The translations under genes and the position numbers were made by a program. A stretch of 37,715 bases of DNA, taken from positions 1 through 37,715 of the IMG/VR virus record IMGVR_UViG_3300019776_000162, one strand, 5' to 3'. Under the pieces are notes generated by a model. It did not search any database. It saw only the letters and a list, made by a program, of their open reading frames with translations, and was not told the origin of the DNA. Positions 1-37,715 of this stretch are shown here, piece after piece; the first letter of the stretch is position 1, and the number at the start of each line of letters is the position of its first letter. Source of the DNA: a virus.

Positions 1-99
1 AACAAGCAGAGCAAGTTCGCAAGAATGGTTGCAGACCTGATTATAAAGGCTTATGACCTTGGTTATGAAGTTACACTTGGTGATGCTTACCGCGACCCA
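1..99. repeat. 99-bp terminal direct repeat, left copy
   Basis: Identical base for base to 37617-37715. The endolysin reading frame is continuous across the joined ends, so the contig closes on itself. A length of exactly 99 matches a common assembler k-mer, so this is most likely an overlap left when a circular or circularly permuted genome was linearised, not a biological terminal repeat. The non-redundant genome is 37,616 bp. Confidence 0.95.
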
Positions 100-324
100 A
101 GATTGCACGGCGCAGTAGGCGTAAAACTTGGATATGGGCACTCCAAGTCGTGCCATAAGATTAGATTGGCAATTGATTTAAACCTGTTCAAGGATGGAAA
201 GTTTTTAGAAACAACCGCAGGCCATCAAAAATTAGGTGAATATTGGGAAAGTATCGGTGGAACTTGGGGCGGACGCTTCAATGATGCTAATCATTACTCA
301 CTAGAACATGAGGGAATGAAATGA
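1..324 (+). CDS. Endolysin, M15-family zinc peptidase (main part; 5' end lies at 37605)
   Basis: Peptidoglycan-cleaving endolysin of the D-Ala-D-Ala carboxypeptidase / L-Ala-D-Glu endopeptidase (M15) type, as in the T5 endolysin. The true start is the ATG at 37605, which adds MTLR and gives 111 residues in all. The zinc signature is visible as H56-x6-D63 (segment CHKIRLAID), with D99 and H102 near the C-terminus (DANHYSLEH), the usual Asp/His pair of the family. It has no cell-wall-binding domain, and the short length fits a single-domain Gram-negative endolysin. The start overlaps the preceding membrane gene by 4 nt and the stop overlaps the lipoprotein gene by 4 nt, so the lysis genes are translationally coupled. 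Confidence 0.9.
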   Translation, partial: NKQSKFARMVADLIIKAYDLGYEVTLGDAYRDPRLHGAVGVKLGYGHSKSCHKIRLAIDLNLFKDGKFLETTAGHQKLGEYWESIGGTWGGRFNDANHYSLEHEGMK

Positions 325-455
325 AAATAATCCTATTATGCTTACTACTATCTAGCTGCTCACTTGTTCAGTATATGCCTTCCTCTAGCTGTGAGTATGT
401 TGAATATGTGAGAGTTGGTGACCAGGTAACTATGAAAGCGGAATGTAAAGTATGA
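321..455 (+). CDS. Small outer-membrane lipoprotein, o-spanin (Rz1)-like
   Basis: A 44-residue protein with a basic start, a short hydrophobic stretch and a lipobox L10-S11-S12-C13, so signal peptidase II would leave a mature lipoprotein of about 32 residues. The position directly after the endolysin (ATGA overlap) and before the DUF1353 gene (ATGA overlap) suggests the outer-membrane subunit of a spanin complex. The mature part has two further cysteines. No inner-membrane Rz partner with a coiled coil is apparent next to it, so the spanin role is inferred from lipobox and position. Confidence 0.75.
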   Translation: MKIILLCLLLSSCSLVQYMPSSSCEYVEYVRVGDQVTMKAECKV

Positions 456-871
456 AAATACAGAAAGTAACATTCGGCAATTATCTTGACATACGAGAGC
501 TATCAGGCAAGTTATACATTCTCATCAATCCATTTTATTGCAACATATTGATAGATGATGAATGGTACGAATGTATTATTCCTGAAGGCTTTATCAGTGA
601 TGGATGCAGCGTTCCTCGTGTGCCATTTGCCTATACTCTATTCGGTGGCAAGTACAACAAAACTGGCACATTGCATGATGCGCTTTACAGCTCATGGAAT
701 CAGATTAAAATTGTACACAGCGCTAATCGCACTGAATTTCCTATCACTAAACAGCTAGCAGACAATATATTGTATCAATCCTTACGTGATGAAGGAGCAA
801 CATCATTTACTGCCTATTCAATGTATCAAGGCGTAAATGTATTTGGTAGTGCATTTTACAAAAGAACATGA
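452..871 (+). CDS. DUF1353 family protein
   Basis: A 139-residue protein matching the DUF1353 pattern found in many phages: a PEGF-x-SDGCSVPR segment near residues 44-56, a GTLHDALY block near 71-78 and a C-terminal ADxxLYxxLxxxG helix followed by an aromatic-rich end. The family is common near tail or lysis genes and its function is not established. The start overlaps the lipoprotein stop (ATGA). This is the last gene of the rightward unit; hairpins and a terminator follow at once. Confidence 0.85.
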   Translation: MKIQKVTFGNYLDIRELSGKLYILINPFYCNILIDDEWYECIIPEGFISDGCSVPRVPFAYTLFGGKYNKTGTLHDALYSSWNQIKIVHSANRTEFPITKQLADNILYQSLRDEGATSFTAYSMYQGVNVFGSAFYKRT

Positions 872-904
872 TATATTAGCTTCACATCTCCAAAATGTGA
901 TTAA

Positions 905-953
905 CCCCAGACCGCTTAACTGATAACAATTAGGAAAGTCTGGGGATTTTTTT
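905..953 (+). terminator. Intrinsic terminator at the end of the rightward unit
   Basis: CCCCAGAC (905-912) pairs perfectly with GTCTGGGG (938-945) and is followed by ATTTTTTT. The loop is long at 25 nt. A second small hairpin, TCACAT/ATGTGA (882-887 and 895-900), lies just upstream. It sits between the convergent genes ending at 871 and 955. The T run favours the + strand, and the - strand side lacks one. Confidence 0.8.
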
Positions 954-954
954 A

Positions 955-1152
955 CTATTGTCTTCCGTATCTTTCCCAATGTGAACAGCATTCCCTATTG
1001 CACCATCTAGCACCGTTCATTGTTTTCATTCCACACCACAAACAATTATCACGTTGTGGAATTGGCTTGCTTGCTTCTATGCTCGCATAAGCAATGCTTC
1101 TAGCTTCATTTAATGCAACCTGCTCGTTGGCATCATCAATAACATCACTCAT
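955..1152 (-). CDS. Small four-cysteine zinc-finger protein
   Basis: A 65-residue protein with an acidic N-terminal helix and a C-terminal CLWCG...WCNREC cluster (C-x2-C, x9-10, C-x3-C). This looks like the short zinc ribbons of DUF2116 type or truncated DksA/TraR-like fingers. It is the last gene of the leftward unit and overlaps the gene before it (1145-1276) by 8 nt. It probably binds nucleic acid or a host protein; the exact role is unknown. Confidence 0.7.
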   Translation of the reverse strand: MSDVIDDANEQVALNEARSIAYASIEASKPIPQRDNCLWCGMKTMNGARWCNRECCSHWERYGRQ

Positions 1153-1276
1153 TTTCTTTCTCTTTCAATTCATCCAATAATTCACCATTAGTCACAACAT
1201 CATCAAATTTCTTTTCCTGAATATTAATTATCAACTCCAAAGAATCAACACTTACAGCTTCATCGCTAGTTATCAT
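1145..1276 (-). CDS. Small acidic hypothetical protein
   Basis: A 43-residue acidic protein. The ATG at 1276 is preferred because AGGA lies 6 nt upstream; a longer in-frame extension to 1342 has no ribosome binding site and would run through the neighbouring gene. Overlaps with both neighbours support translation as part of the chain of small early genes. No family recognised. Confidence 0.6.
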   Translation of the reverse strand: MITSDEAVSVDSLELIINIQEKKFDDVVTNGELLDELKEKENE

Positions 1277-1439
1277 AAATAATCCTTTCTCTCTTATAAC
1301 CGTCTGTGCCTTCACGAATGATGTTTCGATATACCAATGCAAGGTTAGACTGCTTTAAATCAGCCCTGATGCGTTTACGTGCCCTTGCTAGCGATTCATT
1401 CTTGAATAACTTAGCCAGTTTAATTTTAAAAGTTAACAT
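1266..1439 (-). CDS. Small basic hypothetical protein
   Basis: A 57-residue lysine- and arginine-rich protein, mostly predicted helix (LARARKRIRADLKQ near residues 17-30). It overlaps the downstream gene by 11 nt and the upstream membrane peptide by 14 nt, which fits the compressed gene order here. Not recognised; its basic character would allow nucleic-acid binding, but no motif shows it. Confidence 0.6.
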   Translation of the reverse strand: MLTFKIKLAKLFKNESLARARKRIRADLKQSNLALVYRNIIREGTDGYKRERIIYDN

Positions 1440-1515
1440 TATCAATCCAATCTGCTAATAATATGGTGATTGCAATAAGCCAGGTTACTACACTTGTGAA
1501 TATTAATGGTTTCAT
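1426..1515 (-). CDS. Tiny single-helix membrane peptide
   Basis: A 29-residue peptide, almost entirely one hydrophobic helix (VVTWLIAITILLA). A good ribosome binding site, AAGGA, lies 7 nt before the ATG at 1515. Overlapping junctions on both sides support it as a real gene. Function unknown. Confidence 0.5.
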   Translation of the reverse strand: MKPLIFTSVVTWLIAITILLADWIDNVNF

Positions 1516-1700
1516 TTCTTTTCCTTTCTAATTGCATAAGAGCCATATTCTGAAATTGATAGATAATCTCCACAATCACCATTTTTATCATGTTTATATT
1601 CCATATATGCTTGCCTATACTCATTCGGTTCTGCCATGTAGCGAAAGCATACATTTTTATTTTTGCACTCTTCATTTTTACACATTGAAATATCAGGCAT
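1512..1700 (-). CDS. Cysteine-rich small phage protein
   Basis: A 62-residue protein starting at the ATG at 1700, which has AAGGAG 7 nt upstream. It carries MCKNEEC...VCFRYMAEP and a later C, a pattern (C-x4-C-x5-C-x-R-Y, then C-x-D-Y) that recurs in small early proteins of many phages and suggests zinc binding. The N-terminal extension possible to 1829 is rejected because that DNA encodes the 59-residue protein at 1693-1872 in another frame. Confidence 0.7.
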   Translation of the reverse strand: MPDISMCKNEECKNKNVCFRYMAEPNEYRQAYMEYKHDKNGDCGDYLSISEYGSYAIRKEKK

Positions 1701-1872
1701 TTTGTTTCTCCTTTTCTTTGCACCCATCACACCCAACATCAACGATTCCAGCTTGCTTAATGTATTGACACTCACGGGTAAACACATAAGGCCATGACAC
1801 TTTACCTTTGCTGTGATAGACAAGTTCATTCTGTAATCTGCTAGGTGATAGGGTAGAGTGGCATCCGTTCAT
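1693..1872 (-). CDS. Small hypothetical protein with C-terminal CxxC
   Basis: A 59-residue protein. The N-terminal MNGCH and C-terminal GCDGCKEKE could form a small zinc site. It overlaps the next gene by 8 nt and contains that gene's ribosome binding site. No family recognised. Confidence 0.6.
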   Translation of the reverse strand: MNGCHSTLSPSRLQNELVYHSKGKVSWPYVFTRECQYIKQAGIVDVGCDGCKEKEKQNA

Positions 1873-1875
1873 TTG

Positions 1876-1974
1876 CTATCCAATATCAATAAAGTTATAT
1901 TTAATACGGAATTCATACCAAAATTTCATGTATTCAAAATTTGTATGTGTTATTGATTGTTTAGTCGTTGTCAT
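1876..1974 (-). CDS. Tiny hypothetical protein
   Basis: A 32-residue ORF with GAAAGG about 6 nt before the ATG at 1974. It lies 2 nt downstream of the preceding gene (stop at 1977) and 3 nt upstream of the next. It is rich in aromatic residues (FEYMKFWYEFRIKYNF). It rests only on spacing and ribosome binding site. Confidence 0.5.
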   Translation of the reverse strand: MTTTKQSITHTNFEYMKFWYEFRIKYNFIDIG

Positions 1975-1976
1975 GC

Positions 1977-2351
1977 TTAACCTTTCTCGCTCATTGCTTT
2001 TGCTTGGTCAACAATAAAATCCAAGTCTGCGTTATATTCAATACCATTTGGCATTTCAATAATCACGCCTGATTTCCCGATTGAGAAATCTTTGTCATCG
2101 TAGATATTAAAATTAGCCATAACGTAGTTTTTCTTTAATAGATGATACCGCTCTGCATATTTCTGACATTCAGCTAATTGATTGCGGAGTGATGTGATTG
2201 TGTTTGCATCATCGGCACGTATTAGATTTGCGAAGGCTTCTAATTCTGATTCAATGAATAAATATGCATGGTTATATTTATTCTCACTTAACTCTTTAAT
2301 CCCTAATTCCGCACCAGCCTCTTTCGCCAATTCCAGTATCTTGTCTGTCAT
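1977..2351 (-). CDS. Hypothetical phage early protein
   Basis: A 124-residue acidic, mostly helical protein. The middle (ELEAFANLIRADDANTITSL, residues 36-55) resembles a helical motif in short early proteins of many phages; the C-terminal half looks like a small beta/alpha unit. AAGGA lies 6 nt before the ATG. No function known. It sits in an unbroken run of leftward genes with gaps of a few bases. Confidence 0.75.
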   Translation of the reverse strand: MTDKILELAKEAGAELGIKELSENKYNHAYLFIESELEAFANLIRADDANTITSLRNQLAECQKYAERYHLLKKNYVMANFNIYDDKDFSIGKSGVIIEMPNGIEYNADLDFIVDQAKAMSEKG

Positions 2352-2353
2352 GA

Positions 2354-2581
2354 TTAATCCTTAACAAATTCGCTGGCAGTAAAGCCAAGTTCAAGCATTT
2401 TTGCGCTAACAATAAGCATCTGTTGTGTTTCGTCTGATATAGACTTACTCACTGGCTTCATTTCAAAATAATCATTATTAATCGCATCAATTGTATAAAT
2501 AGTTCCTGCTGGCGCGTAAGTGTTTTTAGTATCTTTCCATCCATTTACAACTTTGTATTTGCTTGCGTAATATGTAGTCAT
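2354..2581 (-). CDS. Hypothetical protein
   Basis: A 75-residue protein whose first half looks beta-rich (KYKVVNGWKDTKNTYAPAG, then TIYTIDAI) and second half helical. AAAGG lies just before the ATG. Intergenic gaps are 1-2 nt on each side. Family not recognised. Confidence 0.7.
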   Translation of the reverse strand: MTTYYASKYKVVNGWKDTKNTYAPAGTIYTIDAINNDYFEMKPVSKSISDETQQMLIVSAKMLELGFTASEFVKD

Positions 2582-2582
2582 A

Positions 2583-2888
2583 TCAACCTTTCATTGCATC
2601 TAAGCATTTGAGAATAGCTATACGGGTGGCTTCGTGGCGGTCTGAATGATTATCTATGTGTTCGTTAAAATATTTTGATAATCCATCTCTAACGCTAAAA
2701 ACAATAATACCCATCTCATCATGTGTTTGTTCAATACACAAGCCGTTATCCAAAGCTAATCGAAAACAACGTGCATCGTCATCTGCAAGCCATACCGTAT
2801 CATTAGGCCCGCACATTGCATACCCAGCGCTAACCCCATACTTATCAGCCACACGCTTACTTAGCTCTATCTTGTCTTGTTGGTTCAT
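2583..2888 (-). CDS. Hypothetical phage early protein
   Basis: A 101-residue protein with a WLADDDARCFRLALDNG segment (residues 33-49) and a C-terminal ATRIAILKCLDAMKG helix. Similar short proteins with an ARCFRL-type core and a C-terminal helix occur in early regions of many proteobacterial phages, without known function. AAGG precedes the ATG. It lies between coiled-coil early proteins. Confidence 0.75.
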   Translation of the reverse strand: MNQQDKIELSKRVADKYGVSAGYAMCGPNDTVWLADDDARCFRLALDNGLCIEQTHDEMGIIVFSVRDGLSKYFNEHIDNHSDRHEATRIAILKCLDAMKG

Positions 2889-2891
2889 TGG

Positions 2892-3266
2892 TTAGCCTTT
2901 CTTAGCGTAGAGTTCAACTAACCCATCTATCGCACCTTTAACATCAAGTATGTAAACGTTTCCGTTCATGCTGGAAAAATCTTGGCATAGCCCTTTAACT
3001 TCACTTGCAAACTTCTCAATCTCACTCTCAACATAAGCCTCAAGTTCGGCTATGTTTTGTTGGGTGGATAGGGCTTGCCTAGCAATATCACCTTTGTCAT
3101 TCATTACGTGCTTGTCCCTAGATGACCAACCATTCTTATATCGAGCTTTTACGCTATAAAACTTCAAAGCCTCTCTCAACCTAGCCTCACTCGCTTGCGA
3201 CGCTAATAGTTTTTGTTGTAGGGCTTTGATTTTCTCTTTCTGTGTTACGTATTCAATAGCACTCAT
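2892..3266 (-). CDS. Coiled-coil hypothetical early protein
   Basis: A 124-residue helical protein with a long charged N-terminal helix (KEKIKALQQKLLASQASEAR), of the general type seen in Ea22-like early phage proteins. Two ATGs lie 6 nt apart (3272 and 3266). The second is preferred because AAAGG is 8 nt from it but only 3 nt from the first; the first would overlap the upstream stop as ATGA. The same junction sequence recurs at 6166-6183 before another early gene. Role unknown. Confidence 0.7.
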   Translation of the reverse strand: MSAIEYVTQKEKIKALQQKLLASQASEARLREALKFYSVKARYKNGWSSRDKHVMNDKGDIARQALSTQQNIAELEAYVESEIEKFASEVKGLCQDFSSMNGNVYILDVKGAIDGLVELYAKKG

Positions 3267-3268
3267 AT

Positions 3269-3478
3269 TCATTCACCTTTACCTGATTCAATTTTCAATA
3301 CTCTGTTACAGTGATTACACCTCTTTGTTTTGTTAAGCGCAAACCACACCTCTCTATACATTTCAGAGTTATCGACCTCCTCCGCAACACCGTTGATTCT
3401 CGCGTTTACAATGACAAATCCCGAAGCTTTACCTTTTTGGTAGTATTCATCGTTTCCGCAGTGGGGGCACACTTCCAT
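3269..3478 (-). CDS. Zinc-ribbon hypothetical protein
   Basis: A 69-residue protein with CPHCG at residues 4-8 and CNHCN near residues 54-58, a classic two-knuckle zinc ribbon separated by a beta-rich segment. GGGGA lies 6 nt before the ATG. Such ribbons in phage early regions often bind nucleic acid or host proteins; no specific function can be assigned. Confidence 0.75.
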   Translation of the reverse strand: MEVCPHCGNDEYYQKGKASGFVIVNARINGVAEEVDNSEMYREVWFALNKTKRCNHCNRVLKIESGKGE

Positions 3479-3480
3479 AC

Positions 3481-4062
3481 CTATTCCCCTATCCGTTTAA
3501 TTTCAGCGAGTGCTTCATGTGCTGTCTCATCTGTAATAGTTAAAGCTCCATCAGTCAGCTCAATTCGTTTAAGCGCATTAACTGCTATCGTTAGCTGGGC
3601 TTGTAGTGATTGAAACTGATTGCTTTCTTTTGCTACTGTTGAATCTCTTAAACGTATTGCTTCTTCCAATTCAACTATGCGCTTCTGTTGGTGTTGCCAC
3701 AATTTCCAAAGCATTTGAGTTATAAAATTAGAATAGACACCAGTCACATTTATTTTTACTAACGTAACCCCTTCAAGTGCGACAAGTTTCTCAAATTCTT
3801 CACGTTCATCTCCACCTACATCTAAGGCTTCGTGGGAATTTCTTTTTTCTTCAATTTCTGTATAAATTTGCACAGCTAATAAAACTCGAGCGTGTGCTTG
3901 CTTTGTATTTTCTTCGTCTTCCTGATAGTTAGAAGCATGGCCTACAGCGGAATGACACTTCCTAATTAACTCTGTTAAGTTCTCAAACTTTGTTGGTAAA
4001 TTTTCAAACGCTTCACGTTCATTCGGTTCGCTCGTTGTAGGATGCACTGATACGGTTGTCAT
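3481..4062 (-). CDS. Ea22-like early protein
   Basis: A 193-residue protein, largely helical, with EREAFE near the N-terminus, WKLWQHQQKRIVELEEA near residues 118-134 and a C-terminal SLQAQLTIAVNALKRIE then EALAEIKR. This arrangement is typical of the loosely defined Ea22-like early phage proteins, whose function is unknown. The C-terminal region is a paralogue of the end of 5843-6169, and 41 nt are identical in both. Confidence 0.75.
   Translation of the reverse strand: MTTVSVHPTTSEPNEREAFENLPTKFENLTELIRKCHSAVGHASNYQEDEENTKQAHARVLLAVQIYTEIEEKRNSHEALDVGGDEREEFEKLVALEGVTLVKINVTGVYSNFITQMLWKLWQHQQKRIVELEEAIRLRDSTVAKESNQFQSLQAQLTIAVNALKRIELTDGALTITDETAHEALAEIKRIGE
3571..3611. repeat. 41-bp direct repeat, copy 1
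   Basis: Identical to 5921-5961. Both copies lie in the same reading frame of two paralogous early proteins and encode the SLQAQLTIAVNAL segment. Flanking DNA is diverged, which points to gene conversion or domain shuffling. Confidence 0.9.
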
Positions 4063-4072
4063 GGTTAATCAT

Positions 4073-4288
4073 CTAATAATAATTGTTTTGATAATATTCA
4101 TGCTTATATCCACATCTATCACATTTGTAGGTAATAGAGCCTCGTATTTTTTGCATAAATGATCTCTTGCAAATTTCAATCATATTCCCAGAGCATTGAG
4201 TACATATAAAATTAGAAATAGCTTTTATTTTTATGTTTTCAACATCTTCTATTTCTTTTATCTTTTCTGCTAATTTATCATTAATCAT
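4073..4288 (-). CDS. Zinc-ribbon hypothetical protein
   Basis: A 71-residue protein with a charged N-terminal helix followed by CTQC (29-32) and CDRC (56-59) knuckles, a zinc ribbon. GAGG precedes the ATG at 4288. A short 6-nt gap separates it from the gene before. Function unknown. Confidence 0.7.
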   Translation of the reverse strand: MINDKLAEKIKEIEDVENIKIKAISNFICTQCSGNMIEICKRSFMQKIRGSITYKCDRCGYKHEYYQNNYY

Positions 4289-4294
4289 AATAAT

Positions 4295-4513
4295 TTATCC
4301 TCTATAAGCAGAAATAACTAAATCTGTTATCTTATCCATATCATTTTCAAGCAATGGCATCAAATCTTCGGTAGAGTTATTTTGTAAAGTAATCCAATCA
4401 TATTCGACATCTGTTTCTGATGGGCTATCACCTGTGCCTAATGGGTCATGCGTAGTCGTTACTTTAACTTTGCAATCAAGGTCTATGCCTTTATATACTA
4501 TTGAGATAATCAT
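4295..4513 (-). CDS. Hypothetical protein, first gene after an internal promoter
   Basis: A 72-residue acidic protein with a beta-rich N-terminus (MIISIVYKGIDLDCKVKV) and a short C-terminal helix. It is the first gene downstream of the leftward promoter at 4550-4577. No family recognised. Confidence 0.7.
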   Translation of the reverse strand: MIISIVYKGIDLDCKVKVTTTHDPLGTGDSPSETDVEYDWITLQNNSTEDLMPLLENDMDKITDLVISAYRG

Positions 4514-4549
4514 ATTTTTTAATCCTGCTATTGGTTAGTTGATGTAGTA

Positions 4550-4577
4550 ATTATATACAACTATTTAATAAAGTAAA
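4550..4577 (-). promoter_or_regulatory. Leftward promoter with TTTACTTTATTA element
   Basis: On the - strand, TTTACT (4572-4577), a 16-bp spacer and a perfect TATAAT (4550-4555) lie upstream of the gene starting at 4513. The -35 is part of TTTACTTTATTA, an element also found at 6827-6838, 7407-7418 and 7439-7450. The 107-nt gap 4514-4620 is otherwise very AT-rich and noncoding. Confidence 0.65.
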
Positions 4578-4620
4578 TACATTTATACAATAAATAGTAA
4601 ATAATTGTTAATTAATTTAA

Positions 4621-4794
4621 TTAAGCGTTAAGTTTAAACTTCAATAACTCCAGCTTGCTATCTGGCACATACTTAACATTTTTAGAGCGCCATACCCTGA
4701 TAGTGTTAGGTTTAACGCCTAGCATAGATGCTACCTGTGGACACTTTAAATTATGCTCAGTCATTAAGCTGATAAGCTTTTCCCTATTTGTCAT
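4621..4794 (-). CDS. Small helix-turn-helix DNA-binding protein
   Basis: A 57-residue protein that is nearly all helix-turn-helix: CPQVASMLGVKPNTIRVWRS (residues 18-37) has the spacing of a recognition-helix motif and a conserved W. AAAGGA lies 5 nt before the ATG, which overlaps the stop of the DUF551 gene (ATGA). Its gene ends right before the promoter at 4550-4577. It may be a Cro-like repressor of the early unit; that is inference from size and position. Confidence 0.75.
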   Translation of the reverse strand: MTNREKLISLMTEHNLKCPQVASMLGVKPNTIRVWRSKNVKYVPDSKLELLKFKLNA

Positions 4795-5084
4795 TCATTA
4801 TCCTTTGGTGGTTGTGGGAGCGGCATCCAGTGAGTGATTAAATTGGCATCTCCATTGGTGCAAACTGGCTCAAAGTATTCATCATAATTATCATGATTTA
4901 ATTGCAAATGCCATCCAGAAAATATTTCATAATCATCATATGTTTCAAGCTCCATTTTATTTAAATAAAATGCTGAAAAAACATAATAATCATTTGAACT
5001 TTGTCTATACATTGCCACGATAAATTCTTTATTTCCACCATTATTAACATCGGGCATTCTGTCATTTACACTAATCCACTCCAT
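4791..5084 (-). CDS. DUF551 family protein
   Basis: A 97-residue protein with the DUF551 hallmarks: MEWISVNDRMP at the N-terminus and THWMPLPQPP at the C-terminus. The family is common in early regions of phages of Gram-negative bacteria and has no known function. The ATG at 5084 is chosen because AAGGAG lies 8 nt upstream; a GTG at 5093 would place that site against the start. The start overlaps the stop of the preceding gene (TGATG). Confidence 0.85.
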   Translation of the reverse strand: MEWISVNDRMPDVNNGGNKEFIVAMYRQSSNDYYVFSAFYLNKMELETYDDYEIFSGWHLQLNHDNYDEYFEPVCTNGDANLITHWMPLPQPPKDNE

Positions 5085-5395
5085 CACTTCCACTCCTTAA
5101 TCTCACAGTTTAAATTACGACCATTAACGATTATCCCATTACCACTTAAACAGCCTATTAATGCCATCTCATATTTATACGCCTGCGCTTGATACTTAAT
5201 CGCATCACCATATACGTTATCAAAGTTAATATCACCATAAGCGCTATCAATAAACATCAATAGAATTGACGCCAAGCACCCTAGAATGATTAATTTATCT
5301 ATTGGTGACATGTCTATATATCTAGCTAAATCTAACGCCTTAAAACGGCTTAAACCTAGCTTACGGAATTTAATGTATGCGCGGAGTTTAAACAT
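5084..5395 (-). CDS. Single-pass membrane protein
   Basis: A 103-residue protein with a basic N-terminus, one clear hydrophobic helix (KLIILGCLASILLMFI, about residues 34-49) and a mostly polar C-terminal domain with two cysteines, probably periplasmic. The ATG at 5395 has GGAGG 8 nt upstream; the site overlaps the end of the previous gene. A longer start at 5434 would overlap that gene by 38 nt and is less likely. Function unknown. Confidence 0.7.
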   Translation of the reverse strand: MFKLRAYIKFRKLGLSRFKALDLARYIDMSPIDKLIILGCLASILLMFIDSAYGDINFDNVYGDAIKYQAQAYKYEMALIGCLSGNGIIVNGRNLNCEIKEWK

Positions 5396-5396
5396 T

Positions 5397-5843
5397 CTAA
5401 ATTCCTCCAATAGATGTATAACCAGACCATGCACTAATTCTTGATTTTTCTTTATAAGATTTTGATTGCGCTTTTAACTTATCTTCATATATTTTATCCT
5501 CAAAACATATCACACGCGCATGAGGCAATATCTCAGCTTTATGTGCATCTTTCCATGACATTTTATAATTAATGGCTCTACGCTCGTTCATCATGTCTGC
5601 ATAAGCTCCCATATCTTCATTCACGTAATAGCGTTTCTTTTCCCTGGCTATTCCTTTATCTTTCTCTGAATATTTAATGAAGCCATATTTTCTAAGCTGC
5701 CAGATATGATTATTTAATTTATTCTTTTCAATGTTCAGTTTTTCTAATAGTTCTCTGAATGTCATTGGCTGTTCGATTAACATTTCTCTGATAGTGTCTT
5801 TCATTTTCATGGATTGTTTAAGAACTTCGTTAGTAACTTTCAT
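5397..5843 (-). CDS. Winged helix-turn-helix DNA-binding protein
   Basis: A 148-residue protein. Residues about 17-73 form a winged helix: TIREMLIE, MTFRELLEKLNIEKNKL and HIWQLRKYGFI followed by a basic wing and RYYV. The C-terminal half is basic and has no recognised domain. AAGGA lies 6 nt before the ATG. It is one of three small DNA-binding proteins in the leftward unit and is a candidate transcription regulator; target sites are not shown. Confidence 0.8.
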   Translation of the reverse strand: MKVTNEVLKQSMKMKDTIREMLIEQPMTFRELLEKLNIEKNKLNNHIWQLRKYGFIKYSEKDKGIAREKKRYYVNEDMGAYADMMNERRAINYKMSWKDAHKAEILPHARVICFEDKIYEDKLKAQSKSYKEKSRISAWSGYTSIGGI

Positions 5844-6169
5844 TATTTATCCTTATTTTTAATTTCAGCGAGTGTTTTTTGTGCATAAAAATATGGATTT
5901 TTACCACTTGCCCAAATTTCAAGCGCATTAACTGCTATCGTTAGCTGGGCTTGTAGTGATTCAATCATAGATTCCATATTTGCTATCAACTGAGTGTTGT
6001 CTGTAACTGGTCTGTTAGCAATTTCTTCCAACTCATCTATCCTATTTTGCTGATGCTGCCATGCTGATTGCAATCTAAAATATGAAACCATATCTTCATT
6101 GATAAAATTACTTCCAAATTTATCATTAATAAATTTATCAAAATCATCACACTCATTCGGCTTTTTCAT
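5843..6169 (-). CDS. Ea22-like early protein, paralogue of 3481-4062
   Basis: A 108-residue helical protein with QSAWQHQQNRIDELEEI and a C-terminal SLQAQLTIAVNAL...TLAEIKN, the same blocks as in the 193-residue paralogue. The start at 6169 has AAGG 8 nt upstream; an ATG at 6175 is also possible. It overlaps the upstream gene by 17 nt and its stop overlaps the next ATG by 1 nt. Role unknown. Confidence 0.75.
   Translation of the reverse strand: MKKPNECDDFDKFINDKFGSNFINEDMVSYFRLQSAWQHQQNRIDELEEIANRPVTDNTQLIANMESMIESLQAQLTIAVNALEIWASGKNPYFYAQKTLAEIKNKDK
5921..5961. repeat. 41-bp direct repeat, copy 2
   Basis: Exact copy of 3571-3611, in frame within a paralogous early gene. Confidence 0.9.
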
Positions 6170-6320
6170 ATTCATTCACCTTCTTAACCTCAATAATAAT
6201 TGCAGCTTCTTCACTCTTTGAATTAGCTATGTGCTGATTAGCAGCAGCATAACCGCTATGTTCTTTTACTATTCCATCAATGATGGTGCGGAATGTTTTT
6301 ATAGTAGATTCATTTTTCAT
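6153..6320 (-). CDS. Small hypothetical protein
   Basis: A 55-residue protein beginning MKNESTIKTF and ending with a charged EVKKVNEYEKAE segment. The start at 6320 overlaps the previous gene by 11 nt and is read without a strong ribosome binding site, so translation may be coupled. A longer reading to 6389 would sit fully inside the upstream membrane gene and is rejected. No family recognised. Confidence 0.6.
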   Translation of the reverse strand: MKNESTIKTFRTIIDGIVKEHSGYAAANQHIANSKSEEAAIIIEVKKVNEYEKAE

Positions 6321-6651
6321 CTGCTTTGTCTCGCATAATGTCGCCATTAACTTCAATACGCTTGCGGTCAATCTGGCGAATAGTATCAATTACATCACTA
6401 GCCCAAAAAATATCAGATTGCGTATATTTTGTTCCATACTCACTGTTTATGATGTTTGCTTTATGCTCGGCTGCAAACCAAGACCATGCAGAAAATGCGT
6501 AGATAATGAAACTTATTGCGCTTGCAACTGACAATAAAAACCCAAATATATTAGACAAGAAGCCAATCCCATTATAATTGTCCAAACTATAAGCCAAAAG
6601 AAATGCTCCTATAATCCCAGCACAAATAATTGCTATTAAAATACTAATCAT
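6310..6651 (-). CDS. Conserved phage membrane protein
   Basis: A 113-residue protein with two hydrophobic segments (residues about 2-20 and 35-56) and a conserved-looking cytoplasmic tail containing AAEHKANIINSEYGTKYT and DTIRQIDRKRIEVNGD. Tails of this kind recur in small membrane proteins of early regions of betaproteobacterial and enterobacterial phages. GGGGA precedes the ATG. A role in superinfection exclusion is conceivable but unproven. Confidence 0.75.
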   Translation of the reverse strand: MISILIAIICAGIIGAFLLAYSLDNYNGIGFLSNIFGFLLSVASAISFIIYAFSAWSWFAAEHKANIINSEYGTKYTQSDIFWASDVIDTIRQIDRKRIEVNGDIMRDKADEK

Positions 6652-6660
6652 CTCAATCCC

Positions 6661-6777
6661 CTAAATTAAATTTAAAATTAACCAACCACCAAATACAACA
6701 ATTACTAAAATCAATGCGCCAATAATGTCACTGTTAGTTGGCGGTTTTTCGTATTTTAAGTTTTTGTAGTCTTTCAT
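6661..6777 (-). CDS. Small single-helix membrane protein
   Basis: A 38-residue protein: a polar N-terminus (MKDYKNLKYEKPPTNS) followed by one transmembrane helix (IIGALILVIVVFGGWLILNLI). GGAG lies 7 nt before the ATG. First gene after the promoter at 6811-6838. Function unknown; a partner of the membrane protein encoded next is possible. Confidence 0.65.
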   Translation of the reverse strand: MKDYKNLKYEKPPTNSDIIGALILVIVVFGGWLILNLI

Positions 6778-6810
6778 TTTCCATCTCCAAAATGTTTATA
6801 ACGTTTAATC

Positions 6811-6838
6811 ATTATATCAATCTATTTAAGAAAGTAAA
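6811..6838 (-). promoter_or_regulatory. Leftward promoter with inverted-repeat element
   Basis: On the - strand, TTTACT (6833-6838), a 16-bp spacer and a perfect TATAAT (6811-6816). The -35 lies inside a 20-bp inverted repeat, CTATTTA-N6-TAAATAG (6822-6841), which could be an operator. Same arrangement as at 4550-4577. Confidence 0.65.
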
Positions 6839-6853
6839 TAGTATTGGATAAAA

Positions 6854-6877
6854 TAAATGCTAAATTAATAGCATTTA
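6854..6877. repeat. 9-bp inverted repeat, possible leftward terminator
   Basis: TAAATGCTA (6854-6862) and TAGCATTTA (6869-6877) pair perfectly around a 6-nt loop. Read on the - strand the stem is followed by TTTTATCC, so it could end transcription of 7037-7387 before the next promoter. The stem is AT-rich and weak; an operator is the alternative. Confidence 0.45.
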
Positions 6878-6934
6878 AATTAACCATTGCACAATTACCC
6901 TATAAAATTTACGCCATATAGAGTTTAACGCATT

Positions 6935-7012
6935 GTAGATTGTCATGATACTTTTGGAAACAATCTACTGCGCATTGTGCCAGTTTGCCTTGCCCAGTTC
7001 TGGTCGAGTAGA
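6935..7012. other. Structured intergenic element with competing stems
   Basis: GTAGATTGT (6935-6943) pairs perfectly with ACAATCTAC (6960-6968). The latter overlaps TCTACT (6964-6969), which can instead pair with AGTAGA (7007-7012) around an inner GCCAG/CTGGT stem (6979-6983, 7000-7004). The two folds exclude each other. The stretch is richer in G+C than its surroundings and has no convincing gene. It lies in the 259-nt gap 6778-7036. Confidence 0.4.
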
Positions 7013-7036
7013 GGATTATGGCTACCAAGTTATTAT

Positions 7037-7387
7037 TTATACTTCTTCTAAAGTAATTATTACATCTTTCCAAAATCCTCCAGCCAATGTTGCATATCTG
7101 CAATCGCTTGATAGTTCGTTAACTATTAATTTTAAACCATGCTTAACGAGTTCTTTATTAAGGAAGGAAATGTATTTATTCACTTCTCTCCAAACTTTTA
7201 AAGTTCTATCTGTAGAACCGCAACTATTTCTGTATCCAGTTTTATATACTCCATTCTTAATAATTGCATTCAAAGTTTCAGAAGCTCCTCCTATAACAAA
7301 TTCTAATTTTTTATTTAATCTATAATCTATATCATTTGCTTTTTTAGCGGCTTTTAATAAAAAATCTTCTGGTATAGATAAACTCAT
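7037..7387 (-). CDS. Hypothetical protein
   Basis: A 116-residue protein of mixed alpha/beta appearance with a basic centre. GAGG lies 8 nt before the ATG. It stands alone between the promoter region 7388-7453 and the structured gap 6778-7036, so it may be its own transcription unit. No family recognised. Confidence 0.7.
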   Translation of the reverse strand: MSLSIPEDFLLKAAKKANDIDYRLNKKLEFVIGGASETLNAIIKNGVYKTGYRNSCGSTDRTLKVWREVNKYISFLNKELVKHGLKLIVNELSSDCRYATLAGGFWKDVIITLEEV

Positions 7388-7406
7388 ATTTAAATCCTCA
7401 ATAAAT

Positions 7407-7450
7407 TAATAAAGTAAAATAATATTACACTAAATATGTAATAAAGTAAA
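7407..7450 (-). promoter_or_regulatory. Leftward promoter with two TTTACTTTATTA elements
   Basis: On the - strand, TTTACT (7445-7450), a 17-bp spacer and TAATAT (7422-7427) drive the gene at 7387. The first element is at 7439-7450. A second identical 12-mer (7407-7418) lies 32 bp downstream, near the expected transcription start, where a bound regulator would block initiation. Confidence 0.6.
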
Positions 7451-7453
7451 CAA

Positions 7454-7660
7454 TTAACCTAGTAATTTTTTCTTATACTCTGCCACTTTATCCATCTTTT
7501 CAAAGTAATCGCTTAACTTTTCAGCGTTGTTCATTCTGAGATTATCGCTCTCACGATTAGCAATGAGATAGATAGTGTTGTAATGAATGCCAGTATCTCG
7601 TGATACTTCACTCAGGTTAGATTGTTTTAATCGTTGCTTGATTTCTATTGCTGTTAGCAT
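7454..7660 (-). CDS. Cro/CI-like helix-turn-helix regulator
   Basis: A 68-residue protein with a helix-turn-helix spanning about residues 4-45: EIKQRLKQSNLSEVSRDTGI then HYNTIYLIANRES. This is the short Cro-like form without a cleavable C-terminal domain. AAGGA lies 6 nt before the ATG. It sits immediately upstream of the two-element promoter at 7407-7450, so it may bind that element and control early leftward transcription; this is inferred from position. Confidence 0.8.
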   Translation of the reverse strand: MLTAIEIKQRLKQSNLSEVSRDTGIHYNTIYLIANRESDNLRMNNAEKLSDYFEKMDKVAEYKKKLLG

Positions 7661-7662
7661 GG

Positions 7663-8313
7663 TTAATCCTTAAATGTTAATCGTTTGTAAACTTTGCGCG
7701 TAATCTCTACATCGTGGCGACAATACTCAGCGATTTCATCAATCTTTCCATCTTGATACATAGGCCATACATCAGCACCAGTTACGCCAGTTTTTCCTTC
7801 AATCCCTAGAACTTTAAAGAGTTTATCCAGGCTGATTCTGTTGCCATATCCAGCAAAGTAAGTCATCGTGTCAAAAACAGTGTCAGACCATGATTTTGCA
7901 TTGAATTGGATAAATGCAGGTGGCCTGATTCCTAAAATAATTGCGCGCTGGAATAAGAAACGCAAATCAAACGCATTTACGTTATGGCCTACAAATGTAG
8001 CATCAAGTCCGCGCGGATTGCTTTCCTCTAAATCACGAAAAAACACCTCTATAATCTGTTTTTCAGTACCTACGGCTGATTTAATCTCCCCATCATCAAT
8101 ACACCATCCAATGCAGCAAATAGAGCCATATGCGCCATCAAATGATGTTTTTGCCACAGCATCATTAATTGCATCAATCTTTTGTGTTGCTTCCCATTCC
8201 GCAATAGTTTCTGCTTTCTTCATGGATGCTGGCGGTTTAACATCTGCTGCAATAGATGCAATGATGTCTGCATTTTGGCAAGGTATAGTTTCAATATCAA
8301 AAGTTACTATCAT
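7663..8313 (-). CDS. DEDDy 3'-5' exonuclease (PolB-exonuclease-like)
   Basis: A 216-residue RNase H-fold exonuclease of the 'predicted 3'-5' exonuclease related to PolB' type. The Exo motifs are visible: I, FDIETIP with D6 and E8; II, GHNVNAFDLRFL with D116; III, YCRHDVEI with Y197 and D201 (Y-x3-D, so DEDDy). No polymerase domain follows, so it acts as a separate nuclease. It lies 2 nt upstream of the HTH gene and downstream of SSB-like and Sak4-like genes, suggesting a role in recombination or end processing. Confidence 0.85.
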   Translation of the reverse strand: MIVTFDIETIPCQNADIIASIAADVKPPASMKKAETIAEWEATQKIDAINDAVAKTSFDGAYGSICCIGWCIDDGEIKSAVGTEKQIIEVFFRDLEESNPRGLDATFVGHNVNAFDLRFLFQRAIILGIRPPAFIQFNAKSWSDTVFDTMTYFAGYGNRISLDKLFKVLGIEGKTGVTGADVWPMYQDGKIDEIAEYCRHDVEITRKVYKRLTFKD

Positions 8314-8361
8314 TTTGCTTTATCCTTTAATGGCGACTTACTCAGTTAAGATGCGCCGCTG

Positions 8362-8853
8362 TTAAATTCCGTTTAATCCACTTCCATTTTCTTTATGCCA
8401 CGCACAATGACACTTTGAGCACAACCACCTTACGGACATTGGATATGCGTAATCATCATGATGGCCGTGTATTCTTACATCACTTATCCCGCAATTTTCG
8501 CATTCATATTTTTTTATTAACCTACCATCCCTTATTGCATTATTAACTACATGAGATGCTGCACGTTTTATTACGTTTGATTCAGTCCACTTATTTTTTG
8601 CTTTTCTAGCATTTAATTTTCCAGCTTCAGTTTGAATATAAGCTTTTCTTGCCTCAACTCTATGCGGTAAATTTGCGCGGCTTCTATCATATTCAATATA
8701 ATAGTCATGGTTTTTTAAAATATTTTCTTTTGTATCTTTTTTTGTGCAGGATTTGCATTTATTTAAATGTCCATCTGCCATCTTCTTGTGTTTGTAAAAC
8801 TCAGTCAATGGCAGATTTTCATTACACTTAAAACATATTTTAGAATTACACAT
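8362..8853 (-). CDS. HNH endonuclease-like protein
   Basis: A 163-residue protein with two parts: an N-terminal zinc ribbon (CFKC at 7-10, CKSC at about 33-36) and a C-terminal HNH-like core, CENCG...IHGHHDDYAYPMSVRWLC followed by CHCAWHKENG. This layout is common in free-standing phage HNH proteins. It sits as a cassette between the SSB-like and exonuclease genes with 42-48 nt gaps, larger than usual here, which suggests a mobile insertion. GAGG precedes the ATG. Confidence 0.8.
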   Translation of the reverse strand: MCNSKICFKCNENLPLTEFYKHKKMADGHLNKCKSCTKKDTKENILKNHDYYIEYDRSRANLPHRVEARKAYIQTEAGKLNARKAKNKWTESNVIKRAASHVVNNAIRDGRLIKKYECENCGISDVRIHGHHDDYAYPMSVRWLCSKCHCAWHKENGSGLNGI

Positions 8854-8895
8854 GATTTATCCTCGTGTTTAGAATAAACCCATTATAGCATAATT

Positions 8896-9549
8896 CTAAT
8901 TAAAAGGTATGTCATCAGAAAAATCATCAAAACCACCAGCATCATGTCCTTGATTTACTTGTTGTACATTGCCTGATTTATTGGTGCGTCTGTCATTAAT
9001 TGGTTTATTCATTAATGATTGCATCATTTTTCCCAACTTTTCTGGCTTAGTCTTTTTATCTAAAATCTCACTAGCAGTCAGTTCAGAATCAGCCTCAAAT
9101 ACACCATAAACAATTACACGGTCATTATGTTTTGATGGGTCGTCTTGATGGTCTGAAAGCTCTTGCTGTAGCAATAATCCAATACGTTTTCCCATTAATG
9201 ATGGATAGCCATTTTTAGATTCATTAATCATGGCCTTTGCTTCGTTATCCCATTTCTCAAAGTTAATGGAACCTTCGTTAGCTTCTTTTGTGCGAGTGCA
9301 GCATAAAATAGCCTGTACGGTTGCCATGCTTGGCAATGTTTTCCCTTCTGCATTGACTGTGTATAAATCTAGGTATTGCGCCGTTTGGCCGTCATCCATT
9401 TTAAATGACAATCCAAAACCTTCTGTGCCTTTTTTGCTAAGTAACTTTTCAGCGCGTGTAATAGTGCCGATATATTTACCGCTGGTGCGGATTGATTGAT
9501 TAGTACGGTCTGCTTGTCTTGCCTCTTCTGCGTTAAGTTTTAAACTCAT
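8896..9549 (-). CDS. Single-strand DNA-binding-like protein with SSB-type tail
   Basis: A 217-residue protein. The N-terminal two thirds look like an OB-type or DUF669-like beta domain (SGKYIGTITRAEKLLSKKGT, FGLSFKMDDGQTAQYLDLY). A flexible polar linker follows, then DDFSDDIPFN at the very C-terminus (208-217), nearly the DDDIPF tail by which bacterial SSB recruits partner proteins. It lies directly after the Sak4-like ATPase gene, a usual recombinase/SSB pairing. It probably coats phage single strands during replication and annealing. Confidence 0.75.
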   Translation of the reverse strand: MSLKLNAEEARQADRTNQSIRTSGKYIGTITRAEKLLSKKGTEGFGLSFKMDDGQTAQYLDLYTVNAEGKTLPSMATVQAILCCTRTKEANEGSINFEKWDNEAKAMINESKNGYPSLMGKRIGLLLQQELSDHQDDPSKHNDRVIVYGVFEADSELTASEILDKKTKPEKLGKMMQSLMNKPINDRRTNKSGNVQQVNQGHDAGGFDDFSDDIPFN

Positions 9550-9570
9550 GATAGTTCCTTAAAGTCTGAT

Positions 9571-10209
9571 TTATGATGCTTGGTAATAATCGACAATAGC
9601 CGCATCAATTTTAGCTAAGTCGTTTTCTATATGTGATTCCTCAAACATTCCAATAGGACTTTTACAAGTATCGTTCCCATTATTTTGAGTGCTGAATACA
9701 TATTGTTCATTAATAATCTGTGAGCGCAAAACAATAGTAAACATACCCTCAACTGTAATCACTTGGTCAAGCATCTTTCCAATTGTTTTAGCTTTAACTC
9801 TTCCGTGCTCATCATTCTCGGTATGAGATAAAATATAAACACGCTTATGTGCCGGCAAGTTGTTTGCTGTGCTTAAAATATTCCAGGCATTGCGACCAAT
9901 CTCGGTAAATTTGTCATAGCCTTTCTCAGCACTGCGGCGCATAAACTCATTGCTCATTACATATTGAAAGTCATCAATTACAATAACATCTCGTGATGTT
10001 TTTAACATTGCATTGCAAATTGCATCTGCGTTATCTGTATGGTAAATATTGCCTTGTGGATTATCTTTGCTGACTACTGACCATTTAGAACGGAACGGCA
10101 GAGGCTTGCTGATTGCTTGAATCAGTAATGTATTTTCTGCTTTCATATTGCGAAGGCTGGCTGACTTTCCCGTTCCTGATTGCCCCAAAATCATCGTAGT
10201 GATGCTCAT
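9571..10209 (-). CDS. Sak4-like RecA-fold ATPase, single-strand annealing recombinase
   Basis: A 212-residue P-loop protein with Walker A GQSGTGKS (9-16), Walker B VIVIDD (75-80) and a sensor-like VYILSHTEND near residues 125-135. Size and layout match the phage AAA ATPases grouped as Sak4, RecA/Rad51-related proteins that promote annealing with an SSB partner. AGGAG lies 6 nt before the ATG. The gene lies just upstream of the SSB-like gene and overlaps a small acidic ORF at its 5' end. Confidence 0.8.
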   Translation of the reverse strand: MSITTMILGQSGTGKSASLRNMKAENTLLIQAISKPLPFRSKWSVVSKDNPQGNIYHTDNADAICNAMLKTSRDVIVIDDFQYVMSNEFMRRSAEKGYDKFTEIGRNAWNILSTANNLPAHKRVYILSHTENDEHGRVKAKTIGKMLDQVITVEGMFTIVLRSQIINEQYVFSTQNNGNDTCKSPIGMFEESHIENDLAKIDAAIVDYYQAS

Positions 10210-10321
10210 TATTAACTCCTTTAGTCTTTAACTCGTTAAATTCATATACTTCATATTCCTGATGATTTTCTTGCAACTCTCTATCATCGCCATAATCAGG
10301 TATGTAGTAATCATTACTCAT
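10085..10321 (-). CDS. Small acidic ORF nested into the Sak4-like gene start
   Basis: A 78-residue ORF. The ATG at 10321 has GAGG 8 nt upstream and follows the strong leftward promoter, so it would be the first early protein. Its first 37 residues or so are acidic (MSNDYYIPDYGDDRELQ...); the rest is read in another frame through the first 125 nt of the ATPase gene. The N-terminal part looks like real coding sequence, while the overlapping tail is polar and low in complexity. Possibly real, with translational coupling. Confidence 0.5.
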   Translation of the reverse strand: MSNDYYIPDYGDDRELQENHQEYEVYEFNELKTKGVNNEHHYDDFGAIRNGKVSQPSQYESRKYITDSSNQQASAVPF

Positions 10322-10353
10322 TTCCATATCCTCAATAATTAACCTACAACTGA

Positions 10354-10382
10354 ATATTAAATATATTTACTAAATATGTCAA
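10354..10382 (-). promoter_or_regulatory. Main leftward early promoter with palindrome
   Basis: On the - strand, a perfect TTGACA (10377-10382), a 17-bp spacer and TAATAT (10354-10359): the best sigma70-type promoter seen in the window. A palindrome ATATTTA-C-TAAATAT (10363-10377) fills the spacer and touches the -35 box, a likely repressor site. Confidence 0.75.
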
Positions 10383-10389
10383 ATATTAT

Positions 10390-10418
10390 TTGCATTTAAA
10401 TTAATTTAGTTTTATAGT
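10390..10418 (+). promoter_or_regulatory. Rightward promoter candidate
   Basis: TTGCAT (10390-10395), a 17-bp spacer and TATAGT (10413-10418) lie upstream of the first rightward gene. The -35 is weak (3 of 6 consensus bases), so it may need activation. It is divergent from and adjacent to the leftward promoter. Confidence 0.5.
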
Positions 10419-10450
10419 TTCGTTACGTTAATTAATTGAGGAGTTATAAA

Positions 10451-10579
10451 ATGAATGATAAGTATATGTACGTATTTTTAAATAAAGTAACTGGTGAATA
10501 TATTTTAAGAGAATCGGATTTATTCAAAAATAATTGTGATGTTTATCTGGGAAAATTTAAATTGGAGATTGAAAAATGA
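10451..10579 (+). CDS. Small hypothetical protein, first gene of the rightward unit
   Basis: A 42-residue protein with GAGGAG about 8 nt upstream and an ATGA overlap with the next gene. Mixed composition (YMYVFLNKVTGEYILRESD); no family recognised. The strong ribosome binding site and coupling support it. Confidence 0.6.
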   Translation: MNDKYMYVFLNKVTGEYILRESDLFKNNCDVYLGKFKLEIEK

Positions 10580-10800
10580 ATCAGAAAGAAAGATTATTGA
10601 ATCACCTGGAACTATACGGCTCGATTAACCCATTGCAAGCATGTGAGATATTGGGGATTTATAGGCTATCAGACACAATTTATCGTTTGCGCTGTGATGG
10701 TCATCAAATAGATACTTACAATTTATATGTTAAAAATAAATTTGGTGAGCAATGCATAATGGGTGAATATCACCTTATAAATCCATTTACAATTATTTGA
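10576..10800 (+). CDS. Helix-turn-helix protein
   Basis: A 74-residue protein with a winged-helix-like pattern: ERLLNHLELYGSINPLQACE, then LGIYRLSDTIYRLRCDGHQI, then a short beta wing. Such proteins are common near phage replication genes. The start overlaps the previous stop (ATGA). It could be an early regulator of the rightward unit. Confidence 0.75.
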   Translation: MNQKERLLNHLELYGSINPLQACEILGIYRLSDTIYRLRCDGHQIDTYNLYVKNKFGEQCIMGEYHLINPFTII

Positions 10801-10872
10801 ATTAGGTATATATTTACATTACTAGCTGTCGTAGGCTAATAAATAGGAACTCTTTAAAATGACTTTTTTGCT

Positions 10873-10945
10873 CAATCCATTACTCAAGACCCACTCATGC
10901 GCCAGCATAAACCTATTGGGAATTACGACCTTGTTTAGTGGATTG
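10873..10945 (+). promoter_or_regulatory. Structured RNA leader before the replication genes
   Basis: CAATCCATTA (10873-10882) pairs with TAGTGGATTG (10936-10945) over 10 bp with one G-U. Inside it, CCCA can pair with TGGG, and ATGC-GCCA-GCAT forms a small hairpin. The outer stem ends 5 nt before the AGGAG of the gene at 10963. It occupies most of the 162-nt gap 10801-10962 and could act as a translation switch, attenuator or conserved RNA. Confidence 0.45.
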
Positions 10946-10962
10946 ACTAAAGGAGTTATTTT

Positions 10963-11079
10963 ATGAGTTGGTCTCAATATGAATTTCTTAAAGCTGAATG
11001 GATTAAAAATAATCCTAATTCCACGCCTGAGCAATATCAAAAAGCCATGACAGAAATTGCTAGAAAGTGCGGTGTTTAA
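10963..11079 (+). CDS. Small conserved-looking phage protein
   Basis: A 38-residue protein with AGGAG 7 nt upstream. The pattern WIKNNPNSTPEQYQKAMTEI resembles very short proteins that precede replication genes in other phages. Its stop overlaps the initiator start (TAATG), indicating coupled translation. Confidence 0.65.
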   Translation: MSWSQYEFLKAEWIKNNPNSTPEQYQKAMTEIARKCGV

Positions 11080-11762
11080 TGAAGTGGTTTAAACATGATG
11101 CAGACGCTAGCAATGATGCAAAACTTAAAAAACTACGTTTGAAATATGGCGCTCAAGGTTATGGAATTTATTGGTATTGCTTAGAGCTTATTGCCCGTAA
11201 TGTCGAAAAACATAATCTAACTTTTGAGCTTGAACACGATGCAGAATTGATTGCAGATGATTTTAAGTTAAGCTCCGATTTGGTGCAACATATTATGACT
11301 TATATGGTTGATTTAGGGCTTTTTGAAAACACTGACGGAATTATTACTTGTTTAAAAATGGCAACTAGAACAGATGAATACACTCAAAAGTTAATACAAA
11401 GGATTAAGATTAATCCCGACAATGTCCCGACACTATCGGTACAAAATCCAGAAAAGTCCGTATTAATAGAAGAGAATAGAATAGAAGAGAATAGACAAGA
11501 ATATAAAAACATTACGCCTTTAGCGATGCTAAAAGCTATGGGGGTATCAGAATCTTTGGCTCGTGATTGGATTAAAGTCCGTAAAGAAAAAAAACAGGCG
11601 ATAACTCAAACGGCATTAGACAGAATTAAATCTCATGCTGAGAAAAATGGATATACATTGGAAAGTGCCATTAAGATTTCAGTTGAAAATGGATGGGCAG
11701 GGTTTAACGTAAGCTGGATAGAGGAAACTCAACCAATATCAGAAAAGATTAAATTTGTATGA
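11079..11762 (+). CDS. Replication initiator-like protein (DUF4373 / Lin1244-like N-terminal domain)
   Basis: A 227-residue protein. MKWFKHDADASNDAKLKKLR and YGAQGYGIYWYCLELIA form the DUF4373-type winged-helix domain of phage replication proteins (about residues 1-95). IEENRIEENR, encoded by a tandem 15-bp repeat, lies in the middle, followed by a basic helical C-terminal domain. The start at 11079 (TAATG overlap) is preferred over an in-frame position at 11067. It lies directly upstream of primase-like and helicase genes, matching an initiator/loader that works like lambda O. Confidence 0.75.
   Translation: MKWFKHDADASNDAKLKKLRLKYGAQGYGIYWYCLELIARNVEKHNLTFELEHDAELIADDFKLSSDLVQHIMTYMVDLGLFENTDGIITCLKMATRTDEYTQKLIQRIKINPDNVPTLSVQNPEKSVLIEENRIEENRQEYKNITPLAMLKAMGVSESLARDWIKVRKEKKQAITQTALDRIKSHAEKNGYTLESAIKISVENGWAGFNVSWIEETQPISEKIKFV
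11465..11494. repeat. 15-bp tandem repeat, candidate replication-origin iterons
   Basis: AATAGAAGAGAATAG occurs twice in tandem without mismatch, encoding IEENR twice inside the initiator gene. Tandem in-frame repeats inside initiator genes are a known form of phage origin, as in lambda O. Only two perfect copies are present. Confidence 0.55.
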
Positions 11763-12175
11763 GCGTAGAAAACTTACTATCAAGGTTGCAAAAGGTTAAA
11801 AAGACTGGCAACGGAAAATGGATGTGCCAATGCCCATCACATAACGATAAAACTGCAAGCATGGTTGTTAATGATGTTGGTGATGGTCGCATATTAATTA
11901 ACTGTTTTGCAGGGTGTGACACATACTCGATATTGAGGGATATTGGTTTAGATTGGCAGGATGTAATGCCAGAAAATGCCATTGATAATAATTTACAAAG
12001 GGTAAAGAAATTTTTATACCCATCAGAGGCGTTAGAAATTGTTAAATTTGAGGCGCAAATAGTTTCATTAATTGCAATAGATATTAAAAATAAACAAATC
12101 GTTACTCCAGAAATGTTAGATAGATTGCTAACATCAGTTGAGCGCATTAATAAATCAATAGAGGCTACAAAATGA
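11759..12175 (+). CDS. Primase zinc-binding-domain protein without catalytic domain
   Basis: A 138-residue protein. Residues 20-55 show a primase zinc finger: C23-x-C25-P-x-H28-x-D30-K and C49-F-A-G-C53. The rest is helical, and no TOPRIM or archaeal-type primase domain is present, so it is only the DNA-recognition half of a DnaG/gp4-type primase. It overlaps both the initiator stop and the helicase start (ATGA), suggesting a split primase-helicase that recruits host primase. Confidence 0.75.
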   Translation: MSVENLLSRLQKVKKTGNGKWMCQCPSHNDKTASMVVNDVGDGRILINCFAGCDTYSILRDIGLDWQDVMPENAIDNNLQRVKKFLYPSEALEIVKFEAQIVSLIAIDIKNKQIVTPEMLDRLLTSVERINKSIEATK

Positions 12176-13071
12176 GTAAATATGATGATTTGGTAGAAAA
12201 GCTAGGAAAGTTTGATATTCCTGATATTGATTATGAAAAGTACTATCAAGCAAATGCTGACGACACTAACAAAATTAAACGTGTAGTTGATTATTTTGAT
12301 GAACTTGAAGAGTTTCTAGAGAAAGGTGATGTTATTGATGGGGCAAAATTGCCATTCTCGAAACTTGAAAACAGATTTAGATTTAGGTCTGGAGAGGTTA
12401 CGATGTGGTCAGGGCTTAATGGGCATAAAAAATCTATGCTGCTCGGTTATTGCATTATTAACCTGCTAAAACAAAAAGAGCGAGTATGCCTTGCTAGTTT
12501 TGAAATGAAGCCAACAAAAACAATTATTCGAATGTCAAAACAATACGCTCAATCACCAAGAGCAGATTACGATAGTGTTTCAGAGTTTATGGGATTTGCT
12601 GCTAATGAGTTTTATATATTTGACCATCTTGGTGAAATGTCACCAGAACGGCTAATGGGGATAATTCAATACACAGCTAAAGAAATGAATGTTAAGCATT
12701 TTGTAATTGACAGCCTTATGCGTGTAGTTAAGGGTGATGATGATTACAATTCTCAGAAAGATTTTGTTGTTAACCTTTGCAAGCTAGCAATTAAATTTGA
12801 TATTCATATCCATTTTGTACATCACACTAAGAAAGTTAAAGAGGATGCACCATCTGGGCGCTATGACGCAAAAGGTTCTAGCAGCCTTTCCGATAACGTA
12901 CATAATAGCTTGATTGTATGGAGTAACAAAGCCAACAATAAAGATTTGCCAGATATGATTTTAAAATGTGACAAACAGCGAGAAGGTGAGTGGGAAGGCA
13001 ATTTAGCATTAAACTTTTTAGGTGAAACATTGAGTTTTGAAGAAACTTACAATGTTCCAGATGAATATTGA
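12172..13071 (+). CDS. DnaB/Twinkle-like replicative helicase
   Basis: A 299-residue RecA-fold ATPase with GEVTMWSGLNGHKKSMLLG as P-loop region (Walker A-like GLNGHKKS, 81-88), SFEM (109-112), Walker B HFVIDSL (177-183), FVHHTKK (215-221) and a C-terminal KGSSSLSDN segment typical of gp4/Twinkle helicases. The Walker A has K where a second G usually precedes K-S. The N-terminal 60 residues are acidic and replace the primase domain of T7 gp4. It overlaps the zinc-finger gene and very likely unwinds the phage replication fork. Confidence 0.85.
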   Translation: MSKYDDLVEKLGKFDIPDIDYEKYYQANADDTNKIKRVVDYFDELEEFLEKGDVIDGAKLPFSKLENRFRFRSGEVTMWSGLNGHKKSMLLGYCIINLLKQKERVCLASFEMKPTKTIIRMSKQYAQSPRADYDSVSEFMGFAANEFYIFDHLGEMSPERLMGIIQYTAKEMNVKHFVIDSLMRVVKGDDDYNSQKDFVVNLCKLAIKFDIHIHFVHHTKKVKEDAPSGRYDAKGSSSLSDNVHNSLIVWSNKANNKDLPDMILKCDKQREGEWEGNLALNFLGETLSFEETYNVPDEY

Positions 13072-13244
13072 TGTGGACTAAGCAAAGTAACTATCACATG
13101 ACGAAAGGTAGCTGGTCTATAGCTAAGTTTTACATAAAAAACATAGTTAAATACGGGCTATATGAAAATAATGCGCTAGTTGGATTTTATGATAGTTTTG
13201 ATGATGCAAAGAAAAAACATGAGGAAATGATTAATGTCGATTAA
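13071..13244 (+). CDS. Small hypothetical protein between helicase and NinB
   Basis: A 57-residue protein with aromatic and basic character (SIAKFYIKNIVKYGLYENN) and a C-terminal acidic helix. The ATG overlaps the helicase stop by 1 nt and the end overlaps the NinB start by 11 nt. Not recognised; the tight packing supports it. Confidence 0.6.
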   Translation: MWTKQSNYHMTKGSWSIAKFYIKNIVKYGLYENNALVGFYDSFDDAKKKHEEMINVD

Positions 13245-13608
13245 TAATTTCAATCTATCACCAAGTAACCTAGATAACTTCATTACAAAGTTAAAATCGC
13301 TTGATTTGCAGAACGTGCGTTATGTTGCAAATGTGAAAGAGAAGAAGTCAACGAGAAGCATTGAGCAGAACTCAAGACTATGGAAACTTTACACTGAGCT
13401 TGGTAATCACATTGGCGAAGCGCCAGATAGAATCCATGAGCTTATGGGATGGAAGTTTCTGCGTGTGTTGGTAACAGTTAATGGAGAATCGTTTGAAAGC
13501 GTAAAGTCAACAACAAAACTAAATACAGTAGAAATGGCAGATTACCAAACAAAAATTGAACAATGGGCAAATGCTGAGTTAGGCTTTTATTTTGGAGAGA
13601 ATGAATGA
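13234..13608 (+). CDS. ninB: NinB-like recombination protein
   Basis: A 124-residue protein matching the NinB/YbcN (lambda Orf) type: RSIEQNSRLWKLYTELGNHI near residues 47-66, then GWKFLRVL, STTKLNT and a C-terminal helix QTKIEQWANAELG. Lambda Orf binds SSB-coated single-strand DNA and supports RecFOR-like mediation. Together with the SSB-like, Sak4-like and NinG proteins it completes a recombination set. Overlaps of 11 and 4 nt with neighbours indicate one transcript. Confidence 0.8.
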   Translation: MSINNFNLSPSNLDNFITKLKSLDLQNVRYVANVKEKKSTRSIEQNSRLWKLYTELGNHIGEAPDRIHELMGWKFLRVLVTVNGESFESVKSTTKLNTVEMADYQTKIEQWANAELGFYFGENE

Positions 13609-14219
13609 AAATAATGCTGGATTGTTCGCCTAAAAAAATCGAGGAATATTCCAAGCGTTATAACTATAACTTTGGCCAGTTAAGAACACCATTAACAAGC
13701 TATGCCATTATCAATAAGCAATACGGATTAGATAACGGATGCTTTAAACGTTTTGATAGTAATGCATGGCGCAGATTGCTTAATGAGGCGAAAGCACAGG
13801 ATTTAGTAAATCAACCAGTGTTTGTATGTGCGCCTGACATAGTAGGCGATGCACGTAGAACGCTTGAATTGTTTGATATGTTTTATGAAGAAATTAAGCC
13901 ATTAAAAGCCTGTTTAGTTTTGCAAGATGGCATAGGTAATTTTTCAATAGATTGGAACAAAATAGATGCGGTATTTGTTGGAGGTTCAGACGCTTTTAAA
14001 ATATCCAATGAAGCAATAAGCGCTTGTAAAGCAGCAAAGATGCTAGGAAAATGGGTTCATGTTGGAAGAGTAAACACAGTGGAACGAGTAAAAAACTGGA
14101 TTGATTTAGCAGATAGCATAGATGGTAGTGGCATAAGCAAATATGACTACATGCTTGAAGCTGTGCTTTCAGTGATTACAGGAGATTTTCCACAAAATGA
14201 ATTATTTTATGAAGCCTAA
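13605..14219 (+). CDS. Small TGT/DpdA-like TIM-barrel protein
   Basis: A 204-residue protein with the pattern of the short phage queuine tRNA-ribosyltransferase-like family related to DpdA, which places 7-deazaguanines into DNA: DNGCF (43-47), CAPDIVGD (75-82), LVLQDG (104-109), FVGGSD (124-129), WVHVGRVN (150-157) and DSIDGSG (170-176). These correspond to strand ends of a TGT-type barrel. No preQ0 synthesis genes (folE, queD, queE, queC) are in this genome, so any substrate must come from the host. Whether it acts on DNA, tRNA or something else is open. Confidence 0.7.
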   Translation: MKIMLDCSPKKIEEYSKRYNYNFGQLRTPLTSYAIINKQYGLDNGCFKRFDSNAWRRLLNEAKAQDLVNQPVFVCAPDIVGDARRTLELFDMFYEEIKPLKACLVLQDGIGNFSIDWNKIDAVFVGGSDAFKISNEAISACKAAKMLGKWVHVGRVNTVERVKNWIDLADSIDGSGISKYDYMLEAVLSVITGDFPQNELFYEA

Positions 14220-14757
14220 AACCTGCAAATCTTGTAAACAAAAATTTACACCAGTTAGACCATTGCAGTCATGCTGCAATATTCCATGTGCGATTGCTCA
14301 TGCAAATAACCTAAAAGAGAAAAACAAGCGATTAGAGGAGTTAAAAACACGTAAGGCATACATTGATACCAAAAACAAATTAAAATCGCTTACGGAGCTT
14401 GCAAATGAGGCTCAGACATATGTAAACCGTTATGTGAGAATGAGAGATAAGCATCTAGGATGCATTTCATGTGATAAGCCAGCAAGTTGGAATGGTCAAT
14501 GGCATGCTAGTCATTACAAATCACGAGGCGCAAATTCTGCATTGAGGTTTAACTTATGGAATTTGAATAAGTCATGCAGCGTTTGTAACAATTATCTTAG
14601 TGGAAATATTGGCGATTATCGTGAAGGGCTTATTGATAAAATAGGAATTGATAAGGTTAATATTTTAGACCGTCACGAAAAGTCAAAAAGATATGATAGA
14701 GAATATCTAATTAGGATGAAAAAAGTTTTTATGAGAATGTGCAAAAGATTTGATTGA
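14197..14757 (+). CDS. ninG: NinG (Rap)-like recombination nuclease
   Basis: A 186-residue protein with the NinG architecture: N-terminal zinc knuckle (CKSC at 10-13, CCNIPC at 26-31), charged helix, then CISC (89-92), WHASHYKSRGANSALRF (102-118), NLNKSCSVCNNYLSGN (122-137) and YREGLIDKIG. Lambda NinG/Rap resolves recombination branch structures. The last 25 residues follow an abrupt junction after LDRHE; a second NinG-like C-terminus lies at 15384-15473 behind the inserted HNH gene. AGGAG lies about 12 nt before the ATG, and it overlaps the preceding gene by 23 nt. Confidence 0.85.
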   Translation: MNYFMKPKTCKSCKQKFTPVRPLQSCCNIPCAIAHANNLKEKNKRLEELKTRKAYIDTKNKLKSLTELANEAQTYVNRYVRMRDKHLGCISCDKPASWNGQWHASHYKSRGANSALRFNLWNLNKSCSVCNNYLSGNIGDYREGLIDKIGIDKVNILDRHEKSKRYDREYLIRMKKVFMRMCKRFD

Positions 14758-14806
14758 TTATTATTGATAATTGCATTAAACTTCTATGTAACTTATGGAG
14801 GTTAGT

Positions 14807-15388
14807 ATGAAATGCAAAATTGATAATTGTAAAAATGATGTTTTGTATAAAAAAGACATGGTGTGCCAAAAGCATTACTTTAGATTTATGAGATATGGAA
14901 CTTATGATTTAACTAGGGTTGGTGCTGCATTTAGAAGAAGTAATCCTGCTGGGTATCAAGTGTTATATATTCCTAATCATCCATTGGCTCATAAGGGGGC
15001 ATATGTTTATGAGCATAGGGCTGTAATTTATAAAAAATATGGAGACAATTTGCCAAATTGCGAACTATGTGGGAAACCATGTAGCTGGGCTCCTTATACA
15101 ACGCATATTGACCATATAGACAAAGATGTTACAAATAATAGAGAAGAAAACCTAAGGGTGTTATGTAATAGTTGCAATACTAGACGAGATTTTAATCAGC
15201 AGGTTATAGATTCAATTCATGGTAAGCACATGATAACTTTTAACGGTAAAACATTAAGCGCTGAAGCATGGTCAAGAGAGCCGAATGTAAATGTTAAAGG
15301 TGCGACAATAATTAGAAGAATTTCTAAAGAATTGAGTATTGAGGATTGTTTATTTGGGGAAAAGAAAACACACAAAATAAAACAATGA
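14807..15388 (+). CDS. HNH homing-type endonuclease
   Basis: A 193-residue protein with an N-terminal zinc segment (CKIDNCKN...CQKHYFRF), a central HNH core (CELCGKPC, then THIDHIDKDVTNNREENLRV, then CNSCNTRR) and a C-terminal NUMOD-like helix region (FNGKTLSAEAWSREPNV). The ATG at 14807 is chosen for GGAGG 5 nt upstream. It is a free-standing mobile endonuclease lodged at the 3' end of ninG; its stop is immediately followed by a stranded NinG-like C-terminus. Confidence 0.85.
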   Translation: MKCKIDNCKNDVLYKKDMVCQKHYFRFMRYGTYDLTRVGAAFRRSNPAGYQVLYIPNHPLAHKGAYVYEHRAVIYKKYGDNLPNCELCGKPCSWAPYTTHIDHIDKDVTNNREENLRVLCNSCNTRRDFNQQVIDSIHGKHMITFNGKTLSAEAWSREPNVNVKGATIIRRISKELSIEDCLFGEKKTHKIKQ

Positions 15389-15473
15389 GCCAAAGCATTA
15401 CTCGATTGATGATATTAAAGAAATCAAGGCGCTGTACAAATTGAAATTAAAGCAGCTCATTAACGGAGATTAA
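15384..15473 (+). pseudogene. Stranded NinG-like C-terminal fragment
   Basis: An open frame without a start codon encodes NEPKHYSIDDIKEIKALY and KLKLKQLINGD. HEPKHY...DD...IK...YK.K..L is the usual ending of NinG proteins, and it would join in frame to the HE codons of ninG at 14674-14679. It appears to be the original ninG 3' end, displaced by the HNH insertion. Confidence 0.6.
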
Positions 15474-15475
15474 CA

Positions 15476-15613
15476 ATGCAAACATTAATACTTTTATTAA
15501 TTATTGCTTTATGGGTTGTATCGATGTGGTATATATTTTCAGGATTAGATAGCTATTTGACAATTAATAAAAATAAGTTGAAAATGAAAGGTAAATATGA
15601 GTGGAAAAGGTAG
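15476..15613 (+). CDS. Small single-helix membrane protein
   Basis: A 45-residue protein with one N-terminal transmembrane helix (LILLLIIALWVVSMWYIF) and a basic tail. GGAG precedes the ATG. It overlaps the next small gene by 17 nt. Function unknown. Confidence 0.6.
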   Translation: MQTLILLLIIALWVVSMWYIFSGLDSYLTINKNKLKMKGKYEWKR

Positions 15614-15761
15614 CAGTAGAAGGCCAACTCAAATCAGCGAAGAAGAAGCCGAAGCAAATTGGCAAAGAATTTTCGGCAAACATAAAGAGAGCAACCCCAT
15701 AGAGGATTCTCAAAAGGATATAAAAAATGAGCAACCCGATAGGACGGCCTCGCAAGATTGA
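15597..15761 (+). CDS. Small protein preceding the small terminase
   Basis: A 54-residue polar protein starting MSGKGSSRRPTQISEEEAEA, with NWQRIFGK near the middle. Very short MSGKGS...RIFGK proteins upstream of the terminase genes recur in other phages, with no known function. It overlaps the terminase small subunit by 35 nt, and that gene's AGGA ribosome binding site lies inside it. Confidence 0.7.
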   Translation: MSGKGSSRRPTQISEEEAEANWQRIFGKHKESNPIEDSQKDIKNEQPDRTASQD

Positions 15762-16113
15762 TTCACCAGAAACATTTGATGCGCTAGTTGATACATACAT
15801 TCTAGTATGCCAAGACCCAGATAATCCAAAGCCAATAACGCTAACAGGAATGGTGCTTGCATTAGGCTTAACAAGCAAAGATAGCCTGTATGAATATGGA
15901 ACTTATCCTGAGTTTTCCGAATCGGTAAAAAGGGCAAGGCTTTTAATTGAGCATGAATATGAGCATAGGCTAGTAGCTGGCACAAATGCAGCAGCTCCGA
16001 TATTTGCATTAAAGAACTTCGGCTGGAAAGATAAGCAGGAGATTGACCAAACAATAAATGGCAGTTTAGACGTTACTCAAATACAGAGAATCGTTGTTGA
16101 CCCTAAAGCATGA
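15727..16113 (+). CDS. terS: Terminase small subunit
   Basis: A 128-residue protein that recognises phage DNA for packaging. NPIGRPRKI at the N-terminus is a basic, AT-hook-like arm; a helix-turn-helix-like region follows (LTGMVLALGLTSKDSLYEYG), then a helical oligomerisation core ending in FALKNFGWKDKQEI, a phrase typical of P22 gp3-like and related small terminases. ATGA overlap with the large subunit gene. Confidence 0.85.
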   Translation: MSNPIGRPRKIDSPETFDALVDTYILVCQDPDNPKPITLTGMVLALGLTSKDSLYEYGTYPEFSESVKRARLLIEHEYEHRLVAGTNAAAPIFALKNFGWKDKQEIDQTINGSLDVTQIQRIVVDPKA

Positions 16114-17327
16114 CCACATTACAAATACAGACACCACGCGTTTTTGTGCCATTGCTAAATCCATCGCGATACAAAGGGGCACACGGTGGACGAGGTTCAG
16201 GTAAGTCACATTTCTTTGCTGAATTGCTTATAGAGGAAAGTATAGCGCGTAAAGTTGATGCTGTATGTTTGCGCGAGGTGCAAAAGTCGCTTGAATTTTC
16301 AGTAAAAAAACTTCTTGAGGCAAAAATAAACACATTAAACGCAGGTGCTTACTTTGAAATACAGGACAAACGTATACTAAGCAAGCGTGGTGGCGTGATT
16401 ATCTTTGAAGGCTTACAGAACCACACAGCAGACAGTATCAAGTCTTTAGAGGGATTTGATATAGCATGGGTAGAAGAAGCTCAAAGTTTATCTCAGCGCT
16501 CTCTTGATATATTGCGTCCTACATTGCGTAAGCCTGGCAGTGAATTATGGTTCTCATGGAATCCATCTAAAGCTACTGACCCTGTTGACGCTTTGCTACG
16601 GTGTGAGCATCCCCCTGCTGATGCTATCGTGGTGCAGGCTAATTACAGAGATAACCCGTGGCTTCCTGATGAATTAAAATCAGAAGTTGATTATGACCTA
16701 AAACGCGACCCAGAAAAGTTTTCTCATGTATGGCTTGGAGAGTATCAGAGGAATAGTGAATCTAGGGTATTCCGTAACTGGAAAGTTGAAGAATTTGAAA
16801 GTAAAGATGGCGCAACATTCAGAATGGGCGCAGACTGGGGGTTTGCAATTGACCCAAGCGTTCTGATAAGGGGATATATTGAGGGTAGGAAGTTATATAT
16901 TGACTATGAAGCGTATATGGTTGGATGTGAAATTGACCAGCTTCCTGATTTGTTTGACCGTGTGCCTGATTCTAGGAAGTGGTTTATTACTGCTGATAGC
17001 GCTAGGCCAGAAACTATCAGCTATATGCAGAAACACGGTTACCCGAAAATAAGTAGCGCTATCAAGGGCGCAAAGTCTGTTGAAGAAGGTGTTGAGTTCT
17101 TAAAGTCATTTGATATAATAGTTCATCCAAGATGCCAACATACGATTGATGAGTTAACAATGTATAGTTATAAAACAGACCAATTAACAGGAGCTGTGTT
17201 ACCATATCTTGAAGATAAGCATAATCATGTCATTGATGCACTTAGATATGCGCTTGAAGGTGCTAGGCGTTCTTCAGGAAACAAGTTCGGCGAAGCGTTG
17301 AAATATCAAAGCAAAGGGATTGTATGA
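16110..17327 (+). CDS. terL: Terminase large subunit
   Basis: A 405-residue packaging motor of the PBSX/Terminase_3 type. ATPase domain: Walker A GGRGSGKS (26-33), Walker B IAWVEE (118-123), coupling motif LWFSWNP (146-152). RNase H-like nuclease: D242 in ADWGFAIDPS, D296 in TADSARPE and D376 in HNHVIDALRYAL. All catalytic residues are present. The ends of the genome are not fixed in the assembly, compatible with headful or circularly permuted packaging. It overlaps both neighbours by 4 nt. Confidence 0.95.
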   Translation: MTTLQIQTPRVFVPLLNPSRYKGAHGGRGSGKSHFFAELLIEESIARKVDAVCLREVQKSLEFSVKKLLEAKINTLNAGAYFEIQDKRILSKRGGVIIFEGLQNHTADSIKSLEGFDIAWVEEAQSLSQRSLDILRPTLRKPGSELWFSWNPSKATDPVDALLRCEHPPADAIVVQANYRDNPWLPDELKSEVDYDLKRDPEKFSHVWLGEYQRNSESRVFRNWKVEEFESKDGATFRMGADWGFAIDPSVLIRGYIEGRKLYIDYEAYMVGCEIDQLPDLFDRVPDSRKWFITADSARPETISYMQKHGYPKISSAIKGAKSVEEGVEFLKSFDIIVHPRCQHTIDELTMYSYKTDQLTGAVLPYLEDKHNHVIDALRYALEGARRSSGNKFGEALKYQSKGIV

Positions 17328-17503
17328 CACCAGAAGAGAGAGCGGAAGCATTAAGGAAGAAAGCCGTAAAGAAGGCTAAGATTGCGGGCTGTTCCCCTGA
17401 ATATGAATCTTCACCATTAGTTGACTTTGCACAAGGTGCTATTGACAGGATAGCAGACAGTGCCATAATCCCCAAAAAGCGTGGACGTAAAAGCAAACAA
17501 TAG
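17324..17503 (+). CDS. Small hypothetical protein between terminase and portal
   Basis: A 59-residue basic protein (RAEALRKKAVKKAKIAG near the start and a C-terminal PKKRGRKSKQ) with an ATGA overlap to terL. The basic ends could bind DNA. Not recognised. Confidence 0.6.
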   Translation: MTPEERAEALRKKAVKKAKIAGCSPEYESSPLVDFAQGAIDRIADSAIIPKKRGRKSKQ

Positions 17504-17516
17504 AATCGGATAGCAT

Positions 17517-19802
17517 ATGCAAGAATATGAATCACTTAATGAGAATGATGAAATGGATGATTCTCAAGCGTCAATTACATTAAGTGATGACGATATTATT
17601 AATGCAATATTTCAGGAAGAGTCCAGAGCTTATGGATATCTTACTGGGGATTTAGCTATCGAAAGAGCAAAAGCTCTAGATTACTTTTATGGCAATGATT
17701 ACGGAAATGAAGAGGAAGGTCGCTCACAAGTTAAGACAAGCGAGCTTTCAGATGTAATTGAATCTATTATGCCTAGCTTGATGAAAGTTTTCGCAGGTGG
17801 CGAGCAAGTTTGCAAATTCACGCCGCGCAATGCTGAAGATATTGAGAAAGCAGAGCAAGAATCAGACTACATCAACTATCTTGTCCTTGAAAAGAACAAT
17901 GGATTCCAAGTAATTTATAACTGGTTCAAAGATGCTCTTTTGCAGAAGAATGGCTATGTTATTCCTGTATGGGAAGAATCAGAAAGCAGCAAAGAAGAAA
18001 CCTACCTTTCCATTCAGGATGCAGAGTTTGCATATCTGGTTCAAGACCCAAACGTTGAAGTATTGGAATATGAAGCCTCCGTTAATGAGTATGGCGAAAA
18101 TGTTCACAGCGTCAAAGTAAGAGTGCATGATGAAGATGGTGAATTGCGCGTGTATAACATTGCGCCAGAAGAAATGCTGGTAAGTGTTGATTGCCCATCT
18201 CCAAACCCAAAAGATGCAAACTTTGTTCAATGGCGAACATTAAGAACAATTAGTGAGATTCGTGAGCTTGGATATGACATTGCAGACGATGTTGCGGATG
18301 ATGATGATTATCTTCTTGATGTAGAAACAGCAAGTCGCGACCAGTATCAAGAAGATGTATTCGACTTGGAAGGCGCAGACCCATCAACCCGCAGGGTAGT
18401 ATTTAAGCGCTCATGGATTAGACTTGATTTAAACGGTGACGGTGTAGCTGAGTTATTGTTTGTATGCCACGTAGGTAAAACAATATTGCATAGAGATGCG
18501 GTAGATATGATTCCAGTATCTTGCATTACTCCAATACCAGTTCCACATCGCCACATTGGCAGGTCATATGCCGACCTCGTAATGGATTTGCAGTTGCAGA
18601 AGTCTACAATGTTGCGTCAGATATTTGACAACATGTACATTTCAAATAATGGCAGGACTGCGGTAGATGCTGATAGTGTAAATCTTGATGATTTGCTGAA
18701 TAGCAAGCCAGGTGGCATTGTTCGAACTATTGGCTCTCCAGGTAATTCAATCATGCCTTTAGTAGCGCCTCAAGTCGCTGGTGCAGGCTTCCAGATGCTT
18801 GAGTATATCGATTCATTAGTTGAGGTTAAAACTGGCGTAACTAAATATAATCAAGGCATGGATGCCAATAGTCTTAACAAGACAGCCTCTGGCATCTCCC
18901 AGATTATGGGTGCTGCACAACAAAGGATTGAGTTGGTGAGCCGCGTGTTCGCTGAAACTGGAGTAAAAGACCTGTTCCAGACCGTTCATGCCATTGTATC
19001 TAAACACGCCAAGAAACAAGAAATTGTTCAGCTTAGAAATAACTGGATTCCAATTGACCCTAGACAATGGTCTAAGCGTACAGATATGACGGTGACTGTT
19101 GGGCTAGGAACTGGCAATAAAGACCAGCAATTGGCGCATCTTACCAATATGTTGAGCATTCAGAGAGAAGGCTTGCAAATTGGAATCGCAACCCCTCAAA
19201 ATATATACAACACTGCATCTGAATTAAGCAAGAACGCAGGATTTAAAGATGTGTCCAAGTTTTGGACAGACCCCGCAACAGTGCCTCCAAAACCACCACA
19301 GCCAGACCCAGAGCAGGTTAAATTGCAAGGACAGATGCAGCTTGAACAAGTAAAGCAGCAAGCACAGGGTCAGCAAAAACAAAGTGAGTTAGAAATGATT
19401 GCCCAGAAGGATATGCAAAAAGCGCAACTCGATGCACAAGTTGAGCAGCATAAAGCCAACCTATCAGCGCAACAAGAGGCAATGAAGCTTGATTTTGAGC
19501 GATGGAAAACTGAACTGGTAGAAAGCAATAAAATGCTTATCGCAGAAATGAACGCACAAACAAGCATGAAACAAACGGCAATGAACATTAACGCTAAAGA
19601 CCAAGTAATGCTTACCGACTTTAGCGAAGATGGCAGCGAGAAGCCAACAAGTGCGCTAAGTGAGCTCGTAGATGCAATGAACAACAATATGATGCAATTG
19701 ATACAGATTCAAGACCAGAAATATCAAAATATGATTGATGTATTGACGAAGCCAAAACAAATCATCCGTGATGCGAATGGTAGAGTGTCTGGAGTGCAGT
19801 GA
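17517..19802 (+). CDS. Portal protein
   Basis: A 761-residue portal of the large podovirus type (P22/epsilon15 size class). The N-terminal part has ESRAYGYLTGDLAIERAKAL and FYGNDYGNEEEGRSQVKTSE (wing and clip helices), the centre has NAEDIEKAEQESDYINYLVL and the conserved-looking KTASGISQIMGAAQQRIEL near residues 455-473. The last 170 residues are glutamine-rich coiled coil, likely the barrel that projects into the head. It is the conduit for DNA and the anchor for the tail. Position after terL supports this. Confidence 0.9.
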   Translation: MQEYESLNENDEMDDSQASITLSDDDIINAIFQEESRAYGYLTGDLAIERAKALDYFYGNDYGNEEEGRSQVKTSELSDVIESIMPSLMKVFAGGEQVCKFTPRNAEDIEKAEQESDYINYLVLEKNNGFQVIYNWFKDALLQKNGYVIPVWEESESSKEETYLSIQDAEFAYLVQDPNVEVLEYEASVNEYGENVHSVKVRVHDEDGELRVYNIAPEEMLVSVDCPSPNPKDANFVQWRTLRTISEIRELGYDIADDVADDDDYLLDVETASRDQYQEDVFDLEGADPSTRRVVFKRSWIRLDLNGDGVAELLFVCHVGKTILHRDAVDMIPVSCITPIPVPHRHIGRSYADLVMDLQLQKSTMLRQIFDNMYISNNGRTAVDADSVNLDDLLNSKPGGIVRTIGSPGNSIMPLVAPQVAGAGFQMLEYIDSLVEVKTGVTKYNQGMDANSLNKTASGISQIMGAAQQRIELVSRVFAETGVKDLFQTVHAIVSKHAKKQEIVQLRNNWIPIDPRQWSKRTDMTVTVGLGTGNKDQQLAHLTNMLSIQREGLQIGIATPQNIYNTASELSKNAGFKDVSKFWTDPATVPPKPPQPDPEQVKLQGQMQLEQVKQQAQGQQKQSELEMIAQKDMQKAQLDAQVEQHKANLSAQQEAMKLDFERWKTELVESNKMLIAEMNAQTSMKQTAMNINAKDQVMLTDFSEDGSEKPTSALSELVDAMNNNMMQLIQIQDQKYQNMIDVLTKPKQIIRDANGRVSGVQ

Positions 19803-19900
19803 TGCCAAACTTTGGGTATATGATTGCTGGGATGCTAATTTTTAGCGTTGTTTTATTCGGCTTTATTAAATTTCTAATTAATGCACTGGGGTTAGGTTAA
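19802..19900 (+). CDS. Tiny single-helix membrane peptide
   Basis: A 32-residue peptide, mostly one hydrophobic helix (MIAGMLIFSVVLFGFIKFLI). The start overlaps the portal stop and the stop overlaps the next start by 1 nt each (TGATG, TAATG), which supports real translation. Function unknown. Confidence 0.5.
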   Translation: MPNFGYMIAGMLIFSVVLFGFIKFLINALGLG

Positions 19901-20805
19901 TGTTACTTCTTACGACATCTTCAGACAAGATTCAGTTAATCACCGGCGCAGATGGCGCAAGCATTGATGTTCATACCTCGTATGTGGATAATGCAAGCGG
20001 AACAATTACGCCATTACGGACTAACGTAGTAGGAATTGCAACCGCAACCACTACAGAAATCGTCCCAAGCCCAAGCTCAGGAACGCAGCGCAATGTTAAG
20101 GGTATTTATATATCCAACACCAGTTCATCGGTATCAACGCAGGCCACAGTAACTCATACTGATGGTACTAATGTTGTGGATTTGATTAATGTTACTTTGC
20201 TTGCTAACGAAACGTTAATGCTTAATGCTTCTGGTACATGGGTTCACCTTGACCAGCAGGGTGCTGAATATGATTACACGGCTAATCAATCTGTGAATTT
20301 AGGCGTAACTGGAACTATTGCAGAAACTATGCCGAGAGAAATAATAACAGAGGCTAACAACACCATCGGCGCAACTGGAACGTTATATCTGCAAGCCATC
20401 TATTTAAAAGCTGGACAGACAATAAATAATATCTCTATTTATAGCGCAACAACTGCCGCTTCTGGAACATCAAATTTATTCTTTGCTTTATATGACGTTA
20501 ATCGCAATTTAGTCGCGCAATCTGCAAATCAAGGCGCTTATACGTGGAATTCTCAATCTCAGAAAACGCTTGCAATGACATCTCCTTACCGTGTGCCGAC
20601 ATCTGGGATTTATTATGTAGGGCTACTTCAGGTTGCAACTACAATTGCAACAATTAAAGGCAACGTTGCTAGAATAAGTGGTGTTTTGGGTGGACTAACG
20701 CCATCTGTTGGCGGCGCTTCGTCAACTGGGTTAACTACAGCATTGCCTAACCCAGCGGCAGCAACAAGCTCATCGAGCACATCAATGTATGCAGCCGTAA
20801 GCTAA
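19900..20805 (+). CDS. Putative virion surface/decoration protein
   Basis: A 301-residue protein rich in T, S, A and G with alternating beta strands, typical of phage surface beta-sandwich proteins. Two parts are visible: residues 1-125 (TSSDKIQLITGADGASIDVH...) and 140-301, where FFALYDVNRNLVAQS and IYYVGLLQVATT suggest a jelly-roll. It lies between portal and scaffold, where decoration or head-fibre proteins are common. No specific family recognised. Confidence 0.55.
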   Translation: MLLLTTSSDKIQLITGADGASIDVHTSYVDNASGTITPLRTNVVGIATATTTEIVPSPSSGTQRNVKGIYISNTSSSVSTQATVTHTDGTNVVDLINVTLLANETLMLNASGTWVHLDQQGAEYDYTANQSVNLGVTGTIAETMPREIITEANNTIGATGTLYLQAIYLKAGQTINNISIYSATTAASGTSNLFFALYDVNRNLVAQSANQGAYTWNSQSQKTLAMTSPYRVPTSGIYYVGLLQVATTIATIKGNVARISGVLGGLTPSVGGASSTGLTTALPNPAAATSSSSTSMYAAVS

Positions 20806-20806
20806 A

Positions 20807-21283
20807 ATGCAACCTATCGGACTATTTGACGATTCATTATTAATCACTGAATGGTTTGATAGTTCTATTGCTGCATGGTTTGATGATTCTTTAATTCATG
20901 TAACAGAAGTAACGCCAGAACCAGAAGTTGCTGTTATTAGCGGCGGTGGCATTGGGCACACAAAGGGGAAAAGAAGGAATAGATTATTTATTGTTGAAGT
21001 AGATGGAATTACGCATAGAGTTTATGAAAACAACTTAAATAATTTTCTGGTGGCAGTTCATGAAAAGCAAGTAAAGCCCAATAAAAATAAAAAAGTTAAG
21101 AATGAAGTAAAAAAAGATGCGGAAATAACGCCTAAGTTTGATATACAATTCATACCTGACACTTACGATATTGATTTTGACATTTCTGGAATTAGCAGTA
21201 ATATACAAAAAATGTTTAATGAATCAATTGCAAGATACAAGCAAAACATAGATGATGAAGAATCAATTTTAGTGCTGACCTAA
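20807..21283 (+). CDS. Hypothetical structural-region protein
   Basis: A 158-residue protein with internal FDDS/WFD repeats at the start (LFDDSLLITEWFDSS and AWFDDSLI, residues 6-29), a pattern seen in short phage proteins near capsid genes, followed by a lysine-rich hinge and an acidic C-terminus. It is encoded 1 nt after the decoration-like gene. A virion component is plausible but not shown. Confidence 0.65.
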   Translation: MQPIGLFDDSLLITEWFDSSIAAWFDDSLIHVTEVTPEPEVAVISGGGIGHTKGKRRNRLFIVEVDGITHRVYENNLNNFLVAVHEKQVKPNKNKKVKNEVKKDAEITPKFDIQFIPDTYDIDFDISGISSNIQKMFNESIARYKQNIDDEESILVLT

Positions 21284-21290
21284 GGAAAAC

Positions 21291-21569
21291 ATGAGCGATT
21301 TAACAAAAGATATAGACCGTGCGAACTTGGCAACGCAATTGCTAGATAATGCTGTGTATAAAGAATCAATCCTTCTATTGCGTGAAACTCTGCATAAAGC
21401 ATGGGAAACGGCGCCTATTCGCGATGTAGAAGGCCAGCACGAACTAAAATTGATGTTAAAATTGCTTAATGATTTAGAAAATAACATCAAGCGTGTGGTT
21501 GATAATGGGAAGATTGCTCAGATAGAAATTGAGCGAGAGAAAACCAAGTGGTATAAAAAGATTGGATAA
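21291..21569 (+). CDS. Helical head-region protein
   Basis: A 92-residue helical protein (RANLATQLLDNAVYKESILL, LRETLHKAWETAP, a C-terminal IKRVVDNGKIAQIE). Proteins of this size and pattern lie between portal and scaffold in many podophages, with unknown function. AAGGA lies before the ATG. Confidence 0.7.
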   Translation: MSDLTKDIDRANLATQLLDNAVYKESILLLRETLHKAWETAPIRDVEGQHELKLMLKLLNDLENNIKRVVDNGKIAQIEIEREKTKWYKKIG

Positions 21570-21602
21570 GAATACCTAGCCAGTATGCATTTATAAACCT
21601 AA

Positions 21603-21639
21603 CGCCGAGAGGCGCTGGACTAGGGCGTGGCTGCCCTGG
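21603..21639 (+). promoter_or_regulatory. Tandem-hairpin leader before the scaffold/capsid genes
   Basis: Hairpin 1: CGCC-GAGA-GGCG (21603-21614), capped by a GNRA loop. Hairpin 2: CTAGGGC-N6-GCCCTGG (21620-21639), 7 bp with one G-U. They stand out as GC-rich in a 90-nt gap and end 9 nt before AGGAG (21648-21652). Possibly an mRNA stabiliser or processing site for the scaffold-capsid message. Confidence 0.5.
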
Positions 21640-21659
21640 TAACGATTAGGAGTTTTATC

Positions 21660-22568
21660 ATGGCAGACCAAGCTATCGAGCAGTCAGTCGAAGAACGCCT
21701 TATGGCGAACCTAGAAGCAGATTTACCAGAGCAGGAACTTGAAGCAGAAGAAGCGGGAGAACAAGCAAACGTAGGCGCACCTGAAGAGGCAGGCGAAGAA
21801 GTTGAAGCTGAAGCAGCCGCAGAAACTGAGGAAAGCGACCCAAGCGAGGTATTAAATATTGATGGGGAAGAGTACGAAGTCCCTGCCAAGCTAAAAGATG
21901 CATTTATGCGTCAGCAAGACTACACCAAAAAAACGCAGGAGCTTGCAAGCCAGCGCAAGGCGTTGGAAGAGCAGATTGCTCTGACACAGCAGCAAGCGCA
22001 GTTCCAGCAGCAATACCAGCAAGATGTAGCTCAACTGACATCATTAGATGCACAAATCAAGCAATATGAAGCTGTAAATTGGAATGAGTTACAAAATAAC
22101 GACCCATTGCAATTTGTAACTCTAAGAGAACAATATCGCGATTTAAAAGATGCACGAAACTATTACTCCCAAGAATTGAACCAGCGGCAGCAACAGCAAG
22201 CTATTCAAGCCCAGCAGCATTATGCCAAGCTGGCAGAACAAGGCGCAGCAGAGCTACGTAACTCAATAAAGGGATGGGGTCAGGAACGTGCAAGAGAAAT
22301 CCGTGAATTCGGTATGGAAACCTATGGATTTGCAGATAATGAACTAGCCAATGTAATTGACCCTCGCATTGTGAAGGTATTACATGACGCTTATCTGTAT
22401 CGCAAAGGACAGTCAGTATCAAATAAAAAAGTCATCGGCAAGCCCAAGCTAGGAAAACCACAAGCGCAACAAGCTCAGGCAAAACAGACCGATATTAAAT
22501 TAAGGCAAGCGCTCAAAAAAACAGGCAAAGCTGATTATGCAGCAGCCATGATTGAGCGATTACTATAA
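21660..22568 (+). CDS. Capsid scaffolding protein
   Basis: A 302-residue protein with scaffold features: very acidic N-terminal third (EQELEAEEAGEQANVGAPEE and beyond), a short YEVPAKLKDAFMRQQDYTKK block near residues 76-95, long glutamine-rich coiled coil (about 95-205) and a basic C-terminus ending in a helix (ALKKTGKADYAAAMIERLL) that would bind the capsid shell. ATG 21660 is chosen for AGGAG 7 nt upstream; an in-frame ATG at 21627 would run through hairpin 2. It is encoded 12 nt before the capsid gene. Confidence 0.85.
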   Translation: MADQAIEQSVEERLMANLEADLPEQELEAEEAGEQANVGAPEEAGEEVEAEAAAETEESDPSEVLNIDGEEYEVPAKLKDAFMRQQDYTKKTQELASQRKALEEQIALTQQQAQFQQQYQQDVAQLTSLDAQIKQYEAVNWNELQNNDPLQFVTLREQYRDLKDARNYYSQELNQRQQQQAIQAQQHYAKLAEQGAAELRNSIKGWGQERAREIREFGMETYGFADNELANVIDPRIVKVLHDAYLYRKGQSVSNKKVIGKPKLGKPQAQQAQAKQTDIKLRQALKKTGKADYAAAMIERLL

Positions 22569-22580
22569 AGGAAAATTATT

Positions 22581-23543
22581 ATGGCAGTTTCAGTTAATAC
22601 CACTTACTATGCAAACGGTAAGGCAGAGGACTTCGAAGATATTATCTTTGATATTTCACCAACAGAAACACCGCTTTTGACATTGGCAAAACGTGGTAAA
22701 GCAACAGCAACATTGCATCAATGGCAAACAGATGCGCTGGCAGCAACAGCAGCTAATATTGTGATTGAAGGTGATGATGCAGCATTTGCCACATTAGCGC
22801 CAACAACTGTTTATGCTAACTATACTCAAATCTCACGTAAGACCGTGCAAATTTCAGGCACTTACGATGCGGTTAAAAAATATGGTCGCAAAACAGAAAC
22901 AGCTTATCAATTAATGAAGGCTGGTAAAGCTCTCAAGCTGGATATCGAGTACGCTTTATCTCGCAACCAGATTGGTACTGCTGGCGGCTCTGCAACTGGT
23001 CGTTCAAGCGCTGGTTTTGAATCATGGATTGCAGGTGATGGTAACCGCATCATCGCAACAGGCAATACCACTGCGACAACTCCAGCATTTACCACAACTC
23101 CAGGTGTTGCATTAACAGACGGCACAGCTAACACATTCATCGAGGCAGACTTGAAATTGGCATTGCAAGCTGCGTGGACTGATGGCGGCGACCCTTCTGT
23201 TATTATGATGTCAGCAACCAACAAAAACCGTTTTGACAGTTTTGCTGGCGTTGCGACTAAATACAACGAAGTTAAGGGCACTTCACAAGGTACAATTACA
23301 GGCGCTTCTGACATTTATGTTTCAAGCTTCGGTAACCACGTAGTGAAACTATCACGTGTAATGCGTGACAATGCGGTGTTATGTATTGACCCTGAATACG
23401 TTGGCGTAGCATTCTTGCGCGGCATTCAAAAAGAAGAACTGGCGAAAACTGGCGACAGTACAAAAACCATCATTCTTGCTGAATATGCATTAACGGTTCA
23501 AAACGTTAATGCTCACGCAAAAGTGCAGGGCGTAGGCGCTTAA
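22581..23543 (+). CDS. Major capsid protein (DUF5309 / SU10-type)
   Basis: A 320-residue HK97-fold capsid protein of the family formerly DUF5309. Features are the TETPLLTLAKRGKATATLHQ opening (28-47), NYTQISRKTVQISGTYDAVK (74-93), YGRKTETAYQLMKAGKALKL and a C-terminal LIxDPEYVG-like block (LCIDPEYVGVAFLRG), all typical of the family. AAGGA precedes the ATG. Smooth codon use and a terminator right after the gene fit very high expression. Confidence 0.9.
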   Translation: MAVSVNTTYYANGKAEDFEDIIFDISPTETPLLTLAKRGKATATLHQWQTDALAATAANIVIEGDDAAFATLAPTTVYANYTQISRKTVQISGTYDAVKKYGRKTETAYQLMKAGKALKLDIEYALSRNQIGTAGGSATGRSSAGFESWIAGDGNRIIATGNTTATTPAFTTTPGVALTDGTANTFIEADLKLALQAAWTDGGDPSVIMMSATNKNRFDSFAGVATKYNEVKGTSQGTITGASDIYVSSFGNHVVKLSRVMRDNAVLCIDPEYVGVAFLRGIQKEELAKTGDSTKTIILAEYALTVQNVNAHAKVQGVGA

Positions 23544-23559
23544 TAGTTAACTAACTAGG

Positions 23560-23588
23560 AAGGGCGGCAGAAATGTTGCCCTTTTATT
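23560..23588 (+). terminator. Intrinsic terminator after the capsid gene
   Basis: AAGGGCGGCA (23560-23569) pairs with TGTTGCCCTT (23574-23583) over 10 bp with two G-U pairs around a GAAA loop, followed by TTATTAT. The T run is short, so it probably lets part of transcription through to the tail genes, whose first ATG is at 23589. Confidence 0.7.
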
Positions 23589-23903
23589 ATGACTATATTA
23601 TTCGATAAGAATGCAGATGGAACTACAGAGTATTTCAGGCATGATGAATCATCAAACTCTACTACGATTACTACTGTTCAAGATGTTTCTGGTTTGCTAG
23701 AATCATTAAAGCAAAGAAGGAATTTAACTGGCGATGAAATAAAAGGTGAATTCTGGCATTATGCAACAATCCCCACTGTAGTCGAAATTGCACTGTATAA
23801 AAAAGGGATCAATATTTATGACCCAACGCATACAAAAGCAATGCTAAAAGAAATAAATACCAATTATCCATGGTTGAAAGCCACAAATAAAAAACATGCC
23901 TAA
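23589..23903 (+). CDS. Conserved phage protein downstream of the capsid gene
   Basis: A 104-residue protein with TTITTVQDVSGLLESLKQRR (25-44), FWHYATIPTVVEIALYKKGI (55-74) and YDPTHTKAMLKEINTNYPWL (77-96). This pattern is frequent in small proteins encoded just after the capsid gene in podophages, with no known function. The ATG follows the terminator with no clear ribosome binding site. It overlaps the next gene by 8 nt. Confidence 0.7.
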   Translation: MTILFDKNADGTTEYFRHDESSNSTTITTVQDVSGLLESLKQRRNLTGDEIKGEFWHYATIPTVVEIALYKKGINIYDPTHTKAMLKEINTNYPWLKATNKKHA

Positions 23904-25218
23904 TCAAGAATTATTACTTGCCATTAAAGATTTAGTAGAATCCGAGCAGTTTGATGTTGCAATGCCGCTTATTTATGGAATTCTTGAAGATGACCCGAAT
24001 GATGTAATGGCGTTGAATTTTCTTGGATATATCTATTTAGTCAGCGGTAAAGATGCTCTTGCCTATTATACTTTCAAGCATGCAAGCAATATTGCCCCAA
24101 CAAACAAGGCTATTGTTGCCAATCTTGGTAAGGCAGCACATGAGCTTGGCAGGTTTGAAGAGGCTATCCAACAGTTTTTGGAAGCGGCAAAACTAGACCC
24201 AGACTATGCTATGGCTTATGCTAATGCCAGCGCATCGCTAGTGCAGATGTCACAGTGGGATGATGCAGAGAAAGCCGCATTACTGGCGTTAGAGTGTGAT
24301 CCAAAAGAATTGAATGCAACTATGAATTTAGCGCATGTTTATTTTGCTAAAGGCGATTGGCAGAAAGCATGGAAACATTTTGGCTTGTCACTTGGCTCTA
24401 AATTCCGTAAAGAATACGGCTATGCAGACGAAACGCGCTGGAACGGCGAGAAAAATAAATCATTAGTCATCTATGGTGAGCAGGGATTAGGTGATGAAGT
24501 GATGTACGCATCAATCTTGCCAGAGGTAATTGAAGATAGTAAGCACGTCATTGTTGATTGTGATGCAAAGCTGGAAGGCTTATTTAAGCGCTCATTCCCT
24601 AAAGCTACTGTATATGGTACTAGGCGTGATGACCATCCAGAATGGCTTAAAGGAGCAAAAATAGACCACAGATGTGCATTAGGCGGACTTGGTGAGTTCT
24701 ATCGTACGACAGATGAATCATTTTCTGGGAAGCCTTATTTGGTTGCAGACCCAGAGCGTAGGATTATGTGGCGAGCTTTATTCGACGGTTATAAAAAACC
24801 AGTTATCGGGATTACTTCTCATGGTGGCGTTAAAAAGAATAATGAAGCTGGGAGAACGCTTTCTTATGAGGACTTGAGAGAGCTTTTAAATGACACAAGA
24901 TATGAGTTTGTTTCTCTTGACTATAAAGATGGTGTTACACATAAGCGTTTAAGACAATTCCCGTTCGCTACAAAATCAGATGATATGGATGATACGGCTG
25001 CATTGATATCTGAATTGGATTTGGTCGTTGGCGTTAATACCACAGCGCATCATTTAGCTGGGGCTTTAGGTGTAAAAACAGTTACATTAGTGCCTAAATA
25101 TCATTGGGCAAGATATGCGCGTGACCATGTTTGGTACAAATCACAAACCTTGGTTAAACAGGGATTAAAGACTTGGAAAGAGGTCGTTAAAGGGCTGAAA
25201 ATTGCTGATTACCTCTGA
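23896..25218 (+). CDS. TPR-glycosyltransferase fusion
   Basis: A 440-residue protein. Residues 1-165 hold about four TPR units (ALNFLGYIYLVSGKDALAYY, NLGKAAHELGRFEEAIQQFL, NLAHVYFAKGDWQKAW). Residues 185-440 are a GT9/GT41-like GT-B domain: SLVIYGEQGLGDEVMYASIL (189-208) and a C-terminal VGVNTTAHHLAGALGVKTVT donor-site block. TPR plus GT-B is also the plan of protein O-GlcNAc transferases, so peptide or virion glycosylation is possible; LPS sugar transfer is the alternative. First of five sugar-related genes in the structural operon. Confidence 0.8.
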   Translation: MPNQELLLAIKDLVESEQFDVAMPLIYGILEDDPNDVMALNFLGYIYLVSGKDALAYYTFKHASNIAPTNKAIVANLGKAAHELGRFEEAIQQFLEAAKLDPDYAMAYANASASLVQMSQWDDAEKAALLALECDPKELNATMNLAHVYFAKGDWQKAWKHFGLSLGSKFRKEYGYADETRWNGEKNKSLVIYGEQGLGDEVMYASILPEVIEDSKHVIVDCDAKLEGLFKRSFPKATVYGTRRDDHPEWLKGAKIDHRCALGGLGEFYRTTDESFSGKPYLVADPERRIMWRALFDGYKKPVIGITSHGGVKKNNEAGRTLSYEDLRELLNDTRYEFVSLDYKDGVTHKRLRQFPFATKSDDMDDTAALISELDLVVGVNTTAHHLAGALGVKTVTLVPKYHWARYARDHVWYKSQTLVKQGLKTWKEVVKGLKIADYL

Positions 25219-25228
25219 ATATAAATCC

Positions 25229-25684
25229 ATGCAAAAAACTCTACATGAGAACTCCAGTTATGGAACATCTGGATATAGAAGTGCAGAGTTTGTTAAGAAG
25301 TTTAATGACAAAGATATTCTCGATTACGGCTGTGGGAAACGTACTTTAGAGCACGCTTTAGGATTTGACATATTTAATTATGACCCTGCAATAGAGGGTT
25401 TTGAAAATGAGAATAAACCGCATAATATTGTCTTTTGTGGAGATGTTCTTGAGCACATAGAGCCTCAATTGCTTGATGATGTATTGCAGGATATAAGACG
25501 ATGCACTTTGGTAAGAGGGTTATTAATAGCCTCTACAGTAGCCGCTAAAAAAACATTAAGTGACGGAAGAAATGCACACTTGATTATTGAGAATGCTGAT
25601 TGGTGGCGTGAAAAGTTAAAGAAATATTTCAAAATAACAAGTGAATATATTTCTGGTACAAATGCTTTTTTCTGGGTTGAATAA
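25229..25684 (+). CDS. Class I SAM-dependent methyltransferase-like protein
   Basis: A 151-residue protein with motif I ILDYGCGK (30-37) and a DVLEHIEPQLL motif IV region. It is shorter than most class I methyltransferases, with a compact C-terminal half. The ATG at 25229 is preferred to a TTG at 25202; neither has a clear ribosome binding site. Placed between two glycosyltransferases, it may methylate a sugar or a protein; the substrate is unknown. Confidence 0.7.
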   Translation: MQKTLHENSSYGTSGYRSAEFVKKFNDKDILDYGCGKRTLEHALGFDIFNYDPAIEGFENENKPHNIVFCGDVLEHIEPQLLDDVLQDIRRCTLVRGLLIASTVAAKKTLSDGRNAHLIIENADWWREKLKKYFKITSEYISGTNAFFWVE

Positions 25685-26430
25685 TGGGCGCAGGGGATTG
25701 GCTAATTTGTAGCGCACAAGTTAAACGTGCAAATATTGAAACAGGTAAAAAAGTCTGCGTAGGAAACGGTAAACAGGCATTTATTGATAACGACATACTT
25801 ATTAACAATCCTAGATTAGCCAGAAATGGAGAGGATTGCGTATGGGTAGCCAACTATACTGGGCATCGTCCTTACTTCAAACAGGTAACAAAAGAAAGAA
25901 TCATATTTAATGATGATTTCAAGCCAGAGCCAGGTGAGATATATCTAAGAGAATCAGAACTTAAACAGGCAGATGAGCGCTTAAACGGTGTCACAGATTT
26001 CATACTAGTAGAGCCTAATGTCAAAAGCAAATTTATTCATACCGTTAACAAGTCATGGCCTCATTTTGAAGAGCTAATCAAGCATGATTTACCATGGCTG
26101 CAAGTAGGTGACAGTAACGCTATACGTTACACGAGATTCATACAAACAGATTCATTCAGAGAGGCATGTGCGATTTTAAGCCGTGCCAGTATGTTCGTAG
26201 GCACAGATGGGGGCTTGCATCATGCAGCGGCAGCGCTTGGCATTCCTAGCGTAGTCATTTGGACAGGATTCACTTCACCAAAACATTTAGGTTATGACGC
26301 GCATATCAATATCCATGATGGCGGCGAGCCTTGCGGAACGATTAACAAAGTGTGCCAGCATTGCTTGGACATATCTAAAAACATCACCGTAGAGCGAGTT
26401 TTGGATGCAATTCATACTATCAGGAGTTGA
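25684..26430 (+). CDS. GT9-like glycosyltransferase (heptosyltransferase fold)
   Basis: A 248-residue GT-B-type protein starting MGAGDWLICSAQVKRANIET and carrying the GT9 nucleotide-sugar signature FVGTDGGLHHAAAALGIPSV (about 171-190) followed by VIWTGFTSPKHLGY. A C-terminal CGTINKVCQHC cluster may bind metal or stabilise the fold. Overlaps neighbours (TAATG at the start, 26 nt at the end). Acts in the sugar cassette; acceptor unknown. Confidence 0.8.
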   Translation: MGAGDWLICSAQVKRANIETGKKVCVGNGKQAFIDNDILINNPRLARNGEDCVWVANYTGHRPYFKQVTKERIIFNDDFKPEPGEIYLRESELKQADERLNGVTDFILVEPNVKSKFIHTVNKSWPHFEELIKHDLPWLQVGDSNAIRYTRFIQTDSFREACAILSRASMFVGTDGGLHHAAAALGIPSVVIWTGFTSPKHLGYDAHINIHDGGEPCGTINKVCQHCLDISKNITVERVLDAIHTIRS

Positions 26431-27106
26431 GCGTAGAGATAATGCCCTGAAGCGCTTGCAAAGTGTATCTGGCGGCGAGTTAACGAAAGATTGGAACGGT
26501 AAAGATATTCCTGTAATCGTAGGTAATTTGCATGGTGCTGCTGAGATACAGATTAAGTGCAGAGAGCTTGGAATTCCGTATATTTTAATAGACCATGGAT
26601 ATTTTTATCGTGATATTGGTCTTTCGGTCGCGAGGTTTTGTGTAAGTCATTACCATTGCACAGATTGGAGAACGTCATCAAGGCCATTGCCTAAGATAGA
26701 AAAATATAAGCATGGGAATCATATTGTTGTTATTCCTCCAAGTGATTACGCTAAACTCATTTACAAATCACATAAATGGTTAGATAATACATTGCAACAG
26801 CTATCAAGGCTGACTGATAGGAAAATAATTGTAAAGAACAAAAGTGATGGAGCATTAAGTCCATATTTAAAAGATGCGCATGCATTGATAAGTTTTGGCT
26901 CTGTTTCTGAAGTTGAGGCGCTTATCGCTGGAGTTCCTGTTTTTGTATCTGAATACAGTCCTGCTGCTCCATTAACTCAGGATTTATTAAATATAGAATC
27001 GCCAGAATTTAAATATAGAGACGATTGGCTGCGTTCTTTGTCTGCTTGCCAGTGGGGCAGCCATGAAATGAATGAATGTTGGGATAGATTGAAAGCGCAA
27101 TTATGA
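26405..27106 (+). CDS. GT-B-like glycosyltransferase / capsule-synthesis-like protein
   Basis: A 233-residue protein of the GT-B type seen beside GT9 genes in phages: IPYILIDHGYFYRDIGLS (residues 57-74), a VVIPPSDYAKLIYKS linker, then HALISFGSVSEVEALIAGVP and VFVSEYSPAAPL, the donor-binding GS-x-SEVEAL block. Its start lies 26 nt inside the previous gene and its stop overlaps the next ATG. Exact sugar and acceptor unknown. Confidence 0.65.
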   Translation: MQFILSGVERRDNALKRLQSVSGGELTKDWNGKDIPVIVGNLHGAAEIQIKCRELGIPYILIDHGYFYRDIGLSVARFCVSHYHCTDWRTSSRPLPKIEKYKHGNHIVVIPPSDYAKLIYKSHKWLDNTLQQLSRLTDRKIIVKNKSDGALSPYLKDAHALISFGSVSEVEALIAGVPVFVSEYSPAAPLTQDLLNIESPEFKYRDDWLRSLSACQWGSHEMNECWDRLKAQL

Positions 27107-27795
27107 CAATACCTGTTTACGTTGGCTATGATTATCGGGAAGCGGTAGCTTACCATGTTTTTTGCCATAGCATTATCAATAAATCCACAGTGCCAGTAAG
27201 TTTCCATCCGCTATCATTATCTCTGCTATCTGGTTATAAAGAAACGCACACGGATGGCTCAAATGCATTTATTTACTCAAGATTCTTGGTTCCCCACTTA
27301 CAAGGATATAAAGGATGGGCAATATTTGCTGATGGGGATATGGTGTGTTTAGATGACATAGCAGAGCTTTGGGAGTTACGAGATGAATCCAAAGCCGTAA
27401 TGGTGATAAAGCATGATTATAAAACCAAGTTTCCAATTAAGTATCTAGGTAATAATAACGCTGACTATCCTAGAAAAAATTGGTCAAGCGTAATGCTGAT
27501 TAACTGTTCTCATCCAGCAAACAAGGTGCTCACTCCTGAATTTATAGAAAATGCCACAGGTGCACAGCTACATAGGTTTACATGGCTAACTGATGATTTA
27601 ATTGGAGAGCTTCCTATCGAGTGGAATTGGCTGGATAAAGAGTTTGATATAAACTCTGAGGCAAAATTAATCCATTACACAATTGGCACGCCATGCTTTG
27701 ATGGTTATAAAGATGGTACGCAGACCAGCAAATGGTGGGATAATTATACGGGAGCTATTTCACCTTTATATGTCACTAAGGAATCTTACGCATGA
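27103..27795 (+). CDS. GT8-like glycosyltransferase
   Basis: A 230-residue GT-A-fold protein. FADGDMVCLDDIAELW (75-90) contains the DxD metal site D77-G-D79, and PVYVGYDYREAVAYHVFCHS opens the Rossmann-like half. LLSGYKETHTDGSNAF and WSSVMLINC are further GT8-style blocks, and IHYTIGTP near the end resembles the C-terminal H of the family. A retaining sugar transferase that would use UDP-sugars. Last gene of the cassette; the tail genes follow with a 4-nt overlap. Confidence 0.8.
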   Translation: MTIPVYVGYDYREAVAYHVFCHSIINKSTVPVSFHPLSLSLLSGYKETHTDGSNAFIYSRFLVPHLQGYKGWAIFADGDMVCLDDIAELWELRDESKAVMVIKHDYKTKFPIKYLGNNNADYPRKNWSSVMLINCSHPANKVLTPEFIENATGAQLHRFTWLTDDLIGELPIEWNWLDKEFDINSEAKLIHYTIGTPCFDGYKDGTQTSKWWDNYTGAISPLYVTKESYA

Positions 27796-28400
27796 TAACC
27801 GATTACACAGAGCTACAAACATCAATGACAAGCTGGCTGAGCAGGACTAATGACACTGGGCTTATTGCATTGTTCCCTGATTTCATTACGCTTGCAGAAG
27901 CAAAGTTTAATCGTGCGTTAAGGACAAGAGAGATGGAAACGACTGCAACTGTTGCCGCATCCAATGGTGCTGTTGCTTTGCCTGCTGATTATCTTGAAAT
28001 GCGTAGATTGTTTATTAACGGCTCAACAAGAAAAGAGCTTGAATATCTCACCCCAGAAACATTCTATCTTACGTTCCCATCAAACACAGGAAGCTCTAAA
28101 TATTACACGATTGAAGGCTCTAATATTAAATTAGCAGACCAATCAACAAGCTCTGATGTCATTATTCTTTATTACCAGAAAATCCCTGCATTGAGCGTTT
28201 CAAACACGACAAATTGGCTGTTGACATCGCATCCAGATTTGTACCTTGCAGAATCTTTATCTGAAGCTTACAACGTGATTAAAAATGCTGGTGAAGAGCA
28301 AAAATGGTATCAAAAAGCAGTTTTAATTGCTGAATCTATTTTAAGCGCAGATAAAAAAGGCAAGTATTCTGGTACATCTATGAGAGTGATTGCAGCATGA
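27792..28400 (+). CDS. Tail adaptor (head-tail connector) protein
   Basis: A 202-residue protein of the podovirus adaptor type: ITLAEAKFNRALRTREMETT (34-53), ALPADYLEMRRLFING (67-82) and a C-terminal LAESLSEAYNVIKNAGEEQK helix. Proteins with this pattern attach to the portal ring as in P22 gp4 and T7 gp11. ATGA overlaps at both ends tie it to the next tail gene. Confidence 0.8.
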   Translation: MITDYTELQTSMTSWLSRTNDTGLIALFPDFITLAEAKFNRALRTREMETTATVAASNGAVALPADYLEMRRLFINGSTRKELEYLTPETFYLTFPSNTGSSKYYTIEGSNIKLADQSTSSDVIILYYQKIPALSVSNTTNWLLTSHPDLYLAESLSEAYNVIKNAGEEQKWYQKAVLIAESILSADKKGKYSGTSMRVIAA

Positions 28401-29851
28401 TTTTAATTGGATACGCGCCAGATTTAGACCAGACAACAGAAGGCATTATTACTGATTGCACAGCATTTATTCCAACTGAAAAAGGAATGGAAGCTGCCCC
28501 CAGCGCGCAATCTACTGGAATGGATGCATTGGCATCTGTTTGTTATGGTGCAGCGGCAACCAGAAAGCTAGATTCAAGTGCTAGAGTATTTGCTGGAACT
28601 GCTACAAAACTTTATGAAAAAAGTGGAGCAAGCTGGTCTGATGTTACACGTCTGGCAGGCGACTACGCGGTGGGCGCTGACGATTTCTGGCGATTTGCAC
28701 AGTTTGGCAATACAACATTGGCGGTCACAAAAACAGATACATTACAATATTCTGACAGTGGGGTATTTGCAGATGTAACTGGAGCGCCTAAAGCCGCTAT
28801 TGTTGAAACTGTTGGAAATTTTGTATTTTTGTTTAATACCGATGAATCTAGTTTTGGCGATAGCCCGAATAGATGGTGGTGCAGCGCAATTCAAGATTAT
28901 ACAGATTGGACGCCATCTATTGCCACTCAATGTGCTACAGGCATCTTAACCTCGTCTTATGGCAGGATATTTGCTGGGCGCAGGTTTGGTGAGCAGATTG
29001 TGGTATATAAAGAACGCGCAATGTATGTGGGCACTTATGTCGGAACTCCTATCATATGGGATTTTCAGCAAGTGCCAGGAGAGGCTGGTTGCAATTCACA
29101 GGAGGCTGTTGCAAATATTGGAACTCCAGAAAACCCTGTTCATATATTTATGGGTGCTGACGATTTCTGGCGGTTCGATGGAGCAAGGCCAGTCCCTATC
29201 GGAGAGCCTGTTAAAAGAACAATCTATTCAAGACTGGATAAAGGATATTCAAATAGAATAAAATCATTGCACGACAGGATTAACTCAAGAGTTTATTTTT
29301 ATTACCCTCCTAGAGGGTCAGGTGGCGAATTAACTGAATGTGTCGTTTATCACTATAGAACAAACAAATGGGGCAGGGATGATAGATCTATCGAAGCTTG
29401 TTTGGAATATATCTCTGGCGGAGTGACTTGGGACACCATAAGCTTTGCATCATGGGATACAATCAATGCGACATTGAGCTGGGGGTCTCCATTTTGGCTG
29501 TCTGGGTCAACAACGCCAGCGGTATTTAACCTGAGTCATGAGATGGAATCATTAGACGGCATTTCTCTTGATTCAAGTTTTACTACTGGCGATATTGGGG
29601 ATGATGACAATTATTACCTTCTGCAAAGGGTAAAGCCAAAGTGGCTAACAAAGCCAACAACGGCAACCATGACCAATTATTACAAGGCAAATGAAGGCGA
29701 TACTTTGACTACTGGAAATATATGTACTATGGACAGGTCTAGATTTGATTTGCTAATAAGCTCAAGATGGCATCGGTTGCAGTTTGATATGGTTGGCGAT
29801 TGTGTATTGAATGAAGTTGGCATTGGCTACATTCAGGATGGCGTAGAATGA
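28397..29851 (+). CDS. Tail stabilisation protein (P22 gp10-like role)
   Basis: A 484-residue beta-rich protein with GADDFWRF occurring twice (about residues 94-101 and 253-260), a sign of a repeated propeller-like structure, as in the P22 gp10 / packaged-DNA stabilisation type. NRWWCSAIQDYTDWTPSIAT is typical of this family in podophages. It closes the portal channel below the adaptor. ATGA overlaps on both sides. Confidence 0.75.
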   Translation: MILIGYAPDLDQTTEGIITDCTAFIPTEKGMEAAPSAQSTGMDALASVCYGAAATRKLDSSARVFAGTATKLYEKSGASWSDVTRLAGDYAVGADDFWRFAQFGNTTLAVTKTDTLQYSDSGVFADVTGAPKAAIVETVGNFVFLFNTDESSFGDSPNRWWCSAIQDYTDWTPSIATQCATGILTSSYGRIFAGRRFGEQIVVYKERAMYVGTYVGTPIIWDFQQVPGEAGCNSQEAVANIGTPENPVHIFMGADDFWRFDGARPVPIGEPVKRTIYSRLDKGYSNRIKSLHDRINSRVYFYYPPRGSGGELTECVVYHYRTNKWGRDDRSIEACLEYISGGVTWDTISFASWDTINATLSWGSPFWLSGSTTPAVFNLSHEMESLDGISLDSSFTTGDIGDDDNYYLLQRVKPKWLTKPTTATMTNYYKANEGDTLTTGNICTMDRSRFDLLISSRWHRLQFDMVGDCVLNEVGIGYIQDGVE

Positions 29852-30405
29852 AAGTTGATATAACAAATCTAGCCCAATTTGAATATAACAGGCAATCAAT
29901 ATTCAGAGCTTTTTCAGAAATACAAAAAAACTTAAATCTATTGCTAGACCATCAATATGGTCAGCTTACAATTACCAACAACACCTCGACAATTGCAGTT
30001 ACTGCGGCAGTTGATAGTACTCTCGCCACAAATTCAGATTATAGTCAAATAACTGGCATATGGAATTCAATCCCTCACGGGATAAATAATGGTATAACAC
30101 AACAAACAAATAGTTTTACCATCACAAAAACTGGCGCATATAGGATAGAGATGTGGGCAAACGTTACAAGCTCTGTCAATAATACCAATGTTGCAGTTAG
30201 ATTTGCCAAGAATGGCGTAATTACATTGGCAAGAAGGCCAAGAGCTTATATTGCTGCTGCAAATGATAGAATAAATATGTCTGCTCATGGGTTTGCAGAG
30301 TTAACGGCTGGTGATATTATTACGCTATGGATTGCTTCAGATAAAACATCTAATATTACTATTGAAGATTGTGTATTCTCTGCTGAAGGATTGAGAATGT
30401 ATTGA
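29848..30405 (+). CDS. Small fibre/knob-like virion protein
   Basis: A 185-residue protein: a helical N-terminal part (FRAFSEIQKNLNLLLDHQYG) that may trimerise, followed by a beta jelly-roll (TITKTGAYRIEMWANVTSS, AVRFAKNGV, AELTAGDIITLWIASDKTS) resembling C1q/TNF-like virion domains. Probably a short appendage or tail accessory. Confidence 0.6.
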   Translation: MKVDITNLAQFEYNRQSIFRAFSEIQKNLNLLLDHQYGQLTITNNTSTIAVTAAVDSTLATNSDYSQITGIWNSIPHGINNGITQQTNSFTITKTGAYRIEMWANVTSSVNNTNVAVRFAKNGVITLARRPRAYIAAANDRINMSAHGFAELTAGDIITLWIASDKTSNITIEDCVFSAEGLRMY

Positions 30406-30812
30406 TGAAGATAAGCCTAGTTCTACCAGAGCATTATGATAAAGTTTGGCCTGACATAGAAAGTTACATGATAGGCGCTGCAAGATACACGCATGGAAGA
30501 TTTAAGGTTGAAGATATAAAACATGGACTGGTTAAAAATAATCAGCAACTATGGATAGCTTTTAATTATAATATTAAAGGCGCTGTTATTACAGAGATAA
30601 TACAGTACCCACAAATGCAAGCACTAATCATGCATTTTACTGGAGGCAAAGAGTTGCCTTCGTGGAAAAATGAAATGCTTGCAACACTGCAAAGTTATGC
30701 TAGAGATAAAAATTGCGATATTATCGAAAGCTATGGTCGCAGGGGATGGGAAAGAATATTCAAGAATGATGGCTTTAAGTCAAAGTTCATGTTTTACGAA
30801 TTGCCAGTTTAA
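30405..30812 (+). CDS. GNAT-like protein in the tail operon
   Basis: A 135-residue protein with a GNAT-like core: QLWIAFNYNIKGAVITEIIQ, ALIMHFTGGKELPSWKNEML and ESYGRRGWERIFKNDGFKSK. Similar small proteins occur in T7-like internal-protein regions (gp13-like). The ATG overlaps the previous stop (TGATG). Enzyme activity is not certain. Confidence 0.6.
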   Translation: MKISLVLPEHYDKVWPDIESYMIGAARYTHGRFKVEDIKHGLVKNNQQLWIAFNYNIKGAVITEIIQYPQMQALIMHFTGGKELPSWKNEMLATLQSYARDKNCDIIESYGRRGWERIFKNDGFKSKFMFYELPV

Positions 30813-30849
30813 AAATTTTCTAACGCTGTGAAGCGCTGAAAGGTAACAA

Positions 30850-31740
30850 ATGATTAGTTTACATAAATGGCTAGAAAATCTAGCTCAAAGTTTCATGTTT
30901 TATGGCGGCGGTGGCAAAGGTGGCGGTGGTGGCGGCTCAAACACTACCACAGTACAAAAAGCAGACCCTTGGGAGGGTGTGCAGCCATATCTTAAAGACT
31001 ACTTGGCATTAGGCCAGCAAGTCACACGTAACCCATATAACTTCTATAATGGCGACACAGTTGCTGGATTTGCTCCAGAACAAGAGCTTGGATTTAATCT
31101 AGGCACTCAAAGAGCGCTAGCTGGAAGCCATACACTTAATGCTGCAAATCAGAATATCACCAGCACATTACAAGGTAATTATCTTTCCCCTGAGAGTAAT
31201 CCTTATCTGAAAAATACAGTGAATACTGCATTGGGTGACGTCCAATCTCGCATCAATTCACAATTTAATAACAATAATTTTGGTTCAAGCGCTCATCAAG
31301 AAACAATGCAGCGCGGTCTTGGTGAGCAAGCCAACGCCTTATACGGCCAGAATTATACGAATGAACGTAATAACCAGCTACAGGCTGCTACACAAGCTCC
31401 AGGGCTTGCTTCTTCCGATTATCAAGATGCCAACTACCTTCAAGGCATTGGTGCACAACGTCAGGGATTAGCTAATCAATACTTAGGCAACTCATCTACG
31501 CAGTTTGGAAATGCCGCTAATTGGCCTTATGACCAACTCAGTCGCTATTCAGACGTAGTTCGTGCAGGTCAGGGCGTAGGTGGAACTACCACCACAACAG
31601 CACCTAACCCTAATCAATCAAGTACTATGGGAAATGTCATCGGCGGCGGCATGACTGGTTATGGGATAGGCCAGATGTTAGGAATGTCAAATCCGTGGCT
31701 TGGCGCTGGATTAGGCGCTGTTGGCGGTCTATTATTTTAG
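30850..31740 (+). CDS. Internal/ejection protein with glycine zipper
   Basis: A 296-residue protein: a helical start, a poly-glycine hinge (YGGGGKGGGGGGS near residues 18-30), a long Q/N-rich helical body and a C-terminal glycine-zipper hydrophobic segment (GNVIGGGMTGYGIGQML, then WLGAGLGAVGGLLF). Such ends are typical of phage DNA-ejection proteins that insert into the host envelope. A small hairpin CGCT-GTGA-AGCG (30824-30835) precedes its AAAGG ribosome binding site. Confidence 0.65.
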   Translation: MISLHKWLENLAQSFMFYGGGGKGGGGGGSNTTTVQKADPWEGVQPYLKDYLALGQQVTRNPYNFYNGDTVAGFAPEQELGFNLGTQRALAGSHTLNAANQNITSTLQGNYLSPESNPYLKNTVNTALGDVQSRINSQFNNNNFGSSAHQETMQRGLGEQANALYGQNYTNERNNQLQAATQAPGLASSDYQDANYLQGIGAQRQGLANQYLGNSSTQFGNAANWPYDQLSRYSDVVRAGQGVGGTTTTTAPNPNQSSTMGNVIGGGMTGYGIGQMLGMSNPWLGAGLGAVGGLLF

Positions 31741-31749
31741 GAGTTAATC

Positions 31750-32187
31750 ATGGCAATAGGCACAAGAAGAGAAGGTTATTTAGTTGGTCAAAACGTAGTT
31801 CCTGCAAGCGGCTATAATTCAATGGGTGGTTTTGTCGTTGATACATGGAGGCCAGCGGCTACAGGAACAAGGCGGCCAGTAGATACTCCAGTAACAACTC
31901 CAGTCAATAATGCAATGTTCAGCAATCCTTTTGGAACTGCAATGTCAGGCACGCAAACTGGTACACTGCAACCATATGTTAACCGCATGACACAAAATGC
32001 GTCTAACGCGCTTTACGGTGGCTTGCTGGGGTATTCGCCTCAGAGTTTAATTGCTGGCGATGCTGGCGGAACTCCAGTTAACAGTACAGCTCCACAATGG
32101 AATCTGCCAAGCGCAATTGGCGGTACTGGGCAAGGCCTTAATTTTACAAATTTTGGTAATAGGGCTTGGATGAACCAAGGAGGTTAA
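31750..32187 (+). CDS. Hypothetical virion protein in the ejection block
   Basis: A 145-residue protein low in charge and rich in N, G, T and P (GTRREGYLVGQNVVPASG, TATGTRRPVDTP-like linkers, SNPFGTAMSGTQTGTLQPYV). AGGAG lies 6 nt before the ATG. It is flanked by ejection-type proteins; a linker or internal virion protein is plausible. Confidence 0.6.
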   Translation: MAIGTRREGYLVGQNVVPASGYNSMGGFVVDTWRPAATGTRRPVDTPVTTPVNNAMFSNPFGTAMSGTQTGTLQPYVNRMTQNASNALYGGLLGYSPQSLIAGDAGGTPVNSTAPQWNLPSAIGGTGQGLNFTNFGNRAWMNQGG

Positions 32188-32189
32188 TA

Positions 32190-33479
32190 ATGGCTGGATT
32201 ATTAGATGATGCATTTACAAACCCTGCATTGCAATTCGGGCTTGGAATTTTAGCCAATAATCAAGGTAATTATGGTTCATTTGGCGCTGCTTTAGGTAAG
32301 GGCGGATTGCAAGGCATTAATAATTTGCAACGCGCAAAAATGATGCAAATGCAGCAAATGGAATATGACCAGCAGAGGAAAGAGCGTGAGAGGATTGCAA
32401 ACCAAAATTCGGCACAAGAGCAATCACATGCTGATTTTGATACAAAATTTCCACAATACAAAGGTCTTTCAAGACTAGACCCTAAGTCTGCGCTGAAAAT
32501 TGCTTATCCAGATATTTCAACTAACCAAGCAGACCCATATTTTACCCCTATTGCTACTGAGCGCGGACTTGGAAGCTATAACAACAGGACTGGTGAATTT
32601 ATGCCATTGAATGTTGGCGGCAATCCGATTGTTAAATCAACTGATAGCCCTCTTGTAAGAGGTGGTGTAAGAGAAGCCGAGGCAAGAGCTACTGCTGGTT
32701 ATAACATCAACAATGATATTCCTGGCGTTGTTACGACATCAAGACAAATTGCAGAGCAAGTAAACCCAGCGCTAGGGATGAGAATCCCGCAAAACGTGCA
32801 GCGTGGCAGAGATGACACTCGAATGAAAATATTACTTGATGAGCAATCAAGAGGCGGCGGCGCTGGGGTAAATCCTGAACTTGATAAAGAAATAAATTTA
32901 ATGCGAGGCAGAGGTTTCGGCGGAATTCCAGTTCCAACTCCAGAGCAACAAGCTGGGCTTACTGAGCAAGCAAAGCTTTCTGCTGAAGCTCAAACGAAAT
33001 CAAAAATGAATTTGCCAAATGTAATTCAAGAGGGCGAGAACACTGTAAATCTAGTTGATGATTTGTTAAAGTCAAAAGGATTTAAACAAGCAGTTGGCGC
33101 ATCAAGATTGCTGGGAATTCAAAATATACCAGGAACTTCTGCAAAAGATTTTGATGTTAGATTAGACCAGTTAAAAGGGAAGCAATTTTTACAGGCCTAT
33201 GAATCATTGAAAGGCGCTGGCGCTATTACAGATATTGAAGGCACTAAAGCAGGGAATGCAATTTCTCGCATGGATGCATCTCAAAGTGAAGAGGAATTTC
33301 AAAAGGCAGCTAGGGAATTCCAGCAAGTTATAAAGAACGGCGTTGAAAGAGCAAAAAACAAAGCTGGTGGGATTATGCCTGGAAATGAACAAATGCCAAA
33401 AACTGTGGTTAAGCGCGGTAGATATAACGGAAGAACTGTTCTGAAGTATTCGGATGGGAGTGTGGAATATGGCGATTGA
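32190..33479 (+). CDS. Internal virion / ejection protein
   Basis: A 429-residue protein with a small glycine-rich hydrophobic start (FGLGILANNQGNYGSFGAAL), a methionine/glutamine-rich coil (AKMMQMQQMEYDQQRKERER) and a long helical body with polar loops. The ATG at 32190 has AGGAGG upstream; an in-frame TTG at 32166 is rejected. Fits an internal core protein of podophages. No enzymatic domain such as a lytic transglycosylase is visible. It overlaps the next gene by 11 nt. Confidence 0.65.
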   Translation: MAGLLDDAFTNPALQFGLGILANNQGNYGSFGAALGKGGLQGINNLQRAKMMQMQQMEYDQQRKERERIANQNSAQEQSHADFDTKFPQYKGLSRLDPKSALKIAYPDISTNQADPYFTPIATERGLGSYNNRTGEFMPLNVGGNPIVKSTDSPLVRGGVREAEARATAGYNINNDIPGVVTTSRQIAEQVNPALGMRIPQNVQRGRDDTRMKILLDEQSRGGGAGVNPELDKEINLMRGRGFGGIPVPTPEQQAGLTEQAKLSAEAQTKSKMNLPNVIQEGENTVNLVDDLLKSKGFKQAVGASRLLGIQNIPGTSAKDFDVRLDQLKGKQFLQAYESLKGAGAITDIEGTKAGNAISRMDASQSEEEFQKAAREFQQVIKNGVERAKNKAGGIMPGNEQMPKTVVKRGRYNGRTVLKYSDGSVEYGD

Positions 33480-35145
33480 TGAACGTTTTGTAAAGTGGGA
33501 AGATGAAACTCAACCGCCTAACATTAATGAAAAGTTAGTTAAATGGGAAAGTGATGTCTTAAAGAGTTCCACTCCTTCATTATCAGGATTTGAGCGCTTT
33601 GCTCAGGGGATTCGTGACCCTATTGATGCTGGCGCCCAAGTCCTTGCCAATATTGCGCCTAGTAGCGTAGAAAATGCTGTCAATGCCGCAAATAACTATA
33701 TTGCTGAAAAAACTGGATTGCTTGGTAAATTGCCAGAGCGTGGGATTAACCAGCAGATAGCAGAAAGAGAAAAGTTATACCAACAAAGACGAGGTGATAA
33801 TGGATTAGATGTAACTAGGCTTGCTGGTAATATTTTAAGTCCTATGAATATTGCTATCGCTTCAAAAATACCAGTTGGCGCAACATTTTTACAAAAGATG
33901 GCTGCGGCTGGAGCTGGTGGAGCTGGGCTTAATGTGACTGGAGTTCCTGTTACAGATGAAAGTTCAAATTTTGCTGAAGAAAAAGCAAAGCAAGCTGCAA
34001 TAGGCGCTGGATTTGGTTTGCTTGGTCAGGCTGCTACAAGCGGAGTAAGTCGTGCAATAAGCCCTAAAGCTTCTGTCAATCCGCAATTACAAGCACTGAA
34101 AGAGGCTGGTGTTAATCCAACCATTGGTCAGACCTTAGGTGGCGGATTTAATCGAGCAGAAGAGGCTTTAAGTTCAGTTCCAGTGCTTGGAAGTTTCGTA
34201 AGTGGAGCTAGAAATCGTGCTTCAGAACAATTTCAGGCTGGATCATTAAATAAAGCATTAAATCCTATTGGTGAAAAGCTGCCTAAAGGAGTTAGCGGAA
34301 GAGATGCTCTCGTTTACACTGAAAATGCAATTAAAAACAAATATGATGATGTGCTTAATAAGATAGGAGCAGTTGTTCCTGATAAGCAGTATGCAAATAA
34401 GATTTCAAGCCTAGAAAACATGGTTAATAAAGTAAACATGCCAAGAGATAAAAAGCTTGAGTTCTTCAGCGTATTGGATACCATTAAACAATCACGAGAT
34501 GCAAATGGTGTAATGACATCTCAGGCATATAAAGAGCTTGAAAGTGAGCTTGGACGCGTTAGCTCAGGACTTTATAGCTCACAAAATATATTTGATAGAA
34601 AAATGGCTCCAGCAGTTAAGCAGGTTCAGCAAGAATTAAGAGATATGTTGCAAAGGCAGTCAGGAGATTATGCAAAAGAATTGCAGAGCGCTAATAAGGC
34701 ATGGGCAAACTTTAAGGCTCCACAACGTGCTATGGCATCTCTTGGCGCTGAAGAAGGTATGTTTACTCCGTCACAACTATTGAATGCTGTAAAAGCCAAC
34801 GATAAATCTCTTAATAAAGGTAATTTTGCAGCAGGACGCGCATTGGGTCAAAATTATGCAGAGGCTGGTAAATCAATATTGGGAAACAAGGTAAGAGATA
34901 GCGGAACGCCTGAAAGATTGCTGCTAACAGGCGGCGCATTGGGCGCTGGCTCTATAAATCCTATGCTTGCTGGTGGCGTTTTAGGCGGCTCCGCATTATA
35001 TACTTCGCCAATGCAGAGAGCATTAACGGCTGCGGCATCTAGCCGACCTGATTTTGCCGTACCAGCGGCCGAGTTTTTGCGGCAGAACAGTAAATATTTG
35101 CTCCCTGGCTTTAGCGCGGCTGGAGCTGGTCTTTTGAATCAATAG
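33469..35145 (+). CDS. Large ejection protein with hydrophobic glycine-rich segments
   Basis: A 558-residue protein starting MAIDERFVKWEDE with a duplicated LVKWE motif. Hydrophobic glycine-rich stretches lie near residues 145-185 (AAAGAGGAGLNVTGVPV, AAIGAGFGLLGQAATSG) and 475-500 (LLLTGGALGAGSINPMLAGG, VLGGSALYT). The centre is helical. This is the pattern of P22 gp16/gp20-like pilot proteins that leave the head with DNA. The ATG at 33469 is chosen for GGGAG 8 nt upstream. Confidence 0.65.
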   Translation: MAIDERFVKWEDETQPPNINEKLVKWESDVLKSSTPSLSGFERFAQGIRDPIDAGAQVLANIAPSSVENAVNAANNYIAEKTGLLGKLPERGINQQIAEREKLYQQRRGDNGLDVTRLAGNILSPMNIAIASKIPVGATFLQKMAAAGAGGAGLNVTGVPVTDESSNFAEEKAKQAAIGAGFGLLGQAATSGVSRAISPKASVNPQLQALKEAGVNPTIGQTLGGGFNRAEEALSSVPVLGSFVSGARNRASEQFQAGSLNKALNPIGEKLPKGVSGRDALVYTENAIKNKYDDVLNKIGAVVPDKQYANKISSLENMVNKVNMPRDKKLEFFSVLDTIKQSRDANGVMTSQAYKELESELGRVSSGLYSSQNIFDRKMAPAVKQVQQELRDMLQRQSGDYAKELQSANKAWANFKAPQRAMASLGAEEGMFTPSQLLNAVKANDKSLNKGNFAAGRALGQNYAEAGKSILGNKVRDSGTPERLLLTGGALGAGSINPMLAGGVLGGSALYTSPMQRALTAAASSRPDFAVPAAEFLRQNSKYLLPGFSAAGAGLLNQ

Positions 35146-35205
35146 AGCCATTATAGGAATGCTGAAAGCTACAATAATAGCTCTTAAAATTTGGTCATCT
35201 GTCAT
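35023..35205 (-). CDS. Antisense small membrane ORF (candidate)
   Basis: A 60-residue ORF on the opposite strand. MTDDQILRAIIVAFSIPIMA with the following LLIQ forms one convincing transmembrane helix, coded exactly in the 111-nt gap 35146-35256, and AGGTGA lies 5 nt before its ATG. The C-terminal 40 residues are antisense to the ejection-protein gene and basic. The only gene on this strand between 10450 and the end, so it may be chance; it is kept as a candidate. Confidence 0.3.
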   Translation of the reverse strand: MTDDQILRAIIVAFSIPIMALLIQKTSSSRAKAREQIFTVLPQKLGRWYGKIRSARCRSR

Positions 35206-35256
35206 GATGTCACCTGTTAATTAATGTCTTTATAGCGTAACACGAAGGAAATAAAT

Positions 35257-36642
35257 ATGCCAGTACCATCAAGCATGTCAGATTTATCAACAACAGCGGC
35301 TACAAATTCACCTGCTGGGAGTGAATCCCCAACACAAGGCGATGACTTTTTAAGGGCTATCCAGTCTATTGTAAGACATACAAACTACAAGGGTTCAGAT
35401 ATTGCATCTGCAACTACCACGGATATCGGGGCTGCTACTGGTGAGTTTGTAGACATAACAGGCACAACAACAATCACAGGGCTTGGAACAGTTGCGGCTG
35501 GCATTGTTAGAACGGTTCGGTTTACTGGTGCGCTTACGCTTACCCATAATGCTACAAGTTTAATCTTGCCATCAAGCGCCAATATAACGACTGCTAACGG
35601 TGATGTAGCTGTGTTCCGTTCTCTAGGCTCTGGTAACTGGAAATGCATATCTTACGTCAAGCAGGATGGGACGGCAATTGTAACTGGTCTAGCAAGCTAT
35701 TTACCATTATCTGGCGGCACATTATCTGGCGCACTAACCCTTAATGCTGGCGCAACATTTGCATCTAGTAATTTAACATTTTCAGGAACATCAAATAGGA
35801 TAATAGGTGACTTTAGTAATGCAACCATTAGCAATAGAGTTGCTTTTAAAACAAATACAACAAATGGGAATACATCTGTTGGGGCTATTCCTGATGGGTC
35901 TTCTGTAATTTCAAACTTTACGGCATATGGGTCTTCCGACCCAACAAATTCAAGCACCGCTTTAGTTTCAATAATTGGCGGAAGTGAAACTAGATTTGTG
36001 TCTGGAATAATGGGTTCTGGAACTTATCTCCCTATGACATTTTATACAAATGGATCAGAAAATTTACGAATCACCACATCTGGCGGTTTTTCTTTCGGAG
36101 CTACTGGAACGGCTTATGGAACATCTGGTCAGGTTCTAACATCAAATGGAAATGCTCCTCCAAGCTGGAATAGCATCACCGCTGGATACACGCTAGGAAC
36201 TCCAATTGCAACCACATCAGGTTCAGCAGTTGATTTCGGTTCGTTACCTGCTGGAATTAAGCAAATAATTATAATGGGAACTGGCGTATCGTTTACTGCC
36301 GGATCGGTAACTTATGGTGTAAGGCTAGGTACTGGCGGCACACCTCAAACAACTGGTTATGCGTCTTCTTATCAGACTGGATCGACATCTACTTCATCAA
36401 CTTCAAATTATATACTTTGGACGACTGGCGCTGGTGGTGCATCCAATACTCTATCTTTTAATATAACTTGTACTTTGCAGGATGCATCTACTAATACATG
36501 GGTTATGAGTGGTACAGGAGTAAGTGACACTGGCAGTATATTTATATTTTACGGAAGCGTGTCGCTGTCAGGTACTTTGGATATAGTGCGTTTATATGGC
36601 GGAACATTCGATGCTGGTAAAGTCAACATTGCTTATATTTAA
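35257..36642 (+). CDS. Tail fibre / receptor-binding protein
   Basis: A 461-residue protein. The N-terminal ~120 residues (SDLSTTAATNSPAGSESP, then GDDFLRAIQSIVRH) form the attachment-type domain common to podophage fibres. A shaft with LPLSGGTLSGALTLNAGATF repeats follows, then a T/S/G-rich beta tip ending GGTFDAGKVNIAYI. The fibre recognises the host surface. AAGGA precedes the ATG, and it has its own 111-nt upstream gap. Confidence 0.8.
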   Translation: MPVPSSMSDLSTTAATNSPAGSESPTQGDDFLRAIQSIVRHTNYKGSDIASATTTDIGAATGEFVDITGTTTITGLGTVAAGIVRTVRFTGALTLTHNATSLILPSSANITTANGDVAVFRSLGSGNWKCISYVKQDGTAIVTGLASYLPLSGGTLSGALTLNAGATFASSNLTFSGTSNRIIGDFSNATISNRVAFKTNTTNGNTSVGAIPDGSSVISNFTAYGSSDPTNSSTALVSIIGGSETRFVSGIMGSGTYLPMTFYTNGSENLRITTSGGFSFGATGTAYGTSGQVLTSNGNAPPSWNSITAGYTLGTPIATTSGSAVDFGSLPAGIKQIIIMGTGVSFTAGSVTYGVRLGTGGTPQTTGYASSYQTGSTSTSSTSNYILWTTGAGGASNTLSFNITCTLQDASTNTWVMSGTGVSDTGSIFIFYGSVSLSGTLDIVRLYGGTFDAGKVNIAYI

Positions 36643-36651
36643 GGATTAATT

Positions 36652-37005
36652 ATGTTTAAAAAAGTCTATAACGTACAAACTGGCGAATCAGAAACAATCG
36701 AGATTACAGACCAAGAAGAAATTGCATCATTAACGCCAATTGAATTAACCATTGAGCAAAAACGCGCGTTAATGAAAGTAACCACGTTTCAAGCTCATGC
36801 TGCGGTAGCTAGGGCTGGTTTATATGATGCGGTAGTTTCTCTTATGGCAAGTCCTGATACGCCATTAGAAACTAAACTGGCATGGGATAAGGCGCAGACA
36901 TTTAACCGTTTAAGTCCTGCAATTATCCAGATGGGTGCGGCATTGGGATTATCTGAAACGCAGCTAGATGATTTATTCACTGTAGCTGCAACGATTGAAG
37001 CATAG
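36652..37005 (+). CDS. Tail-fibre-associated protein / chaperone candidate
   Basis: A 117-residue acidic helical protein. An N-terminal beta hairpin (KKVYNVQTGESETIEITDQE) is followed by helices (QKRALMKVTTFQAHAAVARA, LSPAIIQMGAALGLSETQLD). Short proteins in this place after a fibre gene often assist fibre folding. AAGGA lies 6 nt before the ATG. No firm family. Confidence 0.6.
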   Translation: MFKKVYNVQTGESETIEITDQEEIASLTPIELTIEQKRALMKVTTFQAHAAVARAGLYDAVVSLMASPDTPLETKLAWDKAQTFNRLSPAIIQMGAALGLSETQLDDLFTVAATIEA

Positions 37006-37008
37006 CGA

Positions 37009-37024
37009 CCTCATCTAATTGAGG
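37009..37024 (+). promoter_or_regulatory. Hairpin that hides the holin ribosome binding site
   Basis: CCTCA (37009-37013) pairs with TGAGG (37020-37024) around a 6-nt loop. The right arm contains GAGG, the ribosome binding site for the ATG at 37034. Opening this stem would be needed for holin translation, a possible timing control. Confidence 0.4.
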
Positions 37025-37033
37025 CGAGTAAAT

Positions 37034-37378
37034 ATGAAAGAAGGGTATAAGGTGGAAGCGATAATAGCAAAATTAACAGCATGGGCAGGGGGTTTGATTC
37101 CTGCTGCAATTGGTAGCGCTCTTTCTCTATATGTCGGGAAAGAGCGTAACCGAACGATGGGGCGTATAGAGCTATTTATCGTGTTTCTGTTTGGCATCTC
37201 TCTGGCTCATATTATTGGGGGCGCTGCAATTGAATATAGCGATTTAAAGCATGATTCATTCAGCGCAGATGCAATCAAATTAACAACAGGGCTTATCGGA
37301 ATGGCTGTTGTGACAAACTTAATGACGCAAATCCCTTTAGCCTTTAATGCAGCAAGAAAGAAATGGCTAGGTGAATAA
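37034..37378 (+). CDS. Holin-like membrane protein
   Basis: A 114-residue protein with three hydrophobic segments: WAGGLIPAAIGSALSLYV (about 14-31), IELFIVFLFGISLAHIIGGA (45-64) and LTTGLIGMAVVTNLMTQIPL (83-102). This is class I holin topology, with a basic C-terminal tail. The ATG at 37034 has GAGG 9 nt upstream; an in-frame TTG at 37019 is rejected. It starts the lysis cassette and opens the inner membrane for the endolysin. It overlaps the next gene by 1 nt. Confidence 0.75.
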   Translation: MKEGYKVEAIIAKLTAWAGGLIPAAIGSALSLYVGKERNRTMGRIELFIVFLFGISLAHIIGGAAIEYSDLKHDSFSADAIKLTTGLIGMAVVTNLMTQIPLAFNAARKKWLGE

Positions 37379-37608
37379 TGCTATTTATCATTTTATTTTT
37401 AGTCTGCCTTGCGGTTGAATTGTCGCCTAAAATAAACACAGACAACAATATAAAGAAAATCGCCATCGGCTTTGTAATGGTTGGCGCAATCGTTGAATAT
37501 ACTGGCAGAGAATCGCCATTCATAGAGATAGGAATATGTGCCTATCTTGCTGCCAACCTGATTACAGCACATCTTTCAAATCCAAAAAGAAGGGTCGCAG
37601 ACAAATGA
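37378..37608 (+). CDS. Second lysis-cassette membrane protein (holin/antiholin-like)
   Basis: A 76-residue protein with three hydrophobic segments: MLFIILFLVCLAVEL, IAIGFVMVGAIVEY and IEIGICAYLAANLITA. It lies between the holin-like and endolysin genes and overlaps the endolysin start by 4 nt. It may be a second holin or a holin regulator. Confidence 0.65.
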   Translation: MLFIILFLVCLAVELSPKINTDNNIKKIAIGFVMVGAIVEYTGRESPFIEIGICAYLAANLITAHLSNPKRRVADK

Positions 37609-37715
37609 CATTGAGAAACAAGCAGAGCAAGTTCGCAAGAATGGTTGCAGACCTGATTATAAAGGCTTATGACCTTGGTTATGAAGTTACACTTGGTGAT
37701 GCTTACCGCGACCCA
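37605..37715 (+). CDS. Endolysin, 5' end (continues at position 100)
   Basis: The true start of the M15 endolysin: ATG at 37605, overlapping the preceding stop (ATGA), reading MTLRNKQSKFARMVADL and running off the contig end. It is in frame with 1-324 once the 99-bp overlap is collapsed. See the entry at 1-324. Confidence 0.9.
   Translation, partial: MTLRNKQSKFARMVADLIIKAYDLGYEVTLGDAYRDP
37617..37715. repeat. 99-bp terminal direct repeat, right copy
   Basis: Exact copy of 1-99; marks the closure point of the circular genome. Confidence 0.95.

Follow-up and report, generated by a model that had tools for sequence, protein, structure and literature searches.

A capsid-linked gene cassette that probably glycosylates the virion of an aquatic phage

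A five-gene cassette beside the capsid gene

An aquatic phage, represented by positions 1 to 37,715 of the IMG/VR record IMGVR_UViG_3300019776_000162 (hereafter the window, i.e., the whole 37,715-nucleotide stretch of DNA analysed), carries a cassette of five overlapping genes that probably encodes a cytoplasmic pathway for the O-glycosylation of the phage's own virion. Its most likely acceptor is the major capsid protein (MCP), on which GT8, GT9 and GT-B enzymes would extend the glycan and methylation would cap it. Because these enzymes are kin to decorators of flagella and pili, and lie beside the shell gene in at least 60 relatives, the phage very probably sugar-coats its own particle.

All five ORFs were found on the + strand, where a preliminary description of this DNA had placed them. 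They code in order for a TPR-glycosyltransferase (TPR-GT, 23896..25218), a SAM methyltransferase (MT) with a TTG start (25202..25684), a short GT9-like glycosyltransferase (25684..26430), a putative GT-B-type glycosyltransferase (26405..27106) and a GT8-like glycosyltransferase (27103..27795), with overlaps of 17, 1, 26 and 4 nt between successive ORFs. On the left, the start of the TPR-GT ORF overlaps by 8 nt a 104-aa ORF (phrog_3982; 23589..23903, + strand), which separates the cassette from the gene for an SU10-type MCP (22581..23543, + strand; SU10_MCP, PF17236, E 2.5e-82). On the right, the end of the GT8 ORF shares 4 nt (ATGA) with the gene for an SU10 head-tail adaptor (27792..28400, + strand; SU10_adaptor, PF24175, 9.3e-30). 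The ORFs, their overlaps and their flanks agree with the preliminary description of a five-gene overlapping run within the late structural operon. Its placement between capsid and tail genes is accurate on the capsid side but loose on the tail side, where the next gene codes for the head-tail adaptor. The cassette occupies 3.9 kb of 37.7 kb (10.3%), close to the tenth of the genome estimated earlier. Promoter-like sites across the late operon were no commoner than in shuffled sequences.

Co-segregation with the capsid gene

Counted over contigs chosen as best matches, many of them closely related and hence not independent events, the TPR-GT gene lies downstream of the MCP gene in 60/60 contigs picked by MCP similarity and with enough downstream sequence, and the MCP gene lies upstream of the TPR-GT gene in 54/55 contigs picked by TPR-GT similarity. 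The one exception is a contig that breaks off about 160 nt short of that small 104-aa ORF. As the same order recurs in >100 contigs, with TPR-GT downstream of MCP, the run is more than a chance arrangement. This near-complete linkage suggests, at the level of sequence, that the target is probably a virion protein, as had been proposed. The pairing of MCP and TPR-GT genes is thus conserved next to the capsid, but the complete gene order is not, since MT, GT9 and GT-B are optional.

Identities between the window and its relatives amount to 68% for MCP, 48% for the small ORF, 55% for TPR-GT, 61% for GT9, 55% for GT-B and 57% for GT8; they are 32% for TerL, 38% for the scaffold and 32% for the adaptor. 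In other phage pairs with equal MCP identity, the adaptors are 56% identical (47-62%). Recombination upstream, at the scaffold/MCP junction, was considered and rejected, as the scaffold identity of the window equals that of relatives at the same MCP distance; only the right boundary, at the adaptor, is therefore an outlier.

An MCP relative was found in 296 phage records (best 47% identical), and the TPR-GT was absent from the slot in all ten of those inspected. Searching the whole phage-record collection for the TPR-GT returned six records, with coverage >80% only in MW202512. A profile scan yielded at least 599 stretches, among them at least 503 confirmed relatives, unlike a single-sequence scan of viral_contigs, which gave no match. 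Glycosylation of phage-particle proteins is known from few systems, and the cassette points to a widespread and predictable route to it in aquatic podovirus-like phages, with a named enzyme class and a candidate acceptor encoded two genes away.

The TPR-GT and its bacterial relatives

The TPR-GT matches TPR families in Pfam (to 2.4e-14) and, weakly, PF01075 (4.5e-4; 20.0 bits, below the cut-off of 22). It carries a conserved GLGD motif that includes Asp200. Its AlphaFold model (pLDDT 89) shows a TPR superhelix (residues about 1-165) joined to a GT9-like GT-B domain (about 187-440). The best Foldseek matches are SPINDLY (SPY, 5e-12) and OGT, in keeping with the earlier remark that TPR plus GT-B is the domain plan of protein O-GlcNAc transferases, and the whole chain aligns with XcOGT at Z 17.7 (rmsd 9.6 over 369). 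The GT domain aligns with the GT9 structure 3tov (Z 17.1), heptosyltransferase II (1psw, 16.5) and the protein heptosyltransferase TibC (4rap, 15.7). Comparison with GT41 (OGT, SPINDLY) thus bore out the overall TPR and GT-B architecture but not a GT41 signature: no GT41 model was present among the 18 Pfam families matched at E up to 0.1, and membership of that family was rejected on sequence. The GT domain aligns better with GT9, and the TPRs are fewer than in GT41 proteins. The autotransporter heptosyltransferases TibC and Aah share the GT9-like fold and act on protein, but they lack a TPR domain and target autotransporters.

The combination of an N-terminal TPR with a C-terminal GT-B domain within a single soluble protein, as found here by Pfam, the AlphaFold model and fold comparison, is the organization of FlmG, a proven cytoplasmic flagellin O-glycosyltransferase whose TPR binds flagellin and whose C-terminal GT-B domain glycosylates it (PMC7591256). 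The nearest relative of known function is of this type and not a eukaryotic-type OGT. A 618-aa Caulobacter TPR-GT (locus L222), whose gene is divergent from flbT-flaF and near a flagellin gene, is homologous to the phage TPR-GT across both domains (27% identity over residues 18-434, E 1e-31). FlmG-type proteins are longer (596-618 versus 440 aa), and the phage TPR array is shorter. Both adjoin genes of a self-assembling protein, which for the phage is a proposed substrate only. Unlike FlmG, the phage enzyme lies beside a capsid gene, and it is accompanied by GT8, GT9, GT-B and MT where FlmG has a pseudaminic acid pathway.

Among 77 bacterial loci with TPR-GT relatives, 13 hold a type IV pilin (background: 24 Pilin-family genes in 43.5 Mb) and 7 a flagellin. 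In many of them there is also a GT8 that shares 43-50% identity with that of the phage. Flagellin was not retained as the general bacterial neighbour, several genomes being devoid of it and pilin being commoner. These pilin and flagellin links would also suit the modification of a host surface protein (type IV pilin or flagellin), e.g., to exclude superinfecting phages. We nevertheless regard this as very improbable, because the cassette sits inside the late operon and is tied to one capsid clade. Moreover, conservation of the TPR relative to the GT domain has a ratio of 0.97 within one capsid clade and of 0.56-0.61 where the capsid differs, which a shared host target would not predict, although part of the drop may be due to TPRs generally diverging more at low identity.

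Accessory enzymes

The GT8 ORF matches PF01501 (6.8e-7; 29.6 bits, cut-off 24.3), and its DGD motif (residues 77-79) is invariant in aligned relatives. A bacterial relative of this GT8, located next to TPR-GT genes, is 45% identical to it. The GT8 is the core partner of the TPR-GT, kept with the cassette, but its place in most relatives is upstream of the terminase genes, at a distance of about 8 kb. MT (Methyltransf_23, PF13489, 4.1e-7; phrog_24759, 5.2e-21), GT9 (PF01075, 3.2e-7; 30.4 bits, over the cut-off of 22; 53-63% identity to relatives) and GT-B, which travels with GT9, are variably present. The cassette described earlier as a five-gene set is thus real, but its membership is not fixed. 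The fourth ORF is the weakest call, a putative glycosyltransferase on the basis of a GT-B-like C-terminal motif and constant GT neighbours. It matches DUF6716 ('putative glycosyltransferase') weakly (0.049), its AlphaFold model is poor (pLDDT 55), and profile comparison with GT9 gave nothing useful. In Pelagibacter phage Mosig and in Caulobacter jumbo phages, relatives of this ORF are found next to GT8/GT9. Sequence searches found no solved-structure relatives of this ORF or of the GT9 ORF.

In favour of a serotype-conversion-like modification of host LPS or O-antigen, LPS core transferases occur in both the GT9 (PF01075) and the GT8 (PF01501) family; it is very improbable given the constant capsid linkage of the cassette, a TPR domain unusual in LPS enzymes, and cassette genes among which no flippase, polyprenyl-phosphate transferase or similar family was found. 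Glycosylation of modified phage DNA is extremely improbable. Certain phage GTs do hypermodify DNA (cited in PMC12619734), but the cassette is in a late-operon position, its TPR-GT is homologous to a flagellin-linked enzyme, and the window genes scanned included no pyrimidine hydroxymethylase and no comparable gene for base modification.

Proposed pathway

As we infer its activity, acceptor, linkage, order of transfer and sugar, virion glycosylation would follow the logic of FlmG, retargeted from flagellin to the capsid. The TPR domain would capture freshly synthesized subunits of a protein that self-assembles, the MCP encoded two genes upstream being the likeliest candidate, and the GT9-like GT-B domain of the same enzyme would attach to Ser/Thr the first sugar, donated by a host nucleotide-sugar. 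Chain extension would fall to GT8, joined by GT9 and GT-B where present, and the methyltransferase would cap or decorate the glycan before or during head assembly. Some of the cassette GTs could act on free or lipid-linked glycan.

The Ser/Thr loop motif TGxTxxTTP of the MCP, present in 91 of 120 MCPs from cassette-bearing phages, was considered as an acceptor site and dropped. Such a loop is not diagnostic, since the MCPs of cassette-free phages have similar and comparably rich ones. Glycans on the capsid and tail subunits of mycobacteriophage virions have been ascribed to phage GTs (Freeman et al. 2023, cited by PMC12619734 and PMC12691614). Those phages belong with another host group.

Related cassettes in other phages

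In another podovirus, MW202512, this slot is filled by a related cassette, but beside a capsid gene of an unrelated family (PF13252). The adaptor and other neck/tail genes of that phage are homologous to those of the window and its MCP is not, so that a neck or tail acceptor fits MW202512 equally well. This bears on whether the pathway instead modifies another virion component, which we consider unlikely; the candidates would be the 104-aa protein, a protein of the adaptor/neck and one of the tail or fibre. The 104-aa ORF accompanies the TPR-GT as constantly as the MCP does (upstream of it in 55/55 loci), but it also occurs in phages without the cassette (23-26% identity). MW202512 keeps the adaptor, yet in the window this protein does not co-segregate with the cassette (32% identity, versus 35% to the cassette-free L001). 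As for the tail, relatives of GT8, GT-B, GT9 and MT come after tail genes rather than by the capsid in Caulobacter jumbo phages; in most relatives of the window, however, the downstream tail genes are divergent or undetected.

With the MCP as preferred acceptor, it is an evenly balanced possibility that phages captured a flagellin/pilin-type TPR-GT and GT8 pathway from bacteria and retargeted it to capsids, as a portable module that stays tied to a single capsid lineage through exchanges of terminase, scaffold and adaptor, with the related MW202512 cassette in the same slot by an unrelated capsid family. These data suggest a general rule that TPR-GTs adjoin the gene for whichever self-assembling subunit (flagellin, pilin or capsid) they modify; if true, acceptors would be predictable from genomes. 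In CcrColossus and related Caulobacter phages, all four accessory genes are contiguous as in the window, in a cyclic permutation of its order. Unlike the cassette of the window, this block was found to have no TPR-GT and lies, in a 280-kb phage, between tail and lysis genes.

Organization of the cassette and its linkage to the capsid gene

The five mutually overlapping ORFs of the preliminary description were confirmed in this 37.7-kb virus record, all on the (+) strand, bounded by the SU10-type major capsid protein (MCP) gene (22581-23543) with a 104-residue ORF (23589-23903) on one side and the SU10 head-tail adaptor gene (27792-28400) on the other. They encode a TPR protein with a weak GT9 domain (TPR-GT, 23896-25218), a Methyltransf_23 protein (MT, 25202-25684), a GT9 protein (25684-26430), a putative GT-B protein without clear family match (26405-27106) and a GT8 protein (27103-27795). 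The GC content of the cassette equals that of the adjoining late genes. At 29848-30405, a 185-residue protein weakly matches the BclA C-terminal domain (PF18573, 1.1e-4) and may represent a trimeric fibre or a surface protein.

Two sets of 80 viral contigs were compared to the window one gene at a time: the first was picked by MCP similarity (66-79%), and the second comprised the top 80 for TPR-GT similarity. Where enough sequence was available, TPR-GT follows MCP in 60/60 contigs of the first set, MCP precedes TPR-GT in 54/55 of the second, and the 104-residue ORF was found in 55/55, these counts being of contigs rather than independent events. Between TPR-GT and the adaptor, the contigs harbour GT9 and GT-B (57), MT alone (51), all three (10) or none detected (4). 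GT8 is present upstream of the terminase genes in 13/13 contigs whose sequence extends 2.6 kb or more ahead of TerL. TPR-GT and GT8 therefore constitute the core, and the window carries one of the fuller versions. Of the gene order first described, the TPR-GT/MCP pairing recurs, whereas MT, GT9 and GT-B vary and GT8 often lies upstream of the terminase genes.

Median identities between the window and its relatives are 68% for MCP, 48% for the small ORF, 55% for TPR-GT, 61% for GT9, 55% for GT-B, 57% for GT8, 44% for MT, 46% for portal, 38% for scaffold and 32% for both TerL and adaptor. A phage devoid of the cassette (L001) shares 48% identity with the window for MCP, 35% for the adaptor and 30% for TerL. 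These comparisons indicate that the cassette travels with the capsid gene, not with the terminase or adaptor. As adaptors are 56% identical (47-62%) among relatives equally distant in MCP, that of the window is probably of other origin than its capsid block.

Most likely, TPR-GT would install the first sugar on the MCP in the cytoplasm, ahead of assembly; GT8 and the optional GT9 and GT-B would lengthen the chain, and MT would methylate it. Donor sugars would be supplied by the host, since no nucleotide-sugar synthesis gene was detected among the window genes scanned. The coat might provide shielding, head stability or surface adhesion. Other virion proteins are less probable acceptors, and LPS or DNA, raised earlier as alternatives, are less likely targets still. 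Glycosylation of virions by phage enzymes is already known in mycobacteriophages (as cited in PMC12619734). In the open-access literature searched, we found no report that places a TPR-GT next to the capsid gene of a phage, although such absence proves little.

Predicted structure and conservation of TPR-GT

The AlphaFold model of TPR-GT (pLDDT 89, pTM 0.84) predicts about ten TPR helices followed by a two-lobed Rossmann GT-B domain. The resemblance to GT41 enzymes proposed earlier holds for this domain plan, with SPINDLY and OGT ranking first in Foldseek, but the predicted GT domain alone is GT9-like, aligning with 3tov over 245 residues (Z 17.1, rmsd 3.2). In the phage and bacterial sequences analysed, conservation of its EQGxGD motif residues (195-200) exceeds 90%; by analogy with heptosyltransferases, Asp200 would be the catalytic base. 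Within one MCP clade, the two domains show equal conservation (mean TPR:GT identity ratio 0.97), but with a different capsid protein the ratio drops to 0.56-0.61. This fits a substrate-reading role of the TPR domain, although TPR sequences in general diverge quickly.

Bacterial relatives

A genome scan yielded 77 bacterial TPR-GT loci. The closest relatives are found in betaproteobacteria and Methylococcus; these carry multiple TPR-GT copies and, in most cases, a GT8 43-50% identical to that of the phage. Canonical type IV pilin genes occur at 13/77 loci and flagellin genes at 7/77. In ten of the pilin-bearing genomes, Pilin-family genes number just 24 across 43.5 Mb, so that chance would place ~0.01 pilin gene per locus; the sole Pilin-family gene of Methylococcus capsulatus lies ~2 kb from a TPR-GT. 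In three bacterial TPR-GT/GT8/methyltransferase clusters (L168:3149-11483, L188 and L183), the last gene codes for a type IV pilin. Such clusters of Methylococcus and betaproteobacteria are possibly an undescribed pilin glycosylation locus. Three Telmatospirillum loci (L192, L193 and L217) each harbour at least 10 TPR-GT matches within <18 kb. In a Caulobacter sp. (L222), a TPR-GT that aligns with that of the window from the TPR through the C-terminus is divergent from flbT-flaF, with flagellin close by. In C. crescentus, the TPR domain of the flagellin O-glycosyltransferase FlmG binds flagellin, and FlmG is sufficient for flagellin glycosylation (PMC7591256). These neighbourhoods make host pilin or flagellin conceivable targets of the phage enzyme, yet less likely ones than a virion protein.

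Content of the same slot in other phages

Most of 10 other SU10-MCP phages inspected have no enzyme gene between the small ORF and the adaptor. In two Manatee Spring genomes with SU10-type MCPs, an unrelated Anp1/GT2-like glycosyltransferase fills this slot (L242:5350-5979, MW202711; L245:2367-3011, MW202496), which suggests repeated gain of sugar enzymes there. A GDSL/SGNH hydrolase whose annotation records its detection in the particle proteome follows the capsid gene and a small ORF of Sinorhizobium phage phiM5 (L244:5343-6653).

Another podovirus, MW202512, encodes in order a PF13252 capsid protein, two small ORFs, TPR-GT (29% identity), an HNH endonuclease, MT (40%), GT8 (43%) and the SU10 adaptor; relatives of its TPR-GT, with MT and GT8, were found in four viral contigs. 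A MAG contig that is in fact a phage (L162) harbours MCP (53%), TPR-GT (41%) and GT8 (66%). In the Caulobacter jumbo phage CcrColossus, GT-B, GT8, MT and GT9 relatives form a single block flanked by tail and lysis genes (L156:9626-14179), together with a gene annotated as MptE-like/sialyltransferase, and Pelagibacter phage Mosig has GT8 and GT-B relatives side by side.
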